A stretch of DNA of 41,915 bases from Candidatus Andersenbacteria bacterium RIFCSPHIGHO2_02_FULL_46_16 (GTDB lineage Bacteria > Patescibacteriota > Andersenbacteria > UBA10190): the NCBI GenBank assembly GCA_001817065.1, contig MHHQ01000012.1, positions 1 to 41,915 on the forward strand, in the 5' to 3' direction. A program made the position numbers and the translations under genes. The stretch's first letter is position 1, and every line of letters begins with the position of its first letter. A model generated the notes under the pieces. The model made no database searches and was not told where the DNA came from. It was given only the letters and a program-made list of their open reading frames with translations. This document shows positions 1 to 41,915 of this stretch, in pieces.

Positions 1-105
1 CGGATAGGTTGAAGGCCATGTGATTGTTTGTCTTGTTGTTTGTATTTGTTACCTACGAGGGAGTTTACCATATCCTTGACCTGTGAGCGATTACAAAACG
101 GGCGG

Positions 106-134
106 TTGACGTCTGGTGAAGGATGGTTTATGAT
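106..134 (+). promoter_or_regulatory. Sigma70-type promoter of the RND efflux operon
   Basis: TTGACG (106-111), a 17-bp spacer and TATGAT (129-134) match the housekeeping consensus at 5/6 in each box. The predicted transcript begins near 141, a few bases before the ATG at 147. This argues against the in-frame ATG at 123, which would lie upstream of the transcription start. Confidence 0.7.
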
Positions 135-146
135 GGGCGGTTATTT

Positions 147-1559
147 ATGATAAACCAAAACCAACGATACAATGATGTTTTTGAGGAGAAGAGAAGGTTT
201 TTTAGTCGATATAAGAGGATGTTTTTGGGGTTATTGGGGGTAATTGTGCTGATTGGCCTCGGCAGCTATTTGTATTGGTCGGAGAAATCAAGCGACGTGA
301 CTGGAGATGTGACTGAAGAAGAAGCAACTGAAGTTATGACTAAAACGTTTGGTGAATTGGTCAGGGATATAAAAATTGAAAAGATAGCAGCCATAGAACC
401 TGTGGCAGGGGCTCCTCTAGTGGCAAGAACGGGCGGTCGAGTTAGTTCGATTGAAGTGAACTTAGGGGAAGAGCTTACAGCTGGACGTGTCGTAGTGAGT
501 ATAGATACGGGAGTAGAAGCTAGTCCGGGGCGGGCACAATTAGCGGCAATCCAAGCATCTTTGGGACAGATTAACGGTATAGAAGCAGAAGCAGTGCGCG
601 CAGGTGAGAATGGAGTGAAGATGGCTCAATTAGCAGCGGAAGCAGCGAAGGCTGGCAGGAGCTTGACGACTTTACAGTTAGCCAAGAGTCAAGAGCAAGC
701 GGATTTAGCGGTTAGGCAAGCGGAATTAGCGTATAACGATGCTGCAGAAGCAGAGCAGAGAGTAGACCAGGTTGTGAGAGCAGCTGATATTGGTTTAAAG
801 GCGGCAAAATTGGCGCAAGAACAAGCAGCGATTGCGCAGAAGGTTGCAGCCAGACAAACGAGCGATGGACTAAAGCAGGCGGAACAGGGTGTGGCAGCAG
901 CAAAACAAACTATCGATAAAATTCATGTCGATATTCAGGCGCAAAGGGTGAGTTTACAAAGACAAGTGGCGGTAGCAGCTGAGCAGGTAAAGCTGGCACA
1001 AGTAATTAGTCCTGTAGATGGTCAGGTAACACGATTAGCAGTGAGGAAGGGTGATTTTGTCCGGCCAGGCCAGGAAGTAGGCGAGGTTATTGCCTTCGAA
1101 GGAGCCCAGATCAGTCTTAATGTGGCGACAGGTGTGCGGGAGAGTTTAGCGGTCAATGATCAAGTCGAGATTAGTGCGAGGGGACAAGAATTTTCTGGTG
1201 TGATTGCGCGATTAGCTGATGCACCGCGTACTGACATGGCGTTATGGCAAGTGGATATTTTTGTATCGGGTACGCCAGAAGTAGTACATCCGGGCGATTT
1301 GGTTGTGGTAAAATTACCGGTCACGGTAGGTGAGAGTGACAATCATTTTATTCCGCTAGATGCGGTAGTGGTCAGGCAGGGAGGGATTGTTTTGATGACG
1401 GTAAATGAGCAAGGGGTAGTAGAGGAGCGGATAGTAACACCAATCTCATATACCGATAACTATATGGAAGCGAAGCTTGAGATAGACGATAATACGGTGG
1501 TGATAATTCAGGGACAGCGGATATTACGGGCTGGCGATGTAGTGAAGCTTGGGTCATGA
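147..1559 (+). CDS. RND/HlyD-type efflux periplasmic adaptor (membrane fusion) protein
   Basis: Adaptor subunit that would link an inner-membrane RND pump to the cell exterior. A short basic cytoplasmic N-terminus (RYKRMF) is followed by one membrane helix (about residues 25-44). Next come a lipoyl-like half (about 95-125), a long Ala/Gln-rich coiled-coil hairpin (about 130-290), the second lipoyl half ('VISPVDGQVTRLAVRKGDFV') and beta-barrel/membrane-proximal domains to the end. That domain order is typical of HlyD/AcrA adaptors at about 470 residues. The stop overlaps the start of the pump gene by 4 bp (ATGA), so the two are translationally coupled. I chose ATG 147 rather than 123 because the promoter overlaps the 5' end. 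The anchor is a membrane helix, not a lipobox. No outer-membrane channel gene is nearby, and CPR cells are thought to lack a classical outer membrane. Confidence 0.88.
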   Translation: MINQNQRYNDVFEEKRRFFSRYKRMFLGLLGVIVLIGLGSYLYWSEKSSDVTGDVTEEEATEVMTKTFGELVRDIKIEKIAAIEPVAGAPLVARTGGRVSSIEVNLGEELTAGRVVVSIDTGVEASPGRAQLAAIQASLGQINGIEAEAVRAGENGVKMAQLAAEAAKAGRSLTTLQLAKSQEQADLAVRQAELAYNDAAEAEQRVDQVVRAADIGLKAAKLAQEQAAIAQKVAARQTSDGLKQAEQGVAAAKQTIDKIHVDIQAQRVSLQRQVAVAAEQVKLAQVISPVDGQVTRLAVRKGDFVRPGQEVGEVIAFEGAQISLNVATGVRESLAVNDQVEISARGQEFSGVIARLADAPRTDMALWQVDIFVSGTPEVVHPGDLVVVKLPVTVGESDNHFIPLDAVVVRQGGIVLMTVNEQGVVEERIVTPISYTDNYMEAKLEIDDNTVVIIQGQRILRAGDVVKLGS

Positions 1560-4500
1560 ACTTGGCGTCCGACAAAGAGCCGGCTGGCAGTTTAGATGAG
1601 ATGGGTGTGCGGCAAGGGGGGCTGTCCGGATTTTTAAATTATTGGCTGCGATCATGGCGAGTCACATTTTTAGTCTTAATCGGCTTGGCTATTTTTGGCA
1701 CATGGACGGCTGTTACCCTGCCGCGTGAATCAACACCTGAAGTGGAAATTCCGGTGGCCGTAGTGGTGACGGCTTATCCTGGGGCGTCAGCGCGGGACGT
1801 GGAGGAGTTGGTTACTAAACCGATTGAGGAGAGACTAACCAATCTGGAGGGGCTGGATAATTTAACGTCTTCCTCGCGCTTGGGAATATCATCGGTGGTA
1901 GTAGAATTTTCTGCTAATGAGGATCTGAAAGACGCTATTCGAAGGTTAAAAGAAGAGGTAGATAGTATTCGAGGATTGCCTGAAGCAGCAGAACGGTCTG
2001 AGGTGATGGAAATAAGCATATCCGACGAGCCAATTATTTCGGTCAGTTTGGGCGGTATTGAGGACGAAAGGTTGCTGTCTTTATATGCGGACAATTTAGC
2101 GAAGAAGATTGAAGAGATTCCAGACGTATCGTCAGTAGATATTGCGGGCAGTATTAACGAAGAGGTAAGGATAAGAATTGAGCCAAAAAGATTGGCTGAC
2201 TTAGGATTGAGTATTGGGCAGTTAATGAGTGCTGTCAGGACAGCAAATATCAATGCGCCGTTCGGGCAATTGGAAACAGATAAATATAACTATGATTTGC
2301 GCCTGACGGGACGGTTTAATGGTATTGGGGATGTTGCGCAAATTCCGGTGGCACTACCGGATGGTACTGTGGCTCCGCTGGGCACGATCGCGGAAGTAGA
2401 TTTGGTGTTGACTGAGCGTGAGAGCCAGTCACGGATGAGTAGGGGAGGGGAAGAGAGCACACCGGCGGTCAGTTTGTCTGTCCGGAAAAAAACTGGGGGC
2501 AATATTGTGCGGATCGTGGATGAGGTTAAACAGAAAATAGAGGAAGAAAAGGGGGAATTACATAGTGACATCCAGGTGGAGCTTTTTGCCGATCGGGCGG
2601 AGGATATACGTACTCAATTAAATAATGTGTATAGTAGCGGCGTTCAAACGTTGCTGATCGTATTTGGCTTGTTGTGGTTATTTTTGGGATGGGGTCCGGG
2701 ATTAATTACAGCCCTGTCCGTACCACTAACATTCGCAATCTCATTCTTGGTTTTTGCTCAGACAAATACGACATTGAATGGAATATCATTATTTTCATTG
2801 ATCTTATCAATGGGTATGTTGGTAGATAATGCTATCGTGGTAGTAGAGGGAATCTGTGGACATCAAGATGAGATTGCGACCAAATCCAGTGAGGGGCTGG
2901 TATTGAGGGACAGGGATAGTAAGGAGTTAAAGGAGAAAAAAATTCAAGCAAGGTCGGCAGAAATGGTCGACAAGTTCACTAAACCATTGATTGGCGGAAC
3001 GATGACGACGGTCGCAGCTTTTTTCCCGATGTTATTAGTGACGGGTATTATTGGCCAGTTTTTGAAAGTAATCCCGATAGTATTATCCGCCACTTTAATC
3101 AGCTCGTTGTTTGTATCGTTGGCTTTTCTGCCACCAGTGGCGGTGAAGGTTTTGGGACGCCGGAGCGAGGATGAGGGACAGGAGCGCTGGTTCGATCGAC
3201 AGTTTGATAAATTTAGAAACTGGTACGCGAATATTATCGGCAGAATATTGGAAGCAAAACGGTTCCAAGCCCTATTCATCACTGTGTTAGCAGTATTGCT
3301 GGTGTTTGGGTTGAGCTTGCCCTTTAGCGGTCTCTTGCATACCGGGTTGTTTCCAGCAGTGGATATTGATTTCATGTTTATTAACATCGAGAGGGAGCCA
3401 GGGACAAAGCTGGAAGAAACCCTGGCGACGGTCGAACGTGTGGAAAATATAATCAGGGGTGTGCCGGAAGTCAGAAGTTATGTAGCTAATATTGGTAGCG
3501 GCATTAGCCTTGATTTCGGCAGCGGGTCGAGCGGGGAAGAAGTAGCGTCTTTGTATGTGAATCTTGAAGATGAAAGGGAGAGGTCCTCTCTCGATATAAC
3601 AAATGAATTGCGAGAGAATTTTAAACAGATCACTGACGCGCAAGTTACAGTTGAAGAGCTTACGGCCGGTCCGCCTTCAGCCCCGCCGGTCGAGATGAGA
3701 ATAATTGGCGATGACATGAATGAGCTAGACAGGCTGTCCGGGCTGGTGATGGAGGAGATGGATCAAGTTGATGGGGTGATTGATATAGACAGGGATTTGA
3801 CGAACAGTGCCGGTGAATTTAATTTTTCGCTGGATCAGGAAGCATTAACGGCTATGGGTCTCGGGGTAAGTGATGTGGCGCAGACTTTACGGGCTAGTGT
3901 GTTTGGTACGGAAGTAACAACGTTTCTTGATCAGTCCAATGAGGAGGTAAGGGTATCGATGGCGGCCTTTGATCAGGCAGTTAATTCGATAGACGACGTG
4001 CTGGCGATGCCAATTTTATCTATGGCTAGACAAAGTACTATGGGGGAAGCTACTGCAGTGACATTGGGGCAGGTGGCGAAAGTTGATTTAGCGTCTTCAG
4101 TGGACGCGATTAGACATCGTGATGGCAAACGCACTGTGACTATAACGGCAGATGCAGACAAGGGATTTACGCCGAATGAACTGACACTAGAAATAACAAA
4201 GAAAGTGGAAGCAATGGGCTTGCCGGACGGATACAGTGTGGAATTTGGTGGAGAACAGCAAGAAACGGTAGAGACGTTCAATCAGCTGTATCGATCGATG
4301 GTGATTGCTATCTTGCTAATACTGTTAATTTTAGTGATTGAGTTTAATTCGTTTCGACAGACGTTCATTATATTTTTATCGATACCACTAGCCTTGATTG
4401 GGGTGTTGTTTGGGCTACTGTTTTTCCAAGGGCAGTTGAATTTCGCGGCATTTATTGGGTTGGTTAGTTTGACGGGAATAGTTGTTAACAACGCCATACT

Positions 4501-4831
4501 GCTGGTAGACCGGATGAACAGCATGAGAGAGAAAGGGGCGACTATTATTGAGGCGGTGAAGGAAGCGGCAAATTCACGGTTACGACCAATATTATTAACG
4601 ACATTGACGACAGTGGGAGGGATTGTGCCTTTGATTTGGGTGGATGAATTCTTTCGGGATATGGCTGTGACATTAGTTACAGGACTGTCTTTTTCAACGC
4701 TTCTGACGTTAGTATTGATTCCGATTTTGTATTATAGACAACAAAGTAGGTTGGAGAGAAAGAAAAACCAGGCTAGCAATGCAGTAGAGCATGGCAAGGG
4801 CAACGCGGTGCAGTTAAGTCCGGTGCCGTAA
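1556..4831 (+). CDS. RND family efflux pump, AcrB/MdtB-like permease
   Basis: Proton-driven multidrug/metabolite exporter of the AcrB superfamily. At 1091 residues it has the full family length, with the duplicated layout of one membrane helix, a large extracytoplasmic porter domain and a helix bundle, twice. The TM4 signature 'GMLVDNAIVVVEG' (residues 420-432) keeps the first proton-relay Asp (D424), but the second is Asn (N425). TM10 reads 'GIVVNNAILLVDR', with N978 where AcrB has the relay lysine. The 'RLRPILLTTLTT' motif follows. A charged insertion of about a dozen residues follows TM4 in the cytoplasmic loop ('RDRDSKELKEKK'). The gene overlaps the adaptor by 4 bp, so the two form one operon. 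The substrate cannot be read from sequence. Asn in place of the TM10 Lys is also seen in non-AcrB RND branches, so it need not mean loss of function. Confidence 0.93.
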   Translation: MNLASDKEPAGSLDEMGVRQGGLSGFLNYWLRSWRVTFLVLIGLAIFGTWTAVTLPRESTPEVEIPVAVVVTAYPGASARDVEELVTKPIEERLTNLEGLDNLTSSSRLGISSVVVEFSANEDLKDAIRRLKEEVDSIRGLPEAAERSEVMEISISDEPIISVSLGGIEDERLLSLYADNLAKKIEEIPDVSSVDIAGSINEEVRIRIEPKRLADLGLSIGQLMSAVRTANINAPFGQLETDKYNYDLRLTGRFNGIGDVAQIPVALPDGTVAPLGTIAEVDLVLTERESQSRMSRGGEESTPAVSLSVRKKTGGNIVRIVDEVKQKIEEEKGELHSDIQVELFADRAEDIRTQLNNVYSSGVQTLLIVFGLLWLFLGWGPGLITALSVPLTFAISFLVFAQTNTTLNGISLFSLILSMGMLVDNAIVVVEGICGHQDEIATKSSEGLVLRDRDSKELKEKKIQARSAEMVDKFTKPLIGGTMTTVAAFFPMLLVTGIIGQFLKVIPIVLSATLISSLFVSLAFLPPVAVKVLGRRSEDEGQERWFDRQFDKFRNWYANIIGRILEAKRFQALFITVLAVLLVFGLSLPFSGLLHTGLFPAVDIDFMFINIEREPGTKLEETLATVERVENIIRGVPEVRSYVANIGSGISLDFGSGSSGEEVASLYVNLEDERERSSLDITNELRENFKQITDAQVTVEELTAGPPSAPPVEMRIIGDDMNELDRLSGLVMEEMDQVDGVIDIDRDLTNSAGEFNFSLDQEALTAMGLGVSDVAQTLRASVFGTEVTTFLDQSNEEVRVSMAAFDQAVNSIDDVLAMPILSMARQSTMGEATAVTLGQVAKVDLASSVDAIRHRDGKRTVTITADADKGFTPNELTLEITKKVEAMGLPDGYSVEFGGEQQETVETFNQLYRSMVIAILLILLILVIEFNSFRQTFIIFLSIPLALIGVLFGLLFFQGQLNFAAFIGLVSLTGIVVNNAILLVDRMNSMREKGATIIEAVKEAANSRLRPILLTTLTTVGGIVPLIWVDEFFRDMAVTLVTGLSFSTLLTLVLIPILYYRQQSRLERKKNQASNAVEHGKGNAVQLSPVP

Positions 4832-4934
4832 GGGCGGCCTAAGGGTTTGAGCATAGCTATCGGTGGAAAAACAACTTAATATGATAGGGTAGGCAGGTAC
4901 ACCTAATGAGCCTGACTACTAACTTTTATTTTAG

Positions 4935-5158
4935 ATATAGGTGTCACATCATGAAAAGTCACCAGACAAGAAACGGGTCCAGCCTTCGCTATGGCTGCGG
5001 CCGGCAGGCCTGTCGGCGCTGCTCCCCCATCCGACGGCATCGCCCTTCGACAAGCCTGCCTACCGGTAGGCAGGCTCAGGGCTCTGGCGCTCGGTGGGGG
5101 ACCCCCGCGCCGCCACCCGCTTATTCTGCAGTGACATTTCATGATGTGATGTCTATAT
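4935..5158. mobile_element. MITE-like element with 28-bp terminal inverted repeats
   Basis: The left end (4935-4962) and right end (5131-5158) are inverted repeats sharing ATATAG, then TCACATCATGAAA, then GTCAC: 24 of 28 positions pair. The interior (about 170 bp) is much more G+C rich than its flanks, holds further inverted repeats (a CCCCCA/TGGGGG pair and the 5053-5076 palindrome) and has no credible gene. No target duplication is visible at the outer ends. The right end stops exactly one base before the doxX-like ATG, so the element supplies the whole immediate upstream region of that gene. Confidence 0.6.
5053..5076. repeat. 24-bp perfect palindrome, CPR-type CCTACCGGTAGG repeat
   Basis: A perfect 24-bp palindrome centred between 5064 and 5065 with core CCTACCGGTAGG. 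I recall this palindrome as a dispersed intergenic repeat in many Patescibacteria genomes, where it produces spurious 'LPTGRQA' peptides in gene calls. It lies inside the 4935-5158 element. Confidence 0.75.
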
Positions 5159-5647
5159 ATGCCTGACGTTAAACAAAGCTTATTTGGATTGACCAGAATT
5201 TGTCTGGGATGGATTTTTGTCTGGGCTTTTATGGACAAGATGTGGGGGTTAGGTTTTGCAACGGAATCCAGTAAGGCTTGGTCTAAGGGTGGCTCGCCGA
5301 CAGCCGGTTTCTTACAGTTTGGCACAGAAGGACCGTTGGTTAACTTTTTTCAGTCGCTAGTAGGAAATGGAGCAGTGGACTGGTTGTTTATGATGGGGGT
5401 GCTGGGGATTGGACTAGCTTTAATATTGGGCATTATGTTGCGGCTGGCTGCAATTAGCGGAGTGCTTCTGATGACACTGCTTTATGCGTCAATGATGCCG
5501 CCGGAAAATAATCCGTTAGTGGATGAGCACGTAATTTATGCTTTCTTGCTGGTAATATTTGCATTAATGCCAGCGGGAGAGTGGTGGGGGCTGGGCCGCT
5601 GGTGGTCTAGTCTGACACTGGTGCAAAAAATATCCTGGCTTAAATAG
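5159..5647 (+). CDS. DoxX-like small integral membrane protein
   Basis: 162 residues with about four membrane helices (around 5-25, 70-92, 95-113 and 122-142) and the early motif 'RICLGWIFVWAFMDKMWG', which matches the first helix of the DoxX/DoxD family ('R..lG..f...G..Kl'). DoxX-like proteins are small quinone-associated or thiol-redox membrane proteins; the role here is inferred from family only. No clear Shine-Dalgarno sequence is seen, because the upstream bases are the right arm of the inverted-repeat element at 4935-5158. The gene is followed at a distance by a minus-strand gene and then msrB-msrA, so it may belong to an oxidative-damage neighbourhood. Pro-rich stretches between helices look extracytoplasmic. 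Confidence 0.75.
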   Translation: MPDVKQSLFGLTRICLGWIFVWAFMDKMWGLGFATESSKAWSKGGSPTAGFLQFGTEGPLVNFFQSLVGNGAVDWLFMMGVLGIGLALILGIMLRLAAISGVLLMTLLYASMMPPENNPLVDEHVIYAFLLVIFALMPAGEWWGLGRWWSSLTLVQKISWLK

Positions 5648-5712
5648 CTGGCGATACAATTGGATAAGATAGCAGACGGCTTGTAATTATAGATTTTTAT
5701 ATTTGATGAATA

Positions 5713-5742
5713 AAAAAATCCCGCAGTGTTATGTTGTGCGGG
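5713..5742 (-). terminator. Rho-independent terminator of the 5773-6252 gene
   Basis: Stem CCCGCA (5720-5725) / TGCGGG (5737-5742) with an 11-nt loop. Read on the minus strand it is followed by a seven-T run (plus-strand A run at 5713-5719). It sits 30 bp beyond the stop of the minus-strand gene. On the plus strand only a weak T-rich tail follows, so it may slow doxX transcripts as well. Confidence 0.75.
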
Positions 5743-5772
5743 GGAGGTTTGTTTAATTAGTAGGAGGCAAAA

Positions 5773-6252
5773 TTAGCGGACATGATTTTGGGCGAGGCGC
5801 TGCAGGACAGTATTCCTTTCACTGGTCGGGATGGGTCCCCAAGGGTAGCTTTGGCCGGGAATCGCGCGCTTAATACCGGTACTAAACCAGGCGGCCATTT
5901 CTTGGGCGCAGTCGCGGATAACTTTCGAATACTTGGCCTTATCGGTTCTAATTGCTACTGACCAGAGGGGTCGACTAGCCCAGTTTGGCCGGTTTGAGTC
6001 TGGCTGGGTAAGGTGGAGTGGTTTATAGTACTTGATGGTACCGCTGGGGACGTCGAATAATGCGACCGTGAGATGGATAGGGATAGTAGTAAAAGATTCA
6101 ATTAAACGAGTGGGAGTGGGCTGGGTTATCAAAGAGTAAAGGTCTTTGGTTGCGGTAGGTAACGATGCGCTGAGTTGTATTAGGACAGCTTGGCTGGCGG
6201 GGTTGCCATCGACAGTAACGAAGTAGAGGGGAGCAGGGTAAGCGGCTGACAC
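5773..6252 (-). CDS. Hypothetical protein, 159 aa, unrecognised
   Basis: I do not recognise this protein. It is soluble-looking, with no signal peptide or membrane helix, and rich in Pro, Thr and Ser. It has an early 'APLYFVTVDG' beta-strand, a 'WASRPLWSVAIRTDKAKY' segment, a helical 'DCAQEMAAWF' and a 'SYPWGPIP' turn near the end. It is likely real because the GTG start has an AAAGGAGA Shine-Dalgarno (plus-strand 6259-6266) at 7-nt spacing and a clean terminator follows the stop. It stands alone on the minus strand between the doxX-like gene and msrB. A 98-codon frame (6098-6394) overlaps its 5' half but has no comparable start signal. Confidence 0.6.
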   Translation of the reverse strand: MSAAYPAPLYFVTVDGNPASQAVLIQLSASLPTATKDLYSLITQPTPTRLIESFTTIPIHLTVALFDVPSGTIKYYKPLHLTQPDSNRPNWASRPLWSVAIRTDKAKYSKVIRDCAQEMAAWFSTGIKRAIPGQSYPWGPIPTSERNTVLQRLAQNHVR

Positions 6253-6508
6253 AGGGGGTCTCCTTTATTAAGTTGGTTAGAGGACGTTTGATTGTGGGGA
6301 AAAATGAACGATCCAACGGACGTGCTAGATGGTCAAAAATGCCCATGAATAGCATCTTTTCACTGGGGGCATTGAATGTCAAGCAGGTGGTCATCGGGTA
6401 TGAGTCGTAGTCGGTATCGAGACGGGGGTGGGTTTGGGGACGTTTGGTTGCGGCGGGGTGCCGTTATTTTGACTTGCAGGCCAGGAGAAGGACAGGAATG
6501 ATAGTGAG

Positions 6509-6880
6509 ATGAAAGAGCTAACTAAAGAGGAAAAGAGAGTGATTGAGGAGAAAGGGACAGAGGTGCCTTATTCGGGCGAATATGAGAATTGGTTTGCTCC
6601 AGGAGTATATAAATGTAAACGGTGCGGGGTGGTGCTGTATCGATCAAAGGATAAATTTGATGCCAAGTGCGGATGGCCAGCGTTTGACGAAGAAGTGCCG
6701 GGGGCAGTGAAGCGATTGCCGGATGAGGATGGGTTAAGGACGGAAGTGCAATGTGCGAAATGCGGAGCACATCTGGGCCATGTGTTTGATGGCGAGGGAA
6801 TGACAGAAAAGAATGTCCGTCATTGCGTTAATTCTGTGTCTTTAGAATTTGAACCGGATGAGGCAATTAGAAAAGAATGA
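6509..6880 (+). CDS. msrB: Peptide methionine-R-sulfoxide reductase MsrB
   Basis: Reduces the R epimer of methionine sulfoxide in proteins. At 123 residues this is the minimal single-domain form. Two zinc-binding CxxC pairs are present (C36/C39 in 'CKRC', C82/C85 in 'CAKC'). The catalytic Cys is C106 in 'RHCVNSVSL' and the probable resolving Cys is C54 in 'CGWPAF'. The 'GAHLGHVFDG' motif lies between them. No signal peptide is seen, so it should act in the cytoplasm. The stop overlaps the msrA start by 4 bp (ATGA), giving a coupled msrBA operon that handles both epimers. A weak GGA lies 11 nt before the ATG. Confidence 0.96.
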   Translation: MKELTKEEKRVIEEKGTEVPYSGEYENWFAPGVYKCKRCGVVLYRSKDKFDAKCGWPAFDEEVPGAVKRLPDEDGLRTEVQCAKCGAHLGHVFDGEGMTEKNVRHCVNSVSLEFEPDEAIRKE

Positions 6881-7437
6881 ATGGAACTAAAACGGCCAAA
6901 ATTGTGTTGGGGGGCGGATGCTTTTGGTGTACGGAGGCAGTTTTTAAGCAATTAAAAGGCATTGCGGCAGTACGGCCAGGATACGCGGGAGGGGAGACCA
7001 GCAAACCGACCTATAAGGAGGTAAGCACGGGCAACACTGCGCATGCTGAGGTAGTACAAGTAGAATATTTTCCGTCACGGGTCTCGTTAGAGAAGCTGCT
7101 GGAGGTGTTTTTTTTAGCGCATGATCCGACGACTCTGAATCGACAAGGCAACGATGTGGGCAGTTGGTACCGGTCAATAATTTTATATACAACTGTGGAG
7201 CAGTGCCTGAAAATTGAACAGTTTATCAACGACTTAGAGGAGTCGAGTAAGTACAATGAACCAATTGTCACAGAAGTGAAGGCGCTGACTAAGTTTTATC
7301 CAGCAGAGGATGAGCACCAAAACTATTGGCGCAAGCATCCCAAGCAGGCATATTGTGAGTTTGTGATTGCGCCGAAGGTAGAAAAAGTAAAGCAGGTATT
7401 GGAGTCGGAGGAAGCAGGCCGACAAGTACTCAAGTAA
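6877..7437 (+). CDS. msrA: Peptide methionine-S-sulfoxide reductase MsrA
   Basis: Reduces the S epimer of methionine sulfoxide. The family signature 'GGGCFWCTEAVF' at residues 12-23 carries the catalytic Cys (C15), and 'RPGYAGG' follows. The C-terminal 'AEDEHQNYWRKHP' corresponds to the conserved 'EDYHQ.Y' element. It is 186 residues, cytoplasmic, and starts within the msrB stop codon (ATGA overlap). The electron donor would be thioredoxin. A thioredoxin-fold/DsbD-like fusion lies 1 kb downstream, but it faces outward and is not an obvious direct partner. The next gene begins 61 bp later. Confidence 0.97.
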   Translation: MNGTKTAKIVLGGGCFWCTEAVFKQLKGIAAVRPGYAGGETSKPTYKEVSTGNTAHAEVVQVEYFPSRVSLEKLLEVFFLAHDPTTLNRQGNDVGSWYRSIILYTTVEQCLKIEQFINDLEESSKYNEPIVTEVKALTKFYPAEDEHQNYWRKHPKQAYCEFVIAPKVEKVKQVLESEEAGRQVLK

Positions 7438-7498
7438 GTAGATGGCTAGTGCTGATCGGTTTTGTTGCTGCAAGATAATGGATTTAGGAGAATGTATT

Positions 7499-8401
7499 AT
7501 GAAGATCTTGATGATATTAGTCGTGGTAGGGGCGGCGGTTTTTTTAATCTGGCCGATGGCCGTAAAGAAAGTAGAAGAGGTGATGGTGATGGAAAGAACG
7601 CAACAGGAAACGACACGTTCGGGTATGGATATTGCGCAAGATTTAATGGGAGAGAGGAACAATGAGGCGAGGCAGGCTGATAACCAGTCAAGCGAGAGCA
7701 GGAGAGATATGGTGGAGAGTCCGCTAGCGGATGGAGTGAGTGAGGCGCGGGTGAGCGATCAGCTAGATGGGCTAGAAGTAAATGAAGAGGTGGCGGAGAT
7801 TAAACAGGTGATGAACCAGGAGTGGACAGAAGTGGCAGCGGAGGAGCCTGAGGTGGTGTTGACTGTTCCGTTTGTGCCACAAGCACCACGAGGTAATTGG
7901 GGTCAACCGTACCAAGATGCGTGCGAAGAGGCAGCAGTGATAATGGTGGACAGGTTTATCAGGGGGGAAGGGTTGACTGTCGATGAAATGGATAATGAGA
8001 TTTTGCGGATGATAGAATGGCAGCTGCAAAAATATGGTTCGCATAAAGATACAAATAGTGCAGAGACAGCTGGATTAGCCGAAGAGTATTTTAGTTTGTC
8101 CAGCAGAGTGGATTATAAAATTGGTGTGGAGGATATAAAGAATGAATTAAGGGCAGGGCGGCCAGTGATTGTGCTGGTAGACGGAAGAAAGTTAGGAAAT
8201 CCATTTTATTCGCCACCCGGTCCAGACAAGCATGCCTTGGTGATCAAAGGGTTTGATACTGATGGATTTATAACTAATGACCCGGGGACAAAAAGAGGCG
8301 ATGGCTATCGTTACCGGGCGGATAAATTGATGGGGGCGATGATTGATTACGATGGGCGGCAGGCAGGGACAAAAGGTAAGGCGATGGTGGTGTTTGATTG
8401 A
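7499..8401 (+). CDS. Membrane-anchored C39-like papain-fold peptidase
   Basis: 300 residues. An N-terminal membrane helix (about residues 1-20, 'MKILMILVVVGAAVFLI') anchors an extracytoplasmic protein. A charged Glu/Gln-rich linker (about 25-115) leads to a C39_2-type domain: 'VPFVPQAPRGNWGQPYQDACEEAA' with the presumed nucleophile C142, then 'DKHALVIKGFD' with H245, then 'ITNDPGT' with D261. This layout is common in CPR secreted peptidase-like proteins. ATG 7499 is chosen because AGGAG (7486-7490) sits 8 nt upstream; the longer in-frame ATG at 7442 has no signal and would bury the anchor. The substrate is unknown, with surface proteins or peptides the likely candidates. Confidence 0.82.
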   Translation: MKILMILVVVGAAVFLIWPMAVKKVEEVMVMERTQQETTRSGMDIAQDLMGERNNEARQADNQSSESRRDMVESPLADGVSEARVSDQLDGLEVNEEVAEIKQVMNQEWTEVAAEEPEVVLTVPFVPQAPRGNWGQPYQDACEEAAVIMVDRFIRGEGLTVDEMDNEILRMIEWQLQKYGSHKDTNSAETAGLAEEYFSLSSRVDYKIGVEDIKNELRAGRPVIVLVDGRKLGNPFYSPPGPDKHALVIKGFDTDGFITNDPGTKRGDGYRYRADKLMGAMIDYDGRQAGTKGKAMVVFD

Positions 8402-8494
8402 AAATAGAGAAATGTGTGGATAGACTGGCTGATCGAATTAGTTAGAGGCTGATTTTTGGCTGGGGTGGGCAAATGGTCTATACTAGGGTTTCAG

Positions 8495-9727
8495 GTGTTT
8501 AAGCTAAAAACAATAAAAAAAGCGGGAATAATGGCGTGTTTGCTGGCCTTAGTGTTGATGTCGGGGTGGATTGGCGGTCAGGCGCAGGCGGCGGAAGAAG
8601 TTGTTGTGTCAGTTTTTACTAGGGAAACATGCCGACATTGCCAGGCGGAAAAGGAATTTTTACATAATTTGCAGCAGGAATTACCGGCGATGCAAGTTAA
8701 ATACTACGACCTAGCGGAACTGGATAATGAGAATCTGTTTAAGGAAATAACTGATTTTTACGGAATAACCAAAGGCACACCGCTAACTTTAGTAAGAGGC
8801 CAATTGATATCGGGTTTTGATAAACCAGAAACGACGGGTGCTCTATTGCGGGACGCTATTAAAGGTGACGGAGTGGCAGCTCTGGGATTTGAGCAAATTA
8901 AAAATGGAGGAGCGAAAGTCGGCGGATTGGGGACGGACAGCGTGGTGTGCGATGAGATAGAAGGTTGTTCGATAGATAATCCGTTATTAGTAACAATTCC
9001 GATTATTGGAAACACGGTTGATGTGGGTAAATTTTCATTGGTGGGATTATCCCTAGTTTTGGGTTTGATTGACGGTTTTAATCCTTGTGCGATGTGGGTG
9101 TTAGTAATGTTCCTACTACTGCTGGTGCAGATTGGAGACAGGCGGAAAATGTGGCAATTCGCAGGTTTGTTCGTGCTCGCCCAAGCAATCATGTATTACC
9201 TGATACTGATGGTCTGGTTTGCCGTGTGGGATTTTGTGGCATTAGACCGGATCGTGACACCGCTCATTGGCTGGTTGGCATTGGGCAGCGGTGTGTACTT
9301 TCTTTATAAGTTCAAAACCTTCAAGCCTGTGTGCAGCGTGACGAGTTTCGAACAACAGCAAAAAGTGGAGACGCGCGCGACGGCATTGGTTAGCAAGCCG
9401 ATGACAATGGCAGTGGCGCTTGGGGTGATTGGCTTGGCTTTGTCTGTTAACATTTTTGAGTTTGCGTGTTCGGTTGGAATCCCGCAGGCCTTTACAAAGA
9501 TTTTAGAGTTGAATAGCTTGGGGTGGCTAAAAACCCAGGGGTTGGTTATTGCGTACATGCTGATGTATATGTTGGATGACATTATTGTTTTTGGCTTGGC
9601 ATTATGGAGTTTTGAGAAGATTGGCCTGACACATAAGTATAGTAAGTGGACGACTTTAATCGGTGGGATATTGATGATTCTGTTAGGTTTAACAATGCTG
9701 TTAAAGCCAGAGTGGTTAGTGGTATAG
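8495..9727 (+). CDS. Thioredoxin/glutaredoxin-like domain fused to a DsbD/CcdA-like membrane domain
   Basis: Probable trans-membrane thiol electron carrier. With GTG 8495 (AGGG at 8485-8488, 6-nt spacing) the protein is 410 residues and starts with a signal peptide (KLKTIKK, hydrophobic core, AQA-A cleavage near residue 33). A redox domain follows, with CxxC 'CRHC' at 46-49 ('FTRETCRHCQAEKEF') and a cis-Pro 'GTPLTLV'. After that come about six membrane helices. They carry two membrane Cys of the CcdA/DsbD kind, in 'DGFNPCAMW' and 'FEFACSVGIPQAF'. So an exported thioredoxin-like domain is joined to its own reductase-type membrane module. An earlier TTG (8456) is possible but lacks a ribosome site. 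It lies at the end of the msrBA-peptidase run. Confidence 0.82.
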   Translation: MFKLKTIKKAGIMACLLALVLMSGWIGGQAQAAEEVVVSVFTRETCRHCQAEKEFLHNLQQELPAMQVKYYDLAELDNENLFKEITDFYGITKGTPLTLVRGQLISGFDKPETTGALLRDAIKGDGVAALGFEQIKNGGAKVGGLGTDSVVCDEIEGCSIDNPLLVTIPIIGNTVDVGKFSLVGLSLVLGLIDGFNPCAMWVLVMFLLLLVQIGDRRKMWQFAGLFVLAQAIMYYLILMVWFAVWDFVALDRIVTPLIGWLALGSGVYFLYKFKTFKPVCSVTSFEQQQKVETRATALVSKPMTMAVALGVIGLALSVNIFEFACSVGIPQAFTKILELNSLGWLKTQGLVIAYMLMYMLDDIIVFGLALWSFEKIGLTHKYSKWTTLIGGILMILLGLTMLLKPEWLVV

Positions 9728-9752
9728 AAGGGGTGGTATAAAGGAGTTATAA

Positions 9753-11129
9753 TTGGTTGATTTTATTAATATAAGTAATTTTATTGATATTATGTTCAAT
9801 GCAAGTATTTACCGGTCGTATGATATTAGGGGCATAGTGCCAACAGAGTTGGATAAAGAAGAGTGTTATCATATTGGCCGAGCATATGCCAAATTTACCG
9901 GGGCAAAGAGGGTAGTGGTGGCACGCGACATGAGACCGAGCGGTGATGAGTTCGAGCCGGAGTTGGTAAGGGGATTGACTGAGGGCGGAGTGAATGTGAT
10001 TAGGATTGGTTTAGCGACATCGCCAATGTTTTATTTCGCGGTGCATTTTTTTGGCGCTGATGGAGGGGTGATGGTAACGGCCTCGCATAATCCGGGTCAA
10101 TATAATGGGTTGAAAATGACGAGGGCAGAGGCGGTACCTATTGCCGGAGATTCGGGTTTAATGGATATACGTGATTTAGCGGAGAAGCGAGACTGGGAAG
10201 CAGTTACGCAGGCAGGCAAGACAGAAGATAAACAAATTAAAGATGAATACGTACAGATGGTAACAGCAGGTTTTTCGGCGGAGGGTTTGAAGATAGTGGT
10301 GGATGCAGGCAACGGAATGTCTGGATATATATTAAAAGACGTGTTTGAGAGATTAGGTGGCGAAGTGGTGCCTTTGTATTGGGAGTTGGACGGATCTTTC
10401 CCTAACCACGAAGCGGATCCCCTAAAGGAAGAAAATTTGGAGGACCTTAAAAAGGTTATGAAGCAGGAAAAGGCTGATTTAGGTGTGGCGTTTGACGGGG
10501 ATGCTGACCGGGTATTTTTCGTGACTGATCAGGGGGAGACAGTTCCGGGGGATATAACAACGGCTATCATTGCTAAAGAAGTATTGGCGAAGCATAAAGG
10601 GGCACCGGTGCTGTATGATATTCGAGCTTCCTGGACTACCCCCGATGTCATTAAAGAGGCGGGCGGCGAGCCTGTAATGTGGAAGGTGGGACATTCGTTG
10701 ATTAAAGCCAAGATGAGAGAGGTGGGGGCTAAGTTTGCTGGTGAGGTGTCGGGACATTTTTTCTTTACTCCCTGGTTCGCAGAGTCGGGGATGCTGGCGA
10801 TGGGGCATGTTTTAACGGTTGTTAGGCGAGAAGGCAAGTCTTTGTCTGAGATTGTTAAGCCACTACTGAGATACGTGAAGACACCGGAAATAAATTATGA
10901 TGTGCCAGATAAAGAGGCGGCGATTGCTCGGATAAAAAATCAGTATAGCGATGCATCCAGAATATTTGATTTTGATGGAATTCGTTTTGAGTACGAGGAT
11001 TGGTGGGCAAGTGTGCGGCCAAGCAATACGGAGCCAAAGTTGCGTTTAAATATGGAGGCTAAGACGAGCGAGCTACTGGAGAAGAAGAAGGCAGAGATTG
11101 AAGGATTGATAAAGGGAGATGGGAAATAG
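9753..11129 (+). CDS. Phosphomannomutase / phosphoglucomutase (ManB-type)
   Basis: Interconverts mannose or glucose 1- and 6-phosphates, feeding nucleotide-sugar synthesis. All four alpha-D-phosphohexomutase signatures are present: the N-terminal 'SIYRSYDIRGIVP', the phosphoserine loop 'VTASHNPGQYNGLK' (S111), the Mg-binding 'FDGDADRVFF', the sugar-binding 'GEVSGHFFF', and the phosphate-binding 'RPSNTEPKLRL'. The TTG start at 9753 has a strong AAGGAG (9741-9746) at 6-nt spacing, which gives an N-terminal extension of about 13 residues before the usual family start. The alternative ATG 9792 fits the family better but has no Shine-Dalgarno. It begins 25 bp after the DsbD-like gene. The isomerase at 16782 would supply its fructose-6-phosphate-derived substrate. 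Confidence 0.93.
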   Translation: MVDFINISNFIDIMFNASIYRSYDIRGIVPTELDKEECYHIGRAYAKFTGAKRVVVARDMRPSGDEFEPELVRGLTEGGVNVIRIGLATSPMFYFAVHFFGADGGVMVTASHNPGQYNGLKMTRAEAVPIAGDSGLMDIRDLAEKRDWEAVTQAGKTEDKQIKDEYVQMVTAGFSAEGLKIVVDAGNGMSGYILKDVFERLGGEVVPLYWELDGSFPNHEADPLKEENLEDLKKVMKQEKADLGVAFDGDADRVFFVTDQGETVPGDITTAIIAKEVLAKHKGAPVLYDIRASWTTPDVIKEAGGEPVMWKVGHSLIKAKMREVGAKFAGEVSGHFFFTPWFAESGMLAMGHVLTVVRREGKSLSEIVKPLLRYVKTPEINYDVPDKEAAIARIKNQYSDASRIFDFDGIRFEYEDWWASVRPSNTEPKLRLNMEAKTSELLEKKKAEIEGLIKGDGK

Positions 11130-11178
11130 GGGGAAATGAAGGATAGAAAAATTATGGTCTAGCGATACTCTAAGAAGG

Positions 11179-11195
11179 ACGCATTAATAATGCGT
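11179..11195 (+). terminator. Possible weak terminator after the phosphohexomutase
   Basis: Hairpin ACGCATT (11179-11185) / AATGCGT (11189-11195) with a 3-nt loop, 50 bp after the stop, followed only by a short interrupted T tract (GTCGTTT). If it is not a terminator, the mutase transcript would run antisense through the small-RNA genes. Confidence 0.35.
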
Positions 11196-11226
11196 GTCGT
11201 TTCAAGGTAATATAAATATTTTAAAT

Positions 11227-11315
11227 AAAAAAAGAGAGCCTAGGAGAGAAAGAGAGTAAAAAGAGGAAGGGAGAGTAAGGCTCTAAGAGAAAGAACGAAT
11301 TGTAAGGGAACTGAT
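11227..11315 (-). ncRNA. Predicted small RNA, copy 1 (CU-rich loop)
   Basis: Predicted transcript of about 89 nt running from near 11315 down to the T tract at 11233-11227. It has a 5' single-stranded part of about 30 nt. Then comes a stem AGAGCCT (minus strand, 11284-11278) / AGGCTCT (11241-11235) closing a loop of 36 nt that is almost all C and U. Seven U follow the stem, so the hairpin also serves as terminator. The loop holds CUCCC, CCUC and CUCUCC motifs complementary to AGGAG/GGAGG. No open reading frame with a ribosome site is visible in it. I recognise no known RNA family (not tmRNA, SRP RNA, 6S or RNase P). Confidence 0.6.
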
Positions 11316-11321
11316 AATTTA

Positions 11322-11349
11322 ATAATAGCAGCTGCAATAATTATGTCAA
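11322..11349 (-). promoter_or_regulatory. Promoter of small RNA copy 1
   Basis: On the minus strand: perfect TTGACA (11349-11344), a 16-bp spacer and TATTAT (11327-11322). The -35 lies inside an inverted repeat, TGTCAAA-4-TTTGACA. Predicted start near 11315. Confidence 0.7.
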
Positions 11350-11385
11350 ATGATTTTGACAGGATTTAGTGGATAAGTTGTATTA

Positions 11386-11402
11386 GGGCTTATGCTAAGC
11401 CC
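11386..11402. repeat. Copy of the trpS stop-codon hairpin
   Basis: GGGCTTA-TGC-TAAGCCC, identical to the hairpin holding the trpS stop at 11661-11677 but detached from any gene. It is the boundary of duplicated unit 1. Confidence 0.7.
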
Positions 11403-11503
11403 ATTTTAAAATAAGAGAAATCCAATTAGTTTTGATGTAAATGCGGGATTAGCAGGGAAGGGGGAGGTACGATGAGAAAAGGCTCTTGTGGCACTTTTTA
11501 GAT

Positions 11504-11590
11504 AAAAAAAGAGAGCCTAGGAGGAAAGAGAGAGAAATGAGGAAAGGAGAAGGGTAAGGCTCTAAAAGAACGAATTGTAAGGGAACTGAT
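11504..11590 (-). ncRNA. Predicted small RNA, copy 2 (CU-rich loop)
   Basis: Predicted transcript of about 87 nt from near 11590 to the T tract at 11510-11504. It has the same design as copy 1: the same 7-bp stem (11563-11557 with 11518-11512), the same 5' segment, and a 38-nt loop of C and U with UCUCC, CCUC and CCUCC motifs. The loop sequence differs from copy 1 in many positions but keeps the pyrimidine bias, which suggests that the composition is under selection. It lies directly downstream of trpS with its own promoter, so it is not merely the trpS terminator. Confidence 0.6.
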
Positions 11591-11596
11591 AATTTA

Positions 11597-11624
11597 ATAA
11601 TAGCAGCTGCAATGATTATGTCAA
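11597..11624 (-). promoter_or_regulatory. Promoter of small RNA copy 2
   Basis: TTGACA (11624-11619), 16-bp spacer, TATTAT (11602-11597) on the minus strand, the same boxes and spacing as copy 1. It starts 41 bp past the trpS stop. Confidence 0.7.
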
Positions 11625-11660
11625 ACGATTTTGACAGGATTTGGTGGATAAGTTGGATCG

Positions 11661-11684
11661 GGGCTTATGCTAAGCCCATTTTTT
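11661..11684 (+). terminator. Plus-strand terminator embedded in the trpS stop region
   Basis: GGGCTTA (11661-11667) / TAAGCCC (11671-11677) with a 3-nt loop, followed on the plus strand by A and six T (11679-11684). It would stop plus-strand transcripts coming from the phosphohexomutase before they run antisense into trpS, while encoding the last trpS codons on the other strand. Confidence 0.5.
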
Positions 11685-12660
11685 CGTGAACGATTGCCAG
11701 GGTTTTGGTAGCAACTTGAGCAGCTTTGGCTGCCCCGTCGGCTAAAACTTCTTCTAGATGTTTGGTGTCCGGACGGATGGTTTGAAAGCGTTCTTGAATA
11801 GGGGAGAGGTGTTCAATGATGAGGTCAGCTAAGGAGGATTTAAATTCTTGGTATCCGCTGCTGGCAAATTGGTTTTCAATATCCTGAACAGATTGTTCGC
11901 TGAATGCTTGATAGATAGCCAGGAGGTTGGTTACGGCTGGACCGCTATTAGTAAAGGAAAAATTAGGTTCTGTTTCAGTGACTGCCATGGAGATTTTTTT
12001 ACGGATAGCGTCGGCAGTATCGGTCAGGGTGATATATGATTTGGCGGTGTCGTCACTCTTGCTCATCTTTTTGTTTGGATCCGTCAATGACATAATACGG
12101 GCAGTGTTTTTATTAACGAGTGCTTCAGGCAACGTGAAGACAGCATCAAACTTATTGTTGAAGCGCTTGGCGATATCGCGAGTGAGCTCTATGTGTTGGA
12201 TCTGATCCTCGCCAACTGGCACGATGTTTGTTTGATAAAGCAGGATGTCAGCGGCTTGAAGAACAGGGTAGGCAAAAAGTCCAAGAGTAGAACGGTCTTG
12301 ATGGTTAGCGGACTTTTCCTTGAATTGGGTCATCCGGTTTAATTCACCTAGCGGAGTCTGGGTAGCGAGCAGCCAAGCTAACTGAGCGTGGGCTGGGACA
12401 TGCGATTGAACAAAAATAGTGCTTTGGTTGGGATCTAATCCGGCAGCTAAATAGAGGGCGGCTGTGTCTAGCACGGTAGTGGGCAGGGATGCCGGATCGT
12501 AGGGAACAGTGATGGCATGTTCGTCCACAATACAGTAGAAAGCAGAATTGTTTTCCTGCAGGGTGATCCATTGCTTGATGGCACCGAGGTAATTGCCGAT
12601 ATGCAAAGTGCCGGATGGCTGTAGACCAGAGAAAACTACTTTGTTTTTGGGGGTTGTCAT
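11665..12660 (-). CDS. trpS: Tryptophanyl-tRNA synthetase
   Basis: Charges tRNA-Trp. The class I signatures are clear: 'PSGTLHIGNYLGA' (HIGH-type, residues 11-23) and 'NKKMSKSDD' (KMSKS). Between them are 'PVGEDQIQHIELTRDIA' and 'YPVLQAADILLY', which are diagnostic for TrpS. With ATG 12660 the protein has 331 residues, the usual bacterial length; an upstream in-frame TTG (12729) would add 23 residues unlike the family. No Shine-Dalgarno is present, but a -10-like TACTCT ends 7 nt before this ATG, consistent with a leaderless message. The last codons and stop lie in the hairpin that is duplicated downstream. Confidence 0.96.
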   Translation of the reverse strand: MTTPKNKVVFSGLQPSGTLHIGNYLGAIKQWITLQENNSAFYCIVDEHAITVPYDPASLPTTVLDTAALYLAAGLDPNQSTIFVQSHVPAHAQLAWLLATQTPLGELNRMTQFKEKSANHQDRSTLGLFAYPVLQAADILLYQTNIVPVGEDQIQHIELTRDIAKRFNNKFDAVFTLPEALVNKNTARIMSLTDPNKKMSKSDDTAKSYITLTDTADAIRKKISMAVTETEPNFSFTNSGPAVTNLLAIYQAFSEQSVQDIENQFASSGYQEFKSSLADLIIEHLSPIQERFQTIRPDTKHLEEVLADGAAKAAQVATKTLAIVHEKMGLA

Positions 12661-12667
12661 GCAGTTA

Positions 12668-12696
12668 AGAGTACGGTTTTTGGTTGTATTGCTCAA
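12668..12696 (-). promoter_or_regulatory. Putative leaderless promoter of trpS
   Basis: TTGAGC (12696-12691), 17-bp spacer, TACTCT (12673-12668) on the minus strand; 7 nt separate the -10 from ATG 12660. The match is moderate and gains weight only from similar arrangements at other genes here. Confidence 0.4.
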
Positions 12697-12746
12697 GCTA
12701 GAAACGAAGCGAGGGAATCCAAAAGTCAAAACCCAAGTAAAACGGA

Positions 12747-12780
12747 ATCAAAAGCCCTGCGTTGTTGCAGGGCTTTTGAT
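12747..12780 (-). terminator. Terminator of ribonuclease J (bidirectional symmetry)
   Basis: A 14-bp perfect inverted repeat (12747-12760 with 12767-12780) with a 6-nt loop and a GCCCTGC/GCAGGGC core flanked by AAAA and TTTT, about 70 bp beyond the stop of the minus-strand ribonuclease J gene. Confidence 0.85.
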
Positions 12781-12788
12781 CAGCGTTC

Positions 12789-12807
12789 GTCCGCCAAAAT
12801 GGCGGAC
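12789..12807. repeat. GC-rich hairpin beside the ribonuclease J terminator
   Basis: GTCCGCC (12789-12795) and GGCGGAC (12801-12807) with a 5-nt loop and no T tract. It may stabilise the 3' end of the ribonuclease J message or be a dispersed repeat. Confidence 0.5.
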
Positions 12808-12849
12808 TCACTTACTTGTTTTCGGTTTGGGAGGCTGCTGAAAGTAAAA

Positions 12850-14775
12850 TTATACTTCTACTATTACAGGCAGAACCATAGGACGGCGCTCGGTTTGCTT
12901 GTACAAGAATTGGCCGATATCGTCACGGATACTTGACTTAAGGTGGGTCCAGTTGGGTTCACCGCCATGGTTTTCACCAGCTTGTTTCTTCACGATTTTA
13001 CTTATTTCCTTTTTAGTGTCGCGGACTAGCTGTTGCTGTTCTTTCATGTAGATAAAACCGCGGGAGATAATGTCTGGTTCGCCTACTACTTCGCCAGAGC
13101 GGCCGTTGATCATGGCGATGATAACTACCATACCGTCAGAGGCGAGTACTTGGCGGTCCCTAAGGACAACGTTGCCAACGTCACCGACACCGAGGCCGTC
13201 AACCATCACAAATTTAATGTCATACTTTTCTCCATTGAGACGGACTTTTTCTGGTGTTACTTCAACTACTTCGCCGTTGCTGGGCAGCATGATATTACCG
13301 CGGTTCATACCGTTGGCAACTGCCAGTTTGGCGTGTTCAGCTCGGTGGGAGAAGTACCCGTGGGCCGGAACAAGATATTTGGGCTGCATTAGATGGATCA
13401 TATGCATCAAATCATCCCGGTGACCGTGTCCGCCAGAGTGAATATCCATCATTTTGTAGTGGAAGACTTCAGCACCTTGCTTATAGATTTGATCTTTTAC
13501 TATCTGTACGGACGCTTCATTGCCAGGGATAACGGATGAGGAGAAGATCACTATGTCGCCCGCTTGCAACTCTAAGGATCGATGTTCCTTGTTAACGATA
13601 CGCATTAATACGGCATTGTCTTCGCCTTGAGCACCGGTGCAGAGGATGAGGACTTTGTTGGGCGGCAGTTTATTGCTTTCTTCTGGCGTGATAATTGTTT
13701 CTTTACTGACTTTCATGAAGCCGATTTCACGGGCGATTTCTACGTTAGTCTTCATAGAGTACCCATCAATGGCAACCTTGCGACCATGTTTTTCCGCGAC
13801 AGCGATCAGTTGCTGGAGACGGTCAATCATTGAGGAGAAGGTAGCGGCAATGATGCGTTGTTGAGGATGGTCATCAAAGAGTTTGGAGAGATTGGTTTCG
13901 ACGGTTGATTCAGATATAGAATGGCCTTCTCGTTCAGCCCCTGTTGAATCAGAGTACAAAACAGAGATACCCTTGTTGCCTAATTCCTGGATATGTTTTT
14001 CGTCAGCCGGCTGATCGTTAACTGGCTTGTTATCAAACTTGAAGTCACCGGTGAAGGCGATGGAGCCGGCCGGGGATCGGACAACTACACCGAAGGCATT
14101 GGGGACAGAATGATTAACGTGAAAGGGCTCAATGGTGAACTGGCCTAACTGGAAGGGTTTTGTGGTGTCGATAATTTTGACATTCGGCTTAGCATATTGG
14201 GGGAAATCATCCTGCCGTTTTTGGACCAGGCGCATGGTGAATTCAGAGCCGTAAATGGGCGGATTACCCAGTTTTGGTAATAAGTGGGGGACAGCACCAA
14301 AATGGTCGTAGTGAGCATGAGTGATAATGACCCCTTTAATTTTCTTTTCTTTACCGTATAGCGGGGAAATGTCAGGAATAACATAATCGATACCATACAT
14401 TTGCTCGCCGGGAAACATTAATCCTAAGTCGATAACAACAATGTCATTTTTATATTCAACGGCGGCGGAATTGCGCCCGATTTCCTCAAGGCCACCTAAG
14501 GGGATCAAATACATCCCATCAGGATTGCGCGGTGGCTGTTTGATGTCGGGCAAATTTCGTGAACGAGAAGGCCCGAAGTGAACTGCTTTAGGATTTCGAC
14601 GACCCTGGTGGGGTCGGCGAGGGGAGCGCTGGCGAGGCGGATTATGGCGGACTGGTTTAGGCTTTGATGCTGGTGCCACTTTGTGTGTGCCGTGAGTTTG
14701 GGTTGGGCGCACTGGTGGAGGCGGCGGAACAGGGTTGTTCGACGGACTCTTTGGTGGTGTATTTGGTTGTATCAT
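12850..14775 (-). CDS. rnj: Ribonuclease J (metallo-beta-lactamase/beta-CASP RNase)
   Basis: 5'-3' exonuclease and endonuclease central to mRNA decay and rRNA maturation in bacteria lacking RNase E. It has 641 residues. The metal-binding motif 'THAHYDHFGAVPHLL' (HxHxDH at 153-158) is followed by 'HVNHSVPNAFG', 'IAFTGDFKFD' and 'YSDSTGAEREGHS' (the beta-lactamase D/H ligands). The beta-CASP parts are 'IAATFSSMIDRLQQ' and 'GHGHRDDLMHMI...PAHGYFSHRAEH', and a C-terminal domain follows. The first about 87 residues are a Pro/Arg/Gln/His-rich, apparently disordered, positively charged extension before the catalytic core ('MYLIPLGGLEEIGRN'); it could bind RNA. No Shine-Dalgarno precedes the ATG. The nearest good promoter lies 180 bp upstream, implying a long leader. 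Confidence 0.95.
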   Translation of the reverse strand: MIQPNTPPKSPSNNPVPPPPPVRPTQTHGTHKVAPASKPKPVRHNPPRQRSPRRPHQGRRNPKAVHFGPSRSRNLPDIKQPPRNPDGMYLIPLGGLEEIGRNSAAVEYKNDIVVIDLGLMFPGEQMYGIDYVIPDISPLYGKEKKIKGVIITHAHYDHFGAVPHLLPKLGNPPIYGSEFTMRLVQKRQDDFPQYAKPNVKIIDTTKPFQLGQFTIEPFHVNHSVPNAFGVVVRSPAGSIAFTGDFKFDNKPVNDQPADEKHIQELGNKGISVLYSDSTGAEREGHSISESTVETNLSKLFDDHPQQRIIAATFSSMIDRLQQLIAVAEKHGRKVAIDGYSMKTNVEIAREIGFMKVSKETIITPEESNKLPPNKVLILCTGAQGEDNAVLMRIVNKEHRSLELQAGDIVIFSSSVIPGNEASVQIVKDQIYKQGAEVFHYKMMDIHSGGHGHRDDLMHMIHLMQPKYLVPAHGYFSHRAEHAKLAVANGMNRGNIMLPSNGEVVEVTPEKVRLNGEKYDIKFVMVDGLGVGDVGNVVLRDRQVLASDGMVVIIAMINGRSGEVVGEPDIISRGFIYMKEQQQLVRDTKKEISKIVKKQAGENHGGEPNWTHLKSSIRDDIGQFLYKQTERRPMVLPVIVEV

Positions 14776-15179
14776 TTGATGATTAAAAAATTAGTTTTTT
14801 TGATGACAGGATATAACTAGGCTTCGGTAAACACATAAAGCAATAACGCTTTGTGCACTGTACTGGTCCTTACGTTGTTAGCCCGTCGATCGTAATAAGC
14901 GAGAAATCAGAAATTATGGCGTCTGAGCTTTCGTTTATGGCGATTAATCTATACATAGACTGTAGCAGAATGGCAGAGAATGTCAAATGGGGATAAGTAT
15001 GTTAGTTAATAAATAGCTTATTAGAGCGGTGAATATGGAATTGGCTATAGGCCCAAGAAGATGGTTTAACTGGTAGGGTGGCAGGGATATTTATCGTATA
15101 AAACACAGAGCTTAGGGTACAGCAAGGTTGGCGCGCCATTGGTTAGTGTCAATAGGCTGGTTGCTGGAAGATGATTTAG
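14776..15179 (-). other. Gene-free 404-bp stretch: putative ribonuclease J leader and tRNA-Leu spacer
   Basis: No coding frame is visible on either strand. It contains the promoter at 14959-14986. Downstream of it lie a hairpin-prone AAAGC/GCTTT stretch (about 14838-14855) and an A6/T6 pair just before the ATG of ribonuclease J. It does not match RNase P, tmRNA or SRP RNA by the conserved motifs I know. Confidence 0.4.
14959..14986 (-). promoter_or_regulatory. Putative promoter of ribonuclease J
   Basis: Perfect TTGACA (14986-14981), 16-bp spacer and TACAGT (14964-14959) on the minus strand. Predicted start near 14952 gives a 5' leader of about 177 nt. Confidence 0.5.
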
Positions 15180-15262
15180 TGGGGACGGAGAGAGTCGAAC
15201 TCTCATGGATGTAATCCACACGCTCCTGAAGCGTGCGCGTCTACCGATTCCGCCACGTCCCC
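15180..15262 (-). tRNA. tRNA-Leu (anticodon CAG)
   Basis: The minus strand folds as a class II tRNA. The acceptor is GGGGACG/CGTCCCC with discriminator A. The D-arm contains 'AATCGGTAGACGC', and the anticodon loop TTCAGGA gives CAG, reading CUG. A long variable arm (TGGATTACATCCA) and T-arm GAGAG-TTCGACT-CTCTC complete it. The 3' CCA is not encoded, so it must be added by the CCA-adding enzyme, unlike the tRNA-Ser at the end of the window. Confidence 0.96.
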
Positions 15263-15315
15263 TAAAATTAAAATCCTAAATTCGAAATTTCAAACCCTAA
15301 ACTCGCTGGGTTAAA

Positions 15316-15378
15316 ATAGAATATATTAGATTTACTAATGAACAGGGGGGAATGTGTGTTGGTGATAATATATTCTAT
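15316..15378. repeat. AT-rich 13-bp inverted repeat
   Basis: ATAGAATATATTA (15316-15328) and its exact complement (15366-15378) with a 37-nt spacer, between tRNA-Leu and the next gene. There is no T tract. It may be a decayed mobile-element end or an mRNA stem. Confidence 0.6.
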
Positions 15379-15463
15379 CTTTATTAATTTACAAGTAGAA
15401 ATTAATTTGAGGTAATGAAGATGGATGGATTGAGGGGGTGGTAAAAATAGTGATTTTTTAAAA

Positions 15464-15485
15464 AAGCCGGGATGTTTCCCGGCTT
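15464..15485 (-). terminator. Terminator of the 15489-16079 gene
   Basis: AAGCCGGGA (15464-15472) / TCCCGGCTT (15477-15485), loop 4 nt. On the minus strand it is followed by a T6 run. It begins 4 bp after the stop codon. Confidence 0.85.
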
Positions 15486-15488
15486 GGT

Positions 15489-16079
15489 TTAGAATTGGGT
15501 GCGAAGGAGCATGTAGCCAAGGGTCATGCCAGATGCTATCCCTGCCAGAAGAAGGAGTACCCGGGTGCGAATCTTTTGCTTGTGTCGCTGAGCTTGTTTT
15601 CGTTTAATCGCTTCCAGTGCTCTAGAGATAGACTTTTTTGCATCAGTTTCACGGATGACGGGAGTGGTCACTTTTGAGGCGGCAGCTCTTTTTGGCTGGT
15701 TAGAGGTCGGTGATACTTTCTTTGGTTGGTATGGACTTTTGGTGGCATATTGAGCTCTGGCTTGCTTGAGAAACTCCCGCTCTTTTCTAATGGCTTCATC
15801 GTACTGTGGTTTAAGTGTTGGACTTAGCAGGATATTTCTCTTCAAAACGCTGTCTGATGAGAATTGTCGTGCCATATCCTTCTCTAGATCGGTAGCTTCA
15901 AAGTTCTTAGACGAGATGATGGTTTGCAGCTGGGACATCAACTTATCGCAGGCTTCCTCGATGCGGGCCGTATCATCTTCGAAATCCCTTAGCCCAAACC
16001 ATGCATAATGATTAGTGGGCCAAATGCTAAGTTTTAGTCTGGTCAAGCGGAGGATGATGGTGATCTCTTTGTCTGACAT
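15489..16079 (-). CDS. Tail-anchored protein with a J-like N-terminal region, function unknown
   Basis: 196 residues. The N-terminal 100 residues read 'NHYAWFGLRDFEDDTARIEEACDK', and later 'LSPTLKPQYDEAI'. This resembles the 'hYalLGL..FEdD...I..Aad' plus '..LLdp..k..YD..L' pattern of a J-protein-like domain that I know mainly from Planctomycetes proteins; this is a recalled resemblance, not a proven homology. A Lys/Arg/Ser/Pro-rich low-complexity middle (about 105-170) leads to a single C-terminal membrane helix ('VLLLLAGIASGMTLGYML'), so the bulk should be cytoplasmic. GGAG lies 8 nt before the ATG and a strong terminator follows. It looks like a stand-alone gene. Confidence 0.75.
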   Translation of the reverse strand: MSDKEITIILRLTRLKLSIWPTNHYAWFGLRDFEDDTARIEEACDKLMSQLQTIISSKNFEATDLEKDMARQFSSDSVLKRNILLSPTLKPQYDEAIRKEREFLKQARAQYATKSPYQPKKVSPTSNQPKRAAASKVTTPVIRETDAKKSISRALEAIKRKQAQRHKQKIRTRVLLLLAGIASGMTLGYMLLRTQF

Positions 16080-16168
16080 ATTCCTATCTCCGTGATGAGT
16101 ATGGGTAGTGAAAGTTGTTAAGAGAACGGGTAACGTATGGTACCTCGTTAATGATAGTTTGTCCAGCG

Positions 16169-16340
16169 GCTAGTTTGTAAACACTCACTCCTCCGAAGTC
16201 ATTCCCGCGAAAGCGGGAATCCAGAGCCATTTTTTATGATTAGCTGGATTGCCCGGTTAAGCCGGGCAATGACAAGAAAAAACTTAACTAAGCATAAATA
16301 ATTAAGATAACTTCGCTAGCGTGAGTGTTTACGCTAGTTT
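16169..16340. mobile_element. MITE-like element with 12-bp terminal inverted repeats and 8-bp target duplication
   Basis: The element proper is 16177-16332 (156 bp). Its ends are GTAAACACTCAC (16177-16188) and the exact inverse (16321-16332). The match continues after a 5-bp variable stretch with CGAAG, giving a TIR of about 22 bp. Both ends are flanked directly by the octamer GCTAGTTT (16169-16176 and 16333-16340), the target-site duplication expected of cut-and-paste transposition. The inside has two strong hairpins (ATTCCCGC/GCGGGAAT and ATTGCCCGG/CCGGGCAAT) and no gene. Its transposase must be supplied in trans. Confidence 0.85.
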
Positions 16341-16347
16341 TTTGGAC

Positions 16348-16372
16348 AAAAAAACCGGGCAAGATTGTCCGG
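16348..16372 (-). terminator. Terminator of the 63-aa membrane protein gene
   Basis: CCGG-CAA/TTG-CCGG hairpin (16355-16372). On the minus strand it is followed by a T7 run (plus-strand A run 16348-16354), about 30 bp after the stop. It lies only 8 bp beyond the target-duplication copy of the adjacent mobile element. Confidence 0.7.
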
Positions 16373-16400
16373 GTGGGGGGAACTGCGGGAGAACAAACAT

Positions 16401-16592
16401 TTAGTGGAGGAAGAGGACACCGGCGACAGACAGGACGAAGGGGATCATGAACCACAAGCTTTCTTTTACCAGCCGTTTTGCTCGATGGACGTGGTGTTGG
16501 TGAATGATCAGACGCACAATGGGATTGTCGCTTTCCTGGGGCCTTGGGTGCTTAGAAACGTGACATTTGTGCAAGGCGGCAATGAGAGACAT
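16401..16592 (-). CDS. Small His-rich membrane protein, 63 aa, unrecognised
   Basis: The first 42 residues are basic and His-rich (HKCHVSKH near the start, then HQHHVHRAKR), followed by one C-terminal membrane helix ('SLWFMIPFVLSVAGVLFLH'). I do not recognise a family. It is supported by AGGAG with 8-nt spacing to the ATG and by a terminator just after the stop. The His/Cys cluster could bind a metal, but that is speculation. The plus-strand frame over the same bases (16365-16607) has no ribosome site and is taken as its shadow. Confidence 0.65.
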   Translation of the reverse strand: MSLIAALHKCHVSKHPRPQESDNPIVRLIIHQHHVHRAKRLVKESLWFMIPFVLSVAGVLFLH

Positions 16593-16781
16593 GGGTCTTA
16601 CTCCTAAAAAAATGGTGTTGAAAAGGGCAATATTTAAGCAGTTACAATATGCGGTAAAATCTATAAAAAGGCAAGAGCTGATTTGTCAGACTTTATTGAC
16701 AAATATATTAATCGGAATGGGGGGGGGAGTGAGTGCTGAGGACGTGAGAGGGAGATAGGAAGGAGAGGAAAGTGACTATGG

Positions 16782-17795
16782 CTATGTTAGGTCGCCGGAG
16801 ACTTGTTTTAATTCGCCCTTAAACGATTCAACGCCTTCGACAGGGACGGGATCGATGCCATAAGCCAAAGCCAGGTAATATGTAGTCCAAAGACCAAAGG
16901 TAATAGCGGCAAATATCTTTTCTAATAATGAAGTGCCGGGGACGGTGAACTGTTCCACTGGAACACCCCATTGTTCATACAACTTGGTGGTGACGTCCAT
17001 GCGAACCTGGTTGCGCGGATGATCGTGGTCGTCTCTAAGTATCAGGGCTATAAATTGATTGGGATTTTTAGTAGCGGCTAATTTACTGAAACCGACAAGT
17101 TCGTTGTGGTTAAGCTCAGGGAAAGTATTCCAAAAGGCGGGGTATTTAGCGTTCTCATTGGTTTGAATCTTAAAGTTTTTTGCAGCAAAGCCAAGACTAT
17201 CAGTGGAGATAAAAACAGGAATTCGGCCTTTGATTTTTTGGGCTAGTGTTTTGCCAGGTTGCTCCAGGTCTGGGGTGATTTTCTTTATTTGAGCAGCTGT
17301 TTGTGTCAGGTCGGCAGTGATGTCCTCTGCTAAGCCGCTATTTCTCAGAGCGGCGAAGATCCCGCTAAAAGAAGCAAATAAAGTATGGCGGGGCTGCATG
17401 CCGGGAAAGTCGATGTGAGTGATTGGTAAACCGTCGCGCTTAGCCCAGTCAACTAATGTACCACCCGATGAATTAACCAGAATACCTAAACTCTCTTGTC
17501 GGGCTACGCGATAAGAGGATAAGGCTTCTTCGGTATTGCCGGAATAGGAGCTGATGATGACCAGCGGCTGCTTGAGCCCCATGTGGCGCAAGTAGTCGAG
17601 TGGCAGATCGTAGTTGCGATGGACATAGAGAGGCAGATTGGTGATGTTGAGGGCGTTCAGTAAGTCTCCCGGGTGGCCAGAGCCGCCCATGCCGGCCAGA
17701 ATCATTGAGTCAAAAGCACCTTTGACCTTAACATCTTGATTGACAGCCAGGGAATGAATGATTTGCTCGGATTGTTTAAGGATTACTTCGCGCAT
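16782..17795 (-). CDS. Bifunctional phosphoglucose/phosphomannose isomerase
   Basis: SIS-fold enzyme interconverting glucose-6-P, fructose-6-P and mannose-6-P. The first SIS domain has 'LAGMGGSGHPGDLL' (residues 33-46) and 'ISSYSGNTEEAL'. The C-terminal part carries 'TNENAKYPAFWNTFPELNHNE', the signature of the archaeal/CPR-type bifunctional PGI/PMI family. 337 residues is the expected length. It would supply mannose-6-P or glucose-6-P to the phosphohexomutase at 9753 and connects to glycolysis (pyruvate kinase at 39180). It lies 45 bp downstream of the solute-binding-protein gene on the same strand, but also has a possible promoter of its own directly at the start codon. No Shine-Dalgarno is seen. 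Confidence 0.92.
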   Translation of the reverse strand: MREVILKQSEQIIHSLAVNQDVKVKGAFDSMILAGMGGSGHPGDLLNALNITNLPLYVHRNYDLPLDYLRHMGLKQPLVIISSYSGNTEEALSSYRVARQESLGILVNSSGGTLVDWAKRDGLPITHIDFPGMQPRHTLFASFSGIFAALRNSGLAEDITADLTQTAAQIKKITPDLEQPGKTLAQKIKGRIPVFISTDSLGFAAKNFKIQTNENAKYPAFWNTFPELNHNELVGFSKLAATKNPNQFIALILRDDHDHPRNQVRMDVTTKLYEQWGVPVEQFTVPGTSLLEKIFAAITFGLWTTYYLALAYGIDPVPVEGVESFKGELKQVSGDLT

Positions 17796-17801
17796 AAATA
17801 A

Positions 17802-17830
17802 AGTTTAGACACAAAGGTAGTCTTACTCAA
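17802..17830 (-). promoter_or_regulatory. Putative leaderless promoter of the PGI/PMI gene
   Basis: TTGAGT (17830-17825), 17-bp spacer, TAAACT (17807-17802) on the minus strand, exactly 6 nt before the ATG. Each box matches the consensus at 4/6, so this is a moderate call. Confidence 0.4.
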
Positions 17831-17840
17831 GTATAAAATC

Positions 17841-19604
17841 TCAGTTTGTTTTCCAGACGCGCTTAGTTTGCACGTGCCATTTTTCTATATTGTTGAAACG
17901 GCCAGACGGAAGGGCGGCGTACTTGGCATCAATACCATAAACCTGGTTGGTAGCGAAGAGGTAGTAAGGTTGATAGAGGATAATGGCGGGATTAAGTTCA
18001 AGGATTTTATTCTGAAATTCTTTATAGAGTTCAAGGCGTTTAGGCTGGTCAGTGGTTTTTCTAGCCTCCTCGAGTAATTTATCGACCGCTTGATTTTTGA
18101 ATGAGGCTAAGTTTAACCCAGGACTTCTAGTTTGGGTAGAATGCCAGAAGGGGTAAGGGTCGGGATCGGCGGGCAGTATTTCACCGAAGAGTAAAGCTTC
18201 AAAGTCGCGAGGTTGGACAATAGTTTGTTGAATGGTACCTGCGCCGAGATGCTCTAGTTGAACATCAATACCAAGTTGCCGCCATTGTTCTTGAATGATC
18301 TGGGCGGTCTTAATGTATTCTGGCCAGTCGGTGGTAGTTAATTTAATGACGAGTGGTTTGCCGTCTTTCTGTCGGATACCATCATTGCCCACTTCCCAAC
18401 CGCTCTCGGATAAGTTTTGTTGAGCCGCTTCCAGGTTGGTAGCCGGCGGATTATTATCACCGTCGAAAGACAGAAAGTTGGGAGGGATGGGCAGGTGTAA
18501 AGGGCGACCTTGTCCAAACAAGGCTTGTTCAACAATGGCAGAACGATCAGTGCCTAGTGAGAGGGCTGCACGGACGCCGGCTTCATTTAAAGCTTCGTTT
18601 TTTTGCGGATTGAAGAAGATAGCGAAATACTGCGGGAGAAGGAGCTGGTTAATATCAGTGGACCGATGTTGTGTGGCAGCCTTAAGGTTAGCTAAAGGCA
18701 AGAAGCTGATTCCATCGGCTTTGCCGGATTGCAGGGCTTGAAGAGCCTCCTCATAAGTGGTGTAGAAAGTGAAAATTATTTCGTTAAGATAGGGTGACGA
18801 TCCGTAATATTGGTCATTACGGACAAGACGGTAAGAGGTGATGTCTCCGGTTTTACGGCGCGTCGCTATTTCAGCAAACTGGAAGGGACCAGTGCCAACT
18901 GGTTTGAGGACTTGTTCGGTTAGGGTGGCGTTTTGCGGAGCGATTTGGGACCAGACATGTTCAGCGGCTATGCCGACGGTTAGGCTGGTTAAGAAGGGAG
19001 CATAAGGCTCCTTGAGGGTAAAGGTTACTGTGTAGTCATCTGTTTTTTCGATCGTGACTCCTTGGAAGGACGAGGATAAAGGAGAGCCGTAATTGGGAGT
19101 TTGGATGCTGCGGTAAGTAAAAAGAACATCGTCAGCGGTAAAAGCCTCGCCGTCATGCCACAACACATTATTACGCAAGTGAACGGTATAAACTTTGTTG
19201 TCGGAAGAAATCTCATAACCGGTGGCCAAGTCATTAGTCAATTCCAAGTTATTATTAAAGCGAAAAAGACCGGAGTAGATCAGTTGGGTCAGGTCCATAT
19301 CTAAATCATTGGCTGAGGAAACAATTGGATTAATGTAGCGAGGCTGACCGACAGCCGCTTCATGATAGACGCCGCCGGTTTGGGGTATTAATTGTGTGTG
19401 GTTGTTAATGTAATTTACAATACTGAATAATCCGGAAATGATCAGCAGAACCAGCAGCACAGATAAGCTAATGCGTTCCGCTGTGGTAGTGGCCTGGTAA
19501 AGACGGGGTATCCAGTGGGGTAAATGAAGACGCGGGCGTGGTGACCAAGCAGTCCAACGTCCAGAGGCGGCTGAGGTATTAGTTGTTAGTGGTTCTCTCT
19601 CCAT
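17841..19604 (-). CDS. ABC transporter solute-binding protein, family 5 (peptide/oligopeptide type)
   Basis: Extracytoplasmic substrate-binding component, like DppA/OppA. It has 587 residues. A cytoplasmic N-terminus of about 44 residues and one membrane helix ('ISLSVLLVLLIISGLFSIV') replace the usual lipoprotein signal. The mature domain shows family motifs: 'QLIYSGLFRFNNNLELTNDLATGYEIS', 'YTVHLRNNVLWHDGEAFTADDVLFTY' and 'PVGTGPFQF'. No permease or ATPase of a peptide importer is in the window, so partners lie elsewhere or it has another role. The ATG overlaps the preceding pilin-like gene by 19 bp, and secG is just upstream, so the three form one operon. Confidence 0.9.
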   Translation of the reverse strand: MEREPLTTNTSAASGRWTAWSPRPRLHLPHWIPRLYQATTTAERISLSVLLVLLIISGLFSIVNYINNHTQLIPQTGGVYHEAAVGQPRYINPIVSSANDLDMDLTQLIYSGLFRFNNNLELTNDLATGYEISSDNKVYTVHLRNNVLWHDGEAFTADDVLFTYRSIQTPNYGSPLSSSFQGVTIEKTDDYTVTFTLKEPYAPFLTSLTVGIAAEHVWSQIAPQNATLTEQVLKPVGTGPFQFAEIATRRKTGDITSYRLVRNDQYYGSSPYLNEIIFTFYTTYEEALQALQSGKADGISFLPLANLKAATQHRSTDINQLLLPQYFAIFFNPQKNEALNEAGVRAALSLGTDRSAIVEQALFGQGRPLHLPIPPNFLSFDGDNNPPATNLEAAQQNLSESGWEVGNDGIRQKDGKPLVIKLTTTDWPEYIKTAQIIQEQWRQLGIDVQLEHLGAGTIQQTIVQPRDFEALLFGEILPADPDPYPFWHSTQTRSPGLNLASFKNQAVDKLLEEARKTTDQPKRLELYKEFQNKILELNPAIILYQPYYLFATNQVYGIDAKYAALPSGRFNNIEKWHVQTKRVWKTN

Positions 19605-20128
19605 ACCGAAGCGATGCCGTAATCATAAAAGAGTAAATTGGTGTTGGGGCAACCGGAAGTTGAACGGTCTTGGTTTGAATCGGCCTCTAGAATGGAATAG
19701 AGCTCGAAGGAGGCGGGGCTGCGTTTCCAGTAAAAATACGAAGGAGGCGAGGTGGCATTGGAGGCAGAATTTATTTGAGGGTTGGCGGATGACTTAATAA
19801 CGGCGAGCGGATCGGAAGGGAACGGTTTGTTGGGATTAGCGTATTTTTCATTTTGACGACGTAGGGCAGTTTCGATTTGGGATTTAACAGAAGCATTGTC
19901 TTGATTGTCCAGTGTGCCGCACCAGGAGGGTTGATCGTAGGGAGGGTAGGTGCCGTGGGTAAGACGAGCTAAGTAGAGAGACTGTTCAATGTCTTCTAAG
20001 TGGTGTTTGCGAGTGGTGTCGCGAGCTTGTGCGTCAGCTCGATCGAGCAAGAAGACACCTCCGACAATCAGAAAAACAAACGCAATATAAACTGGCGCGG
20101 TGGCTCCCGATGGGGAGAGTTTGTTCAT
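19586..20128 (-). CDS. Pilin/pseudopilin-like secreted protein
   Basis: 180 residues with an N-terminal membrane helix (about residues 13-28, 'VYIAFVFLIVGGVFLL'). It is followed by 'RDTTRKHHLEDIEQSLYLARLTHGTYP', the pattern of pseudopilin-like proteins in which a helix of 'R...dl..I..AL..Y....GtYP' follows the anchor. No canonical GFTLIE prepilin cleavage motif is present, so it may be an anchored pilin-like protein rather than a processed pilin. Two Cys (in 'SWCGTL' and 'SGCPNT') could form a disulfide. It overlaps secG by 4 bp and the solute-binding protein by 19 bp. Confidence 0.6.
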   Translation of the reverse strand: MNKLSPSGATAPVYIAFVFLIVGGVFLLDRADAQARDTTRKHHLEDIEQSLYLARLTHGTYPPYDQPSWCGTLDNQDNASVKSQIETALRRQNEKYANPNKPFPSDPLAVIKSSANPQINSASNATSPPSYFYWKRSPASFELYSILEADSNQDRSTSGCPNTNLLFYDYGIASVWRENH

Positions 20129-20340
20129 TGGACAAATAAATGAGCAGCGGCAGTAATCAAAAACAGACCAGCTAGAACAATGGTCAGACGGAAAATGGTT
20201 TTTTCGCTACCGCGTCTAATATGAAATCCTTCAGCTCCTCCGCCAAAGGCTCCGGACATACCGGCAGAACGGCTTTGAATTAATATGGCTACCGTAAGGC
20301 CAGTGCCAAAGATAATAAGAAGTATATTGAGCCAATACAT
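20125..20340 (-). CDS. secG: Preprotein translocase subunit SecG
   Basis: 71 residues with two membrane helices around the diagnostic 'VAILIQSRSAGMSGAFGGG' loop (typical SecG 'l.q.gKG.g...fGg') and a second helix 'LTIVLAGLFLITAAAHLF'. It assists SecYEG-dependent export. The stop overlaps the pilin-like gene (ATGA). It is the first gene of the run secG, pilin-like, solute-binding protein, and probably isomerase. No Shine-Dalgarno is visible. Confidence 0.92.
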   Translation of the reverse strand: MYWLNILLIIFGTGLTVAILIQSRSAGMSGAFGGGAEGFHIRRGSEKTIFRLTIVLAGLFLITAAAHLFVQ

Positions 20341-20622
20341 AGGAAATAGTGACTATTTAAAGATGAAATTTCGGTAATTAAACGATTAGAACAATAAGTT
20401 TGGTTAAGACTGGACTGATAGCTTTCATAACATTCCACGGTATGGAAAAGTTATGGTCTGGTCAAGTGTTGACTTGTTCTATTAATAATTGTAATACATT
20501 AATCTTTTTTGCAGTAGGGCAGCTTGATCGGTTGATGCCTGAGGGTTTCCTAGACTAATGATTTAATGGGTATTAGTTGTTGTGAAAGGAATCGGGTTGA
20601 TAGGACTAGGTAGGAGCGGATG

Positions 20623-21855
20623 CTATTCGTAGCGTAAGGAGACAATAGGGTCTTTGAGAGCGGCTTTGCGGGCGGGATAGATGCCAAAGACAAGTCCCAC
20701 TATGGTCGCCATTCCTATGCCTAATAAAATTGCGAAAGGCGGCAGATAGAAAGGCCAAGCTATCTGGTATTGGGTTTGGGCAATCCAGGTAATGATAAAG
20801 ACTAAGGCGGCAGCGATGCCGGTGCCGATCAAGCCGCCAGTGGCGGTTAGGATGATGGACTCGGCGAGAAATTGGCGCATGATATTACTGTTAGTGGCGC
20901 CGACTGCTTTACGCAAGCCTATCTCGTGGGTGCGTTCGGTGACGGAAACCAACATAATGTTCATAATACCGATGCCGCCAACCAAAAGTGAAATTGAGGC
21001 GATGGCGACTAAGAAAAGGGTGAGGGTTTGGGTAATTAATCCCAGGCGGTTAACAATATCCTTCTGTGTCCAGACAAAAAAATCGTCCTTGGCGGCAGCG
21101 GTGATGCCGTGTGATTCGCGTAGAGTGGCTCGGATATCTTCCGCGACTGTTTCAATGTCTGCGTCTGGATCAGTGCGCACAAATACTTCGACGTAGTAAT
21201 CAATACCAAGGATGTCCTTTTGAGCGGTGGAGTAAGGGACGATGGCTATTTCGTCCATATTAAAGGACATGATTTGTCCGCTGGGCGGATACACACCGAT
21301 GACACGGATATTGTGACCGCGAAGTTTGAAGGATCGGCCAATGGCATCGGAACTGCCGAACAGTTCTTCTTTCATGGTTGCGCCAATGATGGCCACTTTG
21401 GCGCGCTGGCGAATATCCTCGTCGGTAAAAGTAGTGCCAATGGCAGGCCGGATGCCGAAACCGTCCTCCATAGCATTGGCGGTCCACCCAAAAATCATTG
21501 GACGAAAGATATTCTCTTGGTAGGTGGCTTCACCAGTGACTAAAACGGCCGGGTCGACGGAAACGACACCCGGAGCATTTTCTGGCCGGCGCAGGGCGAA
21601 GATATCCTTTTCTTTAATAGAATCACCAAGGATACTTTCAGCAATATCAGTGGGTGTGTCAGGCTGACGGCCGGGACGAATAATAATGAAATTAGCGCCA
21701 AAATTTTCAAGTTCACTGACAATAAGGTTCTGGGCGCCCTGGCCGAGTGCGATCACTAATACGATAGCGATAATGCCGATCACAATACCAAGGATGGTCA
21801 GGAGGGAACGACCGGGATTGGCCAGTAAGCTAGTGAAAGCAGTTTGGAGCAGCAT
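20623..21855 (-). CDS. MacB-type ABC transporter permease
   Basis: 410 residues. TM1 in 'LLANPGRSLLTILGIVIGIIAIVLVIALGQGA' matches the MacB N-terminal signature. A MacB_PCD-type extracytoplasmic domain (about 45-270) and three C-terminal helices with 'VGGIGIMNIMLVSVTERTHEIGLRKAVGAT' (the FtsX domain) complete it. Mechanotransmission-type exporter rather than a classical channel. It is separated by 20 bp from the ATPase gene and with the adaptor forms a MacA-MacB-like exporter whose ATPase and permease are separate chains. Substrate unknown. Confidence 0.93.
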   Translation of the reverse strand: MLLQTAFTSLLANPGRSLLTILGIVIGIIAIVLVIALGQGAQNLIVSELENFGANFIIIRPGRQPDTPTDIAESILGDSIKEKDIFALRRPENAPGVVSVDPAVLVTGEATYQENIFRPMIFGWTANAMEDGFGIRPAIGTTFTDEDIRQRAKVAIIGATMKEELFGSSDAIGRSFKLRGHNIRVIGVYPPSGQIMSFNMDEIAIVPYSTAQKDILGIDYYVEVFVRTDPDADIETVAEDIRATLRESHGITAAAKDDFFVWTQKDIVNRLGLITQTLTLFLVAIASISLLVGGIGIMNIMLVSVTERTHEIGLRKAVGATNSNIMRQFLAESIILTATGGLIGTGIAAALVFIITWIAQTQYQIAWPFYLPPFAILLGIGMATIVGLVFGIYPARKAALKDPIVSLRYE

Positions 21856-21875
21856 AGGTAAAAACTAGAGAAAGA

Positions 21876-22592
21876 TTATTTTTGATAATGATGATGGCGA
21901 GCCTGTGATAGCTGGTCGGAAATGATTTGGCCGTCCCTGAGTTTAATGATGCGTTGAGCGTAATCGGCCGTGGGTGTCTCGTGCGTTATAACAATAATAG
22001 TTAGTCCTTGTTTGTGCAGATGGTCAATTAATTCCATGACGGTATTGCCAGTTATAGAGTCGAGGTTGCCGGTTGGTTCGTCAGCGAGCAGGACTTGGGG
22101 CTGCGTGACTAGGGCGCGGGCAATACAGGTGCGCTGTTTCTCTCCGCCAGATAATTGACTGGGTTTGTGATCAATGCGATGAGTCATGTCGACCTGCGCT
22201 AAGGCTTGTTTGGCGCGTGCGATATGCTGGCTGCGCGGTAGAGATGAGTATTGTAAGGGGAGCATAACATTCTCCAGAACCGAGGTGCGGGCGAGCAAAT
22301 GGAAGGCTTGGAAAACGAAACCGATTTTATTGTTGCGAATGCGCGATCGCTGAATGTCGGTTAGTTCAGCAGTATTTACATTGTTCAGTCGATAGATCCC
22401 TTGAGAAGGGTGGTCAAGTAGGCCGAGGATGTGGAGTAAGGTTGATTTACCGGAACCAGAGGCACCCATAATAGCAATGAATTCGCCTTCGGTGACATTA
22501 AAGCTGATGTTGGTTAAAGCTGCAGTAGCAACGGTGTCCTCCTGGTAAATTTTAGCGACATTTTTTACCTCAATCAGATTAGGTTGGCTCAT
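21876..22592 (-). CDS. ABC transporter ATP-binding protein (MacB/LolD type)
   Basis: 238 residues. Walker A '[18 protein letters not shown]', Q-loop 'FVFQAFHLL', signature 'LSGGEKQRTCIARAL', Walker B 'VLLADEPTGNLDS' and H-loop 'IIVITHE' are all intact. This is the MacB/LolD subfamily by the 'GLLD.P..G' and 'DEPTGNLDS' forms. It overlaps the adaptor stop by 4 bp (ATGA) and powers the downstream permease. A His-rich tail (RHHHYQK) ends the protein. Confidence 0.96.
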   Translation of the reverse strand: MSQPNLIEVKNVAKIYQEDTVATAALTNISFNVTEGEFIAIMGASGSGKSTLLHILGLLDHPSQGIYRLNNVNTAELTDIQRSRIRNNKIGFVFQAFHLLARTSVLENVMLPLQYSSLPRSQHIARAKQALAQVDMTHRIDHKPSQLSGGEKQRTCIARALVTQPQVLLADEPTGNLDSITGNTVMELIDHLHKQGLTIIVITHETPTADYAQRIIKLRDGQIISDQLSQARHHHYQK

Positions 22593-23872
22593 TGCTCCAG
22601 TTGCCTAGTTTCAAGAATGACTTGGTCGTCTTCGGTCAGACCATTAATAATCTCAATAGTGCCGGTAGATCCAGCTAGTCCGGTCGATACTCGACGTTCG
22701 ACGGTTTGCCCGGTGGGTTCGAGGACTTGGACAAATTGCGCATCGCCACGGGTAGCGACAGCGCGGCGGGGGATGGCTATAACGCCGGTACGACGGTCGG
22801 CATGAACAGTGATGTTGGCAGTTAGTCCGGCGCGAAAACGGGAGTCAGGCTGATCAATAAGCAAAGTTATTTCATAATTGGGAACACCTTCACTAATAAC
22901 AGCAGCGGGAGATATTTTCTTGATGACAGCGGACCATTGTTCCTGGGGCGGCAGAGCATCGAAAGTAACTGTGGCGGGCAAGTTGACCGTCAATTTGGCC
23001 GCGTCAGTTTCGGTGATATTGGCTTTGAGCTCTAATTGGTCGATAGTGGCAACGGTAACAACTGTTTCGCCGGTGGTTGCGGTTTCGCCGACTTCTTTAT
23101 CGACAGCGGTGATTGTCCCTTGAAAAGGGGCAACAATAGTTTGTCGTTCTAGATTATGACGAGCGATGGCAGTGGTTGCTTCTAGGCTGGAGAGACCGAC
23201 GACGGAGCCGGAGGTTTGAGTGGTGGCCAAGTATTGGGCGCGGGCCAGATCAGCGGCTTGCCGGGCAGCAGCTGTGCTAGCTTGTGCTAATTGCTGATTT
23301 TCATTAAGGGTTTGTTGACTAGTGTGATAAGCGGTCTGGGCAGCCTGAACACTGGCGACGGCAGTTGCGGCGGTACTATCGTTTTCTCCTTGTTCGCGAG
23401 CCACTTGTTCGTGTATTGCGCGGTATTGGTCTAGTTCTTTCTTCTTGTCGCGAACAGATTGGCGAAGTCGAGCTATGGTACTGGTGTTGGTGTTAGAAGT
23501 ATTTTGCCAAGCTAGTTCAGCTTTTTGCCAGGTGATCTTGCTTTGTTCTTGCGCGGCGGCTAGGTCGGCCGATGTTTTAGACACGTTGAGATTGGCGACC
23601 GTGGTGGAAAGTTGAGCCAGTGGTGTATTGGCTGTGACAATATCACCGATGGCAACATAGATAGCAGAAATAGCACCAATAGTTTCAAAACTGAGCTGGC
23701 TAGTTTGTTTGGGCTGAAGGCGACCCGTGAAGGCGACATCTTGCAGAACGTCCTGGCGGGCGACAGCAAAAGTGCGGACGGACGTTTGGCTAGGCCGGGT
23801 GACAAAGAAGGCAATGGCCCCGCCGATCAAGAGAAGTAAAGTGGCGGTAATAATAATTGTGCGAAGACGCAT
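22589..23872 (-). CDS. MacA-like periplasmic adaptor (membrane fusion protein)
   Basis: 427 residues. An N-terminal membrane helix ('TIIITATLLLLIGGAIAFFV') precedes a lipoyl half ('GAISAIYVAIGDIVTANTPLAQL') and an Ala/Gln-rich coiled-coil hairpin (about 95-220). The second lipoyl half reads 'IVAPFQGTITAVDKEVGETA', and the beta-barrel and membrane-proximal domains follow. Same fold class as the adaptor at 147 but of the MacA branch. It starts 5 bp after the YfhO-like gene, so it is co-transcribed with uvrC and that gene. Confidence 0.93.
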   Translation of the reverse strand: MRLRTIIITATLLLLIGGAIAFFVTRPSQTSVRTFAVARQDVLQDVAFTGRLQPKQTSQLSFETIGAISAIYVAIGDIVTANTPLAQLSTTVANLNVSKTSADLAAAQEQSKITWQKAELAWQNTSNTNTSTIARLRQSVRDKKKELDQYRAIHEQVAREQGENDSTAATAVASVQAAQTAYHTSQQTLNENQQLAQASTAAARQAADLARAQYLATTQTSGSVVGLSSLEATTAIARHNLERQTIVAPFQGTITAVDKEVGETATTGETVVTVATIDQLELKANITETDAAKLTVNLPATVTFDALPPQEQWSAVIKKISPAAVISEGVPNYEITLLIDQPDSRFRAGLTANITVHADRRTGVIAIPRRAVATRGDAQFVQVLEPTGQTVERRVSTGLAGSTGTIEIINGLTEDDQVILETRQLEQ

Positions 23873-23877
23873 AAAAA

Positions 23878-26496
23878 CTAAGAAAGATTAGATTTTCTAT
23901 TAGCGTACGCTTGAAATAAAGCCAGAGCTAGTGTGCTAAGGGTGATTATAAGTCCAGGGATAAAACCCTTGGTTCGATAAATAAAGGAGATGGTTTGCTC
24001 GCCAGGCGGGATGTTCGTCGCGACACGTCCAGAGTCACCAAAGACAGGAAGTAGTGTGACTGTCTGGTCGGAGACAGCTTGAGCTTGCCAGCCGGGAGCA
24101 AAGTTGGTGTTGAGAATTAGTTTAGCTGGTTGGGAGCTTGTAATTTGAAAGGTTGCTTCGTTGGGGTTCCAGTCGATCAACTTCACTTCCTCTAGGTTGG
24201 GTTGGGTGAGCAGAAGACCATTGTCGACTTCATCGTGTATGGTACGGATCATCGGATCCGGACCAAGCACGGAGCAGTAAGTCAGAGTACCGTAACCTTG
24301 GAGGATAGCAGCGTAAGAACGGGTGGTCCGAGAAGAGTCACCGGTCTGGTCAAATCTCTGGGCGGTATGAGCAATTGGATAAGGAGCAGGGGGGGGAGGA
24401 GTGGTGACGCGAGGCAGCACGAAGGATTGGCTAGAGAGTTGGGCAGAAAACGAGAAGAGATCAATAGCAATAAGGGCAATAATAAACAGCGCGAGGATAG
24501 TGGCAAGAAGTTTCGTAGGGGGAGGTTGAGGCAGTGGAGAAGCGCCGATATATTGTTTTTGGCTGGTGGTGAGGGGGGCTGATTCTGGTGTCCGGTTGAT
24601 AGGAAGAATTTTGTGTCGAGTGATATCCGAGAACGATGCAAGTAAAACATCTAAGCCATAACCGGCGAGCAGAGAAATGGGAATGATGCCAAAAAGAATA
24701 AAGCGAGAAATATTAGATCGTGGCAAGAAGGGTAAATGATCAAAATAAGGCTGCAAGGCTGGTCCGACGGAGGAGAGAAGAATGGCAGAAGTGGCGGCAA
24801 CCAGTAAAGCGCGCACTATATGATGTCGTTTGACTTGGCTAATGCCGAGGAGGGCTAGGGCAAAAACAAAGTAGCCGATGTAGGCGCCGTATTCATGCCA
24901 ACCGCTGTCCTGTCGAAAAATAATATTGGAACCGTGCAGGTGGCGACCGAAGAGAATTTGGGTCAGGTAAAGCAAGGAGAAAGATGAACCGGCATAGATT
25001 TTATCGGGATAATTAGAGAGCCAAAAAAGAACAGGCAGCAGCTTGAAAGCGGCAAATCCCAAGGCCCAGAGACCAGAGGAAAAAGTGATGAGAATAGCGG
25101 TGAGAGGATGATTGACTAAGAATGTAATAAAAATGAAAGCGAGGAGGGTATACATTAAGAGGTAAATTCCTCCCGCGTAGAAAGTAAGGGCTAGGAATAA
25201 ACCGCAGACAAGAGACCACAAATTAAATTTGAAATTCTCCCGCCTCGGGCGGGACCCCGCCTGACGGCGGTGGGAAACCTTAGAAATCCTAAACAAATTA
25301 GAAGCTTTAATTTTTAAATAAGAAAACACAGGCGGTTTTTGGTGGCCGTGATTATTTCTTGTACTGGGGGGTGCATTTTGTTGCTGGCGTTGGTTGTTTT
25401 GACGATATGCACGGAGCCAAGCCCAAAATATCCAAGGGATCCACATGGCAGCAAAGACATTGGGATGTCCTTCAACGATTTCGATAATGGTGACTCCACC
25501 AAAAGTGCCCGCGAGGGCAGCAAGTAGGGAGGCGAGTAGTGATAGACGCAGGTGTCTCGCGAGCAAAAGAAGACCGACGGCGGTGGTGGCCACGGAGAAA
25601 TAAATGGCTAGCGGGAAGCCAGTGGGAATGCCGAAGATGAGTTCCAGTAAAAAAGTCAGAGTAAAGAGCGGAAATTCGGGGTCGCCTAGAGCTGCCGTGC
25701 CCCCGCACAGCCAGGGATTCCAAAAGGGAAAAACATGAAAATTCAGAACAGTGCGGCGAATCACTTCATGATAAGAGAAGTATAAATCCCAGTCGGCAAT
25801 ACCTAGATCACCGGTGGAGAACCAAAAACCAAGCAAGGAAAGAGGGGTGGCAATAATAAGTAAAGCGGCGGTGGCTAACCATTGATAATATGAGGGGACG
25901 AAGGAAAAAATAAGCGTGACGGCTAGGACGAAGGCGATTCCTACGGTAGCGCCAATTTTAGCGTCGGTATTAAGAATGGTCGGGTGGATAGTGGCTAAGG
26001 CTAAGTCGCCGGGTTGTTGAACATCATCCAAATAAAGAGTGCCGCCATGATAAGTGTTATGGGCAGAGATGTTTATGGGCAATTGGCTGCCAGCAGATAA
26101 GGACAGGGTAAGGGTAAGTGGCTGGTTTGGCTTTGTCGTGAACCAGGGGAAGGAGTAGTCGAGGACAACGGCATCATTGGACGCAAGGAAGGACTGACCT
26201 GTTAAGTGCCCGGTGGCGAGGAGCAGATCGTTGTCATCTTTTATTTGCAGTAAAAGCTCTTGGTCGGTAATAACGGGGATGTACGTAAAAATTTTTATAC
26301 CCGACTGAGTTGTACTGTGCGACAGATAGGTTTGTTTAATGGTGTGTCCGGGTGTTAGTAAAAAGGACTCGACAGTTAAATCGTTGGGGGCAAGCAATCG
26401 GTATTCTTTGGTGAGTGGCAAGCTATAGACACCCACTAAAATAAGCAGACCAATCAGTAAGGTAATTAGAGAAAGAGAGATTCGATGTGCAGTCAT
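23878..26496 (-). CDS. YfhO-like polytopic membrane protein (GT-C-like)
   Basis: 872 residues with about a dozen membrane helices and an extracytoplasmic N-terminal domain. Its core motifs 'FWNPWLCGGTAALGDPEFPLF', 'GHPNVFAAMWIPWIFWAWLRAY' and 'DSGWHEYGAYIGY' fit the YfhO/GT-C family involved in transferring lipid-linked sugars to envelope polymers. ATG 26496 is used (7 bp after uvrC); upstream in-frame codons overlap uvrC and do not fit. A loop of about 65 residues (about 368-430) contains translated CPR intergenic repeat sequence ('SHRRQAGSRPRR') in frame. The C-terminus ends with 'IPPGEQTISFIYRTKGFIPG' and a last helix, as in other YfhO proteins. Confidence 0.8.
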   Translation of the reverse strand: MTAHRISLSLITLLIGLLILVGVYSLPLTKEYRLLAPNDLTVESFLLTPGHTIKQTYLSHSTTQSGIKIFTYIPVITDQELLLQIKDDNDLLLATGHLTGQSFLASNDAVVLDYSFPWFTTKPNQPLTLTLSLSAGSQLPINISAHNTYHGGTLYLDDVQQPGDLALATIHPTILNTDAKIGATVGIAFVLAVTLIFSFVPSYYQWLATAALLIIATPLSLLGFWFSTGDLGIADWDLYFSYHEVIRRTVLNFHVFPFWNPWLCGGTAALGDPEFPLFTLTFLLELIFGIPTGFPLAIYFSVATTAVGLLLLARHLRLSLLASLLAALAGTFGGVTIIEIVEGHPNVFAAMWIPWIFWAWLRAYRQNNQRQQQNAPPSTRNNHGHQKPPVFSYLKIKASNLFRISKVSHRRQAGSRPRRENFKFNLWSLVCGLFLALTFYAGGIYLLMYTLLAFIFITFLVNHPLTAILITFSSGLWALGFAAFKLLPVLFWLSNYPDKIYAGSSFSLLYLTQILFGRHLHGSNIIFRQDSGWHEYGAYIGYFVFALALLGISQVKRHHIVRALLVAATSAILLSSVGPALQPYFDHLPFLPRSNISRFILFGIIPISLLAGYGLDVLLASFSDITRHKILPINRTPESAPLTTSQKQYIGASPLPQPPPTKLLATILALFIIALIAIDLFSFSAQLSSQSFVLPRVTTPPPPAPYPIAHTAQRFDQTGDSSRTTRSYAAILQGYGTLTYCSVLGPDPMIRTIHDEVDNGLLLTQPNLEEVKLIDWNPNEATFQITSSQPAKLILNTNFAPGWQAQAVSDQTVTLLPVFGDSGRVATNIPPGEQTISFIYRTKGFIPGLIITLSTLALALFQAYANRKSNLS
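25239..25274. repeat. GC-rich double hairpin repeat inside the YfhO-like gene
   Basis: CCCGCC-TCG-GGCGGG (25239-25253) is followed by CCCCGCC-TGAC-GGCGGTGGG (25255-25274). Around it are 'aaatcctaaacaaatta' and 'aattaaatttgaaattc', the flavour of intergenic repeats elsewhere in this window. It keeps the reading frame open. Confidence 0.75.
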
Positions 26497-26503
26497 TGAA
26501 CTA

Positions 26504-28366
26504 TTATAACCAATCTCGCAATAAATTCGTCTTGACGCGACCAATAACCTGAATCAACTCGTCATTACTGGCAGCGCGGATGGCTTGGAGTGAACCGAAG
26601 TGGCGGAAAAGTTTCTGTTTTGTTTTGGGGCCTAGCTGAGGAATGTCGTCTAGTAAAGAACGAGTGTGTTGCTTGCTGTGCAATAAGCGATGGTAGGTAA
26701 TAGTGAAGCGGTGTGCTTCATCACGCATTTGCTGCAGGAGAAAGAGAGTGGGGGAGTCGAAAGGTAGATTAACGGTAGTAACTGTTTGATGAGATGCGGT
26801 GGGAGGAGAGAAGAAGTGGAGTGTTTCGACCCTCTTAGCTATGGCGGCAACGGGCAGGTCAAGGCGTAGTTGGTTTAGAACACGTTTTGCGACGTTAAGT
26901 TGTCCCCTACCACCATCAATTAAAATTAGATCGGGCAGAGGCCAGTCGTGGCGTTGCTTGGAGAAGCGGCGCAGTAAAATTTCTTGGAGCATGGCGTAGT
27001 CGTTTGGTTCGTCATTCAATTTAATTTTGAATTTGCGATATTGATTTTTATTTGGCTGGCCGTTGCTAAATACTATCATGGAACCGGTGGCTAATTGTCC
27101 TTGGAGGTTAGACACGTCATAGGTTTCGATACGGGAGAGAGTGGGCAGGGATTTGTTTTTTACCGAAAGGTTAAAAATAAGGGCCGATAATTCTTGGAGA
27201 GCACGGCGGATTTGGACTAGATTGGTGAAAGTAGCTGTTTGCTGGGTGAGGAATTGTTTAGCGTTGAGCTCTCCCATGATTAAGAGTTGTCTTTTTGGGC
27301 CGCGATGAGGAATAGCAAAAGTTGGCGGGGCAGTGGAGTTGATGGTTTGAGCGATGGCTTGCTGGTCTTTGATCTGGTGCGGGATGAGAATTAACTGGGG
27401 AATATCTTGAGCTACTTGGTAGTACTGAAGGATAAATTGGCGTACCAGGTCGGCGATTGGGGTAGTGGCGGGGTGACGGAGCAGGAAGGTATTTTTATTC
27501 AAGAGTTTGCCATGACGAACGGAGAAGACATTAACCGCGCTAGTTTGTGTCTGACACACTAAGCTGATGATATCGAATGATTCGCGGCGAGGTAAATATA
27601 CTTTTTGGCTGCCCTCTAACCTTTCTATCGCCTGCAGCTGATCACGAAAAATTGCAGCCTGTTCGAAGCGCTTTTGCCGGGAGGCTCGAAGCATGCCGCG
27701 GCGCAGGGTGGTGATAATACTTTTACGATTACCGCGCAGAAAATGGATGATGCTGGAGATATTATCTTCCGGGAAGCTTGATTGGTATCTTGGGAAAGAT
27801 GAGGCAGCTGGGTGGTGGGAAGACGCAGACGGCTGATCAAAAAGAGGGTGGGGAAATGTTTGGTCGCGCGGTGATTCTTTTTCCGGATGGTAGGGAAAAA
27901 TTCGGCGCAGTAATAATAAAGTCTGTCGAACAGAGGAGGCGGAGGAGTAAGGACCAAAATATCGTGCGTCGTCTCTCTTTAGCTGACGGACGGGAAAGAT
28001 ACGCGGCGGACTTTCGTTGGTAGTGATCTTGATAAAAAGATAGAACTTATCATCGCGCAGGAGAACATTGTAAGCCGGTTGATGTTGGTGGATTAGGTTA
28101 GCTTCAAGAACCAGTGCTTCTATCTCAGTATCGGTGGTAATGGTATCAATAGAAGCGATGCGTTTAACCATATATTGCTTGTTTGGATCTATGGCTGGAT
28201 TGGGAAGAAGTCGGGCTGGGTTGTCTTTGTCTAGCCGAAAGTAACTGCGGACTCGATGACGCAGGGACTTGGCTTTTCCCACGTATAAAATATCACCTCG
28301 TTCATTTTTAAAGAGGTAAACACCGGAATGAGCTGGTAAGGTGGCTAATTGGTTAGTGACAGACAT
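26504..28366 (-). CDS. uvrC: UvrABC system protein C (excinuclease subunit)
   Basis: Makes both incisions in nucleotide excision repair. It has 620 residues. The GIY-YIG nuclease is N-terminal ('GVYLF' 15-19, 'ILYVGKAKSLRHRV' 26-39) and the UVR motif is 'RQKRFEQAAIFRDQLQAIE' (230-248). The RNase H-like second nuclease shows 'ETYDVSNLQG', 'LILIDGGRGQLN' and 'RDEAHRF', and a C-terminal helix-hairpin-helix ends it ('LDDIPQLGPKTKQKLFRHFG'). The four Cys that hold an Fe-S cluster in E. coli UvrC (residues 154-178 there) are all absent: residues 157-200 are a Pro/Ser/His-rich segment. The only Cys in the protein is in 'SLVCQT'. Divergent from uvrA, with an inverted-repeat element between them. Confidence 0.97.
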   Translation of the reverse strand: MSVTNQLATLPAHSGVYLFKNERGDILYVGKAKSLRHRVRSYFRLDKDNPARLLPNPAIDPNKQYMVKRIASIDTITTDTEIEALVLEANLIHQHQPAYNVLLRDDKFYLFIKITTNESPPRIFPVRQLKRDDARYFGPYSSASSVRQTLLLLRRIFPYHPEKESPRDQTFPHPLFDQPSASSHHPAASSFPRYQSSFPEDNISSIIHFLRGNRKSIITTLRRGMLRASRQKRFEQAAIFRDQLQAIERLEGSQKVYLPRRESFDIISLVCQTQTSAVNVFSVRHGKLLNKNTFLLRHPATTPIADLVRQFILQYYQVAQDIPQLILIPHQIKDQQAIAQTINSTAPPTFAIPHRGPKRQLLIMGELNAKQFLTQQTATFTNLVQIRRALQELSALIFNLSVKNKSLPTLSRIETYDVSNLQGQLATGSMIVFSNGQPNKNQYRKFKIKLNDEPNDYAMLQEILLRRFSKQRHDWPLPDLILIDGGRGQLNVAKRVLNQLRLDLPVAAIAKRVETLHFFSPPTASHQTVTTVNLPFDSPTLFLLQQMRDEAHRFTITYHRLLHSKQHTRSLLDDIPQLGPKTKQKLFRHFGSLQAIRAASNDELIQVIGRVKTNLLRDWL

Positions 28367-28397
28367 GGATACGCTAAATAATAAGGAAGGCAGCTAA

Positions 28398-28574
28398 GGC
28401 ACCGTAAATAAATAACTTAACCATCTCTCGCCCACTATGCACCAATCTGCGACTTTTTCTCAATCGCGAAACACTCACCGTAGTTCAACAACGCTTCGTA
28501 TTTCACTCAATCGAAAAAGCCGCATCTCGGCGCAGATTGAACGAGATCTGGCCAAGTTATTTATTTACGGCGCC
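28398..28574. mobile_element. MITE-like near-palindromic element between uvrC and uvrA
   Basis: The ends are GGC(A/G)CCGTAAATAAATAACTT (28398-28418 and, inverted, 28574-28554), continuing with CCA and TCTC after small differences. TAA borders both ends (28395-28397 and 28575-28577), a plausible 3-bp target duplication. Inner arms also pair: CAATCTGCG (28443-28451) with CGCAGATTG (28531-28539), and CTTTTTC with GAAAAAG, so the whole 177 bp can form one long imperfect hairpin. No gene inside. GGC ends plus a TNA-type duplication recall IS5-group elements (inference). Confidence 0.75.
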
Positions 28575-28597
28575 TAATAGAGTAGAGGCAGCCGTAC

Positions 28598-28626
28598 TTG
28601 ATAGCAAGCTCTATTTGTTCTATACT
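28598..28626 (+). promoter_or_regulatory. Sigma70-type promoter of uvrA
   Basis: TTGATA (28598-28603), 17-bp spacer, TATACT (28621-28626): 5/6 matches in each box. Predicted start near 28633 leaves only about 5 nt before ATG 28638. No LexA-like operator is recognised. The promoter begins 24 bp after the inverted-repeat element. Confidence 0.75.
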
Positions 28627-28637
28627 GCTTGCTTACC

Positions 28638-31466
28638 ATGCCGGAAGAAATTTCTATAAAAGGCGCGCGGGTGCATAACCTGAAGAACGTCAGCTTAAAA
28701 ATCCCGCGTAATAAATTGATTGTGTTTACTGGCTTGTCTGGATCCGGTAAATCGTCTTTGGCCTTTGATACTTTATATGCAGAAGGACAAAGACGATACG
28801 TTGAGTCTTTATCGGCATATGCTAGACAGTTTTTGGGTTTGATGGATAAGCCGGATGCTGATCAGATTGATGGTTTGCCGCCAGCCATTTCCATTGACCA
28901 AAAATCATCATCGCGTAACCCTCGCTCTACGGTGGGGACTGTGACGGAAATTTATGATTACCTGCGTTTGTTATACGCCAGAGTCGGAATTATGCACTGT
29001 CCGAGTTGCGGGCGGGTGATTGAAAGGCAGACGGTTAAGCAAATATCGGAACAGGTATTGAAATTACCGGTCGGGTCGCAACTAATAATAATGGCACCCC
29101 TGGTGCGGGATCGTAAAGGTGAGCATCGTCAGGTAATAAAGGATGCCGGTGCGGCGGGCTACGCTCGCGTGCGGGTGGATGGAGTTATTTACTCTATAGA
29201 TGAAGCCTTGCGATTAACTTTGGACAGACAGAAAAGGCACTCAATAGAAGTAGTTATTGACCGCTACTTTTTAGAGGATAAACCGGATCGGCCGCGTTTA
29301 AGCGACTCGTTAGAAACGGCAGCTAAGTTGGGGGAAGGTTTAGTGGTAGTGCAAGATGCTGGCAGTAAGGAAGGATGGTTGTTCTCCGAAAATTTTTCCT
29401 GTCCAGAATGCAATGTCAGTTTGCCCTTGTTGGAGCCGCGAGATTTTTCTTTTAATTCACCACATGGGGCTTGCCCGGACTGTACGGGGCTTGGTACCAG
29501 ACAAGAAATTGATCCAGATTTGGTTATGCCGAATAAGAAATTAAGTTTGGCGGAGGGGGCAATTAAGCCATGGAGCAAGTCGGGCCGGAGCCGATGGTAT
29601 GGCAGGATTATGGAAGCGCTGGCGAGCAAATATGGCATTAATCTAGGAATACCAGTGTCGGACTTGTCGTCAGAAATGATTAATTTGATGCTGTACGGGA
29701 ATGGGGAATCAATAGTTGTGCAGACCAGACATGGTCGCTGGGAAACGGAATACGAAGGAGTGGTGCCACAGTTAATGAGGCGATATAAAGAGACGGAATC
29801 GGATCATTCACGAGCGGAAATAGAACAATATATGATTGAGAAAGAATGTCCGACTTGTCAGGGTAAGAGATTAAAGCCGGCACCACTGGCGGTACAAGTA
29901 GTTGGCAGAAATATTCATGAAGTGGTGATACTGTCTATACAAGAGGCGCTAAAGTTTTTTCAATCACTGCAGAGTAAAGGGAATAATTTGCTGACAGTAC
30001 AACAGAAAAAGATTGCGAAACAAGTCTTGAGGGAGATTGTAGCCAGGCTAACATTTTTGGATGGGGTTGGGTTGTCGTATCTAACCTTAGACCGTCGGGC
30101 GGGAACACTGGCGGGCGGTGAAGCACAGCGGATTAGATTGGCGACACAGATTGGTTCTGGTTTGGTCGGCGTGTTGTACATCTTGGATGAGCCATCGATC
30201 GGGCTGCATCAGCGCGATAATAGCAAGCTGATAAAGACCTTGCTTGATTTGCGGGATTTGGGAAATACAGTGGTAGTCGTTGAGCATGATGAAGAAACTA
30301 TCCGAATTGCCGATATGGTAGTGGATATCGGTCCAGGGGCAGGAGAGCATGGCGGCAAAGTGGTATTTCAGGGAACCCCCAAACAAATCGAGCGAAGCGA
30401 CACTTTAACGGGGAAATATTTGTCGGGTCGAATGAAAATTGAATCGCCACATGATTATCGGCAAGGAAATGGCAGGAAGCTGAAAGTGGTGGGGGCAGTG
30501 GAGCATAATTTGCAGAATGTGTCTGTGGAGATCCCCCTGGGGATGTTCGTTTGTGTGACCGGTGTCTCGGGCTCCGGTAAATCTACATTGGTTAATGACA
30601 TTTTATCCCGGGCACTAGCGATGGAGTTTCATCGAGCTAAATTACCACCCGGTAAATATAAGGAGATTCAAGGCTTGCAGTATTTGGATAAGGTGATAAC
30701 TATTGACCAGTCCCCTATCGGCCGGACACCGCGCAGCAATCCGGCGACTTACACGGGGCTATTCACGCCTATTCGGGAGCTATTTGCAGCGACGCAGGAG
30801 GCTAAGATTCGTGGTTATCGGGCGGGACGTTTTTCGTTTAACGTCAAAGGCGGCCGGTGTGAACGGTGTCAGGGTGACGGTGTACTTAAAATAGAGATGC
30901 ATTTCTTGCCGGACGTGTATGTTGATTGTGACGAGTGTCATGGCCAGAGGTACAACCCCGACGCTTTAGAGATCGAGTATAAGGGTGTCACGATAGCGGA
31001 TGTTTTGAATATGACGGTTGAACAGGCACTCGATTTCTTTAAGGCAGTGCCGGTAATCAAGCATAAGCTGCAAACATTATTTGATGTGGGTTTGGGGTAT
31101 ATCCATTTAGGCCAGCCGGCTACCACTTTATCCGGCGGTGAAGCACAGCGGATAAAGCTAGCGACAGAACTATCCCGTCGAGCGACCGGCAAAACGTTGT
31201 ATATATTAGATGAACCGACAACCGGTCTGCATTTTGATGATGTGAAAAGATTACTGGTGGTGCTGCAGAAATTGGTGGATAAAGGCAACTCAGTCTTAGT
31301 GATTGAGCATAATTTGGATGTGATAAAATCCGCTGACTATATCATTGACCTGGGACCTGATGGTGGAGAGGCGGGAGGTCGTTTAGTGGGTGTGGGTACT
31401 CCGAAGGAAGTAGCGCAGATGAAAGAAAGTTATACGGGCAGCTATTTGCGTCGGGCTTTTGAATAA
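28638..31466 (+). CDS. uvrA: UvrABC system protein A (excinuclease ATPase)
   Basis: DNA damage sensor of nucleotide excision repair. It has 942 residues and complete architecture. The first ATPase has Walker A '[14 protein letters not shown]' (about 32-45), an insertion domain with CxxC motifs ('CPSCGRVI', 'CPECNVSL', 'CPDCTGLG') and signature '[11 protein letters not shown]' (about 490). The second ATPase has '[11 protein letters not shown]' (about 642), the zinc module 'CERCQGDG ... CDECHGQRY' and '[11 protein letters not shown]' (about 830). Both Walker B 'LDEPS/LDEPT' are intact. ATG 28638 is chosen from the promoter position; an in-frame TTG at 28629 would precede the transcript start. 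uvrB is not in the window. Confidence 0.98.
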
Positions 31467-31478
31467 GACGGAGAAAGT

Positions 31479-31502
31479 CCACCTGTCGTAAAAATTAGGT
31501 GG
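31479..31502. repeat. Short hairpin after uvrA
   Basis: CCACCT (31479-31484) / AGGTGG (31497-31502) with a 12-nt loop and no T tract, 13 bp after the uvrA stop. A poor terminator at best. Confidence 0.3.
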
Positions 31503-31537
31503 GGTTAATATTGATTGGGTCGTTTCCTCTAGAAGTT

Positions 31538-31546
31538 TGTTATACA
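31538..31546 (+). promoter_or_regulatory. Extended -10 promoter of the GT-C glycosyltransferase gene
   Basis: TG-T-TATACA (TATACA at 31541-31546), 8 nt before ATG 31555. No good -35 at the right distance. GGGAGG abuts the ATG and is too close to be a standard ribosome site. Confidence 0.45.
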
Positions 31547-31554
31547 CTGGGAGG

Positions 31555-33312
31555 ATGAATAAAAGACTGTGGCTGACAATTATCGGTATGGGCGGGGTGT
31601 TATTGTTGGCAATATTTTTCCGGTTTTATGATATTCAGAATTATCCGCCGGGGTTGTTTCCGGACGAAGCGGCTAATGGCGAAGATGTGTTGCTGATATT
31701 GAGCGGTGACATTCGTCCATTTTATCCGCGCGGCAATGGCCGCGAAGGATTGTTTTTTATTCTGCAAGCGGCAGCAGTCTGGATGTTTGGGGTAGGGGTT
31801 TGGCAACTGCACATAGTGGCGGCGACGGTCGGTGTGTTAACGGTGCTGGCGATGTATTTTGCGACTCGTGTTTGGTTTGGCCGACTAGCGGGATTGATGG
31901 CGGCATTGCTAATGGCTACTAATCATTGGCATGTCACATTGTCGCGCACAGGATTCAGGGCCATCTTGATTCCCCTGTTTGTGCTGCTATTTACGGCATG
32001 GATGGGCTATACGATCCAGTCGGTTAAAAGGCAACAACGAGTGCGGTCTTATGGGTATGCGATATTGGCGGGAATGGCATGGGGCGGAGGATTCTATACA
32101 TATATTGCTTATCGGGTGATGGTGGGAGTTGTGGTTGGGGTAGCTATTTTATTAGCGCTAGCGGCATTGCATCCGAAGATTGGTTTTCCGCACTGGCGAC
32201 GATACGGTAAGCAATTAGTGGCGGGTGTGATCGCGGCAGCGGCAGTGTTGGTGCCTCTGGGGTGGTATTTTGTGCAGCAGCCAGAGGCATTTGTAGGTCG
32301 GGCGGGGCAAGTATCAGTGTTTAGCGAGAATTTACAGAAAGAATATGGAGGAGGAACACTGCTTGGCACATTAGCCTATTCGACCAGGGAGACATTGTTG
32401 GCATTTTTTACAGGCCAGGGTGATTTGAATTGGCGACATAATGTAGCTGGCTTCTCCTTACTAAATCAGTTGACCGGATTGTTATTCTTGCTCGGTGTAG
32501 CTTGGACGATATGGGGATCTCTGGTGGTGTTAAAGAAAATTTGGCAAGGGACGGAAGTGCATCTGGGGATGATATATGCCTATTTGCTGCTTTTATTAGC
32601 CGGGATGTTAGTGCCGGTTATTATGACAGCGGAAGGGATGCCACACGGACTGCGGTCCATCGGCTTGTTACCGCCAATTTTTATTTTGGCAGGTACAGCA
32701 GCCGCGGTAATGGTGCATTGGGGAATGAAAAAGGCGAACCAGAGCATGAAGCAGAAGTGGTGGGCAGGTGTTTGGCAAGGGACAATTATAGGAGTAGTAA
32801 TGCTCAGTATCTTATATGATGGAGCCCTCTATTTTTTGGTAGCACGGAACGATGCACAGGCGCATTATGCTTACCGAGCAGATTTAACGGAAGTGGCCAA
32901 GTATATAAATGGGTACACGCGAAATAATGCGGATAAAGAGAGGCCATACTTAGTGCTTGATAGTTTTTCTGTGCAAACAGTGCATTGGCTGACTACTGTA
33001 TCGGCGCATGAATATACTGTTGGTGACGAACCGCATCCGGACGTTGAAATGCATAAGTGGGAATTATTGGATCCGGCGCAAAGTCACTTAACATCCCTTA
33101 AGCCGGGGGAGATAATAGTTTTCACGCAGTCCACTATGGTTGATGCGGATAGATATATGCAGACACATTCAGAAGTAAGACTGCTGGAAAAGCGAATGAA
33201 TCGTTTTGGCCAAGAAGTGATGCGAGTTTATGGATTACAGGACGGTGCTTCTCAAGTAGAGGGAGTACGGGATGATGGTGAGGACAGAGGTTTTGATTTG
33301 GATGCGGGATAA
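31555..33312 (+). CDS. GT-C family glycosyltransferase (GT39/ArnT-like membrane protein)
   Basis: 585 residues with about 11 membrane helices. The first loop after TM1 has 'FRFYDIQNYPPGLFPDEAANGEDVLLI', the acidic-pair region (DEA) expected for the catalytic Asp/Glu of dolichyl- or undecaprenyl-phosphate sugar transferases. Later 'NHWHVTLSRTGFRAILIPLF' and 'AEGMPHGLRSIGLLPP' match the PMT_2/ArnT layout. A soluble extracytoplasmic C-terminal domain follows. It would transfer sugars outside the membrane onto protein or envelope glycans. Start chosen at ATG 31555 (basic MNKRLW before TM1). No glycan neighbours are directly adjacent, but the YfhO-like and phosphohexomutase genes are in the same window. 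Confidence 0.85.
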   Translation: MNKRLWLTIIGMGGVLLLAIFFRFYDIQNYPPGLFPDEAANGEDVLLILSGDIRPFYPRGNGREGLFFILQAAAVWMFGVGVWQLHIVAATVGVLTVLAMYFATRVWFGRLAGLMAALLMATNHWHVTLSRTGFRAILIPLFVLLFTAWMGYTIQSVKRQQRVRSYGYAILAGMAWGGGFYTYIAYRVMVGVVVGVAILLALAALHPKIGFPHWRRYGKQLVAGVIAAAAVLVPLGWYFVQQPEAFVGRAGQVSVFSENLQKEYGGGTLLGTLAYSTRETLLAFFTGQGDLNWRHNVAGFSLLNQLTGLLFLLGVAWTIWGSLVVLKKIWQGTEVHLGMIYAYLLLLLAGMLVPVIMTAEGMPHGLRSIGLLPPIFILAGTAAAVMVHWGMKKANQSMKQKWWAGVWQGTIIGVVMLSILYDGALYFLVARNDAQAHYAYRADLTEVAKYINGYTRNNADKERPYLVLDSFSVQTVHWLTTVSAHEYTVGDEPHPDVEMHKWELLDPAQSHLTSLKPGEIIVFTQSTMVDADRYMQTHSEVRLLEKRMNRFGQEVMRVYGLQDGASQVEGVRDDGEDRGFDLDAG

Positions 33313-33466
33313 ATATCCAATGTCCAATGTCCAATTAATGACTCCAGCCTTCGCATAAAGCTACGGTGGGCAATGCCAGCCTTCGTCTTTCGACTTCGCT
33401 CTGGGCTACGGCGGGCAAGGCCAAATCCTAAATCCTAATGATCAAAGGCGTGAGCTTTGAAACTAG
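33313..33466. repeat. CPR-type intergenic repeat block
   Basis: Contains 'tccaatgtccaatgtccaatt' type direct repeats, two copies of CCAGCCTTCG (also present at about 4980 in the 4935-5158 element) and 'aaatcctaaatcctaa'. No gene on either strand. Confidence 0.6.
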
Positions 33467-33547
33467 GTGATTTCTAAAAACTTAATAGATTGGTTGGGAG
33501 CGGGGAATATCGGGGGGGGTGCCGGTCTTGTTATTATTGCCTTGGTG

Positions 33548-33865
33548 TTATCGACGGAAGACTGATCGTTCCAGGCGTTCCACGCGTTGGGGCAAGTGAC
33601 GAATTTCTCTAAGGAGTTGATTGTTCTCGTTAAGGACGTTAAGTACAGCCTCTTGTCCGCGTTCGAGTCGTCCCAGATGGCCATCGACTTTGTTGAATCG
33701 CTTATCTATTTTTTTAAGTCGCTCATCGACTTTGTTGAATCGCTCATCGACGACATTAAATTGCTTGGCAGTGATGGCTGCTAACTCTTCGATGTCATTA
33801 GTCGTCGCGTGTTGACTATTATTACTGAAAGCTGCCAGTTGGTTTTTTTTTCGTGTTTTCTTCAT
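33548..33865 (-). CDS. Coiled-coil protein, 105 aa
   Basis: Begins MKKTRKKNQLA, then a helical region with a near-repeated heptad-type unit ('ERFNKVDERLKKIDKRFNKVDGHLGRLERGQ') and a second amphipathic helix ('LLREIRHLPQRVERLERSV'). The repeated 'VDERF.KVDERF.KIDKRF' units are a frequent feature of small CPR coiled-coil proteins of unknown role. No membrane helix; probably a cytoplasmic oligomer. The ATG at 33865 is preferred to the upstream 33910, since the added residues look non-native. Plus-strand frames over the repeats are shadows. It is divergent from the nucleotidyltransferase-like gene. Confidence 0.65.
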   Translation of the reverse strand: MKKTRKKNQLAAFSNNSQHATTNDIEELAAITAKQFNVVDERFNKVDERLKKIDKRFNKVDGHLGRLERGQEAVLNVLNENNQLLREIRHLPQRVERLERSVFRR

Positions 33866-33952
33866 AAGCACCAGAGTGCCACAAGCCATAGCTGAAGGCA
33901 ATGCAATCAAATCCCTATTTTATCTTTTCTAAAGAGGATTTACGCTTGAGTT

Positions 33953-34993
33953 ATGCAGGGGGACTGGTATTTAGAGCAGGCAGTATTTGATACGCTGCGT
34001 TTTTATAGCCTATTTGAAATGCCTTTAACGAAGGTGCAGATATGGCGGTCTTTGGTGGTGGCTCGGGATGATTCGGGGCAGCGGTGGCATGGTCATCAAG
34101 CGCCGAGTTTGCAGGATGTCGCGGAAACGCTGAGTAATTCGGCGATGCTAAAAAAGAAAGTGGGCATCTTGTGGGGTTATTATTGGCTGCGAAGTGCGGT
34201 GCATAAAGAAGGGCCAGGAGGAGAAGAGGAAAAGCAGGAAGCTATACGTTATGTGCGGCAACGATTGACCAGGCATGCGTTGGCCCAACAAAAATGGAAG
34301 ATTGCCCGACGGGTGGGGTGGTGGTTTGATTTAGTGCCACTGGTAAGAATGGTTGGCGGCAGCGGATCCCTGGCGTGGTTCAATACCAGCTGGTCCAGTG
34401 ATGTGGACTTGTTTGTAGTGGCTAGGCGCGGCCGGATATGGACAGCTCGAGCGCTGCTGCTGCTGATCAGCCAATTATCCGGGCGCCGCAGAAAATATTG
34501 GGACGAGATTTCGCCGGACAATATTTGTTTAAATCATTATATAACCGAGGATGCTCTATTAATGAATCGGGCAGTAAGAAACTTGTACATGGCGCAGCAG
34601 TATACTGCGATGGTGCCGCTAATTGGTTTAGATGTATTTGGCCGCTGGTGGGAGGCTAATCAGATGTGGCTACGTCAATATGTGATTTATCCCGAGCGGC
34701 CGTTGATTAAGTCGAGATTATTTATTCAGGAGCGGGTTTGGCGGCAGAGGATTAAGGAGCTGCTGGAGAACTGGTTACTAGAACTGCCCGGCGATTTAAT
34801 AGAACGAACATTGCGATGGTGGCAGCTGAGAGCAATAAAGAAACACGAGGGACGACGAGGAAGATTAGTTAACGATAGGTTGCATGATCGGGTTGTGCTG
34901 TCCGAGGATGAATTGGCGTTTCATCCGAATACAAAGGTGCCGTTAATATTGAGGAAGTATTATGAGGAAGAAGGGCAGAGGACTTTGTTATAA
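33953..34993 (+). CDS. Nucleotidyltransferase-fold protein with N-terminal winged-helix-like region
   Basis: 346 residues. The N-terminus 'AVFDTLRFYSLFEMPLTKVQIWRSL' matches a helix-turn-helix-like start that I know from a family frequent in CPR genomes ('..yFd.f.yPLT..Eiw..l'). The core 'GGSGSLAWFNTSWSSDVDLFVVARRGRIWTARALL' has the GS...SDxD pattern of Pol-beta-type nucleotidyltransferases (GS at about 136, DVD at about 149-151). 'DNICLNHYITEDAL' and 'NLYMAQQYTAMVPLIG' are further family motifs. The C-terminal third is basic and Arg/Trp-rich. Substrate unknown; an antitoxin/toxin or tRNA-related role would be guesswork. No Shine-Dalgarno is seen. Confidence 0.7.
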   Translation: MQGDWYLEQAVFDTLRFYSLFEMPLTKVQIWRSLVVARDDSGQRWHGHQAPSLQDVAETLSNSAMLKKKVGILWGYYWLRSAVHKEGPGGEEEKQEAIRYVRQRLTRHALAQQKWKIARRVGWWFDLVPLVRMVGGSGSLAWFNTSWSSDVDLFVVARRGRIWTARALLLLISQLSGRRRKYWDEISPDNICLNHYITEDALLMNRAVRNLYMAQQYTAMVPLIGLDVFGRWWEANQMWLRQYVIYPERPLIKSRLFIQERVWRQRIKELLENWLLELPGDLIERTLRWWQLRAIKKHEGRRGRLVNDRLHDRVVLSEDELAFHPNTKVPLILRKYYEEEGQRTLL

Positions 34994-35386
34994 AATCCGA
35001 AGCACGAAACTGGAGAAATCCTAAACAAAGCGGAGCGTTAAAAAATCCAAATGACAAAGATCAAATTTTCAATTTCCAATTTCCAATTTTCAAAGAAGCA
35101 TCAAGGCTGCAATTTTCAAACAGCGAGGTAGAAAAATCTAATGTCTAATCAAATCCTAAACGGAGGAAATCCGAAACAAATTTTAAATCCTAAAAAATTT
35201 CGAAACTAGAAATAAAAAAAATAGAAAATAGAAATTGGGCTCGTGAAATCCAAATGTCAAAATCCAAATGGCAATTCAATGACAAATGCCAAAAAGTGTG
35301 AATGCGTAGATGTGACAGTGAGATAGAAGGTAATAATATAGACAAAGACTTTATATGGGCGTAGTATCGGGGGTTGCGTTCTGGCT
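34994..35386. repeat. AT-rich intergenic repeat tract
   Basis: About 390 bp without a gene, made of degenerate short repeats: 'aaatcctaaac', 'caatttccaatttcc', 'aaatccaaatg', 'gaaactagaaat'. This is the standard CPR intergenic filler also seen at 15264-15310 and 33313-33466. I see no inverted repeat of note. Confidence 0.6.
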
Positions 35387-35413
35387 TTGATAAGTTTGTT
35401 TAGAGGCTAGAAT
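35387..35413 (+). promoter_or_regulatory. Possible promoter of the 242-aa CPR family gene
   Basis: TTGATA (35387-35392) and TAGAAT (35408-35413) match well, but the 15-bp spacer is short. A low-confidence call. Confidence 0.3.
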
Positions 35414-35453
35414 GCATCGTGTTGGTTCTTTTCACTACCTGGACGCTTGTTTG

Positions 35454-35472
35454 GTTTAAGGTGTGCTTAAAC
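35454..35472 (+). promoter_or_regulatory. Leader hairpin of the 242-aa CPR family gene
   Basis: GTTTAAG (35454-35460) / CTTAAAC (35466-35472), 5-nt loop, ending 4 nt before the GGGAG ribosome site (35476-35480). It could gate access of ribosomes or mark an operator. Confidence 0.45.
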
Positions 35473-35488
35473 TAAGGGAGCCCCAAAA

Positions 35489-36217
35489 ATGGAGGACGTT
35501 CACATGAGTACGAACCCCTTTTCGGTCGATGTGGTTATTTCTGGACAGGCAAAAAAGTTGTTTGAACAGCTATCGGGCCTGACCACTGAGCAAGCGCAGG
35601 AGTTATTGGAGGGTGGGTATTTCACTGCACTACGCGATGCCAAGAGGGCGGGCATTTTGCCACCTATCGGCCAAGTGCGAGACTTTCTGATGGGACGAAG
35701 GACCTTGGCGATTGTCGCTACTCCCAATTGGAAAGTCTGGAAAACCATCAGGATCGGCACAGGCATCAAGAACGGCAAAGGTTTTTGCTCGGAACTGGAG
35801 AAGGATGACTGCCGGATGGGCAGCCAGGATCGTGCCATGCTGGGTCAAAAGGTGTTTACCGTCGCTACCGAGGAGACCAAGGTTGATCTGGTCAGGCTGT
35901 CCGTCGCAGATCTGGGATTCAAGGAATGTGCCCGTTATGACGCCATCTGCGCCCGCGCCATAGAGATGGGTCTGGAACTGTGTCCGGCGGAAGTCGGTCC
36001 GCAACTTCGTTGGCAATACCCCGACCAGCCGCTTGGTGAGTGGTTGGTGATCGCAATGGAAGCCATCTGCGATTCGGATGGCAACCTCCGCGTCTTCCTC
36101 GTGTGGCACAATGACGCTGGTCTGTGGCTCCACAGCGAACACGGCTGGCTTGGCAGTCTCTGGTTTCCTGACGACCGTTTCGTCTTCCGTGCCCGCAAGC
36201 GGTCAAGGGCTGCTTGA
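35489..36217 (+). CDS. CPR multi-copy family protein of unknown function, 242 aa
   Basis: I recognise the family from Patescibacteria genomes, where near-identical paralogues recur, but know no function. Hallmarks are 'NPFSVDVVISGQAKKLFEQLSGLT' at the start, 'ATEETKVDLVRLSVADLGF', 'RYDAICARAIEMGLELCPAEVGPQLR' and 'PLGEWLVIAMEAICDSDGNLRVF'. The protein is soluble with no signal peptide. The gene is visibly richer in G+C than its AT-rich surroundings, which suggests transfer or expansion from another lineage. Two starts each have a good ribosome site: ATG 35489 (GGGAG, 8 nt) and ATG 35504 (GGAGG inside the first codons, 8 nt). A terminator follows the gene. Confidence 0.8.
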   Translation: MEDVHMSTNPFSVDVVISGQAKKLFEQLSGLTTEQAQELLEGGYFTALRDAKRAGILPPIGQVRDFLMGRRTLAIVATPNWKVWKTIRIGTGIKNGKGFCSELEKDDCRMGSQDRAMLGQKVFTVATEETKVDLVRLSVADLGFKECARYDAICARAIEMGLELCPAEVGPQLRWQYPDQPLGEWLVIAMEAICDSDGNLRVFLVWHNDAGLWLHSEHGWLGSLWFPDDRFVFRARKRSRAA

Positions 36218-36223
36218 GCTCTT

Positions 36224-36239
36224 GGGTCTTCTTAGACCC
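36224..36239 (+). terminator. First hairpin after the 242-aa gene
   Basis: GGGTCT (36224-36229) / AGACCC (36234-36239), 4-nt loop, followed by TTTG. Probably a secondary element ahead of the stronger terminator at 36250. Confidence 0.4.
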
Positions 36240-36249
36240 TTTGTCCCTT

Positions 36250-36290
36250 GAGCCCTTTGCAATTTGAAAAATTACATCGGGCTCTTTTTT
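36250..36290 (+). terminator. Terminator of the 242-aa gene
   Basis: GAGCCC (36250-36255) / GGGCTC (36279-36284) around a 23-nt AT-rich loop, followed directly by T6 (36285-36290). Confidence 0.75.
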
Positions 36291-36303
36291 ATTCCACTGC
36301 GCA

Positions 36304-36378
36304 GAAAACCATGGCCGTGAGATCGTGGTTGAATCAGCCGTCATCAAGGCTTTGGCCGACAAGGTGCGAATGGAATAA
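36304..36378 (+). pseudogene. Possible 3' remnant of a coding sequence
   Basis: A short open frame reading 'HGREIVVESAVIKALADKVRME' then stop, with codon-like third positions and the same G+C-rich flavour as the 242-aa gene upstream. No start codon or ribosome site belongs to it. It may be the tail of a decayed gene that arrived with its neighbour, or chance. Confidence 0.2.
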
Positions 36379-36556
36379 CCTCGCGCTGCCATTCAAAGTT
36401 GAGGGTTGCGGAGCAAAGTGGGTAGACAGTTTTCTGTTACGCGGGATTCCACCATCCCTTTGAGGGGGCGGGATGGGGTACCATTTGGAATAAGCAGGCC
36501 GGTGAAACAGCCTAATAACAGAAGGTAGATAGTTTGGGCGATGATGCACTTGCGCG

Positions 36557-36583
36557 TTAGCACTCGTGATGATAGAGTGCTAA
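36557..36583 (+). promoter_or_regulatory. CIRCE operator (HrcA binding site)
   Basis: TTAGCACTC (36557-36565), 9-bp spacer, GAGTGCTAA (36575-36583): a perfect match to the CIRCE consensus inverted repeat. It lies 25 bp before the -35 of the groES promoter and implies heat-shock control by HrcA, which is not encoded in this window. Confidence 0.95.
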
Positions 36584-36608
36584 TTAGTAGGAGGCAGATG
36601 AATTTAGC

Positions 36609-36637
36609 TTGCCAGGCAGGCTATTTTCAACTATAAT
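36609..36637 (+). promoter_or_regulatory. Sigma70-type promoter of groES-groEL
   Basis: TTGCCA (36609-36614), 17-bp spacer, perfect TATAAT (36632-36637). Predicted start near 36644, about 21 nt before the groES ATG. The leader is AT-rich with no Shine-Dalgarno. Confidence 0.75.
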
Positions 36638-36664
36638 GTAAGGTTCATTAATTATTAATTTTTA

Positions 36665-36970
36665 ATGTCAAAAAATATGAAAATAGAACCACTATATGAC
36701 AAGGTTGTGGTAAAACCTTTGGACGCAGAGGAAGTGACGGCATCTGGTATTGTGCTGCCGGATACAGTTGATAAGGAAAAGCCGATGCAGGGAGAAGTAA
36801 TAGCAGTCGGTCCAGGTAAGCGCTTGGAAAACGGACAGACAGCGCCGATGAGCGTTAAAAAAGGCGATAAAGTTTTATTCACCAAATATGCTCCGGATGA
36901 GGTGGAGATTGATAAAGAAGAATACTTAGTAATCGAAGAGGATAAGATACTGGGTATCGTCCGAGACTAA
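36665..36970 (+). CDS. groES: Co-chaperonin GroES
   Basis: 101 residues. 'IEPLYDKVVVKPLDAEEVTASGIVLPDTVDKEKPMQGEVIAVGPGK' covers the conserved N-terminal strand, the mobile loop (SGIVLP) that docks onto GroEL and the 'GEVIAVGPG' core. 'KKGDKVLFTKYAPDEVEIDKEEYLVIEEDKILGIV' completes the fold. It starts the CIRCE-controlled chaperonin operon, 36 bp before groEL. An in-frame ATG at 36677 (MKIEPL) matches the usual family start and is equally possible. Confidence 0.98.
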   Translation: MSKNMKIEPLYDKVVVKPLDAEEVTASGIVLPDTVDKEKPMQGEVIAVGPGKRLENGQTAPMSVKKGDKVLFTKYAPDEVEIDKEEYLVIEEDKILGIVRD

Positions 36971-36985
36971 ATAAATAATTTCTAA

Positions 36986-38674
<1,689 letters not shown>

Positions 38675-38690
38675 CATTGGCAATGAGCAG

Positions 38691-38720
38691 TAAAAATTTC
38701 CCCAGTTGGGGAAATTTTTA
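38691..38720 (+). terminator. Terminator of groES-groEL
   Basis: A 13-bp perfect stem (38691-38703 with 38708-38720) with CCCC/GGGG core, loop AGTT and a T5 run in the 3' arm. Symmetric, so it could work in both directions. Confidence 0.9.
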
Positions 38721-38802
38721 TATACAGTGTTGAAAAGAGGAAGAAGGGGTGGATCGTGGGAAATCTCGGTGCAACAATTGTAAAATGCTATATCATATAA
38801 AT

Positions 38803-39120
38803 ATGGCTGAAGAGAAACAAATATTGGATATGGAAGAAAAGAATGTCTTTGCCGCGCTTTGCTACGTGGGTGTGTTGGTATTGGTGCCGATACTGGTGCG
38901 CAAAGATGACCCATTTGTTAATTGGCATATCAGGCAGGGATTGGTGGTACTCGGAGTATTAATTGTGTCTTTACTGGCGTCTGCCTGGATCGAAGTGGTC
39001 GGCAACGTACTGTTTCTAGTGGTGATGATAGTAGATATTATTGCGCTGGTGCAGGCGTTGATGGGTAAGAGCTGGAAGATACCACTGCTGGGTACTTTGG
39101 CGAGTAAGTTTCGGATTTAA
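38803..39120 (+). CDS. Small membrane protein, DUF4870/Tic20-like
   Basis: 105 residues with three or four membrane helices. 'EEKNVFAALCYVGVLVLVPILVRKDDPFVNWHIRQGLVVLGVLIV' resembles the DUF4870-type pattern ('..l.Yig.l..iPll..kd..Fv.fH..QgL'), and the C-terminus is 'VQALMGKSWKIPLLG'. Function unknown in that family. ATG 38803 is preferred to 38749: the family starts here, and a TATCAT hexamer (38791-38796) lies 6 nt upstream, in line with a leaderless message. Confidence 0.75.
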   Translation: MAEEKQILDMEEKNVFAALCYVGVLVLVPILVRKDDPFVNWHIRQGLVVLGVLIVSLLASAWIEVVGNVLFLVVMIVDIIALVQALMGKSWKIPLLGTLASKFRI

Positions 39121-39164
39121 TCTTGAGCGGGAAGACATGTCGCCAGACGGTCCCGCTTGAGGTG

Positions 39165-39173
39165 TGGTAAAAT
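39165..39173 (+). promoter_or_regulatory. Extended -10 promoter of pyk
   Basis: TGG-TAAAAT (TAAAAT at 39168-39173), with 6 nt to the pyk ATG, so transcription would start at or next to the first codon. No -35 box of note. Confidence 0.5.
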
Positions 39174-39179
39174 TTTAAG

Positions 39180-40622
39180 ATGAAGAAGACAAAAGACCGA
39201 GGAGTCAATCGGACTAAGATTGTTGCTACCTTAGGTCCGGCGTGTAATGCGGAAGGGACATTACGAGAGATGCTGAAGGCCGGTATGGATGTGGCGCGAG
39301 TGAATTTTTCACATGGCAGTGCGGAAACAAATTTTGCGCTGTTGGCGAAGTTGCGCAGTGCGGCGGCGAAAGAAAAACGGGAAGTAGCGGTGATGCAGGA
39401 TTTACAGGGGGCAAAATTGCGGGTAGGCCGTTTGCCAGATGCAGGGCTAGAACTGCTGGACGGTTCAACGGTCGTCTTGCTGGCCGGTGCGAGCAGTGCG
39501 GAAGATGGCTTGATACCAGTGCCTTATGTAACGCTGGCTAAGGAAGTGAAGCGGGGCGATGCAATTTTGTTAAGTGACGGATTATTGGAACTGGTGGTCA
39601 TAGCGGTAGAGGGCAGGAGAATACTGACGAAGGTAGAAGTAGGCGGTACATTAATTTCTTATCGCGGCTTAACAGTGCCAAACAGAGCGCTAGCCATTGA
39701 AGGTTTTACTGATAAGGATAAAGCAGATTTGATTCTGGGAATTAACAATAACGTAGATATGGTGGCGTTATCGTTTGTGCGTACCGCTGAAGATGTGCAG
39801 CAATTAAAGAAAAGAATCAATCGTTTATGCGGAGATAGCATCGAGCCGCCGCAAGTAATTGTAAAAATTGAGAAGCGGGAAGCGATCGACAATTTTGACA
39901 GCATTTTGGAAGAAGCGGATGCGGTCATGGTCGCGCGAGGTGACTTGGGACTAGAAACTGCATTTGAGCGGGTGCCGGTGATGCAAAAAGAGCTGATTGC
40001 TAAATGTCTGGTGGCAGGCAAGCCTGTGGTGGTGGCAACGCACATGTTATCCTCAATGACGCTTAAGCCGCGTCCAACCCGGGCGGAAGCGTCAGATGTA
40101 GCCAATGCTGTGATAGATCATGCGGATGCTCTCATGTTGTCGGAGGAAACTGCGATGGGCAGATATCCGGTGCGCAGCGTGAAAACAATGGCCGATATTA
40201 TTGAAGCGACAGAGGAGTCATCATTGGATAATTTAAAACCGGAGCGTGATTCCAAGGGTGCGCCAACCCAACTGGCGGTAGCAGCAGGAGCGGTGGAGTT
40301 GGCGAGGCAAGTGAAAGCGGCTGCCATTCTAGTAACGACCAGGTCCGGATATTCGGCGCGGGCGGTGGCTCGGTTCAGACCAGAAATTCCTATAATGGCA
40401 GTGACAGACAGTGTTAGGGTGCAAAAACAGCTGCAGCTTAGTTGGGGTGCTTGGCCAATTTACGTAGAAGGTTATACCGAACCAGACAAGATGGTGAAAA
40501 GAGCTTTACAAATAATAAAAAAAGATAAACGAATTAGTTTGTCGGGTCAGGTGGTAGTTGTGTCTGGGCTGAAAAGCGGGCGGAGCGGCTGGGATCCAAC
40601 AGTGAGGGTAGTGAAGGTTTAA
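39180..40622 (+). CDS. pyk: Pyruvate kinase
   Basis: Last step of glycolysis: phosphoenolpyruvate + ADP to pyruvate + ATP. It has 480 residues. 'RTKIVATLGPACN' and 'ARVNFSHGS' form the N-terminal active-site part. 'LQGAKLRVG' follows, then 'PQVIVKIEKREAIDNFDSIL' with the catalytic Lys region, and 'ADAVMVARGDLGLE' as the metal-binding motif. 'PTRAEASDVANAVIDHADALMLSEETAMGRYPV' (family 'MLSGETA' is 'MLSEETA' here) and a C-terminal allosteric-type domain to 'VVVVSGLKSGRSG' complete it. It stands alone, with a -10 hexamer 6 nt before the ATG and no Shine-Dalgarno. Confidence 0.98.
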   Translation: MKKTKDRGVNRTKIVATLGPACNAEGTLREMLKAGMDVARVNFSHGSAETNFALLAKLRSAAAKEKREVAVMQDLQGAKLRVGRLPDAGLELLDGSTVVLLAGASSAEDGLIPVPYVTLAKEVKRGDAILLSDGLLELVVIAVEGRRILTKVEVGGTLISYRGLTVPNRALAIEGFTDKDKADLILGINNNVDMVALSFVRTAEDVQQLKKRINRLCGDSIEPPQVIVKIEKREAIDNFDSILEEADAVMVARGDLGLETAFERVPVMQKELIAKCLVAGKPVVVATHMLSSMTLKPRPTRAEASDVANAVIDHADALMLSEETAMGRYPVRSVKTMADIIEATEESSLDNLKPERDSKGAPTQLAVAAGAVELARQVKAAAILVTTRSGYSARAVARFRPEIPIMAVTDSVRVQKQLQLSWGAWPIYVEGYTEPDKMVKRALQIIKKDKRISLSGQVVVVSGLKSGRSGWDPTVRVVKV

Positions 40623-40652
40623 GATTAAGATAGTTTTGTTTGAGTAGGACAG

Positions 40653-40678
40653 AAAAAAAGTTCGGTGGGGACCGAACT
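40653..40678 (-). terminator. Terminator of purC
   Basis: AGTTCGGT (40659-40666) / ACCGAACT (40671-40678), 4-nt loop. On the minus strand it is followed by a T7 run (plus-strand A run 40653-40659). It lies 18 bp past the purC stop, and the convergent pyk transcript meets the same hairpin without a T tract. Confidence 0.85.
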
Positions 40679-40696
40679 GGAGTTAAATGATTCAGG

Positions 40697-41623
40697 TTAT
40701 AGGGAGGGAGATTGCCCGGTAAGTCTACGGTAGGCTTCCTCGTATTTAGCGATGGTTTGGGCAATTATCTGGTCAGGGAGTTGGGGCGGACGGCTATGTT
40801 GGTCCCACTTGGCTTCTTGGGTTAACCAATCACGAACATATTGTTTGTCGAAAGAGGGCTGGCTGTGACCCGGCTGATACTGATCGGCTGGCCAGAAGCG
40901 TGAGCTGTCTGGGGTCAGAACTTCATCGGCTAAAGTAAGATTGCCTTTGTGAAGTCCCCATTCGAACTTAGTATCAGCAATGATGATACCTTGCTTGAGG
41001 GCGTATTCAGAGGCTTGCCTATAGGCAGCTAAACTGCTTTCTTGTAGTTCGATGGCGATAGCTAATCCAAGGATAGAGTTACCGACCCATTCTTGGATTA
41101 TATCAGTCATCTTCTTAAGAGAAACGTTGACGTCATGCTGGCCCGATTCAGCTTTAGTGGAGGGGGTGAAAATTGGCGCAGGTAATTGGCTACATTCGGT
41201 CAAGCCGGGAGGAAGGGCAATGCCGCAAACCGATTGTGTTTTTTGGTAGGTTTGCCAGGCGGACCCAGACAGATAGCCGCGGACGATGCATTCGATGGGG
41301 GCTATCTTGAGCTTATGTACAATCATGGTGCGACCAAGATATTGCGGATCTAGGGTTTTTTGGTGCAGAGCTTCTCTTAAGATATTGGCGTCATCTGAAA
41401 TAAAGTGATTGGGGAAAATGGATAAGTGTTTGAACCAGAAAAGAGACATAGCATGAAGGATGCGACCTTTGTTGGGTATGAGAGTGGGCAGGATTTGGTC
41501 GAACGCGCTGATACGATCAGTACTAACAAGGGCTAAGCGGTCGCCGAGATCGTAAATATCCCGTACTTTACCTGATGTTCGAGAAACTGCTGCACGGTCG
41601 GTGGTGGTTGTGTCCTGGGACAT
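40697..41623 (-). CDS. purC: Phosphoribosylaminoimidazole-succinocarboxamide synthase (SAICAR synthase)
   Basis: ATP-dependent joining of aspartate to CAIR in purine synthesis. It has 308 residues, the longer form as in yeast Ade1. Motifs are 'SGKVRDIYDLGDRLALVSTDRISAFDQILPTLIPNKG' (ATP-binding part), 'CIVRGYLSGSAWQTY', 'STKAESGQHDVNVS', 'IIIADTKFEWGLHKG' and 'LADEVLTPDSSRFWP'. AGGAG with 7-nt spacing to the ATG supports the start. No other purine gene is nearby; most CPR bacteria lack a full pathway, so this may be a salvage step from an imported intermediate or part of a scattered pathway (inference). Confidence 0.97.
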   Translation of the reverse strand: MSQDTTTTDRAAVSRTSGKVRDIYDLGDRLALVSTDRISAFDQILPTLIPNKGRILHAMSLFWFKHLSIFPNHFISDDANILREALHQKTLDPQYLGRTMIVHKLKIAPIECIVRGYLSGSAWQTYQKTQSVCGIALPPGLTECSQLPAPIFTPSTKAESGQHDVNVSLKKMTDIIQEWVGNSILGLAIAIELQESSLAAYRQASEYALKQGIIIADTKFEWGLHKGNLTLADEVLTPDSSRFWPADQYQPGHSQPSFDKQYVRDWLTQEAKWDQHSRPPQLPDQIIAQTIAKYEEAYRRLTGQSPSL

Positions 41624-41736
41624 AGCTGGTCTCCTGAATCAATTGGGAAGTGAACTAAAGTTGGCACGACATACATATCAGCCAACGCTGGGTTATATAA
41701 GCACGAAATCGCTTTTATGCCAATAGTTTTGTTGGT

Positions 41737-41765
41737 TTGATTGGGTTGTAGAATATGTGTATAGT
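41737..41765 (+). promoter_or_regulatory. Promoter of tRNA-Ser
   Basis: TTGATT (41737-41742), 17-bp spacer, TATAGT (41760-41765). Predicted start near 41772, three bases before the mature 5' end. Confidence 0.7.
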
Positions 41766-41774
41766 GCTGACGTT

Positions 41775-41864
<90 letters not shown>

Positions 41865-41915
41865 ATTTTCACTTTTTGTGAAATCGTAAGAAACAGCCTC
41901 GGCGCAAAGCGCCTC

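Follow-up and report, generated by a model that had tools for sequence, protein, structure and literature searches.

LhrC1-5 of Listeria monocytogenes resemble the RNAs described below in being encoded by multiple near-identical copies (111-114 nt), in being poor in G and in carrying CU-rich motifs, one of them in the terminator loop, that block Shine-Dalgarno regions with no need for Hfq; lapB is one mRNA repressed without Hfq (PMC4132741). They differ in their two stem-loops, their three short CU motifs and their dependence on LisR (PMC4132741). The streptococcal csRNAs, which depend on CiaR, are likewise multicopy RNAs (51-202 nt) with a regulator-bound promoter, a terminator and an unpaired anti-Shine-Dalgarno stretch, and some of them form the termination stem-loop only; their CiaR site is a TTTAAG direct repeat, and the motif is typically exposed between stems (PMC3091779). 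For the rhizobial SmelA075 and SmelA099, the anti-Shine-Dalgarno motif CCUCCUCCC has been shown in hairpin loops, within RNAs of three or four hairpins whose stems vary around one fixed loop motif (PMC3927594).

The locus analyzed here lies in a stretch of 41,915 nt (referred to as the window) from a member of the Patescibacteria. Compared with the functional class of multicopy CU-rich anti-Shine-Dalgarno small RNAs, its units are intergenic and, judged by sequence signals, have their own promoter and intrinsic terminator, occur as three paralogous copies with shared promoter elements, and present a C/U motif, complementary to Shine-Dalgarno sequences, in a loop predicted to be single-stranded. 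In contrast to LhrC, there is one hairpin with one CU loop of 36-38 nt, a palindrome overlies the -35 element, and a sequence relation is lacking (no Rfam match). In contrast to the csRNAs, the terminator loop contains the motif, and an inverted repeat is part of the promoter: two TTTAAG repeats are absent there, and TTATCCAC and TGTCAAA-N4-TTTGACA occupy the place. With respect to SmelA075 and SmelA099, the loop is single and long, its order is somewhat variable and the stem is invariant. Most likely, the present RNA would work like LhrC and the csRNAs, by analogy, while belonging to neither family and not being homologous to them. The earlier note on this DNA had mentioned small RNAs with C-rich loops that block ribosome sites in Firmicutes.

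Two tandem units and an unlinked third copy

The elements that the earlier note had described, namely TTGACA, a 16-bp spacer, TATTAT and then about 87-89 nt with a 7-bp stem, a loop of 36 or 38 nt and T7 at their end, were all found where it had placed them. Both units are on the minus strand and extend, including the palindrome, from 11504 to 11636 (copy A) and from 11227 to 11361 (copy B). Upstream of copy A lies trpS, which encodes a tryptophanyl-tRNA synthetase-type protein (11665..12729, minus; Pfam tRNA-synt_1b, E 1.2e-75), and downstream of copy B a convergent phosphoglucomutase/phosphomannomutase gene (9753..11129, plus; four PGM_PMM domains). The promoter of copy A (11597..11624, minus), TTGACA-16-TATTAT with an extended -10 (TGC), agrees with the consensus at 11 of 12 positions, and copy B has the same arrangement (11322..11349, minus). 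With the start set 7 nt past the -10 and the end at T7, transcripts of about 87 nt (copy A, 11504..11590, minus) and about 89 nt (copy B, 11227..11315, minus) are predicted, neither of which contains ATG, GTG or TTG; no open reading frame is shared by the units on either strand. The hairpin of copy A (11512..11563, minus) consists of AGAGCCT, a 38-nt CU loop and AGGCTCT, followed by C and T7 (11504-11510), and that of copy B (11235..11284, minus) has the same arms around a 36-nt loop, again followed by C and T7 (11227-11233). Folding of the A and B transcripts yields this terminal hairpin as the sole structure (-8.4 kcal/mol, z about -2.8), and the CU loop is predicted to be unpaired in all three copies.

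The description of the loop as almost only C and U proved accurate, as copy A has 17 C, 19 T, 2 A and no G and copy B 15 C, 19 T, 2 A and no G. CUCCU is found in the loops of all three copies; of the motifs previously listed, CCUCC is restricted to A and C and is absent from B, which reads CUCUCCU; CCUCC or CUCCU is expected by chance in about one third to one half of shuffled loops.

A search of the organism's own genome (1.36 Mb, 32 contigs) revealed copy C on a different contig, where it lies at C25:144480-144610; the matching region (C25:144437-144615) has 81% identity over 182 nt. Its neighbours are a GNAT-like gene on one side and a membrane-protein gene on the other, both named from reading of their translations. 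Copy C possesses the promoter with TACTAT as its -10; its stem is identical, its loop (37 nt) is free of G and its tail is T-rich. No credible fourth match was obtained in this genome with a covariance model built from the three copies. Directly 3' of copy C lies an element of about 73 nt beginning with GTGATCCCGCCC (C25 ~144607-144679), which is repeated about 680 bp upstream (C25:143930-144002), so that copy C is flanked by the two, which are 86% identical to each other.

The rarity of the motifs was evaluated on both strands of 402,395 bp from this genome. Hairpins with a 7-bp stem having at least 3 G-C pairs, a loop of 25-49 nt of which at least 85% is pyrimidine, and a T-rich tail were exactly copies A, B and C. 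The combination of TTGACA and TGnTAnnnT at 16-18 bp spacing occurs at 4 sites in these 402 kb, 3 of which are the RNA units; the remaining site (14959-14986, minus, in the window) is upstream of an RNase J gene (12850-14775). The earlier proposal of tandem small-RNA genes is supported by promoter, terminator and the lack of a start codon, and by an unlinked third copy that retains these elements at 81% identity. From their sequences, a three-member dispersed family of paralogous, probably transcribed non-coding RNA genes is very probably real.

Upstream signals and differences between the copies

Over the -35 element of each unit lies an operator-like palindrome, TGTCAAA-N4-TTTGACA (copy A, 11619..11636; copy B, 11344..11361), of which the genome has 3 perfect sites, one per unit; this would suggest a regulator. 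A site with one mismatch is located at C5:37750-37767, upstream of a KsgA/RsmA-like gene, and has TTATCCACA nearby, the order being that of the RNA units, so that a shared regulator is possible. In all three copies the palindrome is preceded, 7 bp upstream, by a TTATCCAC box (copy A, 11644..11651, minus; copy B, 11369..11376, minus), which corresponds to a DnaA box minus one base. Farther upstream is the hairpin GGGCTTAGCATAAGCCC, which in copy A (11661..11677) is formed by the last trpS codons and the stop and is a terminator when read on the plus strand; in copy B (11386..11402) it now lies outside any gene, 19/19 identical including the ATG, and that of copy C is at ~1503-1519 of stretch L003 of contig C25. 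This hairpin is invariant in 3/3 copies, yet only in copy A does it end trpS.

Copies A and B are direct repeats 275-279 bp apart, with a 118-nt upstream block that is 95% identical. When the copies were compared block by block, the upstream hairpin ATGGGCTTAGCATAAGCCC was identical at 19/19 positions in every pair, the palindrome at 17-18/18, the -10 region at 15-16/16 and both stem arms at 7/7, whereas identity of the 5' leader fell to 10/17 between A and C; promoter and hairpin are thus kept more strongly than the leader. As the stem never varies between copies, there is no covariation support. Loops are 84-89% identical, with small indels and C/T and A/T changes but never a G, and CTCCTAGGCTCT at the loop-stem junction is invariant. 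When only A and B are considered, the leader shows no difference and the loop has changed more than any other part, so that the earlier view of a loop that changes while promoter and stem stay is correct for this pair, but the loop is not freely variable.

The trpS gene beside copy A ends in MGLA-stop, and TrpS of relatives ends likewise in MGL or MGLA; therefore this end is native, and a fragment of trpS is present in copies B and C. B and C have in common TAAGCCCTAA, CTCTTAGAGCC, the TTTTTACTCTC loop variant and a short flank stretch. Copy A, beside trpS, is the apparent original, from which copy B would have arisen by tandem duplication that took the trpS end along, and copy C by later dispersal of a B-type copy; as far as the sequences indicate, this appears to be the simplest order of events.

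Searches for relatives

The earlier note had made conservation of promoter, stem and C/U loop in related genomes a test of its proposal, and this conservation was found at neither the family, the class nor the sampled-phylum level. A DNA search of 96 relatives gave only chance matches of 20-27 nt; the one from the same order sits inside a CRP-like gene. No comparable unit was detected downstream of trpS in 23 relatives, and neither 12 genomes of the same class nor a sample of 379 others from the phylum gave a match with the covariance model. Exact promoter and stem patterns had no match in genome_contigs, pattern scans of viral contigs revealed no homologue, and plasmids gave no match; two stem-pattern matches in IMG/VR lie inside coding sequence, have purines in the loop and were attributed to chance. 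In Rfam, no family reached its gathering score, and permissive matches (E about 1 or worse) were unrelated. A generic search for a pyrimidine tract plus T-run in 380 genomes was uninformative, as many matches were obtained and likewise with a reversed-pattern control; the best look-alike (genome G086) proved to be a purine-rich leader belonging to a gene on the opposite strand. A genus-level family may still exist, because the genomes searched include no other species of its genus, and conservation among the paralogues within the genome partly replaces the absent conservation in relatives.

Pairing with translation starts and other possible roles

The 16S rRNA of this genome ends in GGATCACCTCCTTTCT, with the canonical CCTCCT. 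The matching 16S rRNA gene region (C2:12909-15345) is 2437 nt long against a 1533-position model, corresponding to about 0.9 kb of inserted sequence; insertions in 16S rRNA genes are common in Patescibacteria. Together with the small size of the genome, this excess length supports the assignment to that phylum. No match to Hfq (PF17209) was detected in the genome, which is 98.5% complete, and the same search was positive in 5 control genomes.

The loops were paired with the region from -40 to +20 of 348 long open frames and with gene interiors. Mean values for starts and interiors were -12.0 versus -9.5 kcal/mol for copy A, -10.9 versus -8.8 for B and -11.6 versus -9.3 for C, a difference that is inflated by the choice of starts partly according to Shine-Dalgarno score. 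Composition-shuffled loops, however, give the same values at start regions as the genuine ones; the anti-Shine-Dalgarno capacity is therefore real but follows from composition, and no specific target stands out. Within the window, the best predicted pairing involves the start regions of the genes at 38749, 6509 and 9753. A recognizable AGGAG or GGAG site is found in a minority of window genes only, and many are without a clear Shine-Dalgarno site. Of what had been proposed before, the complementary motifs are present in the loops; an anti-Shine-Dalgarno role is plausible in view of the CCTCCT end and the better pairing at starts, but target prediction yields no ordering-specific signal over shuffled loops.

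The best explanation, which has about an even chance of being right, is a trans-acting small RNA independent of Hfq whose CU loop is directed at Shine-Dalgarno regions. Each copy would be transcribed from its own strong sigma-70-type promoter, with a regulator protein probably bound at the palindrome over the -35. The terminal hairpin would serve as terminator and at the same time as carrier of the 36-38 nt single-stranded CU loop, and the RNA of about 85-89 nt would act in trans without Hfq, the accessible loop pairing with purine-rich Shine-Dalgarno regions and lowering translation initiation of at least one mRNA. A loop of 36-38 nt is long for an intrinsic terminator, which counts against this explanation, as do the equal pairing of shuffled loops, the stems that never vary, the lack of a relative in the other genomes searched and the many window genes without a clear Shine-Dalgarno site.

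It is unlikely, though by no means negligible, that the RNA is a protein decoy in which the CU loop titrates a pyrimidine-binding protein (e.g., Rho, ribosomal protein S1 or a cold-shock or KH protein) instead of pairing with mRNA. Single strands rich in C and poor in G are suitable for Rho and S1, and all three loops lack G and tolerate small indels and C/T and A/T changes; composition is kept while order is seemingly not critical, in line with the equal mRNA pairing predicted for shuffled loops. However, in known sponge RNAs the motif recurs many times, whereas each RNA has only one short CU tract, and the invariant CTCCTAGGCTCT hints that some order matters.

Distinctly less probable is a composition-based, non-specific damper of translation, in which the G-free loop, similar to the 16S 3' end, would bind purine-rich Shine-Dalgarno regions generally under a regulator at the -35 palindrome. 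If true, this tiny-genome, Hfq-less bacterium would have a global brake on initiation and not a target-specific switch.

Equally doubtful is the view that the units are a mere termination device between the convergent trpS and phosphoglucomutase genes, with an accidental promoter match and with B and C as duplication debris. Their position between these genes fits, GGGCTTATGCTAAGCCC-ATTTTTT is a terminator read on the plus strand, no other T-tailed hairpin is listed on the minus strand from trpS to copy A, and the read-through RNA folds well (z -3.1). Against this, a near-perfect extended -10 promoter, very rare in the genome, is present in 3 copies; copy C is away from trpS, yet promoter, stem and loop are kept at 81% identity; and debris would not change chiefly in leader and flanks.

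Still less credible is a small module, selfish or duplicating passively, that has hairpin-to-hairpin ends, spreads with its own promoter and has no cellular role. All copies share the sharp left end ATGGGCTTAGC, and copy C lies in a gene-poor stretch beside another repeated element. There are, however, three copies only, no shared terminal inverted repeats were seen, and the left end is native trpS sequence, so that the module did not come from elsewhere.

Least likely of all is a longer structured RNA (~185 nt) from an upstream start, in which the GGGCUUA, UGUCAAA and CU-loop hairpins are all RNA elements and not DNA signals: the three palindromes fold together in the read-through RNA and their paired bases are invariant across copies, but no pair varies to give covariation, a rare strong promoter stands exactly in between, and the copies have different sequences upstream of the GGGCTTA hairpin, which leaves no shared promoter there.

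The CU-loop RNA gene family itself is likely real, and its function we infer; that it acts on translation starts is the likeliest reading, on an evenly balanced judgement. Patescibacteria have small genomes, and no description of trans-acting small RNAs from this group was found in the open-access literature, which is weak evidence of absence. With its three copies, rare strong promoter, candidate operator and G-free loop, the family provides a concrete, testable candidate, and CU-loop translational control, if true, would reach beyond Firmicutes and Alphaproteobacteria.
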